Below, one piece after another: positions 1 through 64,000 of a stretch of DNA of 64,000 nucleotides. Both the position numbers and the translations under genes were made by a program. The notes under the pieces are model-generated. The model saw only the letters and a list, made by a program, of their open reading frames with translations. It was not told the DNA's origin and ran no database searches. The stretch is from contig NZ_CAMGYY010000002.1 in the NCBI RefSeq assembly GCF_946151045.1, positions 248,001 through 312,000 on the forward strand, in the 5' to 3' direction. The DNA comes from Mammaliicoccus sp. Marseille-Q6498. Its GTDB lineage: Bacteria > Bacillota > Bacilli > Staphylococcales > Staphylococcaceae. The number at the start of each line of letters is the position of its first letter. The first letter of the stretch is position 1.

Positions 1-100
1 TGTATTTCACTGACATAGTTGGGAATATTATAAATAAGCATTTTATTATGGAATAGATTGGGGTATGGGAAATAATTCGAAATAAATTTTTAATTTTATA

Positions 101-120
101 TACGACCTTAGTCGTACGTA
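101..120. repeat. Inverted repeat upstream of pepV
   Basis: TACGAC and GTCGTA face each other across a 4-base spacer, about 120 bases before the pepV start. No T-run follows, so it looks more like a protein-binding dyad than a terminator. A second, AT-only perfect palindrome (ATATTTTTAAAAATAT) lies at 175-190. The rest of the first 237 bases shows no gene. The binding protein is unknown. Confidence 0.3.
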
Positions 121-237
121 TAAGGAAATAAAATTGAACGTAAAAAAAACGAAAATTATTGCTTTTTCTATTTCATATTTTTAAAAATATCATGTATTAT
201 ATAGATAACTATTCAAGTAAGAAAGAGATGATTTTCG

Positions 238-1656
238 ATGTGGAGAAATAAAGTTAAAGAATATGAAGAAGATATTGTTAATGATTTAAAGGGGCTCTTA
301 AGCATCGAAAGTGTAAGAAATGATGCTGAAAGTACATATGAAGCACCAGTTGGTCCTGGACCAAAAGAAGCGTTGAATTACATGTATCATCTTGGAGAAA
401 GAGATGGATTTTCTTACACTGATATTGAAAATATTGTAGGTAGAATTGAAGCGGGTAAAGGGGAAGATGTTTTAGGTATCTTATGTCACGTTGACGTCGT
501 GCCTGCTGGTGCAGGATGGGATTCCGATCCATTTAACCCAGTAGAAACAGAAGACGCTATAATAGCACGTGGTACGTTAGATGATAAAGGTCCTACGATT
601 GCTGCTTACTATGCGGTTAAAATTTTAGAAGATATGAAAGTCGATTGGAAGAAACGTATACATATTATTGTGGGTACTGACGAAGAATCAGATTGGAAAT
701 GTACAGATAGATATTTCGAAACAGAAGAAATGCCAACTGTAGGTTTTGCACCTGATGCAGAGTTCCCATTAATTCATGGGGAAAAAGGCATTGTAACTTT
801 TAATATACTTCAATCTGGTTATGTAGAAGATAGTGATGAACCTGAAGTGGAATTAAAAGCTTTCTTCTCTGGTGAAAGATTTAATATGGTACCAGACACA
901 GCTCAAGCTAAACTATTAATTAAAGAACAAATGACAAATGTCGTTCAAAATTTCGAGTCATTTTTAAACACACATGAACTTGAAGGTGAAACGTCAATTG
1001 ATGAAGGTTTCTTGAATTTAACAGTATTTGGTAAATCAGCTCACGGAATGGATCCAACTTTAGGACTTAATGCAGGACTTTATTTAATCCAATTTTTAAA
1101 TGAGTTGAAGTTGGACAAATATGCTAGTGCATACGTGAAGTTTGCAAATGATTATTTAGTTGATTCTCCTAAAGGTGAAAAAATGGGTATGAAATTTGCA
1201 ACTGAAGAAATGGGCGAAGTAACAACTAATACAGGTATAATGAGTTATACAGATGTTGATGGTGGACAATTCGGCATAAATTTAAGATATCCAGAAGGTT
1301 TTAATTTCGACGAATCTTTAGCACGTTTTAAAAATGAAGTATCTGATCGTGGCTTCGAAATTGAAATGGACAAACATCAATTACCACATTACGTAGATAA
1401 AAATGATCCATTTATTGATAAATTAATTTCGGCTTATCGTAATCAAACAGGAGACCAAGCTGAACCGTATACTATAGGTGGCGGCACATACGCCAGAAAC
1501 TTAGACAAAGGTGTAGCATTTGGCGCAATGTTCAAAGACTCAGAAGACTTAATGCATCAAAAAAACGAATACATTACTAAGAAGCAATTGTTTAACGCAA
1601 CAGCAATATACTTAGAAGCAATTTATAATGTTTGTGTAAAGGATGAGGTTAAATGA
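238..1656 (+). CDS. pepV: Dipeptidase PepV (M20 family)
   Basis: A cytoplasmic zinc dipeptidase that releases amino acids from short peptides taken up or made in the cell. The 472 residues fit the PepV length of about 470. The M20 metal ligands are visible: H84 and D86 in [11 protein letters not shown]116 in GTLDDKGP, the catalytic/bridging pair E149-E150 in GTDEES, D173 in APDAEFP, and a C-terminal His in DLMHQKNEY. The ATG is preceded by an AAAGAGATG Shine-Dalgarno region. The stop overlaps the dat start by four bases, so the two are translationally coupled. The pepV-dat pairing is typical of staphylococci. The assignment is firm; the exact substrate range is inferred from the family. Confidence 0.95.
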
Positions 1657-2501
1657 CATATATATATTTAAATGACGAATTCGTAGATGAATCAGAAGGA
1701 AAAGTAAGCTTTTCAGATAGAGGATATAATTTTGGTGATGGTATATATGAATACATACGTATTTATGAAGGGAAAGTCTTTACTTCTAAAGAACACTATG
1801 AAAGATTGTTTAGAAGTGCGAAAGAAATAGGCTTGAATTTAGAAGGTTATTCAATTGAAAGTTTAACTGACGTAACAAAAGAATTAGCTAAGAAAAACAA
1901 TGTTTATAATGGCGGTGTATACATCCAAGTTACACGTGGTGTTGCGCCTAGAAATCACCCATTCCCTGAAAGTAATACAAAGCCTGTTTTCTCTGCTTTT
2001 TCAAAAAGCTACGATAGACCATACGATCAATTAGAAAATGGTGTTAAAGCTATAATTGAAGATGACATTAGATGGTTAAGATGTGATATTAAAAGTTTAA
2101 ATTTACTTGGTAATGTACTTGCTAAAGAAAAAGCGACACAAAACGATGCTGCTGAAGCAATTATGCATAGAGACGGTATTGTAACAGAAGGTAGCTCAAG
2201 TAACGTATATGCTATTAAAGATGGCAAAATATATACACATCCAGCGAACAATTTAATTCTAAAAGGAATTACAAGAAACGTCATTGCTGAATTAGCGAAT
2301 GATTTAAATATTCCATTTGTAGAAGAAGCTTTTACAGTTGAATTTTTGAAAGCTGCAGATGAAGTAATCATTTCAAGTACATCTATAGAAGTTATGCCTG
2401 TTATTCAAATTGATGATCAAAAAGTTTCTGACGGTAAAGTTGGAGAAATTACGAAAAAATTACAAGAATCATTTAATAAATATATAGAGTCAAAAGCTTA
2501 A
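1653..2501 (+). CDS. dat: D-amino-acid (D-alanine) aminotransferase
   Basis: A PLP enzyme of fold type IV that interconverts D-alanine and D-glutamate with their keto acids, feeding D-amino acids to peptidoglycan. It has 282 residues, the usual length. The Schiff-base lysine is K147 in [11 protein letters not shown], and the N-terminal [17 protein letters not shown] motif is characteristic of the family. It overlaps pepV by ATGA and is the last gene of a two-gene operon, closed by the hairpin at 2698-2732. Pairing with a dipeptidase suggests recycling of peptide-derived amino acids into wall precursors, which is inference. Confidence 0.95.
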
Positions 2502-2697
2502 ATAAATTTTAGTAAAAAATATATTTGGTCAGTAAATCATGTAAATACTGAATTTATTAGACTGAATTTAAATGAATAGGTTCAAAATACCCTTAAGTTT
2601 TCATTTATGAGGTTGAAATCTTAACCGAAAAATAATAAAATTTATAACAAGCGCGAAAAAATTATAAAAATTTAAAGAAATTTTTAAGATTAAATAA

Positions 2698-2732
2698 TGA
2701 CTCTTGAAAAGTTATGTTCATGAGTCTTTTTC
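2698..2732 (+). terminator. Rho-independent terminator of pepV-dat
   Basis: GACTCTTGAA pairs with TTCATGAGTC (one mismatch) across an 8-base loop and is followed by TTTTTCTTTTTC. It lies inside the longest possible reading frame of the next gene, which argues for the later start of that gene. The preceding 200 bases (from 2502) are AT-rich with no gene that I can see. Confidence 0.75.
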
Positions 2733-2757
2733 TTTTTCTGAAAGTGAGGTGGATAGG

Positions 2758-3549
2758 TTGGAACATTTTTATCAATTAGGATGGACGTTAGACTCAGCAG
2801 GTGGAGCATCTGGTGAAGCATATATGGCAGAACAAGATGGCCGTAAGCTCTTCCTAAAACGTAATTCTAGTCCCTTTTTAACAGCATTGTCTGCTGAAGG
2901 AATAGTCCCAAAATTAGTTTGGACTAAGAGAATTGAAACAGGAGAAGTGGTAACTGCACAACATTGGAAAAATGGTAGAGCGTTAGTCCAAGATGAAATG
3001 AATTCTAACCGTGTTGCCAAACTTCTTAAAAAAATACATTCTTCTAAACAACTATTAAATATGTTAAAGCGTATGGAAATGAAACCTATGCATCCCGAAT
3101 TATTATTCAAAAAAATAAATAGTTCATTATCCAGACATGTTTTAACAAATAGAACTGTTAGAAAAGCGTTACTTTATTTAGAAGATAACATGCCAACATT
3201 GGATAGTAGATTTTATACAGTTATTCATGGAGATGTTAATCATAATAACTGGCTTTTATCTGACCAAGATGAATTATACTTAGTAGATTGGGAAGGTGCT
3301 ATGATAGCCGATCCTGCAATCGATATAGGTATGATACTTTATACTTATGTTGATGAACAAAATTGGGCTGAATGGCTAAGCAAATATGGCATTAATGATA
3401 CTCACGATTTGAAAAAAAGAATGAAATGGTACACATTAATACAAGCTATCGCAATGGTAGAATGGTATGAAGAGAAAAAACGCTTTAACGATATGAATGA
3501 TTGGTTGAACTTCTTAAATGAAGTCATGAATCGAAATGTATTTATATAA
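2758..3549 (+). CDS. APH-family phosphotransferase (YtmP-like)
   Basis: Aminoglycoside phosphotransferase / choline kinase fold protein. The Brenner motif HGDVNHNNWL, with catalytic Asp, and the metal-binding LVDWEGAMIADPAIDIG are both present. The family is close to B. subtilis YtmP, which also precedes trmB (ytmQ). The natural substrate is unknown; small alcohols or thiamine-like compounds are possible for this fold. I place the start at TTG 2758 because GAGGTGG lies 8 bases before it, and because an upstream TTG at 2704 would put the preceding terminator inside the gene. The product is 263 residues. trmB follows after 13 bases, so the two are probably co-transcribed. Resistance to an antibiotic should not be assumed. 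Confidence 0.8.
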   Translation: MEHFYQLGWTLDSAGGASGEAYMAEQDGRKLFLKRNSSPFLTALSAEGIVPKLVWTKRIETGEVVTAQHWKNGRALVQDEMNSNRVAKLLKKIHSSKQLLNMLKRMEMKPMHPELLFKKINSSLSRHVLTNRTVRKALLYLEDNMPTLDSRFYTVIHGDVNHNNWLLSDQDELYLVDWEGAMIADPAIDIGMILYTYVDEQNWAEWLSKYGINDTHDLKKRMKWYTLIQAIAMVEWYEEKKRFNDMNDWLNFLNEVMNRNVFI

Positions 3550-3562
3550 GGAGCTACTTTGA

Positions 3563-4198
3563 ATGAGAATGAGAAATAAACCGTGGGCGGATGATTTTTT
3601 AAAGAGTCATCCCCATATTGTTGATGTTGACCTCAACCATCAGTATAAAATGGCCGAATGGTTTGATAAAAATCAACCGATTCATATTGAGGTAGGTACA
3701 GGAATGGGCCGATTTATTACAGAAACGGCTAAACAAAATCCTAATATCAATTTTGTCGCAATTGAAAAAGATAAAAATGTTATGGTTCGAGTGTTAGAAA
3801 AGGTTAAAGAAATGGAACTTGAAAATATTAAATTAATTAATCAAGACGCTAAGTTATTAACAGAGTATTTTGTTGAAAATGAAGTTTCTAGAGTTTATTT
3901 GAATTTTTCAGATCCATGGCCAAAAACACGACACGCTAAACGTAGATTAACGTATTCAACATTTTTAAATATTTATCAGCACATTTTGAATAAAGATGGA
4001 CAAATTCACTTCAAAACTGATAATCAAAGACTTTTTGAATATAGTTTAGAAAGCATGTCTCAATATGGTATGTCATTTGACTATATAAACTTGAATTTAC
4101 ATGAAAACGAACCTGAAGATAATATTCGTACAGAGTATGAAGATAAATTTTCGAGTAGAGGATTTAGAATTTATCGAATGGAAGCTAGTTTTAAATAA
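3563..4198 (+). CDS. trmB: tRNA (guanine-N7)-methyltransferase
   Basis: Makes 7-methylguanosine at position 46 in the variable loop of tRNAs using S-adenosylmethionine. The 211 residues match bacterial TrmB. The SAM-binding motif is [13 protein letters not shown], followed by an acidic residue in FVAIEKDKN. The family signature [16 protein letters not shown] and the C-terminal [16 protein letters not shown] are both visible. An AAGGAG Shine-Dalgarno lies 8 bases upstream of the ATG. It shares a transcript with the phosphotransferase and ends in a strong terminator. Confidence 0.97.
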
Positions 4199-4205
4199 AA
4201 ATACG

Positions 4206-4252
4206 AAAGAACACCGCCGAAAATATAGAGGTTTTCGGTGGTGTTCTTTTTT
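4206..4252 (+). terminator. Terminator after trmB
   Basis: AAAGAACACCGCCGAAAA pairs with TTTTCGGTGGTGTTCTTTT across an 8-base loop, followed by T residues. A near-perfect, GC-containing stem. Confidence 0.9.
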
Positions 4253-4306
4253 GCGTCGAATAAATGAGTTGTAATATAATTAATGGAAAATAATAGGAGG
4301 GTGCCT

Positions 4307-5188
4307 ATGGATATTTATAATTATCTTTTATGTTTAAAATCTAGACTCAGACTAGAACAAATGGATGCTGAGACAAAAAATTTTATAAAAGGATTAGAAG
4401 GTGAACAACAAGTAGAAAATATTTTAAAGCAAGTTGATAATTTATCTTATTGTTATAATCTGAGTTTAAATCTTAAAAACAGAATACAAATTGATTTTTT
4501 AGTCATAACCGATCAAATTATTTATCACTTTGAAGTCAAAAATTATAGCAGCGATTATACTTTTCAAGATGGATATCTTTCAAATGATCGAGGAAATAAG
4601 TTTAATACACCTTTTCAGCAATTAGATCGAGCCAATCAAGAACTAAATGAAATCATAACGCATTACAATATTAATAGAGAACTAAAATCTTATCTCATTT
4701 TTCCAAATTCCACATTCACGTTAAAATTAATGACTGCACCAAGTTGTCATTTATTACTACCAACAGAACTGCATAAACTCCCGAAACTATTTAGAAATTT
4801 TAAAACGAAAGAAAACAGAACAATACTTCAAATTTTTGAGAATAACCGAACTGACTTTTCAAGTATTTATAATAATATTAAAAGCGTACCTTTTGAATAT
4901 ATAAGAGGCGGATTAAAGTGCCCGAACTGTAAGGAAATAGATTGTTTGAAGGTGAATGATAAGTATATGAAATTACAATGTACAAATTGTTTGGGTATAG
5001 AAAATCGACAGTATGTATATTTATATAATTTGAAGGAATTATATTTCTGTAAAGGAGAGCCATTTACTGTATCTGAAGCTGAAATATGGTGTAGAGCTAG
5101 AAATAGAGACACGATTCGAAGAGTTTGTGATAAATATTTTAAAGTAAAAGGTAAAAAACCAAAAAAATACTATTTAGATGAGCTCTAA
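4307..5188 (+). CDS. NERD-domain nuclease-like protein with zinc ribbon
   Basis: A 293-residue protein with an N-terminal NERD (nuclease-related) domain, roughly residues 30-150. GLEGEQQVE resembles the opening GxxGE motif. D63 in QIDFLVI and E76-V-K78 in FEVKNY form the D...ExK arrangement of PD-(D/E)xK-type nucleases. A zinc-ribbon-like module follows near residue 205, with CPNC and CTNC pairs about 25 residues apart, then a basic C-terminus. I chose ATG 4307 because AGGAGGG lies 5 bases upstream; ATG 4283 would include that Shine-Dalgarno in the gene. The last codons (GAG CTC TAA) fall in the first unit of the 41-bp repeat array, so the repeat supplies the stop codon. Function is unknown; DNA or RNA processing is only a guess from the fold. 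B. subtilis has an unrelated small gene at this place. Confidence 0.7.
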   Translation: MDIYNYLLCLKSRLRLEQMDAETKNFIKGLEGEQQVENILKQVDNLSYCYNLSLNLKNRIQIDFLVITDQIIYHFEVKNYSSDYTFQDGYLSNDRGNKFNTPFQQLDRANQELNEIITHYNINRELKSYLIFPNSTFTLKLMTAPSCHLLLPTELHKLPKLFRNFKTKENRTILQIFENNRTDFSSIYNNIKSVPFEYIRGGLKCPNCKEIDCLKVNDKYMKLQCTNCLGIENRQYVYLYNLKELYFCKGEPFTVSEAEIWCRARNRDTIRRVCDKYFKVKGKKPKKYYLDEL

Positions 5189-5715
5189 ATTGCTAAACTG
5201 ACAAATCTAGCAACATAGGGCGACTCTAAATTGCTAAACTGATGAATCTAGCAACATAGGGCGACTCTAAATTGCTAAACTGATGAATCTAGCAACATAG
5301 GGCGGCTCTAAATTGCTAAACTGATGAATCTAGCAACATAGGGCGACTCTAAATTGCTAAACTGATGAATCTAGCAACATAGGGCGGCTCTAAATTGCTA
5401 AACTGACAAATCTAGCAACATAGGGAAGCTCTAAATTGCTAAACTGGTAAATCTAGCAACATAGGGAAGCTCTAAATTGCTAAACTGATGAATCTAGCAA
5501 CATAGGGCGGCTCTAAATTGCTAAACTGATGAATCTAGCAACATAGGGCGACTCTAAATTGCTAAACTGATGAATCTAGCAACATAGGGCGACTCTAAAT
5601 TGCTAAACTGATGAATCTAGCAACATAGGGCGACTCTAAATTGCTAAACTGACAAATCTAGCAACATAGGGCGACTCTAAATTGCTAAACTGACAAATCT
5701 AGCAACATATGGAAG
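5183..5715. repeat. 13-unit, 41-bp tandem repeat (minisatellite)
   Basis: Thirteen head-to-tail units of exactly 41 bp begin at 5183 and end at 5715 with no spacers. Each has a dyad: TTGCTA, a 12-base loop, TAGCAA, with CTA/TAG extending the stem past a 2x2 internal loop. Units differ at only two places. The loop reads GATGAATC in eight units, GACAAATC in four and GGTAAATC in one. The tail reads GGGCGA (7), GGGCGG (3), GGGAAG (2) or TGGAAG (last). The first unit overlaps the end of the NERD gene. The remaining 134 bases up to the next start hold no gene that I can see. Confidence 0.97.
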
Positions 5716-5849
5716 TTGTAAATCCCAAATCTGCCATCTATATACACACTAATAAGTCTATTTCCTTTCCAGCATATTTATCTAATCACATTTGATGTTC
5801 AATACTCTAATAAATGATAAAATAATGTTAATGAATGGAGGGAAATGAA

Positions 5850-6692
5850 TTGTTGAATATTGGTGATTTTAAATTACACCCTTTACAAGGTGGTATAACT
5901 CAAATGGATGGTGGCGCGATGTTTGGTGTTGTTCCGAAACCTTTATGGACTAAAAAGTATCCACCCAATGAATTAAATCAAGTACCTTTAGTGACGCATC
6001 CTATTTTAATTCAATCTAAAAATCATAACATGGTGATTGATGCGGGAATGGGTAATGGTAAATTAACGGATAAGCAAAAGCGTAATTATGGTACAACTTA
6101 TGAAAGTGATATAGAAAATTCATTAAAGCAATTTGATTTAACTCTTGAAGATATTGATATTGTCATTATGTCTCATATGCATTTTGATCATGCTTGTGGA
6201 CTAACGACTGCAGATGGGCAATCTGTATTTAAAAATGCTACGATTTATACTTCTCAAATTGAATGGAATGAATTAAGAGCGCCTAATATTAGAAGTAAGG
6301 CTACATATTGGGAAGAAAACTATAAAAATATAGAACACCAAGTTGTAACGTTTGTTGATAAATTAGAAGTTATACCGGGAATAACAATGGTACATACTGG
6401 TGGTCATAGTGCAGGACATTCTGTTATTGAAATTGAAAGTAATGGAGATAAAGCTGTACATATGGCAGATATTTTTCCAACTTTTGCTCATTTAAATCCT
6501 TTATGGGTAACAGCTTATGATGATTATCCAATGGACTCCATTAATGCTAAAGAACGTTTGCTTCAAAAATATATAAAAGAAAATTATTGGTTTGTCTTTT
6601 ATCATGATGTTAATCATTTTGCATTACGTATTGATGAAGAAACTAGGGGAATTAAGGAAGATATTAGAAGGGATGATTTAATTGAAATATAA
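5850..6692 (+). CDS. ytnP: MBL-fold hydrolase, YtnP lactonase family
   Basis: A metallo-beta-lactamase-fold hydrolase of the AHL-lactonase-like family. B. subtilis YtnP is described as a quorum-quenching lactonase. The zinc motif is SHMHFDHACG; further ligands are the His in HTGGHSAGHS, the Asp in HMADIFP, and a late His in YHDVNHFA. I place the start at TTG 5850, 7 bases after GGAGGG; ATG 5835 overlaps that Shine-Dalgarno. This gives 280 residues. The gene end overlaps the next gene by 11 bases, so translation is coupled. The true substrate in this organism is unknown. No signal peptide is visible, so it acts in the cytoplasm. Confidence 0.85.
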   Translation: MLNIGDFKLHPLQGGITQMDGGAMFGVVPKPLWTKKYPPNELNQVPLVTHPILIQSKNHNMVIDAGMGNGKLTDKQKRNYGTTYESDIENSLKQFDLTLEDIDIVIMSHMHFDHACGLTTADGQSVFKNATIYTSQIEWNELRAPNIRSKATYWEENYKNIEHQVVTFVDKLEVIPGITMVHTGGHSAGHSVIEIESNGDKAVHMADIFPTFAHLNPLWVTAYDDYPMDSINAKERLLQKYIKENYWFVFYHDVNHFALRIDEETRGIKEDIRRDDLIEI

Positions 6693-7884
6693 TTTTAATG
6701 AAATTATTGATAGAAGAGGAACAGCAACAATTGCATATGATGGCCAGCATAAAGTTTACGATTATGAAAATCTAGAGCCATTTTGGATTGCAGACATGGA
6801 CATCAAAACACCAAACTACATTATTGATCATTTGAAAAATAAATTAGATCAAGCACATTTCGGATATTTAGTATGGAAACAAGATGAATATTTAAATGCT
6901 ATCAAACATTGGTACAAAACAAGATTTTCTGTAAATGTTCAAAAAAATGATATTTATTACGTACCAAGCATATTATTCACTGTCACAGAAGTTATTCGTG
7001 AGTTTACTAAAGAAGGTGAAGGTGTATTAATCCATACACCTTCGTATAATGCTTTTTTAAACTTAATTAAAGGTAATAAAAGAGAGGCTGTTGAATCTCC
7101 ACTTATTGCTACTGAAGAAGGATATAAATTAGATGTAGAGCAATTTGAAAAAATGGCATCTAGAGAAGATGTTAAAGTGCTTATATTATGTAATCCACAT
7201 AATCCAACTGGTAAAGTTTGGACTAAAGAAGAATGTGAACAAATTAAAGAAATTTGTGTTAAGCATGATGTTTTTATCGTTTCTGATGAAATTCATATGG
7301 ATTTTGTAAGAAGTAAAAATGGTTTTTATTCCATGACAAACTTAATGCAACTTGATTCACCAATCGTAGTCGTTACTGGTTTAGGGAAAACTTTTAATTT
7401 AGCGAGTTTAGCAAGTAGCTATATGATTACGAAACATCGATTTTTCACTTTACAATTTAATAGAAAGTTAGCGACTTATTATGGTCTTTCAGCAGCGAAT
7501 ACACTTGCGGTCGAAGCGGTAAAAGTAGCTTACACGCAATCAGCTGAGTGGGTTGATCAACTTAACGAACATATTGAAAGAAATATGACTATACTGAAAG
7601 AATTTGTAGATAATGAAATGTCTGATCAACTTGATTTTATTAAGCCAGAATCAACATATTTAGCTTGGGTGGACTTTTCTAAAAGTGGATATAAAGAAGC
7701 GGAAGTCCAAAAAGCACTACAATCTGTTGGTAAGATAGCAACGGGTATAGGACATTCATTTGAATTAGGTGAAAGTCATCATTTTAGATTAAATTTAGCT
7801 TGTAGCGAAGATAAACTAAAGGGCGGCTTAAAATCTATCAAACAGTCATTTAATGCTTTGAAAAATGGAGAAATCCAAGAATAA
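6682..7884 (+). CDS. PLP-dependent aminotransferase/C-S lyase, MalY/PatB type
   Basis: A fold-type I PLP enzyme of 400 residues with the MalY/PatB opening FNEIIDRRGT. NPHNPTG lies at 171-177, SDEIHMDF at 201-208, and the cofactor lysine K236 is in GLGKTFNLASL. MalY/PatB enzymes cleave cystathionine or cysteine conjugates (beta-C-S lyase), releasing homocysteine, pyruvate and ammonia. It begins with TTG inside the end of ytnP, with AGAAGGG upstream, and is clearly coupled to it. Cystathionine beta-lyase is the most likely activity; a general aminotransferase remains possible. Confidence 0.8.
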   Translation: MKYNFNEIIDRRGTATIAYDGQHKVYDYENLEPFWIADMDIKTPNYIIDHLKNKLDQAHFGYLVWKQDEYLNAIKHWYKTRFSVNVQKNDIYYVPSILFTVTEVIREFTKEGEGVLIHTPSYNAFLNLIKGNKREAVESPLIATEEGYKLDVEQFEKMASREDVKVLILCNPHNPTGKVWTKEECEQIKEICVKHDVFIVSDEIHMDFVRSKNGFYSMTNLMQLDSPIVVVTGLGKTFNLASLASSYMITKHRFFTLQFNRKLATYYGLSAANTLAVEAVKVAYTQSAEWVDQLNEHIERNMTILKEFVDNEMSDQLDFIKPESTYLAWVDFSKSGYKEAEVQKALQSVGKIATGIGHSFELGESHHFRLNLACSEDKLKGGLKSIKQSFNALKNGEIQE

Positions 7885-7918
7885 ATAGAATCAGCTTTCT
7901 AATAAAGTCTTCTAACTA

Positions 7919-7974
7919 AAAAAGGGACAAAGCTGAATATAAATCATAAGATTTAATCAGCTTTGTCCTTTTTT
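7919..7974. terminator. Bidirectional terminator between convergent genes
   Basis: GGACAAAGCTGA pairs exactly with TCAGCTTTGTCC across a 20-base loop. It is flanked by an A-run on the left and a T-run on the right, so it can end the lyase gene and the facing PepSY-like gene. Confidence 0.85.
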
Positions 7975-8006
7975 GTTTCAAGTTACTATATTACGAATTT
8001 AATTAA

Positions 8007-8321
8007 CTAGATTTCATAAATATCTATAACTTGACCATTAAATGCATCAGCAATAAATTCGTAATGTACAGGTTTATTATCTTTAGTAACAGTAACTCCA
8101 CCATGTACTACTTTAGTATCAATTCCAAATTTTTGGTAGGTCTTTGGAATATGTAATATATAAGATGCTTCTACATTATTAAATTTACTTTTTACTTGTT
8201 TAAGTATTTCTTCACAATTGTAATGTTTAAATTGCTTGAAGTAAATATATGTAACGAAGACACCTAAACCTGTAAAAATGGAAAATAACAAAATGACAAA
8301 TTTCAACTTATTATTTTGCAT
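8007..8321 (-). CDS. Small PepSY-like membrane protein (YtzB-like)
   Basis: A 104-residue protein with one N-terminal transmembrane segment (about residues 7-27, FVILLFSIFTGLGVFVTYIYF with a basic start). An extracytoplasmic domain follows, whose end VTKDNKPVHYEFIADAFNGQVIDIYEI is cut here as HYEFIADAFNGQVIDIY and resembles the second half of a PepSY repeat. I chose ATG 8321 because AAGGAGG lies 7 bases before it; a TTG two codons upstream is too close to that site. B. subtilis has ytzB, also PepSY-like, next to ytoP and divergent from it, as here. Function is unknown; PepSY domains often inhibit proteases. Confidence 0.65.
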   Translation of the reverse strand: MQNNKLKFVILLFSIFTGLGVFVTYIYFKQFKHYNCEEILKQVKSKFNNVEASYILHIPKTYQKFGIDTKVVHGGVTVTKDNKPVHYEFIADAFNGQVIDIYEI

Positions 8322-8400
8322 GACCAAGCCTCCTTCTACTTAAATCTAGTTTAACACAAAGCTTAATTGATATATAAATATTTATACGAGGAGATTCATA

Positions 8401-9477
8401 ATGACACATATTAGACAAGAAACATTAACAAGAATGAAAGAATTAACAGAATTGCATAGCGTCCCAGGATTTGAAGGTGAAGTACGCGAGTATTTAAAAG
8501 AAAAAATGGCACCATACGTAGATGAATTTATTGGAGATAACATGGGCAGTATATATGGTGTTAAAAAATCAAAAAAAGAAAATGCACCAAAAGTACTTGT
8601 TGCAGCCCATATGGATGAAATTGGTTTTATGGTTACTGAGATGACTAAAGAAGGTATGCTTAAATTTACAGCACTTGGTGGTGTATCTCCAGATGTTTGG
8701 TTATCACAAACACTACAATTAAAGACTAGAGATAATCAATATTATAATGGCGTAGTTGGAAGTATCCCTAAACATTTTAGAACAGGTAATGAAACTGGGG
8801 TAACGATTAACGACATGTTGTTAGATGTTGGCGCTGAAAATGTAGAACAATTAAAAGAAATGGGTATACGTATAGGAGATACAATCGTACCAAAAACTGA
8901 TTTTGAAAGATTAACGGAGAATAGAATTTTGGCAAAAGCTTGGGATAACAGATATGGATGTTTAGTTGGATTAGAATTGTTAGAAGCATTAAAGGACCAA
9001 GAACTTGATGTTGATTTATATGTCGGCGCTAATGTTCAAGAAGAAGTTGGATTAAGAGGTGCTTCAGCAAGCGTTAATTTAATACAACCAGATCTAGCTT
9101 TAGTAGTAGATTGTTCACCTGCTAATGATATGAAAGGTCATCTTGGACTTTCTGGTGCTTTAGGAAAAGGGGTGTTAGTCAGAATTCTAGATCGTACAAT
9201 GATCTTATCTGAAAGAATGAGAGATTATTTAATAGATATAATTGAAGAAAAAGAGATTAATCATCAATATTTCCAATCACCAGGTGGAACTGACGGCGGA
9301 GAAATCCATAAAGCATTAACAGGAATCCCTACAGCTGTTATCGGAGTGTGTGCAAGATATATCCATACAAGTAAAGCAATTTACGATGTGAGAGATTATT
9401 TAAGTGCTAAGACTTTACTAGAAGAAATTGTAGTAAATATAAATTCAGAAAAAATAGAATATTTGAAATTTAAGTAA
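8401..9477 (+). CDS. ytoP: M42-family glutamyl aminopeptidase (YtoP)
   Basis: A cytoplasmic metallo-aminopeptidase of the M42 (FrvX/PepA/YtoP) family with 358 residues, the normal length. The dinuclear metal ligands are visible: H70 and D72 in AAHMDEIG, D182 in KAWDNRYGC, E214-E215 in QEEVGLRGA with E214 as general base, D237 in VVDCSPA, and a late His in ARYIHTSKA. It starts with ATG after a GAGGAG Shine-Dalgarno, alone after the divergent PepSY-like gene. It takes part in peptide breakdown; its exact N-terminal preference is not visible in the sequence. Confidence 0.9.
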   Translation: MTHIRQETLTRMKELTELHSVPGFEGEVREYLKEKMAPYVDEFIGDNMGSIYGVKKSKKENAPKVLVAAHMDEIGFMVTEMTKEGMLKFTALGGVSPDVWLSQTLQLKTRDNQYYNGVVGSIPKHFRTGNETGVTINDMLLDVGAENVEQLKEMGIRIGDTIVPKTDFERLTENRILAKAWDNRYGCLVGLELLEALKDQELDVDLYVGANVQEEVGLRGASASVNLIQPDLALVVDCSPANDMKGHLGLSGALGKGVLVRILDRTMILSERMRDYLIDIIEEKEINHQYFQSPGGTDGGEIHKALTGIPTAVIGVCARYIHTSKAIYDVRDYLSAKTLLEEIVVNINSEKIEYLKFK

Positions 9478-9491
9478 ACCAGATTTTGTAA

Positions 9492-9520
9492 TTGACACAA
9501 CTATTATTTCAGTCTAAAAT
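9492..9520 (+). promoter_or_regulatory. SigA promoter of the amino-acid ABC transporter, possible CymR site
   Basis: A consensus -35 box TTGACA and a -10 box TAAAAT are separated by 17 bases. Right at the predicted start of transcription (about 9525-9542) is TATTCCGATTAGGATAC, an imperfect inverted repeat. It loosely recalls ATTCC/GGAAT-type CymR sites of cysteine-uptake genes. The promoter is well supported; the CymR reading is weak. Confidence 0.6.
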
Positions 9521-9561
9521 ATGTTTATTCCGATTAGGATACTAAGAATAGAGGGTGTAAA

Positions 9562-10344
9562 ATGAAAAAGGGTATATTATTAATCATTGCATTAATTGTA
9601 GTACTAGCTGCATGTGGAAATGGCAATGACTCAAAAGACAGCAGTAAAGGTAAAGACGACAAAAAACTTGTTGTCGGAACAGAAGGGACATATGCTCCAT
9701 TTAGTTATCATGACAAAAAAGATAAATTAACTGGTTATGATATTGAAGTTACGAAAGCAGTAGCGAAAGAAATGGGTTACAAAGTAGAATTTAAAGAAAC
9801 ACAATGGGATTCAATGTTTGCAGGTTTAGATTCAAGCCGATTTGATGTAATCGCAAACCAAGTTGGTATTAATAAAGACAGAAAAGCAAAATACAAATTC
9901 TCAGATCCTTACACATACTCTAAAGGGGTACTCGTAGTAAACAAAAATAACAAAGACATCAAATCATTTGATGACGTTAAAGGTAAAAAATTAGCGCAAA
10001 CATTAACTTCAAATTATGGTCAATTAGCTAAATCTAAAGGCGCTGAAATCACTAAAGTAGATGGATTTAACCAAGCGATGGATTTACTTCAATCTAATCG
10101 TGTTGAAGGTACATTTAATGACAGTGTTTCATATTTAGATTATAAAAAACAAAAACCAAATGCTAAAATCAAAGCAATTGAAGGCGATGCAGAGCAAAGT
10201 CAATCTGCTTTTGCATTTAGAAAAAATGAAGATGATAAAGTAGTTAAAGACTTTAACAAAGCATTGAAAAAATTAAAAGATAATGGCGAACTAGAAAAAA
10301 TAAGTAAAAAATGGTTTGGCGACAATGTTTCAGAACCTAAATGA
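9562..10344 (+). CDS. tcyA: Amino-acid (probably cystine) ABC transporter, binding lipoprotein
   Basis: An extracellular solute-binding protein, family 3, anchored as a lipoprotein. The signal peptide ends in the lipobox LAAC with Cys18, followed by a Gly/Asn/Asp/Ser-rich linker. The binding domain opens with VVGTEGTYAPFSYHD and contains GYDIEVTKAVAKEMGY, typical of polar amino-acid binding proteins. It has 260 residues. The downstream genes encode the matching permease and ATPase, with overlaps between all three. Resemblance to staphylococcal TcyA suggests L-cystine, but glutamine or another polar amino acid cannot be excluded by eye. Confidence 0.8.
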   Translation: MKKGILLIIALIVVLAACGNGNDSKDSSKGKDDKKLVVGTEGTYAPFSYHDKKDKLTGYDIEVTKAVAKEMGYKVEFKETQWDSMFAGLDSSRFDVIANQVGINKDRKAKYKFSDPYTYSKGVLVVNKNNKDIKSFDDVKGKKLAQTLTSNYGQLAKSKGAEITKVDGFNQAMDLLQSNRVEGTFNDSVSYLDYKKQKPNAKIKAIEGDAEQSQSAFAFRKNEDDKVVKDFNKALKKLKDNGELEKISKKWFGDNVSEPK

Positions 10345-11044
10345 TGAACAACTGCATGCTCTAAATGCTGCCAAGCAAGCATTTTTGCCAATGTTAGAAG
10401 GCTTAGTAAAATATTCAATTCCAATTACGCTTGTTACATTTGTAATTGGATTGATTTTTGCTTTACTAACAGCTTTAATGCGTATATCAAGTAGTAAAAT
10501 ATTAAAGGGAATTGCTCGTTTTTATGTATCAATCATTCGTGGTACACCTATGATTGTACAATTATTCATTATCTTTTACGGGATTCCTGAAATTGGTAGA
10601 TTGGCAACTGGAAATGCAGATAATCAACTGACACTGACGCCTGTTATAGCCGCAATTATTGGTTTGTCTCTTAATGTAGGTGCATATGCATCTGAAATAT
10701 TAAGAGGTGGAATTATGTCTATTCCTAAAGGTCAAACTGAAGCGGCGTATTCAATTGGTATGAACTATAAACAAACAGTACAAAGAATTATTTTACCTCA
10801 AGCGATTAGAGTTTCTATTCCGGCTTTAGGTAATACATTTTTAAGTTTAATTAAAGATACTTCTTTATTAGGTTTCATTTTAGTAGGTGAAATGTTTAGA
10901 AAAGCACAAGAAGTAGCGTCAACAACTTATGAATTCTTAACAATTTATTTATTAGTTGCGATATTATACTGGGTAGTTTGTTTTATCATATCAGTCATTC
11001 AATCATTCTATGAATCTTATGTTGAAAGAGGGTATCGTTCATGA
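10325..11044 (+). CDS. tcyB: Amino-acid ABC transporter permease
   Basis: An integral membrane permease of the His/Glu/Gln/Arg/opine family (HisMQ type). It has about five transmembrane segments, including the [20 protein letters not shown] helix. The EAA loop that contacts the ATPase reads [18 protein letters not shown] followed by ILPQAIR. I chose ATG 10325; TTG 10316 in the same frame also works, and neither has a strong Shine-Dalgarno. Overlap with the binding-protein gene suggests coupled translation. The last bases overlap the ATPase start. Confidence 0.85.
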
Positions 11045-11769
11045 TAGAACTTCAAAATATAAAAAAGTCTTTTAATGACAAAGAAGTAATCAAGGGTATT
11101 AATCTTTCAGTAGATAAAGGCGAAGTTGTTACTTTGATAGGAAGATCTGGTTCAGGTAAAACAACGCTTCTAAGAATGATTAATGCATTAGAAATACCTA
11201 GTGAAGGCACAGTATATGTGAACGGTGAAACATATACAGCTGATAACAAAAAATCACAAATTAAAGTAAGAAAAGAATCAGGTATGGTTTTTCAAAGCTA
11301 TAATTTATTTCCACATAAGACAGCAATTGAAAATGTAATGGAAGGTTTAATTACTGTAAAAAAATTAAACAAACAAAAAGCGCATGAAGAAGCATTACAA
11401 TTGTTAGTTAAAGTGGGATTAGAAAGCGTGAAAGATCAAAGACCACATGCATTATCTGGTGGACAACAACAACGTGTAGCAATTGCACGTGCATTAGCAA
11501 TGAATCCTAAGGTTATGTTGTTTGATGAACCAACTTCAGCGCTCGATCCAGAGTTAGTAAACGATGTATTAAAAGTTATAAAAGATTTGGCGAACGAAGG
11601 CATGACAATGGTTATTGTTACACATGAAATGAGATTCGCAAGAGAAGTTTCAGATCGTATGATATTTATAAACGATGGTTTAATTGGCGAAGAAGGTAAA
11701 CCAGAGAAATTATTTAACGAACCTGAAACAGACGCACTAAAAAAATTCCTTAATGTTATTGAGGTTTAA
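11041..11769 (+). CDS. tcyC: Amino-acid ABC transporter ATPase
   Basis: The nucleotide-binding subunit of the transporter, 242 residues. Walker A is GRSGSGKT (34-41), the Q-loop glutamine is Q85 in VFQSYNLF, the signature LSGGQ is at 138-142, and Walker B is VMLFDEP with D162 and E163. The D-loop SALDP and the H-loop histidine in VTHEM follow. The first four bases overlap the permease stop. It belongs to the polar amino-acid (GlnQ/TcyC) subgroup by its overall sequence. Confidence 0.9.
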
Positions 11770-11780
11770 TATAGATTAAA

Positions 11781-11826
11781 AAACACCGGTAGTTATTTAA
11801 AAAAATAATTACCGGTGCTTTTTTAT
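11781..11826 (+). terminator. Terminator after the ABC transporter operon
   Basis: CACCGGTAGTTATTT pairs with AAATAATTACCGGTG (one G-T) across a short A-rich loop and is followed by T residues. The start of the next gene lies only about 30 bases beyond. Confidence 0.9.
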
Positions 11827-11856
11827 AGTATAATCATTTTTAAGGAGTGTGAAATA

Positions 11857-12873
11857 ATGGATAAAATAAAATCATTCTTTGGAAGAACCATTATTGATGG
11901 TTTAAGTTATATGGCGTTAGGTTTATTTAGTACATTAATTGTAGGGCTTATTATTGAAACTTTAGGTCATACATTAAATACATATTTTGATACATCTATT
12001 ATGATAGAAGTCGGTAAGTTGGCACAAAGTTTAACAGGTGCTGGTGTAGGTGTAGCAGTTAGTTATGGTCTTGGTGCTTCTCCGCTGATCATTTTTACAA
12101 CTGCAGTAACTGGGATGTATGGTTATGAACAAGGTGGTGCTGTAGGTAGTTATTTAGCATCAGTTTTTGCAAGTGAATTAGGTAAATTGTATTCTGGAAA
12201 AACAAAAATTGATATTATTTTATCACCTGTACTCACTTTGTTTGTTGGTACTTGCATTGCAAAATTTATCGCCCCATTTATAGATACATTTATGAAGACG
12301 TTAGGTAGTTGGATACAATTAAGTACAGAACAACAACCGTTACTCATGGGGATGTTTGTCAGTTGTTTAGTCGGTATTACTTTAAGTAGTCCAATATCTA
12401 GTGCAGCGCTAGCGTTAATGCTCGGTTTGAGTGGAACGGCTGCTGCGGCTGCTACAATAGGTGGTTGCTGTCACATGATTGGATTTGCCGTAACAGGTTA
12501 TAAAGATAATGGTATATCTGGTGTCATTGCGCATGGAATAGGTACGAGTAAATTACAAATTCCGAATTATTTAAAACAACCGTTTATATTGATACCTTCA
12601 GTAGTAGCCAGTTTAATCGTAGCACCGATTATGACTGTATTCTGGCCGATGGAAAATAATTCGGCTGGTGCTGGAATGGGTTCAAGTGGATTTGTTGGCC
12701 AAATTATGACGTTAAAAACGATGGGTTCAAGTCCTGAAGTATGGTTCCAAATTTTATTTTTCCATTTTTTATTACCAGCTGTAATCAGTTTATTTGTTTA
12801 TAGCATTATGAAAAGATATCATATTATTAAAGATGGACAACAAACTATTATGATTGGAAGTGCAAAAAAATGA
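11857..12873 (+). CDS. PTS_EIIC_2 / PfoR-type membrane protein
   Basis: A very hydrophobic protein of 338 residues with about eight or nine membrane segments and Gly/Ala-rich stretches (for example SGTAAAAATIGGCCHMIG). It matches the family annotated as PTS EIIC type 2 or PfoR-like. There is no EIIB or EIIA domain and no PTS partner nearby, so sugar phosphotransfer is unproven. I chose ATG 11857 with AAGGAGTG 7 bases before it; a longer frame back to 11815 starts inside the terminator hairpin. Its stop overlaps the thioredoxin start by four bases. The transported substrate is unknown. Confidence 0.65.
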   Translation: MDKIKSFFGRTIIDGLSYMALGLFSTLIVGLIIETLGHTLNTYFDTSIMIEVGKLAQSLTGAGVGVAVSYGLGASPLIIFTTAVTGMYGYEQGGAVGSYLASVFASELGKLYSGKTKIDIILSPVLTLFVGTCIAKFIAPFIDTFMKTLGSWIQLSTEQQPLLMGMFVSCLVGITLSSPISSAALALMLGLSGTAAAAATIGGCCHMIGFAVTGYKDNGISGVIAHGIGTSKLQIPNYLKQPFILIPSVVASLIVAPIMTVFWPMENNSAGAGMGSSGFVGQIMTLKTMGSSPEVWFQILFFHFLLPAVISLFVYSIMKRYHIIKDGQQTIMIGSAKK

Positions 12874-13184
12874 AACAACTAACTTCAATTGAAGAATTTA
12901 AAGAATTAACAAATCAACCAACTATTTTTATGTTTACTGCTTCTTGGTGTCCGGATTGTCATTTTATTGATCCAGATTTACCTGCACTAGAAGAAAAATA
13001 TAAGCAATATCAATTTGTCTCAGTTGATAGAGATGAATTTATAGATTTATGTCAAGAAGTTGGCGTAATGGGTATTCCAAGTTTTCTTGCTTACGATAAA
13101 CAAGAAGAGTTAGGTAGGTATGTTGGTAAAGAAAGAAAAACGATTCCTCAAATTAGTGAATTTATCGATGGTTTAAACAGTTAA
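12870..13184 (+). CDS. ytpP: Thioredoxin-family protein (YtpP-like)
   Basis: A 104-residue single-domain thioredoxin fold. The active site is C27-PD-C30 in ASWCPDCHF, and the cis-proline is P70 in MGIPSF. It has no signal peptide, so it is cytoplasmic. The CPDC site differs from the CGPC of housekeeping thioredoxin and would shift its redox potential. B. subtilis ytpP sits in the same neighbourhood before ytpQ. It overlaps the end of the membrane protein gene by ATGA. Its redox partner is unknown. Confidence 0.85.
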   Translation: MKQLTSIEEFKELTNQPTIFMFTASWCPDCHFIDPDLPALEEKYKQYQFVSVDRDEFIDLCQEVGVMGIPSFLAYDKQEELGRYVGKERKTIPQISEFIDGLNS

Positions 13185-13191
13185 CTGCATT

Positions 13192-13244
13192 AAAAAGTAG
13201 GTCGTAATGAAAGTTTTATTAATTTCATTAAACCTGCTTTTTTT
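13192..13244 (+). terminator. Terminator after ytpP
   Basis: AAAAAGTAGGT pairs with ACCTGCTTTTTT (one G-T wobble), with an inner AATGAAA/TTTCATT stem, and ends in a T-run. Confidence 0.85.
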
Positions 13245-13339
13245 CATTTTAAATATGTTGATTTATATTACTTTATCACTGTTACATAACGATATTTTGT
13301 TGTAAACTATATAGAGGTATAAAAATAGGAGTGTTAAGT

Positions 13340-14212
13340 ATGAATGTCTTTCAAATGAGAGATTTATTAAAAGAACGTTTGAATTCACTTGATGTAAATT
13401 TCAAGTTCAATAGAGATGAAGAAAGTTTAAGAATAGAACGAACAGATAACCAAAAAGGTCTGTCTGTTAAATTAGCACCAATTATTGCTAAATATAAAAA
13501 TAATAAAGAAAATACAATAGATGAAATTGTATATTACGTAACTGAGACTATTCATGCAATGCAAGACGAATCTACTAAAGAAATTAACAATGTTGAAATT
13601 TTACCGGTTATAAGAGCTACTAGTTTCCATAAAGAAACGAAAGAGGGGACACCTTTTGTAATCGATGAACATACAGCAGAAACAAATGTTTATTATGCGT
13701 TAGATTTAGGTAATACGTATCGTTTAATAGATGAATCGATGTTGAGTGAACTTAAATTGACGAAAGAACAAATTAAGGAACAGGCTTTATTTAATATTAA
13801 AAAGAAAAAGACAACATATAAATCAGATGAAGTTCAAGGAAATACATTCTATTTCGTGAATACAAATGATGGTTATGATGCTTCAAGAATATTAAATCAA
13901 ACATTTCTTAAAGAAGTTTATAACAATATTGAAGGTGAAATGTTATTAGCAACACCTCACCAAGATGTTTTAGTTATTTGTGATATTAAGAATGAAGTTG
14001 GATATGATGTTGTTGCACAAATGACGATGCAATTTTTCCAAAGTGGGTTAGTACCTATAACGTCATTATCATTCTCTTATTCTCCAGATAAACCTTTAGA
14101 ACCTATTTTCATTTTAGGTAAGAATCATTCACGTAAAAGAAATCAAGAAGTGATTGATAGACTTGAGAAGAATAGAGAAATATTTAAAAATATGAAAAAA
14201 AATAAAAAGTAA
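13340..14212 (+). CDS. ytpQ: DUF1444 protein (YtpQ)
   Basis: A conserved cytoplasmic protein of 290 residues, DUF1444, of unknown function. No membrane segment or known catalytic motif is visible; the C-terminus is lysine-rich. I chose ATG 13340 because AGGAG lies 8 bases upstream; the GTG at 13331 is inside that Shine-Dalgarno. ytpQ stands before ytpR and the SftA translocase gene in B. subtilis too, so the linkage is old. Spacing to ytpR is 18 bases, consistent with one transcript. Confidence 0.85.
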
Positions 14213-14230
14213 CTGTAAGGAGTTAGCGAA

Positions 14231-14836
14231 ATGAATTTATTTTATAATAAAAATGGTGTCGGCGATGTATTAATGGTTACACTTCAACCTGTATCAGAGG
14301 ATTTAGAATATGATTATCAAAATGACATTACAATTATTAAAAACAATAACAATATCGTTGGTTTTAATATATTTAATGCTTCAAAATATGTTCAATTAGA
14401 AGGAAACGGTAATATTAAAGTAGAAGAAAAACATGTTGGCAGTATTCAAGATTTATTAGAAAAAAATAATATTAATTATAAGCTAGAAGTTGATTTATCA
14501 CCAAAATTTGTAGTAGGTTTTGTGAAAGATAAGTCTAAACATCCTGATGCAGATAAATTATCAGTTTGCAAAGTAGACGTTGGAACTGAAGAATTACAAA
14601 TCGTTTGCGGCGCACCAAATATAGACCAAAATCAAAAAGTAGTCGTAGCAAAAGTAGGAGCTGTTATGCCTAGTGGTATGATCATAAAAGATGCCGAATT
14701 ACGCGGTGTTCCTTCTAGTGGTATGATTTGTTCTATGAAAGAACTTGGTTTAGAAGGTGCTCCAAAAGAAAAAGGTATAATGGTATTAGAAGATAGTTAT
14801 ACTGTAGGAACACCATTTTTTGAAGACGAAAGGTAG
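14231..14836 (+). CDS. ytpR: tRNA-binding-domain protein (YtpR)
   Basis: A 201-residue protein with an N-terminal DUF4479-like part and a C-terminal EMAP/Trbp111-type OB fold (about residues 95-200). This is the tRNA-binding domain also found at the start of PheT and the end of MetG. Typical segments are [24 protein letters not shown], seen here as [15 protein letters not shown], then [22 protein letters not shown] and [15 protein letters not shown]. Its role is unknown, perhaps as a tRNA or RNA chaperone. Its stop lies just before the sftA start. Confidence 0.88.
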
Positions 14837-14843
14837 TGAACCT

Positions 14844-17800
14844 ATGAGTTGGTTTGATGATATATTTGGACAATCCAAAAAAAATCAAAAAAATGAAAAC
14901 AATGAGAATAATGATAATGAAAAAATATCATTCGATAACGATTCAGAAGATGAACCTATAAACGACGAAGTATATAGACGTCCTAAAGGTAAATTTAGAT
15001 TTCCAATACAAATGGAATATGATCAAGTAGATGATCATAATCAAGAAGATGGACATCGCGAAAATAACAATCATGAAACTAGTTATCATGATAATAGATT
15101 TTATGATGAATCAGAACAATCTTTTTCAACGAATAGACGTAGAAGACGAAGAAAAAGTCATGATAGAAATCAACAAGAATCAACAAAAGCTGATCCTTAC
15201 GAATATAAAGGCAATAATAAGAGCCGCTATCAACAGCCAAATGACTATAAACCAAGTCATAAGACTAAATCTAGCTATTCTAAAAATGAAAATGATTTAT
15301 TTGAAGAAAGAATATCTTCATTACATCAACCTAAATTTAAAGCTTCAGAAGTACCGTCTGCTATATTTGGTATGAGAAAACAAAAAGACGTACCAAATAG
15401 TGGTTTGAGAGATCATAGTATTTCAGATAATACGGACACAACACAAGATCAATCTAAAGATATAGAAGATACAAGTGAAAATACTAAACAAAAAAGTAGC
15501 GAAGTTCAAAAAGACGTCCCTACTTATTCAAAGACGGACAATACTATAAATATTGAAAATATATATGCTTCACAAATTGTTTCCGAAATAAGAAAAGAAC
15601 GCGAGAAAAAACTACTTAAGAAAAAACAATTTGAACAAGCATTAAAAGAAAAAAGAGAATCAGAACTGAAAAGTCTTGAATCTGAAGAAGAGAAATCTCA
15701 AATTAAAAACCAAGATTATTTCTTTAAACAACAAGCATCATATATTAAAAATAAATCTCATTCAGATGATGTTAACGATGAAAGTGACATAGATGAAGTT
15801 GATGACTTAAATATTGCTGAAGAGGAAAATAATCATATTGGTGAAACAGTAGGGGAAGCGATTGAGGTTGAAGATAACCAAATTCATGCATCATTGCAAC
15901 CAGATGTGAATGACCTTACGAGTTATAAATATGAAGAAATTGATTTAGATTTTGAAGATGAAGAAAATAATTCAAACGATATCGAGAATAAAGATGACAT
16001 TGAAGAAATAGATGATATCGAAATCAAAGATACTGAACAGGCTGATTTCAATCAAGAAGAGGAAGATGTTCAACCTCAATTTGAAGAAGTTGCTGAAGAT
16101 GAAATTAAAAATCCTCTTGAATCAACTGAAGAAATTGGTGAATCAGAACAATATGTAGATGATGATATTAGTTTTGAAGAAGAACCTGAAGATGATATTG
16201 GCAGTATTGAAGAAGCAGAAGACTTAGAATCAGAATATGCATTTTCAGACGATGCGATCTCTGAAGAAACGGTAGAAGAACTTGAAGAAGTTCAAGAAGA
16301 AGCAGAAGTAAAAGAGGAAATAGTATCTGACAATCCAATCGTTGAAGATGAAGAAATAGTATCTGACGAAGTTGAAGAACCTGAAGAAGTAGAAGTTGAA
16401 GAACCTGAAGAAGTAGAAGTTGAAGAACCTGAAGAAGTAGAAGTTGAAGAACCTGAAGAAGTAGAAGAAGTTGAATCTAAACCATCACTTGAACCAGTGC
16501 TAAGTCCGAATAAGAAACGTACTTCACCATTTAATGTAGTGATGACACCTTCAGATAAGCGTAACTATCAATCATTTATGAAAAATGATGCAAATAAACC
16601 TAAAGAGGCAGCTCAAGTTAATACTGAGCATACTCAAGCTACTAATGAACCTGATGAGCCAGAAACTCCGACAAAGCGTAAAGGTCCATTATTTGTCTTG
16701 CCTCCTGTGTCTATTTTAGATGATGTCGTTGAAGAAGAAGATAATACTGAATGGTTAGAAGAGAAGAAAAAAGAATTAGATGAAGCTTTTTATCACTTTA
16801 ATGTACCTGCTCAAGTCGTAAATATGATTCAAGGTCCGACTGTTACGAGATTTGAATTATCTGTAGAAAAAGGTGTTAAAGTTTCAAGAATCACCGCTCT
16901 TCAAGATGATATTAAAATGGCGTTAGCTGCTAAAGATATTAGAATTGAAGCGCCAATTCCTGGTACAAGTTTAGTTGGTATTGAAGTGCCAAATCAATCT
17001 CCTAAAAAAATTCCACTAGGACAGATGATTACTTCTCAACCATTCCAACAAGCTGAAAGTAAACTTACTGTAGCAATGGGCTTTAAGATTAACAACGAAC
17101 CACTTTTAATGGATATAGCGAAGACACCTCATGCTTTAATCGCAGGTGCTACGGGTTCAGGGAAGTCGGTTTGTATTAATGCGATATTGACGAGTCTGTT
17201 ATATAAAAACCATCCAGATGAATTAAAATTATTACTTATTGATCCTAAGATGGTTGAACTAGCGCCGTATAATGATTTACCACATCTTGTCGCGCCAGTA
17301 ATTACGGATGTTAAAGCAGCTACTCAGAGTCTTAAATGGGCTGTTGAAGAAATGGAAAGAAGATATAAACGATTCGCTGAATTACATGTTAGAAATATAA
17401 CAGCATTTAATAAAAAGGCTAATTATGACCAAAGAATGGCGAAAATTGTTATAGTTATTGATGAGTTAGCTGATTTGATGATGATGTCACCGCAAGAAGT
17501 TGAACAATCAATAGCTAGAATAGCGCAAAAAGCTAGAGCGTGTGGTATACATATGATTCTTGCTACTCAAAGACCGTCTGTTAATGTTATAACAGGTTTA
17601 ATTAAAGCGAATGTACCTACTAGAATTTCATTCATGGTATCGTCTTCAATCGATTCTAGAACGATTCTTGATGTTGGTGGTGCTGAAAAACTACTCGGTA
17701 ATGGTGATATGTTGTATCTAGGTAACGGTATGAATAAACCAATAAGAGTTCAAGGCGCATTTGTATCTGATGATGAAATTGATGAAACAGTATCTAATGT

Positions 17801-18089
17801 AAGTAATCAGATGAAACCAAATTACTTATTTAAAGAAGAATCTTTATTGAAAAAAGTAAATGAACAACCTGCAGATGCACTTTTTGATGAGGTTTGTGAA
17901 TTTATGGTTAAAGAAGGAAACATATCAACATCCTTGATACAAAGACATTTCCAAATTGGTTACAATAGAGCAGCAAGAATGATTGATAACTTAGAAGAAC
18001 GTGGCTATATTTCTGGACCAAATGGATCTAAACCAAGAGATGTTTTACTTACAAAAGATATACTAGAAGATAATGAGACTAACATTTAA
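14844..18089 (+). CDS. sftA: FtsK/SpoIIIE-family DNA translocase (SftA type)
   Basis: An ATP-driven DNA pump that clears chromosome arms from the closing septum. There is no N-terminal membrane part, so it is the soluble SftA (YtpS/T) type. Residues 1 to about 620 are a hydrophilic, Asp/Glu/Asn-rich linker with four exact 8-residue repeats VEEPEEVE (510-541). The motor follows, with Walker A GATGSGKS (768-775) and Walker B VIDELADLMM (D873). The C-terminal gamma winged helix contains ISTSLIQRHFQIGYNRAAR and would read KOPS/SRS-type sequences. I chose ATG 14844 (1081 residues), with AAAGG upstream. The linker is longer than in B. subtilis SftA (about 950 residues overall). Confidence 0.92.
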   Translation: MSWFDDIFGQSKKNQKNENNENNDNEKISFDNDSEDEPINDEVYRRPKGKFRFPIQMEYDQVDDHNQEDGHRENNNHETSYHDNRFYDESEQSFSTNRRRRRRKSHDRNQQESTKADPYEYKGNNKSRYQQPNDYKPSHKTKSSYSKNENDLFEERISSLHQPKFKASEVPSAIFGMRKQKDVPNSGLRDHSISDNTDTTQDQSKDIEDTSENTKQKSSEVQKDVPTYSKTDNTINIENIYASQIVSEIRKEREKKLLKKKQFEQALKEKRESELKSLESEEEKSQIKNQDYFFKQQASYIKNKSHSDDVNDESDIDEVDDLNIAEEENNHIGETVGEAIEVEDNQIHASLQPDVNDLTSYKYEEIDLDFEDEENNSNDIENKDDIEEIDDIEIKDTEQADFNQEEEDVQPQFEEVAEDEIKNPLESTEEIGESEQYVDDDISFEEEPEDDIGSIEEAEDLESEYAFSDDAISEETVEELEEVQEEAEVKEEIVSDNPIVEDEEIVSDEVEEPEEVEVEEPEEVEVEEPEEVEVEEPEEVEEVESKPSLEPVLSPNKKRTSPFNVVMTPSDKRNYQSFMKNDANKPKEAAQVNTEHTQATNEPDEPETPTKRKGPLFVLPPVSILDDVVEEEDNTEWLEEKKKELDEAFYHFNVPAQVVNMIQGPTVTRFELSVEKGVKVSRITALQDDIKMALAAKDIRIEAPIPGTSLVGIEVPNQSPKKIPLGQMITSQPFQQAESKLTVAMGFKINNEPLLMDIAKTPHALIAGATGSGKSVCINAILTSLLYKNHPDELKLLLIDPKMVELAPYNDLPHLVAPVITDVKAATQSLKWAVEEMERRYKRFAELHVRNITAFNKKANYDQRMAKIVIVIDELADLMMMSPQEVEQSIARIAQKARACGIHMILATQRPSVNVITGLIKANVPTRISFMVSSSIDSRTILDVGGAEKLLGNGDMLYLGNGMNKPIRVQGAFVSDDEIDETVSNVSNQMKPNYLFKEESLLKKVNEQPADALFDEVCEFMVKEGNISTSLIQRHFQIGYNRAARMIDNLEERGYISGPNGSKPRDVLLTKDILEDNETNI
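16371..16466 (+). repeat. Four 24-bp repeats inside sftA
   Basis: Four identical, in-frame 24-bp units beginning with GTTGAAGAACCTGAAGAAG encode VEEPEEVE four times. Such perfect coding repeats usually vary in number between strains by slippage. Confidence 0.9.
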
Positions 18090-18111
18090 GACACAGAAGG
18101 AGTGACATGAA

Positions 18112-19419
18112 ATGACATTATTTCATTTTGTCGGAATCAAAGGTGCTGGTATGAGTTCATTAGCACAAATAATGCATGATATGGGACATCGCGTGCAAGG
18201 TTCTGATATAGAAAATACTGTATTTACGGAAATTGCGTTAAGAAATAAAGGTATTAAAATTTTACCGTTTGATGTTGAAAATATACAAGAAGGTATGACA
18301 GTTATTGCTGGTAATGCTTTTCCAGATTCACACCCAGAAATAGCAAAAGCATACGAATTAGGATTGGAAGTTAATAGGTATCATATTTTCTTAGGAGAAT
18401 TTATGTCACAGTATACTTCTGTAGCGGTTACAGGTGCTCATGGTAAAACCTCAACTACAGGACTATTATCACATGTTATGAATGGTGACCAGAAAACATC
18501 ATTCTTAATAGGTGACGGTACAGGTATGGGATTACCTGATAGTTCTTATTTTGCCTTTGAAGCTTGTGAATATAGAAGACATTTTTTAAGTTATTATCCT
18601 GACTATGCAATCATGACAAACATTGACTTTGATCATCCTGATTATTTCAAAGATTTGCAAGATGTTACGAACGCTTTCCAAGAAATGGCTAAAAATGTTA
18701 AAAAAGCGATTATAGCGTGGGGCAATGATGCTGAACTGAAAAAAGTCACAGCAGATGTTCCAATTTATTTCTATGGCTTTGAAGATGACAATGATATATA
18801 TGCTGAAAATATTCAAACATCTTCTAAAGGTACGACTTTTGATGTGTACTTTAAAGAAGGAAAGAAACTAATAGGTACATTCACAACGCCAATGTACGGA
18901 GATCATCACGTATTAAATGCATTAGCAGTTATAGCTGTATGTCATTTAGAAAAATTAAATATTGATAATATTAGAGAAGCATTACTCACATTTGGTGGTG
19001 TAAAAAGAAGATTTAGTGAAACTTTTTACGATGAACAAATTTTAATTGATGATTATGCTCATCACCCTAGAGAAATTAATGCTACAATTGAATCTGCTAG
19101 GAAAAAATATCCTGAAAATGAAGTGGTCGCAGTTTTTCAGCCTCATACATTTTCAAGAACTGAGACTTTCTTAAATGAGTTTGCTGATAGTTTAACTCAA
19201 GCTGATAAAGTATACTTATGTGATATATTTGGATCAATTAGAGAACAACAAGGTGAATTAACAATTAAAGATTTAAAAACGTTAATACCGAACGCAGATT
19301 TAATTAACGAAGAAACAGTTTCACAACTTAAAAAACATACAAATGGTGTTATACTATTTATGGGTGCTGGTGATATTCAAAAAATTCAAAAAGCCTATGT
19401 AAAAACACTTAAAGATTAA
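18112..19419 (+). CDS. murC: UDP-N-acetylmuramate--L-alanine ligase
   Basis: The cytoplasmic ligase that adds the first residue, L-alanine, to UDP-MurNAc with ATP during peptidoglycan synthesis. It has 435 residues, normal for Gram-positives. The UDP-binding start is [14 protein letters not shown], the ATP loop is GAHGKTST (108-115), and the central Mur motif is [11 protein letters not shown]. The ligase domain contains [11 protein letters not shown]. An AGGAGTGACATGAA Shine-Dalgarno precedes the ATG. The sftA-murC-ytxGH-aroA order is the same in B. subtilis. Confidence 0.97.
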
Positions 19420-19428
19420 TGTTAGTAT

Positions 19429-19453
19429 GTTTATGCAAGTTGAATAGGGGTAT
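19429..19453 (+). promoter_or_regulatory. Candidate SigB promoter of ytxGH
   Basis: GTTTAT and GGGTAT are separated by 13 bases, close to the SigB consensus GTTTAA-N12-15-GGGTAT. It lies about 50 bases before ytxG. In B. subtilis ytxGH are stress genes under SigB, which supports the call. There is no terminator between murC and this point. Confidence 0.65.
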
Positions 19454-19504
19454 TTATTATTAGTAAATCATATAAAGTTTTATAATTATTAGGAGGCGTT
19501 TAGT

Positions 19505-20053
19505 ATGGATTGGTTATTACCATTAGCAGGTATTATTGCTGCTGTTGCATTTTTAGTAATTTGTGTAGTTTTAGCACTATTCTTAATGCAATTATTAAAA
19601 ACAGTTAAAGGAATTAACGAAACATTAGATGGCATTCAAGGCCAAATTCAAGGTATTACACGTGAATCTACTGACTTACTTCACAAAGCAAATCGCTTAA
19701 CTGAAGATATTCAAGATAAATCATTACGATTAAATTCAGTAGTAGATGCAGTTAAAGGTGTAGGTGATTCAGTTCAAACACTTAATAATTCAGTGGATAG
19801 AGTGACTAATTCAATAACTCACAATATCTCACAAAATGAAGATAAAATTTCTCAAGTAGTACAATGGTCAAACGTTGCAATGGAAGTTGCAGACAAATGG
19901 CAATTAAGAAAAAATCGTAGAAGCAATGTTTCATATAGTACAACAACTAGTACTAAAGAAAATGAATCAGATGTAACTAAAGATTATAATGCACAAACAA
20001 CATCAGGCGATAACTTAGACGAAGATAAAATTGGTGCAGGATTGAAGAAGTAA
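19505..20053 (+). CDS. ytxG: DUF948 protein (YtxG)
   Basis: A 182-residue protein with one N-terminal membrane segment (about residues 5-30). A long amphipathic, coiled-coil-like region follows, with repeated hydrophobic heptads between residues 35 and 130, then a Ser/Thr/Asn-rich tail. It belongs to DUF948, a general-stress family of unknown function. A strong AGGAGG site precedes the ATG. It is followed closely by ytxH and preceded by the SigB-type promoter. Confidence 0.85.
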   Translation: MDWLLPLAGIIAAVAFLVICVVLALFLMQLLKTVKGINETLDGIQGQIQGITRESTDLLHKANRLTEDIQDKSLRLNSVVDAVKGVGDSVQTLNNSVDRVTNSITHNISQNEDKISQVVQWSNVAMEVADKWQLRKNRRSNVSYSTTTSTKENESDVTKDYNAQTTSGDNLDEDKIGAGLKK

Positions 20054-20056
20054 AAC

Positions 20057-20090
20057 TAATGCACTTATAATCTAAATTATAAGTGCATTA
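20057..20090 (+). terminator. Long AT-rich hairpin between ytxG and ytxH
   Basis: TAATGCACTTATAAT pairs perfectly with ATTATAAGTGCATTA around a CTAA loop. Only TTTCATTT follows, so it may act as a partial terminator or an mRNA-stabilising end that adjusts the ytxG:ytxH ratio. Confidence 0.6.
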
Positions 20091-20115
20091 TTTCATTTAA
20101 CAGGAGGAAATTATT

Positions 20116-20691
20116 ATGGAAAACAAATATAACAGAGATTTATACACACACGGGTTAGAAACTTACGAAGCAGAATACGATAAGAATACAAATAGTAGAG
20201 ATTTCGTATTTGGCGTAGTGTTAGGTACAGTTGTAGGCGGAATCGTTGGTTTATTACTAGCACCTAAACCAGGTAAAGAATTACAAGATGATTTAAGCGA
20301 AAAATCAAACAAAATTATTGAAGACGTAAAAACTAAAACTGAAGACTTAAAAGGTCAAGCTCAGACTAAAGCTGAAGAAATTCGTACACAAGCCGATGAG
20401 AAAAAAGAAGAAGCTCGTCAAAAAGTAGAAGAAGTAAAAACTCAAGCTGACGAGAAAAAAACTGAAGCTAAAGCTAAAGCAGAAGAAAAGAAAACTGAAG
20501 CTAAGAAAAAAGCGGACGAAGTAAAATCTAAGCAAGAAGAGAAAAAAGCTAATAAAGGCGTTGTAACTGCTGATGACGTTGATAACGAAGAATTAAAAGC
20601 ACAAAAAGGCGCAATTAAATCTGAAGTTAAAGACGAAGATTTAAAAGGTCCTAAAACAGTAGTAGATAAAAAAACATTCGATAAAAAATAA
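20116..20691 (+). CDS. ytxH: YtxH-domain protein, Lys/Glu/Ala-rich
   Basis: A 191-residue protein. A glycine-rich hydrophobic segment (about residues 31-51, FVFGVVLGTVVGGIVGLLLAP) marks the YtxH domain, followed by PGKE. The rest is a long helical, highly charged tail of repeated KAEEKKTEAK-type units, reminiscent of LEA or gas-vesicle-T-like stress proteins. It starts with ATG after AGGAGGAA. It probably acts with YtxG in envelope or general stress survival; the mechanism is unknown. Confidence 0.85.
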   Translation: MENKYNRDLYTHGLETYEAEYDKNTNSRDFVFGVVLGTVVGGIVGLLLAPKPGKELQDDLSEKSNKIIEDVKTKTEDLKGQAQTKAEEIRTQADEKKEEARQKVEEVKTQADEKKTEAKAKAEEKKTEAKKKADEVKSKQEEKKANKGVVTADDVDNEELKAQKGAIKSEVKDEDLKGPKTVVDKKTFDKK

Positions 20692-20695
20692 TTTT

Positions 20696-20745
20696 TAAAA
20701 AAACTGTCGACAGAGTCACTTAAAGTGAACTTGTTGGCAGTTTTT
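20696..20745 (+). terminator. Terminator after ytxH, copy A of a dispersed hairpin
   Basis: ACTGTCGACA...GTCACTT pairs with AAGTGAAC...TTGGCAGT and is followed by TTTTTT. The 33 bases from AGTCACTTAAAG to the T-run are identical to the terminator at 37826-37873. Confidence 0.8.
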
Positions 20746-20771
20746 TGTGTGTGAATCGGATTACATTCACG

Positions 20772-20799
20772 TTACTTTTACTTCAAAATAGTCTATAAT
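20772..20799 (+). promoter_or_regulatory. Promoter of aroA
   Basis: TTACTT and TATAAT are separated by 16 bases, about 145 bases before the aroA start. The spacing puts the transcript start near 20806, just before the CodY-like box. Confidence 0.5.
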
Positions 20800-20815
20800 A
20801 ATAAGAATTATAAGA

Positions 20816-20830
20816 AATTTTCAGAAAATC
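20816..20830. promoter_or_regulatory. Candidate CodY box upstream of aroA
   Basis: AATTTTCAGAAAATC matches the CodY consensus AATTTTCWGAAAATT at 14 of 15 positions. It lies just after the predicted transcription start, a typical repressing position. CodY would link aromatic amino-acid synthesis to branched-chain amino acids and GTP. Confidence 0.65.
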
Positions 20831-20942
20831 ATAACTAAGGGTTGAATCCAATCTTTTTAATTGTTATACTAACACCTAATTACTTATATATTTTATCGCT
20901 TTAAAGTATGTGAGTTAAATTGTTTACATGAGGTGAATAAGG

Positions 20943-22022
20943 ATGTCAAAAGAATTAGAGAGTTTAAGAGAAAGAATAGAAGTAATTAATGACGAGATTC
21001 TAGCATTGTTATCAGAACGTGGTGACTTAGCCAAGAAGATTGGTGAAGAAAAACGTAAACAAGGTACTCAAGTATATGATCCACAACGTGAAAAAGAAAT
21101 GTTAAATCATTTAATTGATATTAACAAAGGACCATATAACGATAATACTGTTAAACAATTATTTAAAGAAATCTTTAAAGCTTCAACTGACTTACAAAAG
21201 TCTGAAAATGAAAAACATTTATATGTTTCTCGTAAATTAAAACCTGAAGATACAATTGTCCAATTTGATAATGGCGCAATTATAGGTAACAACAAAAAAT
21301 CATTCGTATTTGGACCTTGTTCAGTAGAATCACAAGAACAAGTTGATATAGTAGCTAAAGATTTAGCAAATAGAGGCGAAAAATTCATTAGAGGTGGCGC
21401 ATTTAAACCACGTACTTCTCCATATGATTTCCAAGGTTTAGGAGAAGAAGGTTTGAAAATTCTTAAAAATACAAAAGATAAATACGGTTTAAACGTTGTA
21501 AGTGAAATCGTTAACCCTGCACATTTTGAAATGGCAGATGAGTATTTAGATGTATTCCAAATTGGTGCAAGAAACATGCAAAACTTTGAATTATTAAAAG
21601 AAGCAGGTAAAACAAATAAACCTATTTTATTAAAACGTGGTTTATCAGCTACAATTGAAGAATTCATTTATGCAGCTGAATACATTCATTCACAAGGTAA
21701 TAACAATATTATTCTTTGTGAACGTGGTATTAGAACTTACGAAAAAGCAACTAGAAATACATTAGATATTTCAGCAGTTCCAATTTTAAAACAAGGTACA
21801 CATTTACCAGTAATGGTAGACGTTACACATAGTACTGGACGTAAAGATATTATGTTACCATGTGCTAAAGCAGCATTAGCAGTAGGAGCAGATGGTGTAA
21901 TGGCAGAAGTACATCCAGATCCATCAGTAGCTTTAAGTGATGCTGGACAACAAATGGACTTAAATGAATTTGATGATTTCTACAAAGAAATTGTTCAATC
22001 AGCAAAATTATACGAAAAATAA
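20943..22022 (+). CDS. aroA: Chorismate mutase / DAHP synthase fusion
   Basis: A bifunctional enzyme: an N-terminal AroQ-type chorismate mutase (residues 1 to about 88, [23 protein letters not shown] cut as [16 protein letters not shown]) is joined to a type I-beta 3-deoxy-7-phosphoheptulonate synthase. The second domain shows FGPCSVES, the [16 protein letters not shown] substrate loop, KRG and [10 protein letters not shown]. It makes the first intermediate of the shikimate pathway, and the mutase domain senses chorismate or prephenate for feedback control. The 359 residues agree with the B. subtilis AroA fusion. It starts with ATG after a GAGGTG site. Confidence 0.96.
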
Positions 22023-22036
22023 TATAATCTCGTGAT

Positions 22037-22080
22037 GATTCTACCGACAAAGTCGAAATGACTTTGTCGGTAGTTTTTTT
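22037..22080 (+). terminator. Terminator after aroA
   Basis: CTACCGACAAAGTC pairs perfectly with GACTTTGTCGGTAG around a GAAAT loop and is followed by a T7 run. Confidence 0.95.
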
Positions 22081-22232
22081 ATGATTGAAAAGTTAGACAA
22101 TTTACTTTGTTCGTTTGTTTTCTGAAAAAGAAATGTTAAATTACACTTTGTATCTAAAATTCAAGATAATTATATCGACAATAAGTATAGAATATTTTAT
22201 AATGAGTAATTGTGAGTTCGCTTTCATTTGTT

Positions 22233-22261
22233 TTGAAAACATTATGAAAACGTGATAGAAT
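22233..22261 (+). promoter_or_regulatory. SigA promoter of ccpA
   Basis: TTGAAA and TAGAAT are separated by exactly 17 bases and lie 37 bases before the ccpA start codon. The predicted start of transcription falls within the cre-like site. Confidence 0.7.
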
Positions 22262-22265
22262 ATAG

Positions 22266-22280
22266 AAGAAAACGTTTCCA
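22266..22280. promoter_or_regulatory. cre-like site in the ccpA leader
   Basis: AAGAAAACGTTTCCA fits WTGNAANCGNWNNCW with a single mismatch (second base) and overlaps the predicted +1. It would let CcpA repress its own gene. Another weaker half-match, ATGAAAACG, lies at 22244-22252. Confidence 0.6.
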
Positions 22281-22297
22281 ACTAAGAGGAGGATATT

Positions 22298-23287
22298 ATG
22301 ACTGTAACTATATATGATGTTGCAAGAGAAGCTAAAGTATCAATGGCTACGGTATCTCGTGTTGTAAATGGTAACCAGAATGTTAAACCATCTACACGTG
22401 ATAAAGTAAATGAAGTTATTAAAAGATTAAACTACCGTCCAAACGCTGTTGCTCGTGGTTTAGCGAGTAAGAAAACAACAACGGTAGGGGTTATTATCCC
22501 TGATATTTCAAATGTATATTATTCTGAGTTAGCTAGAGGCTTGGAAGATATCGCAACAATGTATAAATATCATACTATTATTTCTAATTCAGATAACGAT
22601 CGTGAAAAGGAACAAGAGATTTTCAATAACTTGTTAAGTAAACAAGTTGATGGCATTATTTTCCTTGGCGGTACGTTAACTGATGAAACTGTAGATTTGA
22701 TTGATAAGTCTTCAGTACCAGTCGTAGTATCAGGTACAAATGATAAAGATTCAAAGTTAGCATCAGTAAATATTAATTATACACAAGCAAGTAAAGAAAT
22801 TGCTGAAAAACTTATCAATAACGGTGCTAAGAAATTTGCATTTGTTGGTGGTGGCTATTCTGAAAAAGCTCAAGATGATGCTTTCGTAGGTTTAGATATT
22901 GCTTTAAAAGATGCAGGTCTTAATATAGATGATAACGCTAAATTTGTAGGTAAAGAAACTTATAAAGATGGCAGTCGCGCATATGAAATCATTTCAAAAG
23001 TGAAACCAGATGCAATATTATGTATAAGTGATGAACAAGCTATCGGCATTGTACATGCTGCTCAAGATGCAGGTGTTAAAATTCCGGAAGAACTTCAAGT
23101 TGTAAGTTTCAATAACACAAGATTAGTACATATGGTTAGACCACAATTATCTAGTGTTACACAACCACTTTATGATATCGGTGCAGTAGGTATGAGACTT
23201 TTAACGAAATTTATGAATGATGAAGAAATTGAAGAACCAAATGTTATTTTACCTTATAGAGTAGAATACAGAGGTACGACGAAATAA
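22298..23287 (+). CDS. ccpA: Catabolite control protein A
   Basis: The LacI-family master regulator of carbon catabolite control; it binds cre sites together with HPr-Ser46-P. The 329 residues are the normal length. The N-terminal helix-turn-helix reads [20 protein letters not shown] and continues with VNGNQNVKP; the hinge helix [12 protein letters not shown] follows. The rest is a periplasmic-binding-protein-like effector core. An AGAGGAGG Shine-Dalgarno precedes the ATG. It ends against a bidirectional terminator facing acuC. The acsA promoter downstream carries a perfect cre, a likely local target. Confidence 0.97.
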
Positions 23288-23291
23288 AATT

Positions 23292-23332
23292 AAAAAAGGG
23301 CAAAACCGGGTTTTCGGTTTTGTCCTTTTTTA
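23292..23332. terminator. Bidirectional terminator between ccpA and acuC
   Basis: AAAAAAGGGCAAAACCG pairs with CGGTTTTGTCCTTTTTT around GGTTTT. The A-run and T-run on the two sides serve both convergent genes. Confidence 0.9.
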
Positions 23333-23366
23333 TAATCAATCATATTATGAATTCAAATACATAGAT

Positions 23367-24512
23367 CTAGTTAAACCAATCTAATATTCTCAATTTTGTG
23401 TTGTTATTCTTCTCAGATATTTCTTTTCTTCTCGGTATTTCCATATAATCTTGTTTTTCATCTATCCATGTATCGGGTAGTGGAAATGGGGCGCTGCTTT
23501 CGTATTTTTTAAGCCATGTATCTGGTATAGGATCTTTAGGTGTTGATAATCCATTTAATGCAAACCAAACATGTGCCCATGCTCTAGGTACAACACGCCA
23601 AATATTATAACCGCCGCCACCAATCATGATTACTTTACCGTCGCAATATTTTTCAGCTAATTCATTTACGATATAAGGAATTTTGTACAAGGTGTCTAAC
23701 GTACAACTTAAATGTGTAAGTGGGTCTAAGTAATGAATATCTACGCCATTTACACTTAATATAACATCTGGTTTATAAGATTTACATACGGCTTCAACTG
23801 TCTCTTTAAATACATCGATATATGAATCATCTTCAGTATAGGCATCTAGTGGTACATTGACAGTCGTACCAAATCCTTTACCATCACCACGTTCAGTTAA
23901 TGCGCCAGTACCTGGAAACAAATATCTTCCCGTTTCATGAATAGAATAATTCATCACATCTTCATTTGTATAAAAAGACCATTGAACACCATCACCGTGA
24001 TGGGCATCTGTATCAATATATAATACGCGTTGATTGTATTTGGATTGCATATACTGAATCGCTACAGCACTATCATTGTATATGCAAAATCCACTCGCTT
24101 TACCTTTAAATCCATGATGTAAACCACCACCAAGGTGACAAGCACTTTTTGATTGTCCTGTCATGACAGCGTCTACTGCACTTAATGTTCCACCTACAAC
24201 ACGTGCACTATTTTCATGCATGTTCACAAATTGAGGTGTGTCTTCAGTATTTAAGCCATATTTATCATATTCTTCTAACGGTAGTTCACCTTTGCCAGCC
24301 TTTTTAATTGCTTCTATATAGTTAGGTTCATGTACGAGTTCTAATTCTTCATCAGTCGCTATTCTAGGTTTAATGATATGTTCTGAGTTTAATACACCTA
24401 GATCCATTAATAAATCAGTCGTAAGCTTTAAACGCATTTGATTAAATGGATGACTGTCTGAAAATCGATATTTTAATAAATCCTCAGAGTAAACATATTT
24501 AGATTTAATCAT
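23367..24512 (-). CDS. acuC: AcuC, histone-deacetylase-family protein
   Basis: A zinc-dependent lysine deacetylase of the HDAC/AcuC fold, 381 residues. The metal and catalytic residues appear in YIDTDAHHGDGVQW and in the earlier GGGLHHGF. In B. subtilis AcuC removes the acetyl group that AcuA puts on acetyl-CoA synthetase, re-activating it. Its ATG overlaps the end of acuB by eight bases. It forms the acuABC operon, read away from acsA. Confidence 0.93.
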   Translation of the reverse strand: MIKSKYVYSEDLLKYRFSDSHPFNQMRLKLTTDLLMDLGVLNSEHIIKPRIATDEELELVHEPNYIEAIKKAGKGELPLEEYDKYGLNTEDTPQFVNMHENSARVVGGTLSAVDAVMTGQSKSACHLGGGLHHGFKGKASGFCIYNDSAVAIQYMQSKYNQRVLYIDTDAHHGDGVQWSFYTNEDVMNYSIHETGRYLFPGTGALTERGDGKGFGTTVNVPLDAYTEDDSYIDVFKETVEAVCKSYKPDVILSVNGVDIHYLDPLTHLSCTLDTLYKIPYIVNELAEKYCDGKVIMIGGGGYNIWRVVPRAWAHVWFALNGLSTPKDPIPDTWLKKYESSAPFPLPDTWIDEKQDYMEIPRRKEISEKNNNTKLRILDWFN

Positions 24513-25149
24513 TTTTTATACCAAAAGGGTAAATGACGTTATAGTCTCTATCTTCTAAAAGTTTATATATTTTCTCTGGATTCATCGATTTCACTCGTAA
24601 CATGAGATATCTTTTATTAATATTTTGTTGATCGGCATAGGCAAGAACATTTAATATATCGATATTTTCGTCTTTAAAGACAGCAGTAATATCATGAAGC
24701 GCACCAACTTTATCATCTATATGTACTTCGATAATTGAACCGGGCATCGTGACACCTGTTAATTCTAAAAATGTATTCAGCATATCTTTTTGCGTTACAA
24801 TTCCGATAACTTTATTGTCTCGAATAACAGGAATTGAACCAATAGACATTTCATAAAAATCTAATGCAATATCTTCAACGAAATCTAATGGGTGACATCT
24901 AATAACGTTTCTTCTCATTATTTTTGAAACAGATAACGATAAACTTGATGTTGGATCATCATCAGATAAAATACTAGGTAATGCCATTTTAATGTCTCTG
25001 TCAGATATAATGCCAAGTAATTCTTCGTTTTCATTTACGATTGGTAAATGTCTAATTTCTTTTTGAGTCATTAAAACTAATGCATCTTCAATAGATTTAT
25101 CACCTTGAATAGTTGTACAAGGTGAAGTCATAATTTTTTCAACTAACAT
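24505..25149 (-). CDS. acuB: AcuB-like CBS-ACT protein
   Basis: A cytoplasmic 214-residue protein with two CBS domains (about residues 1-60 and 75-130; LGIISDRDIKMALP and VIGIVTQKDMLNTF are the characteristic strand-helix segments). An ACT-like domain follows (about 138-212, IIEVHIDDKVGALHDI). CBS pairs usually bind adenosine nucleotides and ACT domains bind small ligands, so it may sense energy state for the AcuA/AcuC switch. Its biochemical role is not known. Confidence 0.88.
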   Translation of the reverse strand: MLVEKIMTSPCTTIQGDKSIEDALVLMTQKEIRHLPIVNENEELLGIISDRDIKMALPSILSDDDPTSSLSLSVSKIMRRNVIRCHPLDFVEDIALDFYEMSIGSIPVIRDNKVIGIVTQKDMLNTFLELTGVTMPGSIIEVHIDDKVGALHDITAVFKDENIDILNVLAYADQQNINKRYLMLRVKSMNPEKIYKLLEDRDYNVIYPFGIKND

Positions 25150-25164
25150 GTAAGTGCATCCTCC

Positions 25165-25800
25165 TTAAAAGAAAAATCTATTCATAAATCTTAATCTATC
25201 AAATGCTTCCATTTGTTCTTGTGTTATATTTTTTCCAATTCTAGCCATTAAACTATTTGCTGGGTGACTGATTATTTCTGGATCATCTGTTGCAAATACT
25301 TCTAGACCACCTTCAGCCATCATTTTATGCATGATTTTTTGATATTCATAAACATCTAGACCACTGTTTTTCAAATCCCAATGCCAATAATATTCAGTCG
25401 TAATGATAATAAAGTCTTCTAATTCAGGAGACTTCATCGCTAGTTTGAGCATTTTTTTGCCAAGACCATATTTTCTGTAATCTAAAGATAGTTCAATAGC
25501 ACCTAATTCTAATATATAGGGTAGGTTACCATCTGACCAACGTTCTAAAGGATCTGGATATAAATATGTTGTATAACCTATAATGTGTTGATCAATACGG
25601 CAAATGATAATTCTACCTTCAGGCAACTCAGCAATTTCAATGATTGCTTCAAATTGTTCTTTCGGTACACGAAAACTATTTAATCCTTCATCAAAAGTCA
25701 TTTTCTTTAAATCTTCAGGTGACACAGGACCTTCAATTACGATTTCGGCATCTTGATTATATGTAATCGTCTCAGAAACAAATGTCTTTATATGTTCCAA
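25165..25800 (-). CDS. acuA: AcuA, acetyltransferase for acetyl-CoA synthetase
   Basis: A GNAT-family protein acetyltransferase. In B. subtilis AcuA acetylates the C-terminal lysine of AcsA and switches it off. The acetyl-CoA pyrophosphate loop is seen in LDYRKYGLGKKMLKLA. I chose TTG 25800 because AAAGGAGGT stands 6 bases before it; the ATG at 25818 lies ahead of that Shine-Dalgarno. This gives 211 residues, the usual AcuA size. It is the first gene of acuABC and diverges from acsA, sharing its control region. Confidence 0.92.
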   Translation of the reverse strand: MEHIKTFVSETITYNQDAEIVIEGPVSPEDLKKMTFDEGLNSFRVPKEQFEAIIEIAELPEGRIIICRIDQHIIGYTTYLYPDPLERWSDGNLPYILELGAIELSLDYRKYGLGKKMLKLAMKSPELEDFIIITTEYYWHWDLKNSGLDVYEYQKIMHKMMAEGGLEVFATDDPEIISHPANSLMARIGKNITQEQMEAFDRLRFMNRFFF

Positions 25801-25870
25801 AATGGTACCTCCTTTCATTTTAATGTGATAATGTATAAATATATAGTTTATTTTGAATAATCAATATTTT

Positions 25871-25900
25871 TTGAAAAGTTCCGTATACTTATATTATAAT
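25871..25900 (+). promoter_or_regulatory. Promoter of acsA
   Basis: TTGAAA and TATAAT are separated by 18 bases, about 50 bases before the acsA start codon. The same 150-base region must hold the promoter for acuABC on the other strand. Confidence 0.65.
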
Positions 25901-25914
25901 AGAAATAGGCATCA

Positions 25915-25929
25915 TTGAAAACGATTACA
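25915..25929. promoter_or_regulatory. cre site, perfect consensus match
   Basis: TTGAAAACGATTACA fits WTGNAANCGNWNNCW at every defined position. It sits a few bases after the predicted acsA transcription start, where CcpA binding blocks transcription. ccpA itself is 2.6 kb away. Confidence 0.8.
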
Positions 25930-25950
25930 TTAATAAAAGGGGAGATTTCC

Positions 25951-27663
25951 ATGAAAGTTGAAGTATATGAGGCATTGAATGAAAAATATAATCTTGCTGA
26001 TTATGAAGATGCAGTCAAAAATCATAGTTGGGATGAAATTGAAAAAAATTTCAGTTGGAGTAAAACTGGCAAAATTAATATGGCATATGAATGTATCGAT
26101 CGTCATGTAGATAATGGTAAAGGGGACAAAGTTGCACTCCATTATAAAGATAAAAATAGACAAGATAGTTATACATTTAAGGACTTACAAATTGCGAGTA
26201 ATAAAGCTGCAAATGTTTTGAAAGAAAAAGCAAATGTTGAAAAAGGTGATAGAGTATTTATCTTTATGCCTAGAACACCTGAATTATATTTTGCTTTATT
26301 AGGTACATTAAAAATTGGTGGTATAGTAGGACCACTTTTCGAAGCATTTATGGAAAAAGCAGTTAAAGACCGTTTAGAAAATAGTGAAGCAAAAGTTATC
26401 ATAACAACTAAAGACTTAGTAGGTCGTATTCCTAAAGACGAGTTACCTCATTTAGAACACATCGTTATAGTTGATGAAGATGTATCAGATGAATATGTTG
26501 ATTTTAATAAAGAATTAGAACAAGCCGATGAAAGTTTTGATATTGAATGGTTAGATAAAGAAGATGGGTTAATTCTTCATTATACTTCTGGATCAACTGG
26601 ACAGCCAAAAGGTGTATTACATGTACAAGAAGCGATGTTAGTACACTATATTTCAGGTAAATATGTTCTAGATTTAAAAGAGGACGACATCTATTGGTGT
26701 ACTGCTGACCCAGGTTGGGTTACAGGAACATCTTATGGTATATTCAGTCCTTGGTTAAATGGTGTTACGAACTGTATTGCTGGCGGAAGATTTTCACCTG
26801 AAGGATGGTATGACTTTATCCAAACATTCAATGTTACAGTATGGTATACAGCACCAACAGCATTAAGAATGTTAATGGGTGCTGGTGACGATGTCGTTCA
26901 AAACTATGACTTGTCATCATTGAGACACGTATTATCAGTAGGTGAACCATTAAACCCTGAAGTTATTAAATGGGCACATCAAGTATTCAATCATCGCGTG
27001 CATGATACATGGTGGATGACTGAAACAGGTGGACATATGATCGTTAACTATCCATCAATGGATATTAGAGCAGGATCAATGGGTAAACCATTACCAGGTA
27101 TTGAAGCTGCAATTGTTGATGATCAAGGTAATGAATTACCACCAAATAGAATGGGTAATTTAGCACTTAAAAAAGGTTGGCCATCTATGATGAGAGCAGT
27201 ATGGAACAATAAACCTAAATACGATTCATACTTTATTAACGATACATGGTATGTTTCAGGAGACTCTGCATATAAAGATGAAGATGGTTACTACTGGTTC
27301 CAAGGTAGAGTAGACGATGTCATTATGACTGCCGGTGAACGTGTTGGACCATTCGAAGTAGAATCAAAACTTGTAGAACATCCAGCTGTAGCTGAAGCGG
27401 GTGTTATAGGTAAACCAGACCCTGTCAGAGGTGAAATCATTAAAGCATTTATCGCTTTAAGAGATGGATATGAAGAATCAGATGAATTAAAAGAAGAAAT
27501 TAGAAAATTTGTTAAAGAAGGATTAGCTGGACATGCAGCACCACGTGAAATAGAATTTAAAGATAAATTACCTAAGACACGTTCTGGTAAAATTATGAGA
27601 CGTGTATTAAAAGCTTGGGAACTAGATTTACCAGCTGGCGATTTATCTACATTAGAAGATTAA
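25951..27663 (+). CDS. acsA: Acetyl-CoA synthetase
   Basis: Activates acetate with ATP and CoA to acetyl-CoA for regrowth on excreted acetate. It has 570 residues, like B. subtilis AcsA. The adenylation motifs are HYTSGSTGQPKGVLH, WWMTETGG, YVSGDSAYKDEDGYYWFQGR and DDVIMTAGERVGPFEVE. The AcuA target is K547 in KTRSGKIMRRVLK. I chose ATG 25951, which has AAGGGGAG 6 bases upstream; the longer frame back to 25915 would start inside the cre site. Control is expected at two levels, CcpA on the promoter and acetylation of the enzyme. Confidence 0.96.
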   Translation: MKVEVYEALNEKYNLADYEDAVKNHSWDEIEKNFSWSKTGKINMAYECIDRHVDNGKGDKVALHYKDKNRQDSYTFKDLQIASNKAANVLKEKANVEKGDRVFIFMPRTPELYFALLGTLKIGGIVGPLFEAFMEKAVKDRLENSEAKVIITTKDLVGRIPKDELPHLEHIVIVDEDVSDEYVDFNKELEQADESFDIEWLDKEDGLILHYTSGSTGQPKGVLHVQEAMLVHYISGKYVLDLKEDDIYWCTADPGWVTGTSYGIFSPWLNGVTNCIAGGRFSPEGWYDFIQTFNVTVWYTAPTALRMLMGAGDDVVQNYDLSSLRHVLSVGEPLNPEVIKWAHQVFNHRVHDTWWMTETGGHMIVNYPSMDIRAGSMGKPLPGIEAAIVDDQGNELPPNRMGNLALKKGWPSMMRAVWNNKPKYDSYFINDTWYVSGDSAYKDEDGYYWFQGRVDDVIMTAGERVGPFEVESKLVEHPAVAEAGVIGKPDPVRGEIIKAFIALRDGYEESDELKEEIRKFVKEGLAGHAAPREIEFKDKLPKTRSGKIMRRVLKAWELDLPAGDLSTLED

Positions 27664-27677
27664 TAAGTTAATATATA

Positions 27678-27722
27678 GAAAACAAACCCGGAAAATTAAA
27701 AAATTTTCGGGTTTGTTTTTTT
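27678..27722 (+). terminator. Terminator after acsA
   Basis: AAAACAAACCCGGAAAATT pairs with AATTTTCGGGTTTGTTTT around a short loop and runs into T7. The 39-bp repeat array begins 17 bases later. Confidence 0.9.
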
Positions 27723-27739
27723 ATTGTCGAAAAAGATAG

Positions 27740-28164
27740 TTCTAACGACCATTATTCAGAATTCTGACCGTTAGAGAGTTCTAACGACCATTATTCGGAA
27801 TTGTGACCGTTAGCGGGTTCTAACGACCATTATTCAGAATTGTGACCGTTAGCGGGTTCTAACGACCATTATTCAGAATTCTGACCGTTAGAGAGTTCTA
27901 ACGACCATTATTCGGAATTGTGACCGTTAGCGGGTTCTAACGACCATTATTCAGAATTCTGACCGTTAGAGAGTTTTAACGACCATTATTCGGAATTGTG
28001 ACCGTTAGCGGGTTCTAACGACCATTATTCAGAATTCTGACCGTTAGCGCATTCTAACGACCATTATTCAGAATTGTGACCGTTAGCGGGTTCTAACGAC
28101 CATTATTCAGAATTGTGACCGTTAGAGAGTTCTAACGACCATTATTCGGAATTGTGACCGTTAG
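27740..28164. repeat. 11-unit, 39-bp tandem repeat
   Basis: Eleven units of 39 bp start at 27740 with a strict period. Each carries CTAACG and CGTTAG as inverted ends, 21 bases apart. The middle is TCAGAATTCTGA (a perfect palindrome) in four units, or the broken versions TCAGAATTGTGA (3) and TCGGAATTGTGA (4). Unit ends read GAGAG, GCGGG or GCGCA. Units 4-5 and 6-7 form an alternating 78-bp higher-order pair, so the array has grown by dimer duplication. Two further units occur at 37886-37958. No spacers are present, so it is not a CRISPR array. Confidence 0.97.
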
Positions 28165-28177
28165 AATATAATCCCTT

Positions 28178-28262
28178 GATAAAAAACGAAGACGCCTAAG
28201 CGTTTAGTACGAGTCGAAGACTACAGGCTGAGACTGTACCCTAGGCAAGCGAGTTTTTTATC
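28178..28262 (+). ncRNA. Structured element, copy 1 (candidate RNA)
   Basis: An outer stem GATAAAAAAC / GTTTTTTATC encloses GCCTA / TAGGC and an inner core with AGTCGAAGACT (4-bp stem, GAA loop) and CAG/CTG pairs. The 54 bases from 28205 are identical to those from 37998, while the outer arms differ but still pair. The strand is assigned only because both copies lie the same way; T-runs occur on either strand. The bases from 28263 to the fhs start hold no gene. Confidence 0.6.
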
Positions 28263-28401
28263 GAATTGGTTTGTTTTATGAATGCTGAAATGTAATAATT
28301 AATATGAAAGTTATCGACAATTTTTAAATAATTGTATATCCTAAGGTTAGTAATATGTAAGGGTATTCATTTTGTAAATTAATTTTAAGGAGTGAACAGT
28401 A

Positions 28402-30069
28402 TTGAGTCATTTATCAGATTTAGATATTGCTAAACAAAGTACTTTAAAACCTATCCAAGAGATTGCTGAAAAAGCAGGTATTCCAATTGAGGCGTTAGAG
28501 CCTTATGGACATTTTAAAGGAAAAGTTGATATTACAAAATTAAATGATTTAGATGAAAAAGGGAAAGTGGTATTAGTTACTGCTTTGAGTCCAACACCTG
28601 CTGGAGAAGGGAAATCGACTGTAACTGTTGGTTTAGCTGATGCTTTTAATCAATTAAATGAAGATGTGATGGTCGCTTTAAGAGAACCTTCGTTAGGTCC
28701 AGTCTTTGGTATGAAAGGTGGAGCAACTGGTGGAGGATATGCTCAAGTTCTCCCTATGGAAGAAATTAATTTACATTTTAATGGTGACTTACATGCCATT
28801 ACAACAGCAAACAATGCGTTATCAGCGTTGATTGACAATCATATTTATCAAGGAAATGAATTAAATATAGATTCAAGACGTGTAGAGTGGAAACGTGTAT
28901 TAGACATGAATGATAGAGAGTTACGTCAAGTTGTCGTTGGTCTAGGGGGTCCAACGAAAGGCGTTCCGAGAGAAGATGGATTTGATATTACAGTCGCTTC
29001 AGAAATTATGGCGATTTTCTGTTTATCTAATGGAATTAAAGATTTAAAGGAAAACTTAGCTAACATTACAATTGGTTATACACCCGATCGTAAGCCTGTT
29101 ACTGTAAGAGACTTGAAAGTTGAAGGTGCATTAACACTTATACTTAAAGATGCTATTAAACCAAATATAGTACAAACAATCGAAGGCACACCGGCGCTTA
29201 TTCATGGTGGACCTTTTGCGAATATAGCACATGGATGTAATTCAATTATTGCGACAAATACTGCAAGAAAATTAGCCGACATTGTTGTAACAGAAAGTGG
29301 ATTTGGTTCGGATTTAGGCGCTGAAAAATTCTTGAACATTAAGACACGTAAAGCTGGATTTGATCCTAGTGCTGTCGTCATTGTTGCTACAATTAGAGCT
29401 TTAAAAATGCACGGTGGCGTCGCAAAAGATGAATTAAAAACAGAAAATATTGATGCAATTAAAAAAGGAATTGTTAATTTAGAACGACATGTTCAAAACA
29501 TTAAACAATATGGCGTTGAACCAGTTGTAGCAATCAATGCATTTGTACATGATACAGATGCAGAAGTACAGACTGTGTTAGATTGGTGTAAAGAGAATGA
29601 AGTAAAAGTCGCTTTAACAGAAGTATGGGAAAAAGGTGGTAAAGGAGGCGTTGAGTTAGCAAAACAAGTGTTAAATGTTTTAAATGAACCTCAACAATTC
29701 AAACCACTTTATGATTTAGAAATGTCTATCGAAGAGAAAATAGAAACAATCGTTCAAAAAGTTTACGGTGGACGTTCAGTTAAATTTACTGATAAAGCAG
29801 AAAAACAACTTAAGACAATTAAAGAAAATGGATGGGATAAATATCCAGTCTGTATGGCGAAAACACAGTATTCATTTACTGATGATCCAAAGCAATTAGG
29901 AGCGCCAACTGATTTTGATATTACAATTAGAGAATTATCACCGAAAACTGGAGCAGGATTTATCGTTGCACTTACTGGAGATATTATGACAATGCCAGGT
30001 TTACCTAAGAAACCAGCCGCATTAAATATGGATGTAAATGAAGATGGTTCAGCAATAGGGTTATTCTAA
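28402..30069 (+). CDS. fhs: Formate--tetrahydrofolate ligase
   Basis: Makes 10-formyl-tetrahydrofolate from formate, THF and ATP for purine and initiator-tRNA formylation. It has 555 residues, the expected length. The ATP loop is TPAGEGKST (65-73). Family motifs [16 protein letters not shown] and [14 protein letters not shown] are visible. It starts at TTG 28402 with AAGGAGTG 7 bases before it. The gene stands alone between the structured element and a bidirectional terminator. Confidence 0.97.
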
Positions 30070-30086
30070 AATATATAACAAACAAA

Positions 30087-30124
30087 AAACACCCTTGAAA
30101 ATCAGTTGATTTTCAAGGGTGTTT
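30087..30124. terminator. Bidirectional terminator between fhs and the PBP gene
   Basis: AAACACCCTTGAAAATC pairs perfectly with GATTTTCAAGGGTGTTT around a 4-base loop. It serves the convergent genes on both sides. Confidence 0.88.
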
Positions 30125-30150
30125 CGTTATATTTATTCAAGTGTTCTTTG

Positions 30151-32604
30151 CTAATCACTACTTGGTGGTGCGGTACTCGTACCACTCGATGGCTTATCGG
30201 AAGAACTGCTACTTGAACTTTTATTTGATTTTGAGTTATAAGACCAAGCTTCACTTGATTTCTTAGATACTCTTTCTTTAGGTTTAACTTTCGATGAAAC
30301 GCCTCCATCAATTGATAAACCTAAACGTCTTAATACATAATCTGATTTAATATCTTTTTTAGATGTATCTGTTTTATCAGAAATCATTGTAGAGGCTTTA
30401 GATTCACCACTACTACAACCATTTGTAGAGTTTGTATATTGACAAACAGTACTATCTTTCACAGTGCTAGGTCTACTGAAATCATTGTCGTAACCTAATT
30501 TTTCTCTATCTGTTGAAGATAATGCGTTTACCATATCTCTCCACATGTAAAGTTGATAATGATTGTCTTCATCAAATGTAATAGGTTGATCATAACCCAT
30601 CCAAATACCAAGTGTTACTTTTGGTGTATAACCAATAAATAGACTATCTTTACCTGATTGTGAAGTACCTGTTTTACCAGCCCAAGTGCCATCAAATGTA
30701 TTTTTAATTTGATAACCTGAACCGTCATCTAGTACGCCTTTTAAGATACTTGTTGTTAAGTAAGTAGAAGATTCACTGAAAATACGTTTTGGATCTTTTT
30801 TGTGTTGGTAAATGACTTCGCCATCACGAGTCTTAATAGATTCAATCATATAACTGTCATTGAATTCACCTTTGTTGGCTAACGTACTATAACCATTTAC
30901 ATCTTGTTCTAGCGTGAAATCAGCAGTACCAAGTGTAAGTGCTAATCCGTTTTGAACATTTTTAGGAACATTCATATTCATTTTGTTTAAATTTTCCCAA
31001 GGTTTATAGTCTTGTACGTTGCTATACAATCTTAAAGTACTTAAGTTAAGTGAATTTCTTAAAGCGTAATCAACTGTTACAGGACCAAATTCTCTTCTAT
31101 CATAGTTTTCTGGTGAATAACCTAGATAATCAAATTTCTTATCGAGTAAAGCAGTATTTGGTGTGATGAGACCATGTTCAAATGCTGGTGTATAAGTTAA
31201 CAATGGTTTCATCGTTGAACCAGGTGAACGTTTAGCAGATGTAGCATGGTTGATTTGTGATTTTTCATAATTTCTACCACCTACGAAAGCTAATATTTTA
31301 CCTGAATTGTTTTCTTTTAATAATGCGCCAACTTCATGTTCGAATGATTTAGTAGCTTTTTTACCATCACTATCAGTATATTGAGCTTCTCTATCTGTTG
31401 AATAATTTGCATTGTTTTTAACGTCTTGAATTTTATCGTACATATCTTTTTCAATCGTTGTATCAACACGGTAACCTTCTGTGCGCATTGCTTTGTTAGC
31501 TTTTTCTGTATATTTCGTCATTAATACAGGTGTTTGATCTAATTCTTTTTTAGATACATTGTCTTTTGCAGCTAAATGATATTTTAAAATATCAATCGTG
31601 CGTTTCTCAACTTCTTCAGTTAAGTATGGATATTGTTGACCTGGTTCTTCAACTTTATCAATAAATGACTTTTTAATATCGAATTTTAAAGCGTCGTCAT
31701 ATTCTTTTTTAGAAATCTTATCTTCTTGATACATTCTTTTAAGAACATAATGTTGACGATTTATCCCGAACTTCAATGATTGGTCATCTTTCAAATCACC
31801 ATTAGGTAAGAAAGGCGTGTATGAATATGGATTTTGCGGTAAACCTGCTAAATAAGCCGATTGGGCAACATTTAATTTTTTAGCAGACTTTCCAAATACA
31901 CCTTGAGCTGCTGACTCAATACCGGCAATATTCGAACCGTTAGAATTTCGTCCGAAAGAAACGACATTTAAATAACTATCTATTATTTCTTCCTTAGATA
32001 AATTCTTCTCAACATTCATTGAAAGTAACATTTCTTTCGCTTTACGTTCAAAAGATGTTTCGTTCGTTAATAATTGGTTTTTTACGAGTTGTTGCGTTAA
32101 TGTACTACCACCAGAAGAATTAGAACTTCCTAATACTTCTTGAACTGAGGCTCTTATAAAAGCTTTAGGTACGATACCATTATGCTTATAGAAATCCTCA
32201 TCTTCTGTTGCTATAAGTGCATTTTTAACATTATCACTTATTTCATTTCCCTTAATAACATCCCTTTGGACATCACTTTTTAATCGACCAAGTGACTCTC
32301 CAGAACCAAAATAAACAGACGTGCTTTCGGTCATAGAATAAAGTTGTTGTTTAATTTCCTTCTTTGACATGACTTTTTCATCTTTGACAAGACCTGCAAA
32401 GTATCCGCCACCAATACCCAAACCTAATGCTAGCAATAGGCAACTAATGAATAGAACGATAAAAAATAAATTGCCTATTACGCTATACGCTGTATGGAAT
32501 ATTAATTTAGGAGACCATTTTGTTTCTTTAAAAGTGTTTTTAAATTTCTTACTTGAACGATTAAATTGATCTTTGAATTTGTTTTTGGACTGATTTGAAC
32601 TCAA
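30151..32604 (-). CDS. Class A penicillin-binding protein (transglycosylase/transpeptidase)
   Basis: A bifunctional peptidoglycan synthase of 817 residues: a cytoplasmic basic N-terminus, one membrane helix (about 43-68), a GT51 domain and a transpeptidase domain. GT51 motifs are EDEDFYKH (134-141, catalytic E134) and GGSTLTQQ (165-172). The penicillin-binding motifs are S463-TMK, S518-LN and K644-TG. The tail is a long Ser/Lys-rich stretch. PBP1A/PbpF-like is the nearest description; it is too divergent by eye to give a gene name. S. aureus has PBP2 as its only class A enzyme, so this is an additional type. The promoter is not obvious. Confidence 0.9.
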   Translation of the reverse strand: MSSNQSKNKFKDQFNRSSKKFKNTFKETKWSPKLIFHTAYSVIGNLFFIVLFISCLLLALGLGIGGGYFAGLVKDEKVMSKKEIKQQLYSMTESTSVYFGSGESLGRLKSDVQRDVIKGNEISDNVKNALIATEDEDFYKHNGIVPKAFIRASVQEVLGSSNSSGGSTLTQQLVKNQLLTNETSFERKAKEMLLSMNVEKNLSKEEIIDSYLNVVSFGRNSNGSNIAGIESAAQGVFGKSAKKLNVAQSAYLAGLPQNPYSYTPFLPNGDLKDDQSLKFGINRQHYVLKRMYQEDKISKKEYDDALKFDIKKSFIDKVEEPGQQYPYLTEEVEKRTIDILKYHLAAKDNVSKKELDQTPVLMTKYTEKANKAMRTEGYRVDTTIEKDMYDKIQDVKNNANYSTDREAQYTDSDGKKATKSFEHEVGALLKENNSGKILAFVGGRNYEKSQINHATSAKRSPGSTMKPLLTYTPAFEHGLITPNTALLDKKFDYLGYSPENYDRREFGPVTVDYALRNSLNLSTLRLYSNVQDYKPWENLNKMNMNVPKNVQNGLALTLGTADFTLEQDVNGYSTLANKGEFNDSYMIESIKTRDGEVIYQHKKDPKRIFSESSTYLTTSILKGVLDDGSGYQIKNTFDGTWAGKTGTSQSGKDSLFIGYTPKVTLGIWMGYDQPITFDEDNHYQLYMWRDMVNALSSTDREKLGYDNDFSRPSTVKDSTVCQYTNSTNGCSSGESKASTMISDKTDTSKKDIKSDYVLRRLGLSIDGGVSSKVKPKERVSKKSSEAWSYNSKSNKSSSSSSSDKPSSGTSTAPPSSD

Positions 32605-32654
32605 AATTTTACCTCCAATCTAATCATGAATAATTATAACATATATACATTGTA

Positions 32655-32684
32655 TTGACTTTTAAAAAAGTTAGCCTTATACTT
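32655..32684 (+). promoter_or_regulatory. Promoter of the tyrS leader
   Basis: TTGACT and TATACT are separated by 18 bases, setting the transcript start near 32691, right at the beginning of the T-box leader. Confidence 0.6.
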
Positions 32685-32690
32685 TGTAAT

Positions 32691-32917
32691 TAATTACATA
32701 GTGTAACGAACTAAAGGAGAAGTAGTGGTTATGTTCTTTTAAAGAGAGTCAGTGGTGCTGTGAACTGATAAAGAAGTAATGATGAATACACCTTTTATAA
32801 CAAAGTTCGACGTTTTAATGTACGTAACATTAATGAGCGATGATACGATTAGTGTCATAAGTATGGTGGTACCGTGTATTCAAGCACCCTTACATTTTTT
32901 TGTAAGGGTGCTTTTTA
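32691..32917 (+). promoter_or_regulatory. T-box leader controlling tyrS
   Basis: A classic T-box. The Stem I region includes AAAGAGAGTCAGTGGTGCTG. A tyrosine specifier codon UAC is seen in GAATACACC. The T-box proper is TGGTGGTACCGTG at 32864-32876. The terminator AAGCACCCTTACA / TGTAAGGGTGCTT with T-run follows (32882-32916). Uncharged tRNA-Tyr would favour the antiterminator and raise tyrS expression. Confidence 0.95.
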
Positions 32918-32935
32918 TATATTTTTTTAAAATAG

Positions 32936-34210
<1,275 letters not shown>

Positions 34211-34267
34211 TGGCCTAGAGTGATGTATAATGAATGAGAAGTAAATTATAAGAAAGGGAGAAACAGA

Positions 34268-34846
34268 ATGAAAAAATATTTAGGGCCGATTATTGCTGTA
34301 GTAGCTGTAATTGTCATAGTTGGTTTGATTATGATTGGACCATACAATAGATTGGTTGGATTAGAAGAAGAATCCGATAAATCTTTATCAAACATAGATA
34401 ACCAATTGCAAAGAAGAGTGGATTTAATTCCAAATTTAGTGAGTACGGTTAAAGGTTATACGAAACATGAAGAAAAAGTATTCAAAGATGTTTCAGACGC
34501 GCGTAGTAAATTAGCCGGAGCAAAATCACCACAAGATAAAGCTGAAGCAAATGGTGAAGTGAATAGTTCATTAAGCCGTTTAATTGCAATCAGTGAAAAA
34601 TATCCAGATTTAAAAGCTGATAAACAATTTACAGGATTAAGAGACGAATTAGCAGGAACTGAAAATAGAATTGCTGTAGCTAGAAAAGATTATAATGAGT
34701 CAATTAATCAGTATAACAGAGCAACTCGTAGTTTCCCTTCAAGTATCGTCGCAGGATTATTTAATTTTGATAAGAAAGAATATTTCCAAGCAAAAGGTGA
34801 GGCTAAAGAAGCACCACAAGTTGATTTTGGTGGAGCTGATTCTTAA
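34268..34846 (+). CDS. LemA-family membrane protein
   Basis: A 192-residue protein with one N-terminal membrane segment (about residues 4-25) and a helical extracytoplasmic domain. That domain contains the LemA signature QLQRRVDLIPNLVSTVKGY. The end is FNFDKKEYFQAKGEAKEAPQVDF. The function of LemA proteins is not settled. It overlaps the TPM gene by one base, a pairing common in bacteria. Confidence 0.9.
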   Translation: MKKYLGPIIAVVAVIVIVGLIMIGPYNRLVGLEEESDKSLSNIDNQLQRRVDLIPNLVSTVKGYTKHEEKVFKDVSDARSKLAGAKSPQDKAEANGEVNSSLSRLIAISEKYPDLKADKQFTGLRDELAGTENRIAVARKDYNESINQYNRATRSFPSSIVAGLFNFDKKEYFQAKGEAKEAPQVDFGGADS

Positions 34847-35691
34847 TGAATCCAATATTTAAAAGAATTTGTTTATTACTTGTAGCATTTTTTGTCGCAA
34901 TAAATACGACAGCTCATGCTGCAGATGATAAATTTCCTAAATTAGAACAACCAGTATTTGTGCAAGATCATGCAAATTTAGTTGCCAATGAAGATAAAGA
35001 TAAAATAAATAAAAAAGGTCAAAAACTTCAAGATGGTACAGATGCAGATATCCTTTTGATGACGATGAAGTCTATTGGCCAAACACCTAGACAAGACTAT
35101 GCACTTGAAGCGGGTAGACATTATAAAGTCGGTGATCAAAAGCATAATAGAGGTATCGTTATACTTCTAAATTTAGACAATGGCAATGAGCATAATAATA
35201 GAGGTATTGATATTGCTGTTGGTGATGGTTTAGAAGGTGTTCTTAATGACTCTAAAGTCGGAGAACTTATTGATACTAACTTTATGCCTTATCAGAAAAA
35301 AGCATCTCAAACTACAGATAAGACCAAAGCTAAAGCATATTATAGTAAAGGATTAACTAAATTATATGATGCTGTTTGGGATGAAATTGCTAAAAGTTAT
35401 GGCTATGATGGTAAGAAATTTACTGAAAAAGAACCACAAAGCACTAACTCAGGAAAAGTTCCATTTGGTATTGCTGGCTTAATCGTCATCATATTCCTTA
35501 TGTTCTTCTTTAAAAATGGCGGTGGAAAACCTCCGCGTGGACGAAGTGGAAGAGGTACGAGAAGAGGCGGCATGTCAGGACCATTTATATTTGGTGGCTC
35601 ATCAGGTAGTTCTGGTGGTGGCTTCTCCGGTGGCGGTAGCTTCGGAGGAGGTGGAGGATTCTCTGGCGGTGGAGCTGGCAGAGGATTCTAG
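34846..35691 (+). CDS. TPM-domain protein (YgcG family)
   Basis: A 281-residue envelope protein. The signal peptide ends near AHAADD (about residue 25). A TPM (YgcG/PsbQ-like) domain follows with VFVQDHANLV and GIDIAVGDGLEGVLND. A second membrane segment is near 206-225 (GIAGLIVIIFLMFFFK). The tail is Arg-rich and then extremely Gly/Ser-rich, with repeated GGGFSGGG. It overlaps the LemA gene and is probably co-translated. Its function is unknown. Confidence 0.88.
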   Translation: MNPIFKRICLLLVAFFVAINTTAHAADDKFPKLEQPVFVQDHANLVANEDKDKINKKGQKLQDGTDADILLMTMKSIGQTPRQDYALEAGRHYKVGDQKHNRGIVILLNLDNGNEHNNRGIDIAVGDGLEGVLNDSKVGELIDTNFMPYQKKASQTTDKTKAKAYYSKGLTKLYDAVWDEIAKSYGYDGKKFTEKEPQSTNSGKVPFGIAGLIVIIFLMFFFKNGGGKPPRGRSGRGTRRGGMSGPFIFGGSSGSSGGGFSGGGSFGGGGGFSGGGAGRGF

Positions 35692-35713
35692 TAAATTAAT
35701 ATAAGCAAATTAA

Positions 35714-35763
35714 AAGCCAGACAATGTTTCACGATTAAGTGAAACGTTGTCTGGCTTTTTTAT
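35714..35763. terminator. Bidirectional terminator
   Basis: AAAGCCAGACAATGTTTCAC pairs with GTGAAACGTTGTCTGGCTTT (one G-T) around a 6-base loop, with A- and T-runs outside. It ends the TPM gene and the facing protease gene. Confidence 0.9.
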
Positions 35764-37016
35764 TATTTTTGTTCTTTTAGCTTAACGTCTATCGTTCTTT
35801 CTTTATCTTTTCTGATGAGTTTTAATTTAATTGTATCACCAGGTTTTTTATTATTATAAATATAATTTCTTATATCTGAATCATTTTTAACTTTCTTACT
35901 ATCTACTTCAGTTATAACATCGCCTTTTTTAAGACCGTTATTTGCTTTTTCATCAACTTCTGAAATATAAACACCTTTTTCATCAGTTAGTTTGAATTCC
36001 TTCTTATATTGTTCAGGTATATCTTCAATTGAAATCATACTCACACCGATATATGGTCTTGTTACTTTACCATCATCCATAATGTCTTTAATAATATGTT
36101 GGACTTCATTACTTGGAATCGCAAAACCAATTCCCTCAACATCTGGACGAGAAATCTTCATTGAATTGATTCCGATTAAATTACCATTTAAATCTATTAA
36201 AGCACCTCCAGAGTTACCAGGATTAATTGCTGCATCTGTTTGAATGACTGTAGCTTCTGTAGTACCTTGAGAAGTTTGAACATTCATCGTACGTTCTTCA
36301 GATGAAATAATACCTTGTGTAACACTGTTTGCAAATTCTACACCTAAAGGATTACCAAGTGCGAATACAGTTTCACCAGTCTTAACTTTAGAAGAGTCTG
36401 CAAATTTTATTGGTTTAATATTATAATTGCCTTCGATTTTCAAAACAGCTAAGTCTGTCATAACATCAGTGCCGACTAATTTAGCTTTAACTGATTTATC
36501 GTTATGTAGTCTTACTTCAATTTCACTAGCACCTTCAATAACGTGATTGTTAGTCACAATATATGCGCTATTACTATCAGATTGATATATCACGCCTGTG
36601 CCAGTTCCAGTTTCTTTAGATTCACCAGATTTCCCTGAACTTTCACCTCCAAAGAATGATTCAAATCCGCTAGCTTTTTGTTTGTTAATCACGCCGACTA
36701 TAGAAGGTGAGACACCTTTAATCATTGTAGATACAGACTTGTTACTAGATTGATTATCTTTAACGTTGCCACCTTTTTCATTGGAAGGTGCTTGTGTTAT
36801 GTCTGCCTTATTATTATTTGAATTGACTAAGTCGACGATCTTTGTACCGCCTATATACAAAGCAAGTATTAATACTGCACCAACAATTCCTGATAAAAAT
36901 GGTATAAGACAACTTTGATACCAAGGAATCTTATTTTTCTGCTTGTAGTAATATTCATTTGAAGTTGTTTCAGATTGATTTGAATATTGGTTATCTCCAT
37001 TTTGACCGTTATCCAT
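35763..37016 (-). CDS. htrA: HtrA-type membrane serine protease
   Basis: A surface-facing quality-control protease of the S1C/DegP family, 417 residues. It has a hydrophilic Asn/Gln-rich cytoplasmic start, a membrane segment (about 38-58), a trypsin-like domain and a C-terminal PDZ domain (about 310-405). The catalytic triad is H158 in TNNHVIEG, D188 in MTDLAVLK and S269 in NPGNSGGAL. An AAGGAGGCAATTTA site precedes the ATG. A chaperone/protease role for misfolded secreted proteins is known for the family. Confidence 0.93.
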   Translation of the reverse strand: MDNGQNGDNQYSNQSETTSNEYYYKQKNKIPWYQSCLIPFLSGIVGAVLILALYIGGTKIVDLVNSNNNKADITQAPSNEKGGNVKDNQSSNKSVSTMIKGVSPSIVGVINKQKASGFESFFGGESSGKSGESKETGTGTGVIYQSDSNSAYIVTNNHVIEGASEIEVRLHNDKSVKAKLVGTDVMTDLAVLKIEGNYNIKPIKFADSSKVKTGETVFALGNPLGVEFANSVTQGIISSEERTMNVQTSQGTTEATVIQTDAAINPGNSGGALIDLNGNLIGINSMKISRPDVEGIGFAIPSNEVQHIIKDIMDDGKVTRPYIGVSMISIEDIPEQYKKEFKLTDEKGVYISEVDEKANNGLKKGDVITEVDSKKVKNDSDIRNYIYNNKKPGDTIKLKLIRKDKERTIDVKLKEQK

Positions 37017-37120
37017 TAAATTGCCTCCTTAACTTAATCCATAAAATAATTATTATGTATTTCCCATTAAATTGCCAATAATAAGGTATATTTAATTGTT
37101 ACAATTTTTTGTATGAAAAC

Positions 37121-37149
37121 TTGTGACTAAAGTACTTGAGTGATAAAAT
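37121..37149 (+). promoter_or_regulatory. Promoter of the acyltransferase gene
   Basis: TTGTGA and TAAAAT are separated by 17 bases, 35 bases before the acyltransferase start. Confidence 0.5.
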
Positions 37150-37184
37150 TATGAATATCATTAAGAAAAGAGTGGTCTAAAAAA

Positions 37185-37814
37185 ATGTATAAATTTGCGA
37201 GTTCTGTATTACATATCGTTTTTCAAAAGTTTGGTAAACAAATCGTGCCAATAAATAAAAATCTTGTTCCCTCTGAGCCGTATATTGTAACTTGTACGCA
37301 TAGAGGATATGTTGAAGTCATCATGTTAGCTTTAAGTCTTTATCCAACAGAAATTAATTACATGGCGAAAAAAGAATTATTTTCTAAAAACTGGTCAGAT
37401 AAATTCTTTCGTTCAATCAATGCATTTCCAGTAGATAGAGAAAAACCTGGACCAAGCACATTAAAAATACCTGTAAAATTATTAAATCAAGGTAAAAGCG
37501 TTGGTATTTTTCCATCTGGACAAAGAGTCGTTACAGGAGAAGCGCCTTTAAAAAGAGGGGCAGCTACAATTGCTGTGTTAAGTAATAAACCAATTGTTCC
37601 TGCAGCATTTGAAGGACCTAAAGAAGTGAAATCGATCTTCACTTTTAGAGAAAAATCATTTATTAAGTTTGGTGAACCAATAGATCCAAGTACTTTCCCT
37701 AGTGATATGAAGAAAAGTGAAAAAATCGTAAAAGTCATGGAATTGCTAGAAAAAAGAACAAACGAATTACAAAAAGAAGTAACTTATATTGCCAAGAAAG
37801 CTATGGAAAAATAA
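37185..37814 (+). CDS. 1-acyl-glycerol-3-phosphate acyltransferase-like (PlsC family)
   Basis: A membrane-associated acyltransferase of 209 residues, likely in phospholipid synthesis. The PlsC-type blocks are visible but altered: the catalytic block is THRGYVEV with H39 and E44 (HX4E in place of HX4D), block II is AFPVDREKPGP, block III is FPSGQR (109-114, in place of FPEGTR), and block IV is VPAAFEGPK. I recall similar substitutions in other staphylococcal members, so it is probably a subfamily trait and not damage. The first ten or so residues are hydrophobic. The exact acyl acceptor is not clear from the sequence. Confidence 0.82.
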   Translation: MYKFASSVLHIVFQKFGKQIVPINKNLVPSEPYIVTCTHRGYVEVIMLALSLYPTEINYMAKKELFSKNWSDKFFRSINAFPVDREKPGPSTLKIPVKLLNQGKSVGIFPSGQRVVTGEAPLKRGAATIAVLSNKPIVPAAFEGPKEVKSIFTFREKSFIKFGEPIDPSTFPSDMKKSEKIVKVMELLEKRTNELQKEVTYIAKKAMEK

Positions 37815-37825
37815 TATATAAATTC

Positions 37826-37873
37826 AGACTGCCAACAAAGTCACTTAAAGTGAACTTGTTGGCAGTTTTTTTG
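37826..37873 (+). terminator. Terminator after the acyltransferase, copy B of a dispersed hairpin
   Basis: ACTGCCAACA and TGTTGGCAGT arms, with an inner TCACTT/AAGTGA stem, run into T7. It shares 33 identical bases with the terminator at 20696-20745. Confidence 0.88.
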
Positions 37874-37885
37874 TTTGTTTCGGAA

Positions 37886-37958
37886 TTCTAACGACCATTA
37901 TTCAGAATTGTGACCGTTAGCGGGTTCTAACGACCATTATTCAGAATTGTGACCGTTA
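37886..37958. repeat. Two units of the 39-bp repeat
   Basis: Two units with the same 39-bp period and the CTAACG...CGTTA ends as the array at 27740-28164. Both have the TCAGAATTGTGA centre. The second lacks the final G of CGTTAG. They follow a terminator and precede the structured element, as at the first locus. Confidence 0.95.
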
Positions 37959-37967
37959 AAATTTAAA

Positions 37968-38059
37968 AACCGATTAAAAACGAGACGCCTGAGGGAATAG
38001 TACGAGTCGAAGACTACAGGCTGAGACTGTACCCTAGGCAAGCGAGTTTTTAAGCGGTT
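37968..38059 (+). ncRNA. Structured element, copy 2 (candidate RNA)
   Basis: An outer stem AACCGATTAAAAAC / GTTTTTAAGCGGTT (13 of 14 pairs) encloses GCCTGAGGG / CCCTAGGC (one bulge) and the same 54-base core as copy 1. The arms differ in sequence from copy 1 yet still pair. The region from 38060 to the next gene contains only AT-rich promoter-like sequence. Confidence 0.6.
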
Positions 38060-38180
38060 ATGTTTTTAATTATAAACCAAATAAAACGTTTACATTTCGA
38101 AGAACCTTTTATAATAATGTTTTACCTATAAAATTATGATAAAATTATAATCAGAATGTTCAAATAAATGGAGGCATATT

Positions 38181-39296
38181 ATGAAACAAGTATTATTCGA
38201 TGTAGATGGTGTGTTTTTGAGTGAAGAAAGATGCTTTGATGTATCAGCTTTAACTGTATATGAGTTATTATATAGCGAGGAATATTTAAATTTTAATGAC
38301 TCAATCAACTTAACGAGCTTAACTGAAAGCGACATTAAAAAAATTAGAAAAGATATTTTTATAGATGATAAAATTTTAAACCAGCTTAAGTCTTTAGGAC
38401 TTAATTCAAATTGGGATATGCTTTTTATTGTATTTAGTACACATCTTATAAAATTATTGAAGAATTCAAGACTTGAAAACTTGGCGTTAAGTAACGACCT
38501 TTTCTTAGATAATACGTTAAAATCATGGTCTTCTAAGTTAAATGATTCAAGTATTGATTTTGAAACACCACTTCACTTTTTATCTAAAGCAACATCTGGT
38601 AAAGAAAATATTTATCAAGATTTAGTAGAATTTGCTAAAAGTGAACTACAAGTAGAGGACGCATCTATTTTTGAACTAAAAAGTCCTTTCTGGGATTTAG
38701 CACAAGAAATATATCAAGAATGGTATTTAGGTTCAGAGTTATATAGTGAAGTAGAAAATAAACAACCTAAAACAACGTTTAAAACAGGATATATTAAAGA
38801 CGAAGTTGTGTTAGCGGAAGTTGAGAAAGTAACGGAATTACTTGAAGACTTAAAAAATAATGGATACCAAATAGGTATTGCTACCGGTAGACCAAGAACT
38901 GAAACATTAGTACCATTTGAAGCGGTAGGTTGGTTAAAACAATTTGATGATTATCATATTGGTACAGCATCTGAAGTACTAAATGCTGAAACAACTTATC
39001 CAGAACATAAACCGCTTGGGAAACCAAACCCATTTAGTTATTTAATTGCACATAAAGGTAATGATCCAGAACGATATTTATCATACATTCAAAACCAAGA
39101 AAATATATTTTCTGACAAAGAGGTATATATTGTAGGAGACTCGTTAGCCGATTTATTAAGCGCTAAGAAGACAGGTGCTACATTTATTGGTACATTAACA
39201 GGATTAAAAGGGCAAACAGCTAGAAAAGAATTAGAAGAATATGAAGCAGATTATATCGTTGATAACGTGTTAGATATTAGAAAAGTATTATTATAA
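38181..39296 (+). CDS. HAD-superfamily hydrolase
   Basis: A 371-residue phosphatase-like protein. HAD motif I is LFDVDGVF with the nucleophile D7 and general acid D9. Motif II lies in IGIATGRPRTETL. Motif IV is YIVGDSLADLLSAKKTG. A large insertion of about 200 residues between motifs I and II forms an unusual cap. The substrate is unknown. It starts with ATG after TGGAGG and stands alone, closed by a perfect palindromic terminator. Confidence 0.85.
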   Translation: MKQVLFDVDGVFLSEERCFDVSALTVYELLYSEEYLNFNDSINLTSLTESDIKKIRKDIFIDDKILNQLKSLGLNSNWDMLFIVFSTHLIKLLKNSRLENLALSNDLFLDNTLKSWSSKLNDSSIDFETPLHFLSKATSGKENIYQDLVEFAKSELQVEDASIFELKSPFWDLAQEIYQEWYLGSELYSEVENKQPKTTFKTGYIKDEVVLAEVEKVTELLEDLKNNGYQIGIATGRPRTETLVPFEAVGWLKQFDDYHIGTASEVLNAETTYPEHKPLGKPNPFSYLIAHKGNDPERYLSYIQNQENIFSDKEVYIVGDSLADLLSAKKTGATFIGTLTGLKGQTARKELEEYEADYIVDNVLDIRKVLL

Positions 39297-39298
39297 AT

Positions 39299-39328
39299 AA
39301 AAAGTCGACTCCGCGGAGTCGACTTTTT
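39299..39328. terminator. Perfect 30-bp palindromic terminator
   Basis: AAAAAGTCGACTCCGC is followed directly by its exact reverse complement, sharing the CCGCGG centre, with extra T residues. It separates the convergent HAD and serA genes. Confidence 0.9.
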
Positions 39329-40930
39329 TTATGATTCTAAAGTTTGATTTAATTCTACTTTATTAATGCTTTGGAAACCGTCAATTGTGAACAAGTCAGT
39401 TATCGTATCTTCAGTTACTTGTTGATCAATTGATAATATCATGAGTGCTTCTCCACCAATTGAATGTCTACCTAAGTGCATAGAAGCAATATTGATATTG
39501 TGTTCTCCAAGGATTTGACCCATTTTACCAACAATACCAGGTCTATCATTATGATGTATAAGTACCATATGTTTTTCTGGCTTGAAGTCTACAGGATAAT
39601 CATTAATTCTAACAATACGTGGACCATAACCATTTAAAACTGTTGAACCAATTTTAATAGAATGATCTTTGTTAATCAGTTCTAATTCAATATAGTTACT
39701 AAAACCATATTTTTTACTATTTTTTTCGATTTGATAAGTAACACCTTGTTCGTTTAAAAGAACTAGGGCGTTAATTAAATTAACATGGTCTCCTAAATCT
39801 TGCTGTAATACGCCTTTAACTAGTTGTCTTGTTATTAAGCTTGTATCATCAAGTGCAATTTCACCATGATATTTAATTTTTAATTCTCTTGGACCTTTAT
39901 TAAATAATTGAATACCAATTTCACCAGTTGTTCTACTTAATTCAACAAATGGTCTGAGTTCTTCTTCAACTTCTCCAGACATTTGTGGCGCATTAACTGC
40001 GTGTAGTACATTTTTGTTTTTGAATATATCAATAATTTCGTTTGCTACAGATACTGCAACTTTTTCTTGTGCCTCAATTGTAGATGCACCTAAATGAGGT
40101 GTTACGATGATTTTTTCATGTTGTGTTAATGGTGTATTGTTAGCTGGCTCATCTGTAAATACATCAAGTGCAGCTTTTGCAATTTTACCTTCATCTAGTG
40201 CTTTAATTAAATCTTCTTCATCAATGATACCACCACGGGCAACGTTAATGATTTGTAGATTAGGTTTAGCTAAATTAAAGAAGTCTTCATTTATAAGACC
40301 TTTAGTTTTTGGTGTGAGTGGGGTATGAACAGTTATGAAATCAGCTTGTTCAGCAATTTCTTCAACTGTTGCTCTTGTGATGTCTAATCTTTTAGCATCA
40401 TCACTTGATAAGTAAGGATCAAATGCAAGAATTTTCATACCGAAACTTTGTGCACGTTTAGCAACACCAAGTCCAATTCTACCAGCACCGATTACACCTA
40501 ATGTCTTTTGATATAATTCTGTTCCGCGGTATTTTTTTCTATCCCATTTACCTTCTTGTAAAGAACGGTGTGCTTCTGGAATATTTCGGGCCATAGCCAA
40601 TATCATAGCCATTGAATGTTCTGTAGCTGAAATAGTATTACCATCTGGAGCATTGATAACGAGAATACCTTTTTTAGTTGCATAATCTACATCTATATTA
40701 TCAACACCAACTCCAGCACGAGCTATAACACGTAAGTTAGTAGCTGCTTCTAAAATAGGGGGTGTAATTTGAGTTTGACTTCTAACGATTAAAGCATCAT
40801 AGTCTTTGATTATATTCGTAAGTTCTGATTCACTTAAATCTGTATTAATATCTACTTGGAAGTCTTCATGATCTAATAAACTTTTTAAACCTTCTTCTGA
40901 AATGGGATCTACTACGATTACTTTAAACAT
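39329..40930 (-). CDS. serA: D-3-phosphoglycerate dehydrogenase
   Basis: The first step of serine synthesis, oxidising 3-phosphoglycerate with NAD. It has 533 residues, the long type with an intervening domain and a C-terminal ACT domain. The NAD motif is GVIGAGRIGLGVAKRA. Catalytic residues are in NVARGGIIDEEDL and VTPHLGAST. The ACT domain (about 455-530) begins near VLIHHNDRPGIVGKMG and would bind serine. It overlaps the aminotransferase gene upstream by eight bases, so both are one operon. Confidence 0.95.
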   Translation of the reverse strand: MFKVIVVDPISEEGLKSLLDHEDFQVDINTDLSESELTNIIKDYDALIVRSQTQITPPILEAATNLRVIARAGVGVDNIDVDYATKKGILVINAPDGNTISATEHSMAMILAMARNIPEAHRSLQEGKWDRKKYRGTELYQKTLGVIGAGRIGLGVAKRAQSFGMKILAFDPYLSSDDAKRLDITRATVEEIAEQADFITVHTPLTPKTKGLINEDFFNLAKPNLQIINVARGGIIDEEDLIKALDEGKIAKAALDVFTDEPANNTPLTQHEKIIVTPHLGASTIEAQEKVAVSVANEIIDIFKNKNVLHAVNAPQMSGEVEEELRPFVELSRTTGEIGIQLFNKGPRELKIKYHGEIALDDTSLITRQLVKGVLQQDLGDHVNLINALVLLNEQGVTYQIEKNSKKYGFSNYIELELINKDHSIKIGSTVLNGYGPRIVRINDYPVDFKPEKHMVLIHHNDRPGIVGKMGQILGEHNINIASMHLGRHSIGGEALMILSIDQQVTEDTITDLFTIDGFQSINKVELNQTLES

Positions 40931-42080
40931 ATTGATTGACTACCTCCTGGAATTTTGAAACACCTTTACCGAGTACAGAAGTACCTCTTGTTTCAGCTAA
41001 AATGATTTCTAACGCACTAATAAACTTCAACATATCATTTGGTGAAACTTTACCCATATGACCAACTCTGAGAATTGTGCCTTTTAAGTGTTGTTGTCCA
41101 CCTGCAATCGTAATGTTGAAACGATTGAGTAATTCGTCTTTAATTTTTTTAACTTCATCTTTTTTAGGAACAAAAGCAGTGACAGTAGGTGAAGCGAATT
41201 GATCTTCAACTAATAAGTCTATATCTAAAGCTTTTAAACTTTCTCTAACAGCTGTTTTACAAACTTCGTGACGTTTGATTGTGTTTTCAAACTTTTCTTC
41301 AGTGATTAAGTCACAATATGTTTGAACACCTCTAATTAACGAAACTGCTGGTGTGAAAGGCGTTGAATCATCGTTTAGTGAAGTTATGTATTTATTTAAA
41401 TCTAAATAAAATCTAGATGTTGTAACTTCTTTAAATCTTTCGATGGCTCTATCATTATATGCTACAAAAGCTGCGCCTGGAGGTAACATAATTGCTTTTT
41501 GGCTACCTGAAACTAATACATCGATATTATCTCTTTCCATATCAACATCAACAGCACCAATAATACTAACACCATCAACAACAAAATAAATATTAGGATC
41601 AAAGTTACGTACTAATTGACCTAATTCATTTATTGGATGTTTAACTGAAGTTGATGTCTCACAAAATTGGGTAAATACTGCTGATATTTTTACGTTAAGT
41701 GAGTTTAAATATGTTTCGAATTCTTTTAAATCGACACCTTTTCCCCATTCAACTTCAAAAATATGTGCATTGAAAGGATATGAAGAAGCTATTTTTCTAA
41801 ACCTATCGCCAAAAGCGCCTGAAACAATAATGACAATATCATCATCAGGATTTGTAGTATTAACCATTGCTGCTTCTAATGCGCTTGTCCCTGACGATGT
41901 CAGTATAGCTACTGGGTTTTTAGCCCCAAAGATTGTTTGTAAATCTCTTGATGCATTGTGAATAATTTGGCTAAACTCTTTTGTTCTATGTCCCGTCATT
42001 GGTAAGTTTATACTTTCAAGAATTTGTCTTGGGACAGTAGTAGGGCCTGGTGCGAGTAATAAAGAATCATGCTGATACAT
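40923..42080 (-). CDS. Class V aminotransferase (serine-pathway type)
   Basis: A fold-type I PLP enzyme of 385 residues related to alanine-glyoxylate / serine-pyruvate aminotransferases. The start LLAPGPTTVP is typical, and the cofactor lysine is K195 in SGSQKAIMLPPG. It has been annotated in staphylococci as 'soluble hydrogenase subunit', which is misleading. Coupling to serA suggests it makes phosphoserine or uses hydroxypyruvate-like compounds, perhaps replacing SerC; this is inference. I chose ATG 42080 with AAGGAG 8 bases upstream, not the GTG three codons earlier. A CodY-like box lies upstream. Confidence 0.8.
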   Translation of the reverse strand: MYQHDSLLLAPGPTTVPRQILESINLPMTGHRTKEFSQIIHNASRDLQTIFGAKNPVAILTSSGTSALEAAMVNTTNPDDDIVIIVSGAFGDRFRKIASSYPFNAHIFEVEWGKGVDLKEFETYLNSLNVKISAVFTQFCETSTSVKHPINELGQLVRNFDPNIYFVVDGVSIIGAVDVDMERDNIDVLVSGSQKAIMLPPGAAFVAYNDRAIERFKEVTTSRFYLDLNKYITSLNDDSTPFTPAVSLIRGVQTYCDLITEEKFENTIKRHEVCKTAVRESLKALDIDLLVEDQFASPTVTAFVPKKDEVKKIKDELLNRFNITIAGGQQHLKGTILRVGHMGKVSPNDMLKFISALEIILAETRGTSVLGKGVSKFQEVVNQYV

Positions 42081-42144
42081 ATAAAACACTCCTTACTGAA
42101 TTTATGTTCTATATTGTATCAGAGAAAATAATAAAAATATAGTG

Positions 42145-42159
42145 AATTTATTGAAAATT
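42145..42159. promoter_or_regulatory. Candidate CodY box upstream of the serA operon
   Basis: AATTTATTGAAAATT matches AATTTTCWGAAAATT at 13 of 15 positions, 65 bases before the aminotransferase start. Just beyond it, at 42167-42181, a cre-like ATGAAAGCGTTTTAA (one mismatch, minus strand) is present. Confidence 0.45.
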
Positions 42160-42179
42160 CAGATTAAAACGCTTTCATT

Positions 42180-42623
42180 TTAAAATCTTAGTTCGCCAGT
42201 TGCCACAACTTCGACATTTCCTGCTAAAGCGCGAGTTATCATACAAGATTCTTCAGCTTTTTGAACAAGTCTATTTAATCGTTTTTTTAGATCTTCATCA
42301 GGTTCTTCGCCAATATAAATAATTGGGAAATGCTCAATTTTTTTATATGTTATTATTTCATTTTCAACTTCAACGTGACCTTTAGACTCAATCTCAATTC
42401 TTTCTATGTCAATTTCAGAACGTTCGATCATAGCTGCTAAAGAAATCATATAGCAAGTTGAAGCTGCACCAAGTAACATTTCGTCAGGATTTGTTCCAAT
42501 TTCTGGGCCCTCCATAACTTCGGGAATAGATACGCGAGTCGATAAATTTTTTGTCGTTATATGTCCTGAAGCATTTCTTCCTTTAGTCCAAGTACCTTTT
42601 AAGTCAAAAATATGTGTTGTCAT
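42180..42623 (-). CDS. OsmC-family peroxiredoxin-like protein
   Basis: A 147-residue OsmC/Ohr-type protein. The two reactive cysteines are C57 in AASTCYMIS and C127 in AEESCMITRAL. Family members reduce organic or fatty-acid hydroperoxides, using lipoyl or thiol partners. It is nearer to the YhfA/SAR-type OsmC branch than to Ohr as far as can be judged by eye. It is monocistronic. Its true peroxide substrate is not known. Confidence 0.85.
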   Translation of the reverse strand: MTTHIFDLKGTWTKGRNASGHITTKNLSTRVSIPEVMEGPEIGTNPDEMLLGAASTCYMISLAAMIERSEIDIERIEIESKGHVEVENEIITYKKIEHFPIIYIGEEPDEDLKKRLNRLVQKAEESCMITRALAGNVEVVATGELRF

Positions 42624-42696
42624 AGTGATTTTCCTTTCTATAAATAAAAATTATTGGGTATACTCTATAGTATGACTGATTATGAAGGAGTAGACA

Positions 42697-43449
42697 ATGA
42701 ATCTGAATAACAAAAATTCTATAATTAAAGTAGCACATAGAGGCGTGTCATCATTAATACCAGAGAATACAATAGCATCATACAAATATGCACTTACTTT
42801 AAATATTGATATGTTGGAAATTGACATTCATAGAACGAAAGACAATAAGTTAGTTGTCATGCATGATGCAACGACTGAAAGAACAACTTTACAAAAAGGC
42901 GTAATCAAAGAATTAACTTATGAAGAATTGTTAAAATATGATGTCGGTATTTGGAAAGGGGAAGAATTTAAAGGAGAAAGAATCCCTTTATTCAAAGATG
43001 TTTTATCTTTAGTTAAATCGACAAATGTTGTACTACTTATAGAAGTTAAGAAGCCTGAAAGATATATAGGCATTGAAAAAGAAGTTTTAGAAGAAATAAA
43101 AGAGAGTGGAATAGATGAAAACAAAATTATAATCCAATCTTTTAATAGAGAAAGTGTTAAACGGTTTAGAGCATTGAATGAAACAATTGAGTTAGGTGTA
43201 CTATTAAAGAAAAAACATCAATTTATTAGAAAAGATACGATACGCCAAATTAGTAAATACGCACAATACTTAAATCCAAATTACAAAATTGCATCAAAAA
43301 GTTTTATTGATAACGTGCATTACTATAATATGAAAACATTACCTTATACAGTGAATGATGAAGCTTCAATGAAAAAATTAATCGAATTAAATGTTGATGG
43401 TATTATATCTGACTACCCACAAAATTTAATAAAATTACTAGAAGAATAA
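42697..43449 (+). CDS. Glycerophosphodiester phosphodiesterase
   Basis: Splits glycerophosphodiesters to glycerol-3-phosphate and an alcohol. It has 250 residues and a TIM-barrel GDPD fold. The catalytic and metal residues are in AHRGVSSLIPENT (His, Arg, Glu), MLEIDIHRTKDN and VVMHD. It has no signal peptide, so it is cytoplasmic, unlike the secreted GlpQ. An AAGGAG site precedes the ATG. It ends against a terminator shared with rpsD. Confidence 0.9.
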   Translation: MNLNNKNSIIKVAHRGVSSLIPENTIASYKYALTLNIDMLEIDIHRTKDNKLVVMHDATTERTTLQKGVIKELTYEELLKYDVGIWKGEEFKGERIPLFKDVLSLVKSTNVVLLIEVKKPERYIGIEKEVLEEIKESGIDENKIIIQSFNRESVKRFRALNETIELGVLLKKKHQFIRKDTIRQISKYAQYLNPNYKIASKSFIDNVHYYNMKTLPYTVNDEASMKKLIELNVDGIISDYPQNLIKLLEE

Positions 43450-43452
43450 ATA

Positions 43453-43486
43453 AAAAACCCTTTCCGCAATTGGAAAGGGTTTTTAA
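43453..43486. terminator. Bidirectional terminator between the GDPD gene and rpsD
   Basis: AAAAACCCTTTCC pairs perfectly with GGAAAGGGTTTTT around a 6-base loop. Confidence 0.88.
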
Positions 43487-43497
43487 ATAATTTACGA

Positions 43498-44100
43498 TTA
43501 ACGTGAGTAATACTCAACGATTAATTGTTCATTAATTTCAGCAGATAATTCGCTACGTTCTGGAACGCGTACGAAAGTACCTTCTAATTTGTCTGCATCG
43601 AATGATAAGTAATCAGGAACGTGATTGCTTAATTCAACTGATTCTAATACGATGTCTAATTTTTGTGATTTTTCACGAACACTAATAGTTTGACCTGGTT
43701 TTAAAGTGTATGATGGGATATCTACGCGAGCGCCATCTACAGTTACGTGACCGTGGTTAACTAATTGACGTGCTTGACGACGTGTACGTGCTAAACCTAA
43801 TTGGTATACTACAGCGTCTAAACGAGAAGCTAATAGTGCCATGAAGTTATCGCCGTGGATACCTTTCATGTTACCAGCTTTATCGAAAATAGTGCGGAAT
43901 TGACGTTCGTTGATTCCGTACATGTAACGTAATTTTTGTTTCTCTTGTAATTGTTGACCATACTCAGATAATTTTTTACGTTGAGTTGGACCGTGTTGTC
44001 CTGGTACGTAAGGACGTTTTTCTAATTCTTTACCTGTGCCGCTTAATGAAATACCTAAACGACGTGATTTTTTCCAGTTTGAACCTCTAAATCTTGCCAT
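43498..44100 (-). CDS. rpsD: Ribosomal protein S4
   Basis: A primary 30S assembly protein that also regulates its own mRNA. The 200 residues begin [17 protein letters not shown] chose ATG 44100, as for all S4 proteins, with AAGGAGG before it; the longer frame back to 44145 lies in the leader. The S4 domain (about 91-155) reads [20 protein letters not shown] followed by [11 protein letters not shown]. It is monocistronic behind a perfect SigA promoter and a structured leader. Confidence 0.98.
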
Positions 44101-44282
44101 TATGAAGTTCCTCCTTTTTCTTGTTTGTTTGTTATGAAGAAACAAGAAAGAATGTTAAATGCTCATATGGGTATGTTATATTTTTGTGCTTTCACCTTGC
44201 AGCCGCGGTTACACAACACGCCTTCTCTGGGAATAACATAGAGCCATATAATATTTAACTGCTACTTTCGTTAATTCACACA
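44101..44282 (-). promoter_or_regulatory. Structured rpsD leader, probable S4 autoregulatory site
   Basis: A leader of about 180 bases has three nested helices: GTTAAAT/ATTTAAC (44253-44259 with 44154-44160), GCTC/GAGC, and TATGTTAT/ATAACATA. They enclose a GC-rich core with CCGCGG. rpsD is autoregulated through its leader in B. subtilis. The sequence shows the structure; S4 binding is inferred. Confidence 0.75.
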
Positions 44283-44288
44283 AAGACC

Positions 44289-44317
44289 ATTATACTTAGT
44301 TTATAAGTTAGTGTCAA
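44289..44317 (-). promoter_or_regulatory. Consensus SigA promoter of rpsD
   Basis: On the minus strand TTGACA and TATAAT are separated by exactly 17 bases, a perfect consensus, as expected for a highly expressed ribosomal protein gene. Confidence 0.9.
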
Positions 44318-44325
44318 TGTGTATT

Positions 44326-44790
44326 TTATAGGTGGATATGTTTTTCAAGAATTTGAACAAGTAATTCTAAACCTTGTTGATCATCTTGATTAAATCTAGA
44401 CGTGACAGGTGCATCTATATCTAACACACCAATGATTTCTTTGTTATGATATACAGGAATAACAATTTCTGATTTACTATTTGCATCACAAGCAATATGA
44501 CCTGGAAAAGCATGAACATCTGCTACAAGTTGAGTTGATTGAGTTGAAACGGCAGTACCACAAACACCTTTGCCAATTTCTATATCGACGCAAGCAGGTA
44601 ATCCTTGAAATGGTCCGAGTTTTAATGCATTATTTTTAATAAGATAAAAACCTACCCAATTGATTTCGGGAAGAAATTGATTGATAAAAGCAGAAGTATT
44701 ACTTAAGTTTGCAATTAAATCTGTTTCACCTGATAAAAGACCGTCTAATTGTTTACTTAATAATGTATAATTTAGTTGATGTTCTGACAT
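44326..44790 (-). CDS. msrC: Free methionine-(R)-sulfoxide reductase (GAF domain)
   Basis: Reduces free Met-R-sulfoxide. It is a single GAF domain of 154 residues with the three conserved cysteines of the fRMsr family: C67 (LPACVD), C77 (GVCGTA) and C101 (IACDAN). It lies between the rpsD promoter and ezrA, divergent from ezrA. The stop is only about 10 bases from the rpsD -35 box, so read-through into the rpsD promoter is possible. The annotation is firm from the cysteine spacing. Confidence 0.9.
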   Translation of the reverse strand: MSEHQLNYTLLSKQLDGLLSGETDLIANLSNTSAFINQFLPEINWVGFYLIKNNALKLGPFQGLPACVDIEIGKGVCGTAVSTQSTQLVADVHAFPGHIACDANSKSEIVIPVYHNKEIIGVLDIDAPVTSRFNQDDQQGLELLVQILEKHIHL

Positions 44791-44870
44791 TTCTTAATTC
44801 CCCATTTCATTTATTATTTGTATTATAATACTATTTTAAAATTTTGAATATATTTTGCATAGAAAAAGGT

Positions 44871-44898
44871 TTGTTGGTTAAATGTTTTACGTTATAAT
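44871..44898 (+). promoter_or_regulatory. Promoter of ezrA
   Basis: TTGTTG and TATAAT are separated by 16 bases, 30 bases before the ezrA start codon. Confidence 0.55.
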
Positions 44899-44928
44899 AA
44901 AGAGAACGATTTAGGAGGAGAATACATA

Positions 44929-46626
44929 ATGGCAATTTATATAACACTTGCAATTATTATCATTATATTAATTGGTATTGGTATAATGTTATGGTTGCGT
45001 ACTTCAAAGCGCAATTTGATTACTGAGACTGAGCAGCGTAAGCAAAAAATTAAACAACTACCATTTCAAGATGAATTGGCTAAACTTAAAAAATTAAACA
45101 TTCGTGGTGAAGCCAAAGACAAGTATGACCAATTTAAAAGAGAATGGCAAACCGTTTTACAAGAAGATTTAAAAGTTGTAGATGCAAAGATTCAAGATGC
45201 TGATGCAGAATTAGATAAATTTAAATTTTCTCAATCAGAAGAAAGTATTGCTGATGCAAACAAAATTATGGATGGTATTGAAAAGAAATATACGCGTTTA
45301 ACTCAAAGTGTTAATGAATTAATTACTACTGTTGAAACGAGCGACCAGTCATATAATGAATCTAAGCAAATATACAGAGAAACAAAAAGGGAAGTATTAG
45401 CAAACAGACATCAATTTGGGGATGCAGCAGATTTAATTGAGAAAAATATCGAAGCTTTCTTGCCTAGAATAGAAGAATATGAAGAACTTATTCAAGATGG
45501 TCATTATATTAAAGCTAAAGGGCATATTGATCAACTGAATAGCGATATGAAACGTATGCAAGAAGATATGAATGAAATTCCATTATTAATTAAAGATGTT
45601 CAAAAAGAATTGCCGGGTCAATTCCAAGATTTAAAATTTGGTTGCAGAGATTTGAAAGTCGAAGGCTATAACCTAGAACACGTTAAAGTTGAAAGTACAT
45701 TACAAACATTGCGTGGAAAACTTAATTTAGTCGAACCATTGATTGGTCGTTTAGAATTAAGCCAAGCTGAGAATATTATTAATGAAATCAATGATTCATT
45801 AGACGACATGTACGACTTAATCGAACATGAAGTTAAATCAAAAAATACTGTTGAACAATCTAAAGAAATTATTACAGATGAATTGTTCCATGCTAAAGAT
45901 ATGAACTATACACTTCAAACTGAAATCGAATATGTTAAAGAAAACTATTATATTTCAGAAGAAGATGTTCATAAAGTAAGACAATATGAAAATGAAATTC
46001 AAAATCTAATTAGTGTATACGATGAAATTTTAGGCGAAATGGCTAAAACAAACGTAAGATACAGTGAAGTTGAAGATAACTTACTTTATATAGAAGAACA
46101 CGTTAAAGTAATCAATAGTAACCAACAAAAAATTCAAAATCACTTAGTTTCATTAAGAGAAGATGAAGCAACAGCACAACAAAACACTTTACGTGTACAA
46201 TCTAGAAAAGAAGAGATCTACAGAAAATTATTAGCTTCGAATTTACCAAGTGTTCCTGAACGATTTATCATTATGAAAAATGAAATTGATCATGAAATTC
46301 GTGAAGTGAATAAAATTTTCAGTCAAAGACCTATAAATGTACAATATGTAAAAGATAAAGTAAGTAATATTGTTTTACAGATGAACAAATTCGAAGATGA
46401 AACGACAGACGTACTTATTAATGCAGTACATGCTGAAACACTTATTCAATATGGTAATCGTTATAGAAAAGAAAATAACGATTTAAATAAAAGTCTTAAT
46501 GAAGCAGAAAGACTTTTTGCTAACAATCGATATAAACGTGCGATTGAAATTGCAGAAGCAGCTTTAGATAAAGTAGAGCCAGGAATAAGTAATAAAATCG
46601 AAGAAGAAGTAAACAATCAACATTAA
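44929..46626 (+). CDS. ezrA: Septation ring formation regulator EzrA
   Basis: A membrane-anchored division protein that interacts with FtsZ and scaffolds the divisome. It has 565 residues, the usual size. One N-terminal membrane segment (about 2-22, [20 protein letters not shown]) leaves a large cytoplasmic domain made of spectrin-like coiled-coil repeats, rich in Glu, Lys and Gln heptads. The end has the short acidic sequence [11 protein letters not shown]. An AGGAGGAG site precedes the ATG. Terminated by the hairpin downstream. Confidence 0.96.
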
Positions 46627-46634
46627 TATAAAGA

Positions 46635-46672
46635 TAAAAGTGAGATGATGAACCCATCATCTCACTTTTATT
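46635..46672 (+). terminator. Terminator after ezrA
   Basis: AAAAGTGAGATGATG pairs perfectly with CATCATCTCACTTTT around a 4-base loop, with TATTGTG following. Confidence 0.85.
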
Positions 46673-46743
46673 GTGTGTTAAATAGTATATCTATCATATT
46701 TGACTTATGGTATCATAATATAATGAAAAAAAGAGGTGACAGT

Positions 46744-47889
46744 ATGATATATTTTGATAATGCTGCAACTACAAAACCTCATGAGGATGTTATTCAATCG
46801 TATTCTCAAATGAATACACAATATTTCTTTAATCCAAATAGTCCTCATACAGCAGGTGTTAAAATTGCGCATTTAATTGAAAAAGCTAGAGAAAATATAA
46901 AACAATATTTAAACTTAAATGATAAGTTTGATGTTATTTTTACAAGTGGCGCAACTGAATCAAATAATATTGCACTACAAGGCATGGCTAGAACGAAAAA
47001 ACGTTTTGGTAACACGATACTCACGACAAAGATAGAACATCCATCAGTATTAGAAACGATGCGTGGATTAGAAGAACAAGGATTCAATTTAAAATATATT
47101 AATACAACGCCAGATGGGAAGTTGAGTATCGATCATTTGATAAAATTATTAAATGATGATGTTATACTCGTAACTTGTATGCATGTGAATAATATAATGG
47201 GACAAATTCAACCGATTGAAGAAATTAGTCAGTTATTAAAAAACTATCCTAAAGTTCATTTTCATGTAGATGGTGTGCAAGGATTTGGAAAAGTACCGTT
47301 AGACGTCAATTTAGCAGATAGTTATAGTTTAAGTGCACATAAATTCCATGGTTTAAAAGGATCAGGATTGTTAGTGCTTAATCAATTAAAAACAATAAAT
47401 CCTATTATATTTGGTGGGGGACAAGAGTTTGGCATAAGAAGCGGAACAGTTAATGCCCCAGCAAACGTTGCGTTAGCTAAAGCAATGAGACATATGAATG
47501 ATCATTTAGAAGAAAATAAAAAAACATTGTCTGATAAAGGATTAAAGATAAGAAGTATAATAGAAGGATATGAAGGTGTATTAATTAATTCACCTAAAGA
47601 TGCAGCACCATATATCTTAAATGTATCTTTTCCTGGTGTTAAAGGAGAAGTACTTGTAAATGCTTTTTCTAAATACGAAATTTATTTATCTACGACGAGC
47701 GCTTGTTCATCTAAAAAAAGTTCTCATAATGAAACGTTAAAAGCAATGGGCTTTTCTAAAAGTCGTATAGAAGGAAGTATTAGAATCAGTATTTCTGCAG
47801 ATTTAACAGACGAACAAATTGAATTGTTTAAAACAGCCTTTGATAAAGTATATAAAGAAGTGAAGGAGCTATTAATAAATGAATTATGA
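46744..47889 (+). CDS. Cysteine desulfurase (NifS/NifZ type)
   Basis: A PLP enzyme that takes sulfur from cysteine as a persulfide. I chose ATG 46744 with AGAGGTGAC upstream, giving 381 residues; the longer frame from 46645 runs through the ezrA terminator. The start [16 protein letters not shown] is characteristic. The PLP lysine is in [12 protein letters not shown], and the catalytic loop cysteine is in [10 protein letters not shown]. It overlaps thiI by 11 bases, like NifZ-ThiI of B. subtilis, where the partner makes 4-thiouridine. A dedicated tRNA thiolation donor is therefore likely. Confidence 0.92.
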
Positions 47890-49096
47890 TCACATATTAG
47901 TAAGATATGGAGAATTGACATTAAAAACAGGCAATAGAAATATGTTTGTTAATAAATTAAAATCAAATATAAAAAACAGATTGATGCCATTACAAGGATA
48001 TAAAGTAAGAGCCAATCGAGATCGCATGTATATTGATGTACATGAAGGTTCAGATATTGAAGAAATGATGCAACGTATCACTACTGTTTTTGGTGTGCAT
48101 TCTGTAAGTCCAGTTGTAAGAATTGAAAAAGACATTGAAGTAATGAAAGAAGTTGCATTACAATTTGCCAATGATTTCAATGATGGCGATACTTTTAAAA
48201 TTGATGTAAAAAGAGCAGATAAAACATTTGAATTAGATACATTTGAACTTCAAAATACACTTGGCGGACATGTGCTTCAAAATACAGAGAATATAACGGT
48301 TAATGTTAAACGACCTGACCATAAAATCAAAGTAGAAGTACGTAAAGACGCTATTTATATGTATAACCGAGTACTCGAAGGTGAGGGTGGATTGCCAGTT
48401 GGAACAGGTGGTAAAACATTACTTATGCTTTCAGGTGGTATAGATTCACCAGTTGCTGGTATGGAAGTCATGAAAAGAGGCGTGACAATTGAAGCGATTC
48501 ATTTCCATAGTCCACCATATACTAGTGAACAAGCTAAACAAAAAGTGATTGATTTAACGAAACAGTTAGCACAATTAACAGGTGACATTAAACTTCATAT
48601 AGTACCTTTTACAGAATTACAAAAACAAATTCATAAAGTTGTTGAAGAAAGTTTCACAATGACAAGTACGAGAAGAATGATGTTAAGAGTGACAGAAAAA
48701 GTAGCACACGAAATTGGTGCTCAAGCTATTGTAAACGGAGAAAACCTTGGACAAGTAGCGAGCCAAACGTTAGGTAGTATGTACGCGATTAATAGCGTGA
48801 CATCTATGCCAATATTAAGACCGTTACTTACTTTTGATAAAGAAGATATTGTGAAAAAAGCGAAAGCAATTAATACATTCGAATTATCTATACAACCATT
48901 CGAAGACTGTTGTACAATCTTTACACCTAAAAATCCAAAAACAAATCCGAAACTTGAAAAAGTAGAATATTTTGAGTCAAAATTTGATTTTGGACCTTTA
49001 ATAGATGAAGCGGTTGAAAATGTTGAAACGATTACGATTTCAAAACATGACGACATTCAAGAACAAAAAGATAAGTGGATGGATGATCTACTTTAA
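47879..49096 (+). CDS. thiI: tRNA 4-thiouridine synthase ThiI
   Basis: Puts sulfur on U8 of tRNA. The 405 residues hold a ferredoxin-like start, a THUMP domain (about 60-165) and an adenylating PP-loop ATPase with [13 protein letters not shown]. There is no C-terminal rhodanese domain with the catalytic Cys seen in E. coli ThiI, as is usual in Firmicutes; the short tail ends KDKWMDDLL. Its start overlaps the desulfurase gene. Also counted in thiamine thiazole synthesis in enteric bacteria, which the short form may not do. Confidence 0.94.
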
Positions 49097-49137
49097 TCAT
49101 ACTTGTAGTATTGAAGTAATAAAGTAGAGGGGATGAA

Positions 49138-49914
49138 ATGATGGATTTTGATATTAATTTACTACTTATCATTATGTTGTTTGGATTAATCGCTGCATTT
49201 ATTGATTCAGTAGTCGGTGGTGGCGGTTTGATTTCTTTACCAGCATTATTAGCAGTAGGAATGGATCCGGCAGTTGCTTTAGGTACGAACAAATTAGCAA
49301 GTTCATTCGGTTCGTTAACGAGTACGTTAAAGTTTATTAAAGCTAAAAAAGTAGATTTTGATATAGTGGGTAAGTTATTTCCATTAAGCTTTATCGGTTC
49401 GATACTTGGTGCAATAACTGCTACATACTTACCTCCAGAATATTTTAAACCTTTAGCTATTATCATATTAGCGCTCGTAACGATATATTCAATTGTGAAA
49501 AAAGACTGGGGAGACATAAATAATTATAAAAAATTAACACTTAAAAAAGCTATTTTATTTATTGTCGGTGTTACGATGATTGGATATTATGATGGTTTTT
49601 TAGGCGGTGGAACAGGTTCGTTTTTCCTATTTATGTTGTTGTTAATTGGATTAGACTTTCTACATGCTGCTGGGAACGCAAAGTTTTTAAACCTTGCTTC
49701 TAACTTAGGTGCACTATTTTTATTTATGGCACTAGGACACGTGAATTATATTTATGGATTTTGTATGGCATTTTCAATGGTCATCGGATCTTATCTAGGG
49801 GTTACATTTGCGATAAAAAAAGGTGTTTCTTACGTAAAAGTATTATTTATCGTGATAACAACATTATTATTATTAAAAAATGCTTATGACTATGTAATGA
49901 CTCACTTAATATAA
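49138..49914 (+). CDS. TSUP (TauE/SafE) family membrane permease
   Basis: A 258-residue integral membrane protein with about eight segments and the two family repeats: IDSVVGGGGLISLPALL early and YDGFLGGGTGSFFLFML in the middle. TSUP proteins export or import sulfite, sulfoacetate or similar anions. It stands 41 bases after thiI without a terminator, so it may be in the same transcript as the sulfur-transfer pair. The start may be ATG 49138 or 49141. The substrate is unknown. Confidence 0.85.
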   Translation: MMDFDINLLLIIMLFGLIAAFIDSVVGGGGLISLPALLAVGMDPAVALGTNKLASSFGSLTSTLKFIKAKKVDFDIVGKLFPLSFIGSILGAITATYLPPEYFKPLAIIILALVTIYSIVKKDWGDINNYKKLTLKKAILFIVGVTMIGYYDGFLGGGTGSFFLFMLLLIGLDFLHAAGNAKFLNLASNLGALFLFMALGHVNYIYGFCMAFSMVIGSYLGVTFAIKKGVSYVKVLFIVITTLLLLKNAYDYVMTHLI

Positions 49915-49920
49915 ATAAAA

Positions 49921-49957
49921 ACCAGAACAAAATCACGAATGATTTTGTTCTGGTTTT
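49921..49957. terminator. Bidirectional terminator
   Basis: ACCAGAACAAAATCA pairs perfectly with TGATTTTGTTCTGGT around a 4-base loop, flanked by A- and T-runs. It separates the TSUP permease and NAD kinase genes. Confidence 0.9.
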
Positions 49958-49966
49958 TTGTATTTT

Positions 49967-50770
49967 TTATAAGAATTTTCTTTGAACTTTACTCCAAAAT
50001 GAATTTTGAGGTAGTTTAAGTGTTCGTATATATTTATCTTTTATTGTTAATGTTACGAAATCAACTTCTTGAATACTTAGCGCTTCGTTATCTAATCCCA
50101 TAATTGGATAGTAATTGCCTTCTTTGTCTAAAGTGATTTTCAGTGTTCTTGTATCACCTAGAACGACTGAACTACTAACTGTTCTAAAGTTATTATTATT
50201 TAAAGAAGCAATTTCAGTTAGCTGCATACTTCTAATCATAGGGTCAATAATCGCACCATCTAATGATTTATTATAACCTGTTGAACCGGTTGGCGTAGAT
50301 ATTAATAAGCCGTCTCCGTTAAATGCTTCAAAGTATTCATCATCTATATAAATTTCCATTTTCATTGGTTTAATGACACTAGATTTAATGTAGAAGTCAT
50401 TTAAACACATATATGACATGTGGTCATTTAAATTAACTTCTAATACTGGATATTTGCGTACCATTACTTCATTTGAGTCTATAGATTCTATTAAGTGATT
50501 AATATCATCTACACTAAAATCTACATATAGATAATTTTGATCTAAACGCGTTTTAATGCCGACATAAATTTTATCTTTATTGAAGCTCGTTTTACGACAT
50601 GCTTGTAGAAAACTACCATCACCACCGACAGAAGCTATAATGTCAGCATTTTCATAATTTGAAACAAATTCAAATCCGTGTGGTTCCATTTGTTGTTGAA
50701 TATTTTTACATGTTTGTAATACGTCTTTATCTTTAGATTTAAAAAGGTAGATACGTTTTTTTGAACTCAT
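49967..50770 (-). CDS. nadK: NAD kinase
   Basis: Phosphorylates NAD to NADP. It has 267 residues, the expected length for the short Gram-positive form. The nucleotide-binding motif GGDGSFLQA and the family motif STPTGSTGYNKSLDG are present. I chose ATG 50770 with GGGAGG upstream; the frame that extends to 50803 contains that site. It diverges from sppA, with about 85 bases between the starts. A second NAD kinase (ppnK2 type) exists in many Firmicutes, so this may be one of two. Confidence 0.92.
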   Translation of the reverse strand: MSSKKRIYLFKSKDKDVLQTCKNIQQQMEPHGFEFVSNYENADIIASVGGDGSFLQACRKTSFNKDKIYVGIKTRLDQNYLYVDFSVDDINHLIESIDSNEVMVRKYPVLEVNLNDHMSYMCLNDFYIKSSVIKPMKMEIYIDDEYFEAFNGDGLLISTPTGSTGYNKSLDGAIIDPMIRSMQLTEIASLNNNNFRTVSSSVVLGDTRTLKITLDKEGNYYPIMGLDNEALSIQEVDFVTLTIKDKYIRTLKLPQNSFWSKVQRKFL

Positions 50771-50856
50771 AATTAGTTCCTCCCGATAAGTTACAGATGA
50801 CATGAAAGTCTGTTATTATTATAAATGTAAATATATAAATTGGAAAGGAAGAGACT

Positions 50857-51852
50857 ATGTCAAAAAGAATAGTTGCAATTATTATTGCATTAATACTTGT
50901 TATCGGTGGCATCGTGATGAGTGCTGCTGGAATGTTTTTCGATAATACGTTTAATAAAGCAATGTCTGATTCAGATGGTATTAGTGAATCTGTTCAATCA
51001 GGTAGCGATAGTAGTAGTAAAATCGTTAAATTATCTGTTGACGGTACAATTCAAGATACTGGAGCAGAAGAATCTTTATTTAGTGGCGGTGGATACAATC
51101 ACCAATCATTTTTGAAAAAACTTGATAAAATTAAAAAAGATAAAAATGTTAAAGGTGTTTTATTAGAAATTAACTCCCCAGGTGGCGGAACATATGAAAG
51201 TGATGAAATACATAAAAAATTAGAAGAAATTAAAGCTAAAGATAAAAAAGTTTATGTACAAATGAAAAATATGGCTGCATCTGGTGGTTATTACATTTCA
51301 ACTCCAGCTGACAAAATTTATGCAGGACCACAAACTTTAACTGGATCATTAGGTGTTATCATCTCGACAATTAATTACGCTGAATTAGCGAAAAATCTAG
51401 GCGTAAAAGATGAATCCGTTGTTTCAGGTAAACATAAACAAATATTAAATCCGATGAAAGACATGTCTAAAGAAGAGAAAAATATTATGCAATCTATCAT
51501 TGATGACAGCTATAAACAATTTGTTGATGTCATTAAAGACGGTAGACATATGTCTGAAGCAGATGTTAAAAAATTAGCTGACGGAAGAATTTATTCAGCA
51601 CAACAAGCTAAATCTAATGGATTAATTGATGAAATTGGATATGAAGATGACGCTATTAAAGGTTTGAAAAAAGATATTAAATCTAAGCATGCACAAGTGG
51701 TAACGTATGATACTTCTAGTGGATTTATGAACTTACCAATGGCAGCTAAAAGTAAAATGTCATCAATGATAGGGCTTGATAGTATGGGCAAATACGAAGC
51801 TTTAGTTAAAGCAAATAAATCACCACAACCAATGTATTTATATGGTGAGTAA
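50857..51852 (+). CDS. sppA: Signal peptide peptidase SppA
   Basis: A membrane serine protease of the S49 family that degrades cleaved signal peptides. It has 331 residues, the short Gram-positive form. The N-terminal membrane segment is about 5-28. The active-site Ser is S142 in NMAASGGYY and the catalytic Lys is probably K194 in SGKHKQIL, 52 residues later, as in B. subtilis SppA. It is followed by an RDD protein after 12 bases, like sppA-yteJ in B. subtilis, so both form an operon. Confidence 0.93.
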   Translation: MSKRIVAIIIALILVIGGIVMSAAGMFFDNTFNKAMSDSDGISESVQSGSDSSSKIVKLSVDGTIQDTGAEESLFSGGGYNHQSFLKKLDKIKKDKNVKGVLLEINSPGGGTYESDEIHKKLEEIKAKDKKVYVQMKNMAASGGYYISTPADKIYAGPQTLTGSLGVIISTINYAELAKNLGVKDESVVSGKHKQILNPMKDMSKEEKNIMQSIIDDSYKQFVDVIKDGRHMSEADVKKLADGRIYSAQQAKSNGLIDEIGYEDDAIKGLKKDIKSKHAQVVTYDTSSGFMNLPMAAKSKMSSMIGLDSMGKYEALVKANKSPQPMYLYGE

Positions 51853-51864
51853 GGAGGATTTTAA

Positions 51865-52416
51865 ATGACTGAAACGAGTTACGAACAAGTCGCCTCGTCA
51901 CGACAACAAAGTGAGATTGAACGAACTGTCAACAAACATTTCTCTCAAATAAAATCCATTATATTTGCGGGATTCTGGGTTCGTTTTATAGCTTTTATTA
52001 TTGATGTTTTAGCACTAGCTGGTTTCAAAGGTATGGTGTTAAGTCCTATATTTTCATTTACAAACATTCAAGATAAATATTTGTTTGTACCATATTTCAG
52101 TGTTGAAAATCTTGCGAGTGCATTAATATTTTATTTGTACTTTGTTTTGATGACTTATTATTTTAAGGCGACACTTGGAAAAATGATTCTAGGTATAAGT
52201 GTATATCGCGAAGATGGAACGCCATTAAAATTTAAAGATATTTTATTTAGAGAGTGGATCGGAAGAATTATTTCTGGCGCTTTCATAGGTTTACCATACT
52301 TAGTCGTTGCGTTTAATAAAAAACATAAAGGTATTCACGATTACTTTGGTGAAACAGTAGTTTTAAAAAATAAGTATATTGGCTTGCGAAATGATTTTCA
52401 AAAGGCAATGAGATAA
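51865..52416 (+). CDS. RDD-family membrane protein (YteJ-like)
   Basis: A 183-residue protein with about three membrane segments. The RDD family signature appears as WVRFIAFIIDVLAL and KATLGKMILGISVYREDG. It is the downstream partner of sppA, and B. subtilis YteJ is in the same place. In B. subtilis YteJ is reported to inhibit SppA; that role here would be inferred from synteny only. AAGGAGG precedes the ATG. Confidence 0.85.
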   Translation: MTETSYEQVASSRQQSEIERTVNKHFSQIKSIIFAGFWVRFIAFIIDVLALAGFKGMVLSPIFSFTNIQDKYLFVPYFSVENLASALIFYLYFVLMTYYFKATLGKMILGISVYREDGTPLKFKDILFREWIGRIISGAFIGLPYLVVAFNKKHKGIHDYFGETVVLKNKYIGLRNDFQKAMR

Positions 52417-52497
52417 CGTTTTCAAAGTCAAATGAATTTTAAAGTCTCTTTAATCATGATAAAATATATTTATCAAGAATTAAGGAGGCTATTTTTA

Positions 52498-52998
52498 ATG
52501 GCACAAGTTACATTTAAGAATGAACCAGTTACACTACTAGGTGAAGAAGTTACTGTAGGTTCAGTAGCACCAGATTTTACTGTATTAGCAAATGATTTAT
52601 CAGAAAGAACTTTAAACGACTATGAAGGTAAAAAGAAACTCATCAGTGCCGTACCTTCTTTAGATACAGGTGTATGTAGTCAACAAACACGTAAATTCAA
52701 CGAAGATGCAGCAAATGAACAAGATGGTGTTATTTTAACAATTTCAAATGACTTACCATTTGCTCAAAAAAGATGGTGTGCTGCAGAAGGTTTAGACAAT
52801 GTTATCACACTAAGTGATCACCGTGACCTTTCATTCGGTGAGAATTTCGGTATTGTGATGCAAGAACTTCGTTTATTAGCGCGTTCAGTATTTGTTTTGG
52901 ACAAAGATAATAAAGTTGTTTACTCTGAAATCGTAAGTGAAGGAACAGATCATCCTGATTACGAAAAAGCTTTAGAAGCATTTAGAAATTTAAACTAA
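52498..52998 (+). CDS. tpx: Thiol peroxidase
   Basis: Atypical 2-Cys peroxiredoxin that removes lipid and organic peroxides, reduced by thioredoxin. It has 166 residues. The peroxidatic cysteine is C60 in [14 protein letters not shown] and the resolving one is C94 in [10 protein letters not shown] chose ATG 52498, with a perfect TAAGGAGG 8 bases before it. The tpx-ytxK-ackA order is shared with B. subtilis. Confidence 0.96.
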
Positions 52999-53018
52999 TT
53001 AACTAATTAACAACTATT

Positions 53019-53052
53019 AAAATGCTGTCCATTATATGGGCAGCTTTTTATA
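53019..53052 (+). terminator. Terminator after tpx
   Basis: AAAATGCTGTCC pairs with GGGCAGCTTTTT (G-T wobbles) around a short loop and ends in a T-run, 16 bases before ytxK. Confidence 0.7.
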
Positions 53053-53067
53053 CGAAAGAGGGCAATT

Positions 53068-54012
53068 ATGACTGAAGAAAAAAATATAATGGAAATATTA
53101 TTTGAAAAATTGGACGTAAAAAGTAAAGACCTCCATGATGAAAATGGTCAAAGTTATATCGAGAACTTAGGTTTAGCTATGGAAGACTTATACAAGAATC
53201 AAAGAGATTTATTAGAGCAATCTACAATTCAAGAACGTAGAAAAGCTTTTCAATTTGCTTATTTAAGTTTGTTAAAAGAAGAAGTGATTCAACCGAATCA
53301 TCAAATGACACCAGATTCAATTGGTTTCATATTAAGTTACCTTGTAAACTTATTTACTAAAAATAGTAAAGAATTAAACATAGTGGATATTGCGAGTGGT
53401 ACTGGTCATTTAAGTGCAACTATAAATGAACAAAACCAAGATAAAACTGTGATGCATCATTTAATTGAAGTAGATCCTGTACTTCAACGCGTAAGTATAC
53501 ATCTTGCGAACTTTTTAGAAATTCCATTTGATGTATATCCTCAAGACGCAATTATGCCATTACCTTTAGAAGAAGCAGACGTTGTTGTAGGAGATTTACC
53601 AGTAGGATACTATCCTGTTGATGAAAGAAGTAAAGAATTGAAACTAGGTTTTGAAGAAGGACATAGTTATAGTCATTATTTACTTTTAGAACAAGCAGTT
53701 GCAGCAACAAGACCTGGCGGATATGTTTTCTTAATCGTTCCAAACAAATTATTTGAAGGCGAAGAAGTGAAACAGCTTCAAAAATATATTGCAACAGAAA
53801 CGGAAATGCAAGCATTTTTGAATTTCCCAAACACGTTATTTAAGACAGAACAATCACGAAAATCACTTTTAATTTTACAAAAGAAAGATCCTGGAAATAC
53901 TCATAAAGTTGAGGTATTACTAGCAAATATTCCTGACTTCAAGGCGCAAGCACAATTGCAAACGTTTTTAAGTGAAGTAGATGAATGGATGAAAGAAAAT
54001 CATCCTTCTTAA
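53068..54012 (+). CDS. ytxK: Class I SAM methyltransferase-like protein (YtxK)
   Basis: A 314-residue protein of the N6-adenine-methylase-like fold. SAM motif I is VDIASGTGHLS, followed by an acidic residue in LIEVDP. Where DNA N6-methylases have (N/D)PP(F/Y), this protein has GDLPVGYYP, so base methylation is doubtful. B. subtilis ytxK lies in the same place between tpx and ackA. Function is unknown. It starts with ATG after GAGGGC and is closely followed by ackA. Confidence 0.85.
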   Translation: MTEEKNIMEILFEKLDVKSKDLHDENGQSYIENLGLAMEDLYKNQRDLLEQSTIQERRKAFQFAYLSLLKEEVIQPNHQMTPDSIGFILSYLVNLFTKNSKELNIVDIASGTGHLSATINEQNQDKTVMHHLIEVDPVLQRVSIHLANFLEIPFDVYPQDAIMPLPLEEADVVVGDLPVGYYPVDERSKELKLGFEEGHSYSHYLLLEQAVAATRPGGYVFLIVPNKLFEGEEVKQLQKYIATETEMQAFLNFPNTLFKTEQSRKSLLILQKKDPGNTHKVEVLLANIPDFKAQAQLQTFLSEVDEWMKENHPS

Positions 54013-54087
54013 ACTGTATTAATGCTTGATTCATAACTGTATTAGTGGTTAAATAGTATAGAAAAGTATGATCAGGAGGAAGTCTAA

Positions 54088-55284
54088 ATGACAAAAATTA
54101 TAGCTATTAACGCCGGGAGTTCATCTTTAAAATTTCAATTATTTGAAATGCCTGAAGAGAAAGTGATAACTAAAGGGTTAATTGAACGTATCGGGTTAAA
54201 AAATTCAATTTTTTCAATTTCAGTAAATGGAGAAAAAATTACAGAAACATTAGATATTGAAAATCATGATGTAGCGGTTAACATTATGTTAGATGCGTTG
54301 AAAAACCATAACATAATAAATGATATAAATGATATTCAAGGTACAGGACATCGTGTTGTGCATGGTGGGGAAATATTCCCAGATTCAGCACTTGTAACAG
54401 ATGATGTACTAACTAAGATAGAAACATTAACAGATTTAGCGCCTTTACACAATCCAGCTAACATAATGGGAATTAAAGCATTTAGAAAATTATTGCCAAA
54501 TATTCCACATGTAGCTGTATTTGATACTTCATTCCACCAAACTATGCCAGAAGAATCATTCTTATATAGTTTACCTTACAATTTCTATAAAGACTTCGGA
54601 ATTCGTAAATATGGTTTCCACGGGACAAGCCATAAATACGTTTCTGAAAGAGCTGCAATATTATTAGATCGTCCATTAGATCAATTAAGAATTATTTCTT
54701 GTCATATTGGTAATGGTGCTTCTATTGCTGCTATTGATGGAGGTAAATCAGTCGATACTTCAATGGGCTTCACACCACTTGCTGGTGTAACAATGGGTAC
54801 GCGTTCAGGTAACTTAGACCCTGCGTTAATTCCATATATCATGGAGAAAACTGGTAAAAATGCTGAAGAAGTATTGAATATTCTTAATAAAGAATCTGGT
54901 TTATTAGGTATTTCAGGTTCTTCAAGTGATTTAAGAGATATTCAACAAGATGCAAATGAAGGAAATGATCGTGCGAAATTAGCATTAGATGTATTTGCTT
55001 CAAGAATTCATAAATATATGGGTTCTTATGCTACAAGAATGCACGGTTTAGATGCAATTGTATTTACAGCTGGCGTAGGTGAAAACTCTGACACAGTTCG
55101 TGCTAAAGTATTAGAAGGACTAGAATTTATGGGTGTATATTGGGATCCACGCTTAAACACTGGATTACATGGTGAAGAAGCATTCATCAACTATCCTCAT
55201 TCACCTGTAAAAGTTATCGTTATTCCAACTGATGAAGAAGTAGTCATTGCACGTGACGTATTAAAATTCGGTAATTTAGGTTAA
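54088..55284 (+). CDS. ackA: Acetate kinase
   Basis: Makes ATP and acetate from acetyl phosphate in overflow metabolism. It has 398 residues. Family motifs are [33 protein letters not shown] and [13 protein letters not shown]. An AGGAGG site precedes the ATG. It forms a functional opposition with acsA (acetate out versus acetate in). It ends in an AT-rich hairpin with T8. Confidence 0.97.
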
Positions 55285-55324
55285 TAAACACGAGTTTGGA
55301 CGAGAATGTCTATACTTCGTAAAA

Positions 55325-55378
55325 CAAAAACAATTCTGAAAGAAATCAATTGATTTTTTACAGGATTGTTTTTTTTAT
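55325..55378 (+). terminator. Terminator after ackA
   Basis: AAACAATTCTG-AAAGAAATC pairs with GATTTTTTACAGGATTGTTT (a few mismatches) and is followed by T8. Confidence 0.7.
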
Positions 55379-55434
55379 GTTTATAACTAAATTAAAAGGT
55401 TATTAGAAGTAAAAGGCGTAAGAGGAGGTTCAAT

Positions 55435-55539
55435 ATGAGACCAGAACGTGCGTTAATTCGATTAATTAGAATCGTAATGAGGAAAGTGAGTAAAGAACAA
55501 GCTAGAAAACAAAAACAAGAACATAATCAAAATAAATAA
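55435..55539 (+). CDS. Small basic protein, 34 residues
   Basis: A short ORF with a near-perfect Shine-Dalgarno, AGAGGAGGTT, 6 bases before its ATG. The product is very basic: MRPERALIRLIRIVMRKV then Lys/Gln/Arg/Asn-rich SKEQARKQKQEHNQNK. The first half could form an amphipathic helix, with Ile/Leu/Val on one face and Arg on the other. It ends one base before a strong terminator. I do not recognise it. Support for translation is the Shine-Dalgarno and the terminator placement; function is unknown. Confidence 0.55.
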   Translation: MRPERALIRLIRIVMRKVSKEQARKQKQEHNQNK

Positions 55540-55577
55540 AAGAGAGGTTGGGACATATATGTCCCAGCCTCTCTTGT
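55540..55577. terminator. Bidirectional terminator
   Basis: AAGAGAGGTTGGGACAT pairs with ATGTCCCAGCCTCTCTT (one mismatch). It closes the small ORF and the facing universal stress protein gene. Confidence 0.88.
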
Positions 55578-55584
55578 TAATTTA

Positions 55585-56091
55585 TTATTTCTTTTCAAGA
55601 TGTTCATCGAATAGTTCTTTTGTAGCTACGATTGGTTGGAAGTCTTCAGGCATTGTTTCTGTTCTAACGACTAACACATCACAAGGTGCATTTCTGACGA
55701 TTGATTCAGAAACTGAACCTACAATAAATCTTTCCACAGCATTAAGACCAGAAGTACCGCACATAATTAAATCTACATCGAATTCAGTTGCTAATTTTTT
55801 AGGAATAACAGTTTTTGGAGAACCAAATTCTAATTTAGTTGCAACATTTGTTACGCCATTTTGTTCAGCATTATCTTTATATCCAGATAATATACTTTCG
55901 GCAAAACTTGTTGCTTTATTCACGATTTGAGTGTCGTATGCTTCAACACTAGCATATGAACGTGAATCTACAACATTTACAATTGTTAACTTAGCATCAT
56001 TACGCTTAGCTACAGCTACAGCCTTGTTATAAGCCCATTCTGCTTCTGTTGAACCATCAACTGCTATTAGAATATTTTTGTAATTAAACAT
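55585..56091 (-). CDS. Universal stress protein (UspA family)
   Basis: A 168-residue cytoplasmic protein of the Usp fold. The start NILIAVDGSTEAEWAY and the ATP-binding Gly loop GTSGLNAVERFIVGSVSESI (G-x2-G-x9-G-S/T) are visible, so it probably binds ATP. A stress or stationary-phase role is usual for the family. AAGGAGGCGG precedes the ATG. A CodY-like sequence overlaps its likely promoter. It lies between ackA and ald, as in other staphylococci. Confidence 0.9.
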   Translation of the reverse strand: MFNYKNILIAVDGSTEAEWAYNKAVAVAKRNDAKLTIVNVVDSRSYASVEAYDTQIVNKATSFAESILSGYKDNAEQNGVTNVATKLEFGSPKTVIPKKLATEFDVDLIMCGTSGLNAVERFIVGSVSESIVRNAPCDVLVVRTETMPEDFQPIVATKELFDEHLEKK

Positions 56092-56129
56092 ATAAACCGC
56101 CTCCTTATTCTTTAATTTAATTATATCAC

Positions 56130-56144
56130 AATTTTCTGAAAAAA
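56130..56144. promoter_or_regulatory. Weaker candidate CodY box upstream of the Usp gene
   Basis: AATTTTCTGAAAAAA matches the CodY consensus at 13 of 15 positions and falls between likely -35 and -10 elements of the Usp gene (TATAAT on the minus strand next to it). In an AT-rich region chance is a serious alternative. The remaining region up to 56326 shows no gene. Confidence 0.35.
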
Positions 56145-56326
56145 TAAGGAATTATACTTTTAAAGTATAGAAATTACGCCTAATTTTAAAGTGAAGAGAA
56201 ATAATTAAATGCATATTGATTGAATATTTTGAAATTTAAGAATAAACAGATAATATATTTTATTAATATTTATAATTGCGCTTTCAAAATATCGGCGTTA
56301 TTATTGAGGCATGGAGGGGATATAAA

Positions 56327-57439
56327 ATGATAATTGGTGTACCAAGAGAGATTAAGAATAACGAAAATAGGGTTGCTTTAACGCCTAGTGGTGTAGCAAG
56401 TTTGATTGCTCAAAACCATAAAGTTAAAGTCGAAAAAGGGGCAGGAATAGGTTCACAATTTACTGATGAAGATTACATAGTATCTGGCGCAGAAATTGTA
56501 AGCCAAGAAGAAGCATGGAATGTTGATATGGTTATGAAAGTGAAAGAACCACTTAAAGAAGAGTATCAATTTTTCAAAAAAGATTTAATTCTATTTACAT
56601 ATTTACATTTAGCTGCAGAAGAATCTTTAACAAATGCATTGTTAGAAAAAGAAGTGACAGCTATAGCATATGAAACAGTACAGTTAAGTGATCGCTCACT
56701 ACCATTATTAGCGCCAATGAGTGAAGTTGCTGGTAGAATGTCAGCACAAATTGGAGCTCAATTTTTACAAAAATTTAATGGTGGAATAGGTATACTATTA
56801 TCAGGCGTACCTGGCGTTAAACGTGGAAAAGTTACAATTATTGGTGGCGGCCAAGCAGGAACTAATGCAGCAAAAATGGCAGTAGGGCTTGGAGCAGATG
56901 TTACAATTATTGATTTGAATCCAACACGTTTACAACAATTAGATGATTTATTTGGAGCAAGTGTTCAAACGATGATGTCATCTCCATTAAATATCGAAGA
57001 AGCAGTTATAGAAAGTGATCTTGTAATTGGATCAGTGCTTATCCCAGGTGCGAAAGCTCCGAAACTCGTTACAGAAGATATGGTTAAAAAAATGAAACCA
57101 GGTTCTGTTTTAGTTGATATAGCGATTGACCAAGGTGGATCATTTGAAACTTCAGATAGAATTACGACACATGATAATCCAACTTATGTTAAACATGGCG
57201 TTGTGCATTATGCAGTTGCAAATATGCCAGGCGCAGTTCCAAGAACAGCAACAATCGCATTAAATAATGCAACTACGCCATATGCAATCCAATTAGCTAA
57301 CAAAGGATATGTTAAAGCATGTCAAGACAATGAAGCATTAGCAAAAGGATTAAATACTATTCATGGTAAATTAACTTATGAAGAAGTAGCAAAAGCATTT
57401 GGTAAAGAATTTACACCTTATCAAGAAGTTCTAAAATAA
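56327..57439 (+). CDS. ald: Alanine dehydrogenase
   Basis: Interconverts L-alanine with pyruvate and ammonium, using NAD. It has 370 residues. The start [20 protein letters not shown] is typical. The substrate lysine lies in VKEPLKEEY and the catalytic His in LFTYLHLA. The NAD motif is [18 protein letters not shown] chose ATG 56327 with GGAGGGGAT upstream; the frame extending to 56276 lacks a Shine-Dalgarno. It feeds alanine nitrogen and carbon into central metabolism. Confidence 0.95.
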
Positions 57440-57445
57440 AAACAA

Positions 57446-57489
57446 TGAGCCCACAAAATTAGAACATCTGATTTTGTGGGCTATTTTTT
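57446..57489. terminator. Terminator between ald and cutC
   Basis: TGAGCCCACAAAATTAG pairs with CTGATTTTGTGGGCTA (one mismatch) around a 5-base loop, followed by a T-run. It ends ald and overlaps the last bases of cutC. Confidence 0.82.
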
Positions 57490-58117
57490 ATACTATTTTT
57501 GTTCCGTGTACTTCATCGAATGGTATATCGTTTAATAGTGTTGCTAAATTATCTTTGTTTAAACCGCCGCCTGGCATAATTGTTATATGACCTTTAGAGT
57601 GTATCAACAATTTTCCGAGATGGTTTAAATTATCAAATATTGACGTTTCTTTTGGACCACCGTGTGTAAGTATACGAGCGAATTGATGATCGATTAACCA
57701 GTCTAGTGATTTTAATTGATTATATGGATTAATTGAATCAAATGCCATATGACATACAGCTGGTATTTCACCGCATTCTTGTTTTAATGCGTTCATTTTC
57801 CATTCGTCTAAATAGTTATTTTCGTCTAGGCATCCAAATACAAATGCATCGACGTCTAAATTTTTAAGTTGAATTATATCTTGTCTCATCACTTCATAGT
57901 CAAAATAGCTATATACATAGTTTCCGCCTCGTGGTCTAATCATAACGGCTACTTCAACATTATGTCCGTGACACAATTCTATTGCAATTTTTACCATGCC
58001 GTAACTAGGCGTTGTTCCGCCGACAGAAAGGTTATCACAAAGTTCAATACGGTTAGCGCCGTTTTTTATAGCATTTTCTATTTCTTCAAGTGTCTCAACA
58101 CAAGATTCTTTTATCAT
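57488..58117 (-). CDS. cutC: CutC-family protein
   Basis: A TIM-barrel protein of 209 residues in the CutC family, once linked to copper homeostasis. Typical segments are [23 protein letters not shown], seen as [18 protein letters not shown], then [12 protein letters not shown] and ILTHGG. The role in copper is disputed for CutC. It overlaps the end of pepQ by four bases, so both are one operon. Confidence 0.88.
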
Positions 58118-59169
58118 TTTTGGTACCCCGTTAAGATTTTATGTCCGTCTTTTGTAACGACGATATCATCTTCAATTCTCACGCCAGCAACGCCTGGTAC
58201 ATAAATGCCGGGTTCAATTGTTAGCACCATACCTTCTTGAAATTGATCTTGATTCGTACTAGAGATATCTGGGAATTCGTGTACGCTTAATCCTAATCCG
58301 TGACCAAGTCTATGTGGGAAGTAGTCGCCATAACCAGCATTACTGATGATTTCACGTGCTACTTTATCGCAATCAGAAATTTTAGCGCCAGGTTTTATCA
58401 TTTCAATCGCTTGTTTATTTGCATCAAGTACAATGTTGTAAATTTCTTTTGCTTTATTTGATGGTGTACCAAATGGAACTGTTCTAGTTATATCTGAACA
58501 ATAACCTTTATAAATTACACCTAAATCAAATAGTACATATTCGTCATTTTTAAGCTTTCTGTCGCCTGGTGTACCATGTGGAGCTGATGCGTGATCACCG
58601 AATAACACCATCGTATCAAAACTCATTTTTGAAATGCCGTGTTGTTTCATAGTTGTTTCAATATGATTTAAAACTTCAACTTCCGTAACGCCTTCTGCCA
58701 ATTTATCTACACCAGCTTGAATTGCAAGGTCTGCATATTTTGCCGCTTCATGTAATAATTCAATTTCACTTGTTGTTTTTACATTTCTAATGTCTTTTAA
58801 TACTTGATCAATATCAACAATAGTTTCTACATTAAAAGCTTTTTCGACTTCGCGAAGTCTTTTCACAGATAAATGTTCTGCTTCAATTGCAAAAGTTTTA
58901 TAGTCTCTTTTCTCGATTAAATCAAAAGCTGATTCAGTATCTAAGTAGCCTACAATTTCCCCTTTGAAACCAGCATTTTTTGCTTCTTCAACTTCCATTT
59001 TTGGACAAAATAAAGTTTCTTTCCCGTCTTTTGTAATTAGTAAACTAAATAAACGCTCATGTGGTTCGGATAAATAGCCTGTTAAATAAAATACATTTAA
59101 TGGTGTTGTGATCCACGCAGCATCAGCATTTTTTTCGTCTAAAAATGTTGTAATTTCATTTCGTTTCAT
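58114..59169 (-). CDS. pepQ: M24-family Xaa-Pro dipeptidase/aminopeptidase
   Basis: A metallopeptidase that cleaves bonds before proline. It has 351 residues with the N-terminal creatinase-like domain and the C-terminal pita-bread domain. Metal ligands lie in [17 protein letters not shown] (two Asp), [13 protein letters not shown] (His), [10 protein letters not shown] (Glu) and VRIEDDIVV (Glu). I chose ATG 59169 with GGGAGGCAG upstream. It precedes cutC in an operon. Confidence 0.92.
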
Positions 59170-59280
59170 AATTCTGCCTCCCAATTCTCTTTCTTACTTT
59201 TTTATTTTAGACTTCCTGATTCATAAATTCAAATATAGGGTATATAATATAATGTAGAAACAATGTTAGGAGGGAGATTC

Positions 59281-59970
59281 ATGAAAGTTTCATTTCATGG
59301 TCAATCAGTTATTTATTTTGAAAGCAAAGGACAAAAAGTGATTGTAGATCCATTCATTACAGGTAATCCACTTTCTGATTTAGACGCTGATAAAGTAGAA
59401 GCAGATTTTATTATTTTAACGCATGGTCACGGTGATCATTTAGGTGATACTGTTAACATCGCTAAAAGAACAGATGCAACAGTGATTGCTTTACCCGAAG
59501 TATTAGATTATTTATCAAATAAACATGGTTTAGAAAATGTACATCCAATGAATATTGGTGGGAATATTGAATTTGAATTTGGTAAAGTAAAATATGTCCA
59601 AGCATTCCATAGTAGTAGTTTCACTGAAGATAATGGTGATATCATTTATTTAGGTATGCCAACTGGCGTTGTGTTAGAAACTGAAGCAGGCACAATTTAT
59701 CATACTGGTGACACAGGATTATTTAGTGATATGAAACTTATTGCAGACCGTCATCCGGTAGATTTATGCTTTATTCCGATAGGTGACAATTTCACAATGG
59801 GAATTGATGATGCGAGTTATGCAATTAATGAATTCATTAAACCGAAAAAAGTTGTACCTATTCATTACGATACATTTGATTACATTAAGCAAGATCCAAA
59901 TGATTTTAAAGAAGCAGTCAAAAATGCTGAAGTCCACATTTTAAAACCTGGAGAATCAGTTGAATTATAA
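59281..59970 (+). CDS. UPF0173 metal-dependent hydrolase
   Basis: A metallo-beta-lactamase-fold protein of 229 residues in UPF0173 (YtkL). The zinc motif is [11 protein letters not shown]; later ligands are in HTGDTGLF and [11 protein letters not shown] chose ATG 59281 with GGAGGGAGATTC upstream; the longer frame from 59263 covers that site. The substrate is unknown. YtkL and YtoI are near each other in B. subtilis too. Confidence 0.9.
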
Positions 59971-59982
59971 AAATGAAAAGTT

Positions 59983-60035
59983 AAAACGAACAAACCTGGA
60001 AAATCTTTTGAATTTTTCGGGTTTGTTCGTTTTTA
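59983..60035 (+). terminator. Terminator after the UPF0173 gene
   Basis: AAAACGAACAAACCTGGAAAAT pairs with ATTTTTCGGGTTTGTTCGTTTT (few mismatches) and is followed by T residues. The inner arms resemble the terminator after acsA. Confidence 0.85.
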
Positions 60036-60149
60036 TATGTATGTTCAACACTATAGTTCTTACGCTAATTTCGTATGTTGGGATATCTTTTAAAGTCTTA
60101 AAAATGTATAATATAATTAATTCATTAAAAATCGATAGAGGGTAAAAAC

Positions 60150-61445
60150 ATGACGAAACATGAACAAATTATTAAGTACATTGAATCGTTATCTGTTGGA
60201 CATAAAATCTCTGTCAGGCAGATTGCTAAAGATTTAAATGTGTCTGAAGGAACAGCATATCGAGCAATAAAAGAAGCGGATAATAAAGGCCTTGTTGCAT
60301 CAATTGATAGAGTTGGTACAGTGAGAATTGAACGAAAATCAAGAGAGCAAATTGAAAATTTAACTTTTAATGATATTGTAAAAATTGTAGATGGACAAGT
60401 TTTAGGTGGAAAGCAAGGACTCTATAAAACTTTATCCAAGTTTGCAATTGGTGCAATGGAGTTAGCAGACGTTGTAAAATATTTAACGAAAAACACATTA
60501 CTCATAGTGGGTAATAGAGCAGACGTTCAAATGGAAGCTTTAAAAAGAGGTTCAGCTGTTCTCATTACAGGTGGATTTGAAGCGGATGAAGCCATTATTG
60601 AATACGCTGATGAATATGATTTGCCTATCATATCTTCAAATTATGATACATTCATTGTAGCAAACGTAATTAACAGAGCCATTTATGACCAAATGATTAA
60701 GAAAGAAATTTTAATGGTTGAAGATATTATGATTCCTATTGAATCAACTTCATATTTAGATGACAGTTTAAAAGTACGCGATTGGAATGAATTATCTCAA
60801 CAAACTTCTCATACTAGATTCCCTGTTGTAGATAATGAACTGAAAGTAGTGGGCATATTAACGAGTAAAGATATTGTTAATGTAGAACAAGATAAAAGTA
60901 TTAAATCTTTAATGACTAAATCGCCTATAGTTGCACAGTTAAATACAACAATCGCAACATGTGCACACCTTATGATTTGGGAAGGTATTGAATTACTTCC
61001 TGTAGTTGACAATTCAAAAGAATTAATAGGCATTATATCTAGAGAAGATGTATTGAAGACGATGCAACTTATGAGTAGACAACCGCAAATTGGTGAAACC
61101 ATTCATGATCAAATTGCTAAGCAAATGAGTATGAAAGATGGTAATATCTTTGTTAATATTTCACCTCAACTTACGAATCAATTTGGTATGATGACTAAGT
61201 CGGTTTATATTGCTGTTATTGAAGAAGCTTTGAGATATGAAGTGAGAAAGACTAAAAAATCTGAATTGATGATAGAGCATATCGATATTTATTATTTAAA
61301 AACAGTTCAAATTGATGATGATGTACAAGTGCACATTTCGACTTTAGATATAGGAAGATTGTTTGCTAAATTTGAAGTGACGATGTCATCTGGAAACCAT
61401 ACTGTAGCGAAAGCTATGATCATGTGTCAGTTATTAGATAATTAA
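60150..61445 (+). CDS. ytoI: HTH-DRTGG-CBS-hotdog regulator-like protein (YtoI)
   Basis: A four-part protein of 431 residues. It begins with a winged-helix-like HTH (about 1-65, HKISVRQIAKDLNVSEGTAY). A DRTGG domain follows (about 70-185, with IVDGQVLGGKQG), then two CBS domains (about 190-310, VVGILTSKDIVNV and LIGIISREDVLKT). It ends in a 4HBT/hotdog fold (about 315-430). CBS pairs bind adenosine-type nucleotides. The combination suggests a nucleotide-sensing transcription factor, possibly with acyl-CoA recognition, but its targets are unknown. The start has only a modest AGAGGGT site. Confidence 0.88.
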   Translation: MTKHEQIIKYIESLSVGHKISVRQIAKDLNVSEGTAYRAIKEADNKGLVASIDRVGTVRIERKSREQIENLTFNDIVKIVDGQVLGGKQGLYKTLSKFAIGAMELADVVKYLTKNTLLIVGNRADVQMEALKRGSAVLITGGFEADEAIIEYADEYDLPIISSNYDTFIVANVINRAIYDQMIKKEILMVEDIMIPIESTSYLDDSLKVRDWNELSQQTSHTRFPVVDNELKVVGILTSKDIVNVEQDKSIKSLMTKSPIVAQLNTTIATCAHLMIWEGIELLPVVDNSKELIGIISREDVLKTMQLMSRQPQIGETIHDQIAKQMSMKDGNIFVNISPQLTNQFGMMTKSVYIAVIEEALRYEVRKTKKSELMIEHIDIYYLKTVQIDDDVQVHISTLDIGRLFAKFEVTMSSGNHTVAKAMIMCQLLDN

Positions 61446-61447
61446 AA

Positions 61448-61492
61448 AAGTGAGACAGAAACCTAATATTAGATTTCTTTGTCTCACTCATT
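61448..61492. terminator. Bidirectional terminator
   Basis: GTGAGACAGAAA pairs with TTTCTTTGTCTCAC (one bulge) with A- and T-rich flanks. It ends ytoI and the facing ytpI. Confidence 0.8.
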
Positions 61493-61850
61493 AAGAAGAT
61501 TGATTACGCTTTTTTTGTTCAAATTCATCCCAAGCTTTATTTTCAATTGGTAAATTACCTTTAAAGTATTTACTTGCTTTATGACCATAAGTAATGTTTA
61601 TAATACCGAAAAATAATAATACTAAGACGACAATATAGGTAACTAAAGTTGGAAATAGCAATACTTGGTCAGCTGAGAATGCAATCATAAATATACCGAA
61701 ATAAAATCTTGCACGCTCTTTATGATATGCTTTTCTAACTTCTCGTTTAGTTCTAAAAGAACGAGCCAAGTTTAAAATAGCGAAAATCAAAGCGAGAATC
61801 ATTATTGTTACCGATAAAGCAACTAATGTAGACATAATTACAGGTGACAT
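61491..61850 (-). CDS. ytpI: YtpI-like membrane protein
   Basis: A 119-residue protein with three likely membrane segments: an N-terminal one (about 5-28) and two in the middle (about 50-85). Between them is a basic loop (RSFRTKREVRKAYHKERARF). The tail is hydrophilic and ends in QKKRNQSS. It belongs to the YtpI family, of unknown function. The family gene also lies next to ytoI and nrnA in B. subtilis. A GGAGGATG site precedes the ATG. Confidence 0.8.
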   Translation of the reverse strand: MSPVIMSTLVALSVTIMILALIFAILNLARSFRTKREVRKAYHKERARFYFGIFMIAFSADQVLLFPTLVTYIVVLVLLFFGIINITYGHKASKYFKGNLPIENKAWDEFEQKKRNQSS

Positions 61851-61924
61851 TGTTTCATCCTCCTACCAAGAAGAATTATAGCAATTAATAAAATATAAGT
61901 AAATATATAGAAAGAGGGACAACC

Positions 61925-62851
61925 ATGATAGAAATTTTAGAAAAAATTAAACAATATGAAACAATCATAATACATAGACACGTGAGGCCAGATCCAGATG
62001 CATACGGTTCACAACTAGGATTGAAATATATTTTAGAAGAGGCTTTTCCAGAGAAGCATATTTATGCGGTTGGACAATCTGAACCTACATTGGAATTTAT
62101 AGGTGATTTGGACATTATTGAAGACGATGTATATAACGGTGCGCTCGTAATCGTTTGTGACACTGCAAATGCGCCAAGAATAGATGATAACCGTTATAAT
62201 ACCGGTTCTGAACTCATTAAAATTGACCATCATCCACCAGTAGATTCATACGCAGACATCAACTTTGTAAACACTTCTGCATCTTCTACAAGTGAAATGA
62301 TATGTGACTTAAATACAGCGTGGAATTTGAATGAATCCAACATTAATGAAAAAGCGAGTAGAGTATTATATCTCGGTATTGTAGGTGACACTGGCCGATT
62401 CTTATTTGATAATACGACACCACATACGATGGAAGTTGCTGCTACATTAATGACGAAAGAATTTAATCGTAATCAAATGTTAAATCAACTAAGTGAAAGA
62501 GATCCTAAGTTACTACATTTTCAAGGGTATATTCTTCAGAACTTTAATTACGATGGAGAAGGTTTCTGCTCAATAAAAATTACGAAAGATATTTTAGAAA
62601 AATTTGATTTATTACCAAATGAAGCATCTTTATTTGTAAATACTGTAGCTGATATTAAAGGCGTAAAAGCTTGGGTATTCGCTGTTGATGAAGGTAAAGA
62701 AATTAGATGTAGAATTCGTTCAAAAGGTATTCAAATTAATCATATTGCTGGAAAGTATAACGGTGGCGGTCATCCTAACGCATCTGGCGCTTCAGTATAT
62801 AGTTGGGAAGAATTTGACGCATTAGCTGCTGATATTAAATCTGAAATATAG
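61925..62851 (+). CDS. nrnA: Oligoribonuclease / pAp phosphatase NrnA
   Basis: A DHH-DHHA1 phosphoesterase of 308 residues that degrades nanoRNA and 3'-phosphoadenosine 5'-phosphate. Manganese ligands are in [24 protein letters not shown] and KIDHHPP. The DHHA1 part ends in [12 protein letters not shown]. It precedes dnaE by 12 bases with a strong GGAGGG, as in B. subtilis (nrnA-dnaE), so both are probably co-transcribed. Confidence 0.94.
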
Positions 62852-62863
62852 GAGGGTTAGCGC

Positions 62864-64000
62864 ATGGTAAGTCATTTAAATATTCATTCATCATACGATC
62901 TTTTGAATTCTAGTATTAGAATTGCAGACGTCGTTAAAAAAGCTAAAAATGAAAATTATCAAGCGCTAGCTATTACAGATTTAAATGTTATGCACGGTGC
63001 TTTACAGTTTTACGATGAATGTCTCAAAGCAGAAATAAAGCCTATTTTTGGGTTAACTATATATTTAGATGATCAATTAAATAAATTAGAGTGTGTTGTT
63101 TTAGCAAAAAATAACATTGGTTATCATAACTTAGTAAAATTAACTTCTGCAATTTCGATAAAAGAACGTAAATCAACGCCCGTGGAATGGGTGAATGCAT
63201 ATTCAGACGGTTTAATACTAATTGCAAAAGAATTAAACTCAGAAAATGAGCAACTCTTTAATTCAATTAATATAAATCAAGAAGATAAATATGTATCTCA
63301 CAATTCTTATGATGATTCAAATTATAAAAAGGTATATATTAAGTCAGCTTTATATTTAAATGCTGTAGATAGCGACAGTTTAATTGGTTTAAGTGCGATT
63401 AAAAATAATGAAAAATTAACAATTTCTGATTTTAATACGCAACTTAATCACCACTTCCAAACAATTGCTGAAATTAATCAAGAAGATGTGGACGAAGCAT
63501 ATATAAATAATACGGATGAAATTGCACATAAATGTTCCGTTGAGATTCGTTACCATCAAGATTTATTGCCGAAATATGATACACCAGAGAATAAAGACAG
63601 TAATGAATACTTATGGGAACAACTCATGATTAATAAAGAAAAATATCCTCAATTTAATGATGAATATGAAAAAAGATTGAAATATGAATACGACATTATC
63701 GTTTCAATGGGATATGCAGATTACTTTTTAATTGTTAGTGACTTAATCAATTATGCGAAGTCTCATGATGTATTAGTTGGTCCTGGACGTGGTTCATCAG
63801 GTGGCTCATTAGTTAGTTACATATTAAATATTACAACGATTGATCCAATTGAATTTGACTTACTCTTTGAACGTTTTTTAAATCCTGAACGTGTCACAAT
63901 GCCAGATATCGATATTGATTTTCAAGATACGAAACGTGATAAAGTTATTCAGTATGTTCAAGAAAAATACGGAGATAATCGTGTAGCAGGTATTGTAACG
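62864..64000 (+). CDS. dnaE: DNA polymerase III alpha subunit DnaE (5' part)
   Basis: The first 379 codons of the DnaE replicative polymerase; the gene runs off the window end. The frame starts [17 protein letters not shown] after GGAGGG. It shows the N-terminal PHP domain (residues 1 to about 220) and the start of the polymerase palm with [16 protein letters not shown] and [11 protein letters not shown], which carries two catalytic Asp residues. In Firmicutes DnaE works with PolC and extends primers. The His/Asp residues of an active PHP phosphatase are only partly conserved (NIHSS in place of HLHSH-type), as usual for this branch. Confidence 0.95.

What the first reader, a model, noticed from the sequence alone, without database searches (positions are those of the whole stretch)
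28178..28262. Candidate structured RNA or DNA element with covarying stem (copy 1 of 2)
The element has an outer helix GATAAAAAAC/GTTTTTTATC around an identical 54-base core shared with 37998-38051. In the second copy the outer helix is AACCGATTAAAAAC/GTTTTTAAGCGGTT. The arm sequences differ but still pair, which is a sign of selection on structure. The core holds AGTC-GAA-GACT, CAG/CTG and GCCTA/TAGGC pairings. I cannot match it to a named RNA family. It could be a small RNA, an RNA thermometer-like leader, or a folded DNA element used by a transposase.
Basis: partly seen in the sequence, partly recalled or inferred. Interest (0 to 1): 0.82.

Follow-up and report, generated by a model that had tools for sequence, protein, structure and literature searches.

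The report
Folded module of terminator-inserting IS elements
The paired, self-folding sequence in this staphylococcal genome is one of dozens of copies of a folded module carried by jumping genes that insert at transcription terminators; similar modules occur in many related bacteria, and what the fold does for the jumping gene is still open.

Summary
The two window copies belong to a dispersed family: 84 matches in this genome; core-model matches in 70 of 108 Staphylococcaceae and 108 of 398 sampled Bacilli genomes. On 110 aligned copies the core fold covaries: 98% of cells paired, 10 of 11 pairs with two-sided changes; the outer arms covary too. Rfam holds part of it as tsr24. The module lies upstream of, and on the opposite strand from, an IS1182-family transposase gene in 10 of 15 staphylococcal and 17 of 30 other transposase loci examined. 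In this genome it is mostly carried by short elements without a transposase. Complete ISs of the 449-460-aa class are flanked by duplicates of a whole hairpin in 11 of 13 cases; 26 of 61 cap contexts of this genome have flanking direct repeats, 23 of them hairpins. The window copies show none, but their sites are empty in 7 of 7 and 4 of 5 readable relatives. tsr24 aligns with an IS1272-like left end. Role of the fold (cis-acting DNA hairpin or regulatory RNA): undecided.

The parts
28178..28262 (+).
   Evidence: tsr24 positions 125-209, 30.9 bits; R1, 73.4 bits
27741..28168 (+). Array of eleven 39-bp palindromic units (TCTAACGACC...GACCGTTAG) directly upstream of copy 1; no left terminal repeat found here
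   Evidence: (no match near copy 1)
37968..38059 (+). Copy 2 of the folded module: outer helix AACCGATTAAAAAC/GTTTTTAAGCGGTT; core model match 37981-38047
   Evidence: tsr24, 52.6 bits; R1, 85.5 bits
37887..37958 (+). Two palindromic array units between the left end and copy 2
37825..37872 (+). Left terminal repeat of the short element (CAGACTGCCAACAAAGTC...), itself a hairpin followed by a T run, i.e. terminator-like
   Evidence: 2 mismatches; resembles an end of the 459-aa IS of this genome (CAGAGTGTCGACAAAGTC)
20700..20746 (+). Solitary left terminal repeat of the same kind (3 mismatches), without array or cap

Best explanation
What it is: two old copies of a short transposable element without a transposase gene (left terminal repeat - palindrome array - folded cap - right terminal repeat) related to IS1182-family insertion sequences. 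The covarying structure is the cap, a subterminal module found in many, not all, IS1182-family elements of Bacilli, between one terminal repeat and the start of the transposase gene and on the opposite strand to it. How it spreads: an IS1182-family transposase inserts the element at a hairpin, often the intrinsic terminator at the end of a gene. Elements of the 449-460-aa class leave a copy of the whole hairpin on either side. What the fold does (inference): most likely it acts in cis as a DNA hairpin near the element's end that helps the hairpin-directed transposase complex; a regulatory RNA role is nearly as likely. Shown here: structure, distribution, linkage to the transposase, terminal repeats, hairpin duplication, empty sites. 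Inferred: which transposase moves the window's family, and the role of the fold.
For: Structure: 110 copies; 98.0% paired; 10 of 11 pairs two-sided; slid controls 22-48% paired; 104 arm pairs; native mean 26.3, swapped 13.3. Linkage: a cap is found in 11 of 15 PF13751 loci that I chose from Staphylococcaceae and lies upstream on the opposite strand in all 10 of these with an intact gene; upstream and opposite in 17 of 30 PF05598 loci of another family, otherwise placed in 2, absent in 11. Plasmid pAMT2 shows it upstream of an annotated IS1182-family transposase, inside inverted repeats. This genome holds two 459-aa IS copies with caps, ends CAGASTGTSGACAAA and exact 34- and 36-bp hairpin duplications. 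Hairpin duplication: 11 of 13 loci of the 449-460-aa class (10 exact, one with a mismatch), 0 of 16 longer ones; 26 of 61 cap contexts of this genome have flanking direct repeats against 1 of 177 swapped flanks, 23 of the 26 are hairpins against 134 of 520 random segments. Empty sites: acsA-fhs-like gap 741 bp here, 155-285 bp in 7 of 7 relatives; plsC-HAD-like gap 369 bp here, 156-189 bp in 4 of 5 readable relatives. DNA-level reading: G.T and A.C departures are 18:10 in the core and 29:30 in the arms, so there is no clear strand preference as expected of an RNA helix.
Against: The two window copies show no flanking duplication (absent from the list), no recognisable right end, and copy 1 no left end: their membership rests on cap, array and, for copy 2, one end. 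The caps of this genome's dispersed family differ in sequence from the caps of its own intact ISs, so the mobiliser is not proven. Four of 15 and 11 of 30 transposase loci have no cap. ISs of the same class without a cap inside (L259, L263, L269, L276) carry hairpin duplications too, and short elements without a cap but with duplications exist (L278, L281, L284 as read), so the cap is not strictly needed. The near-equal wobble count can also come from neutral decay. In one genome (G485) 9 of 10 caps read sit in a repeat with other ends.
Confidence: 0.7

Rival explanations
1. Regulatory RNA: the cap is the stable body of a small RNA read outward from the start of the transposase gene, in IS1272-like elements antisense to its translation start; it limits transposase synthesis, as RNA-OUT does for IS10 (recalled).
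For: Orientation opposite to the transposase. In IS1272-like loci L172, L173, L176 a promoter-like TTGGTA-18-TATAAT preceded by TG, inside the first codons, points outward (share of 200 mononucleotide shuffles as good: 0.01, 0.015, 0.045). Inverted repeats lie between cap and the end repeat. The Rfam sRNA family tsr24 aligns with this end.
Against: No such site stands out in the other 16 of 19 loci scanned (0.16 or more). The core shows only a weak G.U over A.C excess (18:10). Short elements without a transposase gene keep the cap. A terminator-like site was found on the other strand in L141 and none in the stretches of L168 and L170.
Confidence: 0.3
2. Passenger: the cap is an independent hairpin repeat that has entered IS1182-family ends several times and is carried without benefit.
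For: In the family of G371 elements with IS1272-like ends (G541) and 450-aa-type ISs (L258, L261) share similar arms (NTTGATTG.../...GGAAATCAAN on the cap strand). Many ISs lack it. G485 has caps in a repeat with other ends.
Against: Orientation is the same in 27 of 28 loci where a cap lies upstream of a transposase (the exception, L269, has its weak match outside the hairpin duplication); compensatory changes are kept over many genera. I did not find ends or target duplications of the cap itself, but did not search for them systematically.
Confidence: 0.15
3. Palindromic repeats moved by a Y1/REP-associated (RAYT-like) transposase.
For: High-copy, hairpin-forming, intergenic repeats.
Against: No PF01797 match in G000, G001 or G007, the genomes of the genus that reached the scoring cap for copies; the duplications are mostly whole hairpins.
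Confidence: 0.02
4. Host regulatory element (riboswitch, thermometer, leader) for the neighbouring genes.
For: Copies lie between genes, copy 1 upstream of the fhs-like frame.
Against: Copies lie beside many different frames; sites empty in relatives.
Confidence: 0.02

Closest known systems
Rfam RF02577 tsr24 (S. aureus small RNA)
   Same: Positions 125-209 of the model are this cap; copy 2 passes the gathering score. The printed 3' part of the consensus aligns to the IS1272-like left end of pAMT2 with 126 identities over 161 columns (score 168, best of 100 shuffles 32).
   Different: The match of copy 2 over the first 120 positions is poor. The listing calls tsr24 an sRNA and names no insertion sequence. 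A review passage (PMC9266662, one passage read) lists Tsr as 'Tampa small RNA', found by RNA-Seq.
IS1272 / IS1182 family (PF05598 + PF13751 transposases)
   Same: Cap, terminal repeats, hairpin targets. Wan et al. 2017 (PMC5678879; read: abstract, section 21, first of two parts of section 29, passages) report stem-loop targets of IS1272 and draw a pathway in which the whole stem-loop would be duplicated.
   Different: IS1272 in that paper replaces the stem-loop and leaves no duplication; here the 449-460-aa class duplicates it. What I read does not mention a conserved internal fold.
STAR elements of S. aureus
   Same: Dispersed intergenic repeats; a STAR motif lies inside or near the cap in 5 of 17 named stretches.
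   Different: Another sequence (TNTGTTGNGGCCC; PMC3532100, first of five parts and passages read); the core motif is absent from the window.
Stem-loop repeat families Sta-1 to Sta-4, Bhal-1 and others (PMC2267715, passages read)
   Same: Mostly intergenic structured repeats in S. aureus and B. halodurans.
   Different: Their sequences were not in the passages; identity with the cap not tested.

Membership tests
Rfam tsr24 | Score at or above the gathering cut-off (50 bits), copy 2 | tested here: met
   52.6 bits
Rfam tsr24 | Score at or above the gathering cut-off, copy 1 | tested here: not met
   30.9 bits, positions 125-209 only
Rfam tsr24 | Transcribed small RNA | not testable with these tools
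   No RNA data for this genome
IS1182-family element without transposase | Terminal repeats matching an IS1182-family IS of the genome | tested here: inconclusive
   Copy 2 left end with 2 mismatches to the family's end; right ends not found within 3 mismatches; seen in other copies of the genome
IS1182-family element without transposase | Insertion at a hairpin with duplication (short class) | tested here: inconclusive
   26 of 61 cap contexts have direct repeats, neither window copy among them
IS1182-family element without transposase | Site empty in relatives | tested here: met
   7 of 7 at copy 1; at copy 2 4 empty of 7, 1 with another array, 2 not readable
IS1182-family element without transposase | Transposase of the family in the genome | tested here: met
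   4 PF13751 places in G000; two 459-aa and one 559-aa frame
REP / RAYT | Y1 transposase in the genome | tested here: not met
   0 PF01797 matches in G000
STAR | TGTTGNGGCCC motif in the element | tested here: not met
   0 matches in the window

The most novel reading that the evidence does not exclude
IS1182-family DDE transposons carry a conserved structured nucleic acid, RNA or single-stranded DNA hairpin, that is a working partner of the transposase in finding or processing hairpin targets: a DDE transposition system assisted by its own folded element, with terminators as landing pads that are duplicated whole.
Probability: 0.15. Interest if true: 0.88.

Novelty: new variant of a known kind. 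Interest (0 to 1): 0.6.

Why it matters
It links an Rfam sRNA family (tsr24) to the end of IS1272-like elements, shows by covariation that many insertion sequences of one group keep a folded internal module over many genera of Bacilli, and gives natural examples of duplication of an entire hairpin target, a pathway drawn as a possibility in the IS1272 paper read here. It makes the question 'what does the fold do for a hairpin-seeking transposase' testable with simple mini-element assays, and it warns that structured intergenic repeats annotated as sRNAs may be transposon ends.

Tried and rejected
RAYT/Y1: no PF01797 match in this genome. Reverse transcriptase: one PF00078 match in G000, beside an hsdS-like frame, none in the 7 other genomes of the genus; rejected as general mobiliser. 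Genes between close cap pairs: in the 12 regions whose frames were listed I saw, by eye, no transposase between the caps; an IS150-like frame lies just outside one pair (L129). Promoter on the cap strand: only in 3 of 19 loci. Strand by wobble: no clear signal. Sequence strings in open papers: 206 papers hold at least one of six strings, the 40 listed look unrelated by title. tsr24 with S. aureus: 0 papers. IS1182 palindromes, and IS1272 with small RNA: nothing relevant among the 12 listed of each. Of the record collections only plasmids was searched. A pair count with a malformed bracket string is void. The first duplication scan used a loose pattern with false window rows and was replaced. 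Correction made on re-check: of 19 left repeats that one search lists without a cap, 16 were fetched and one of these (L287) does have a cap. Odds: best explanation lowered from 0.72 to 0.70 because of the exception L269 and the number of capless loci.

Full report
Observation. The arms, the 54-base identity and the fold are as described. Copy 2 is a tsr24 match over the gathering score; copy 1 matches positions 125-209 of that model below it.

Copy number and range. In the window's own genome (G000, 2.64 Mb) blastn lists 40 copies of the 92-base element at 96% identity or more, the number at which scoring stopped, and the tsr24 model 84 at E<=0.001. A core model (R1, built from 27 copies) matches 70 of 108 genomes of the family, in 3 of 5 genera, 108 of 398 sampled genomes of the class, in 35 of 146 genera, and 101 of 121 genomes of the family of G371, in 19 of 19 genera. 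Ten diverse loci, two from Staphylococcaceae and eight from other families, gave no Rfam family at gathering score. These searches give no genome names; a pattern scan of named genomes hit Staphylococcus simiae, lugdunensis, schweitzeri and marylandisciuri in 17 stretches. That the window is from a Mammaliicoccus is only my guess from the small genus.

Structure. On 110 copies (104 distinct rows, aligned to the model, which leans towards it) 98.0% of cells pair; 10 of 11 pairs show two-sided changes; 253 such cells against 66 in shuffles; slid versions pair 22-48%. The outer arms, which were not part of the model's pairs, score 26.3 on average with their own partner and 13.3 with swapped partners; 53 of 104 exceed the 95th percentile of swapped pairs. 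G.U and A.C departures are 18 and 10 in the core, 29 and 30 in the arms.

What it belongs to. In plasmid pAMT2 the cap lies just upstream of an annotated IS1182-family transposase, inside inverted repeats that end in TTTATGTCCCAGACTC. I call this IS IS1272-like; the name comes from its fabI neighbour and from Wan et al., not from the record. Of 15 transposase regions I chose from the PF13751 search, 11 have a cap; in all 10 of these with an intact gene it is upstream on the opposite strand. Four have none (L175, L177, L178, L179). Of the 30 loci returned by a PF05598 search in the family of G371, 17 have a cap upstream on the opposite strand, two have one otherwise placed (L268 downstream; L269 upstream on the same strand, weak, outside the hairpin duplication), 11 have none. 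Many of those 30 genes are broken. Six proteins tested, five of them from that family, carry PF05598, PF13751 and PF01609, as do three staphylococcal ones.

The dispersed elements here. Reading the flanks (whose output was cut in the middle) shows a composite: left repeat CAGACTGTCGACAAAGTC..., an array of palindromic units CTAAC...GTTAG whose inner arms differ between loci, the cap, and AAGTTTATCTACAAAC. Of 55 left repeats in the genome, 36 have a cap on the same strand within 1.4 kb in the coordinate lists and 19 do not; of 16 of these 19 that I fetched, one has a cap after all. 36 of 84 caps have such a left repeat. Two intact 459-aa ISs in the same genome have the ends CAGAGTGTCGACAAAG and CAGACTGTGGACAAAC and a cap.

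Target duplication. Among 29 transposase loci, a flanking direct repeat that is a complete hairpin abuts both tips in 11: 34, 36, 52, 27, 27, 23, 24, 23, 21, 35 and 20 bp (the 35-bp pair has one mismatch); all are in the 13 loci of the 449-460-aa class, none in the 16 longer ones. For this genome, 26 of 61 distinct cap contexts fetched (of the 84) have a direct repeat of score 18 or more, against 1 of 177 swapped flanks; 23 of 26 are hairpins by a simple rule that 134 of 520 random segments also meet. Wan et al. 2017 (PMC5678879; parts named under Closest known systems) describe IS1272 as replacing stem-loops and draw a pathway in which the whole stem-loop would be duplicated; the short class behaves like that pathway. 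The window's two copies show no duplication, consistent with age or loss.

Empty sites. The gap before the fhs-like gene is 741 bp here and 155-285 bp in 7 of 7 relatives; the gap before the HAD-like gene is 369 bp here and 156-189 bp in four relatives, 576 bp with an unrelated palindrome array in one (L305), and not readable in two. The core model finds no cap at these sites in the relatives; its one match there, in L302, lies beyond the HAD-like gene. The relatives have terminator-like hairpins in several of these gaps; in copy 2 the left repeat, a hairpin with a T run, appears to take that place (my reading).

tsr24. The printed 3' part of the tsr24 consensus aligns with the IS1272-like left end of pAMT2 with 126 identities over 161 columns, also outside the cap (score 72 against a best of 40 in 200 shuffles). 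Its first 12 bases equal the IS bases just before, a match that alone is not above shuffles (24 against a best of 26); if real, STAR-like sequence separates the two. I conclude that tsr24 is probably a decayed left end of such an IS. I found no paper saying so in the searches named under Tried and rejected; most subscription papers are not in that library.

Role of the fold. For a role in cis: it is kept in short elements without a transposase gene, its wobble pattern has no clear strand preference, and it sits about 45-110 bp from one tip in the ISs read. Against: ISs and short elements without a cap carry duplications. For a regulatory RNA: the divergent orientation, a promoter-like site in three IS1272-like loci, tsr24. 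Against: no such site stands out in the other 16 loci scanned. I put cis-acting DNA at about 0.45, RNA at 0.3, passenger at 0.15.

Gene names acsA, fhs, plsC and HAD for the neighbours are recalled from the look of the proteins, not tested.

Noticed in passing
window 27741-28168 and 37887-37958; L001-L030 upstream of the cap: Arrays of palindromic units whose outer bases stay CTAA...TTAG while the inner arms differ between loci but largely agree within a locus (CTAACGACC, CTAACTAG, CTAACGGG, CTAAGGAGC types), as if each array were rewritten as a whole.
   Followed up: partly
L305 (G005), gap between the plsC-like and HAD-like genes: An unrelated palindrome array (TCGTAGATTAACT...AATTAAGCGACGAG) sits in the same intergenic gap as copy 2.
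   Followed up: no
L231, L234, L245 (S. simiae, S. lugdunensis): The core match is stretched to 119-122 bases and a STAR motif lies inside it, so a STAR-like sequence seems to have entered the cap's loop; L239 has the same spacing, L242 a STAR motif about 100 bases away.
   Followed up: partly
L140 1060-2457: The only reverse-transcriptase-like frame found in G000, beside an hsdS-like frame; looks like a defence RT.
   Followed up: no
window 32706-32894: T-box leader just over its gathering score, upstream of a frame that looks like a tyrosyl-tRNA synthetase.
   Followed up: no
L220-L229 (G485): Nine of ten near-identical caps read sit inside a repeat with ends TATATACAAGGTGA / TCACCGTCTATATA, another kind of carrier whose mobiliser is unknown.
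   Followed up: partly
L034, L042, L047, L052 (G007): Two caps of different type in opposite orientation about 140-370 bp apart, 3' ends outward.
   Followed up: no
L079, L086, L099: Caps in direct tandem with a period of about 130-230 bp.
   Followed up: no
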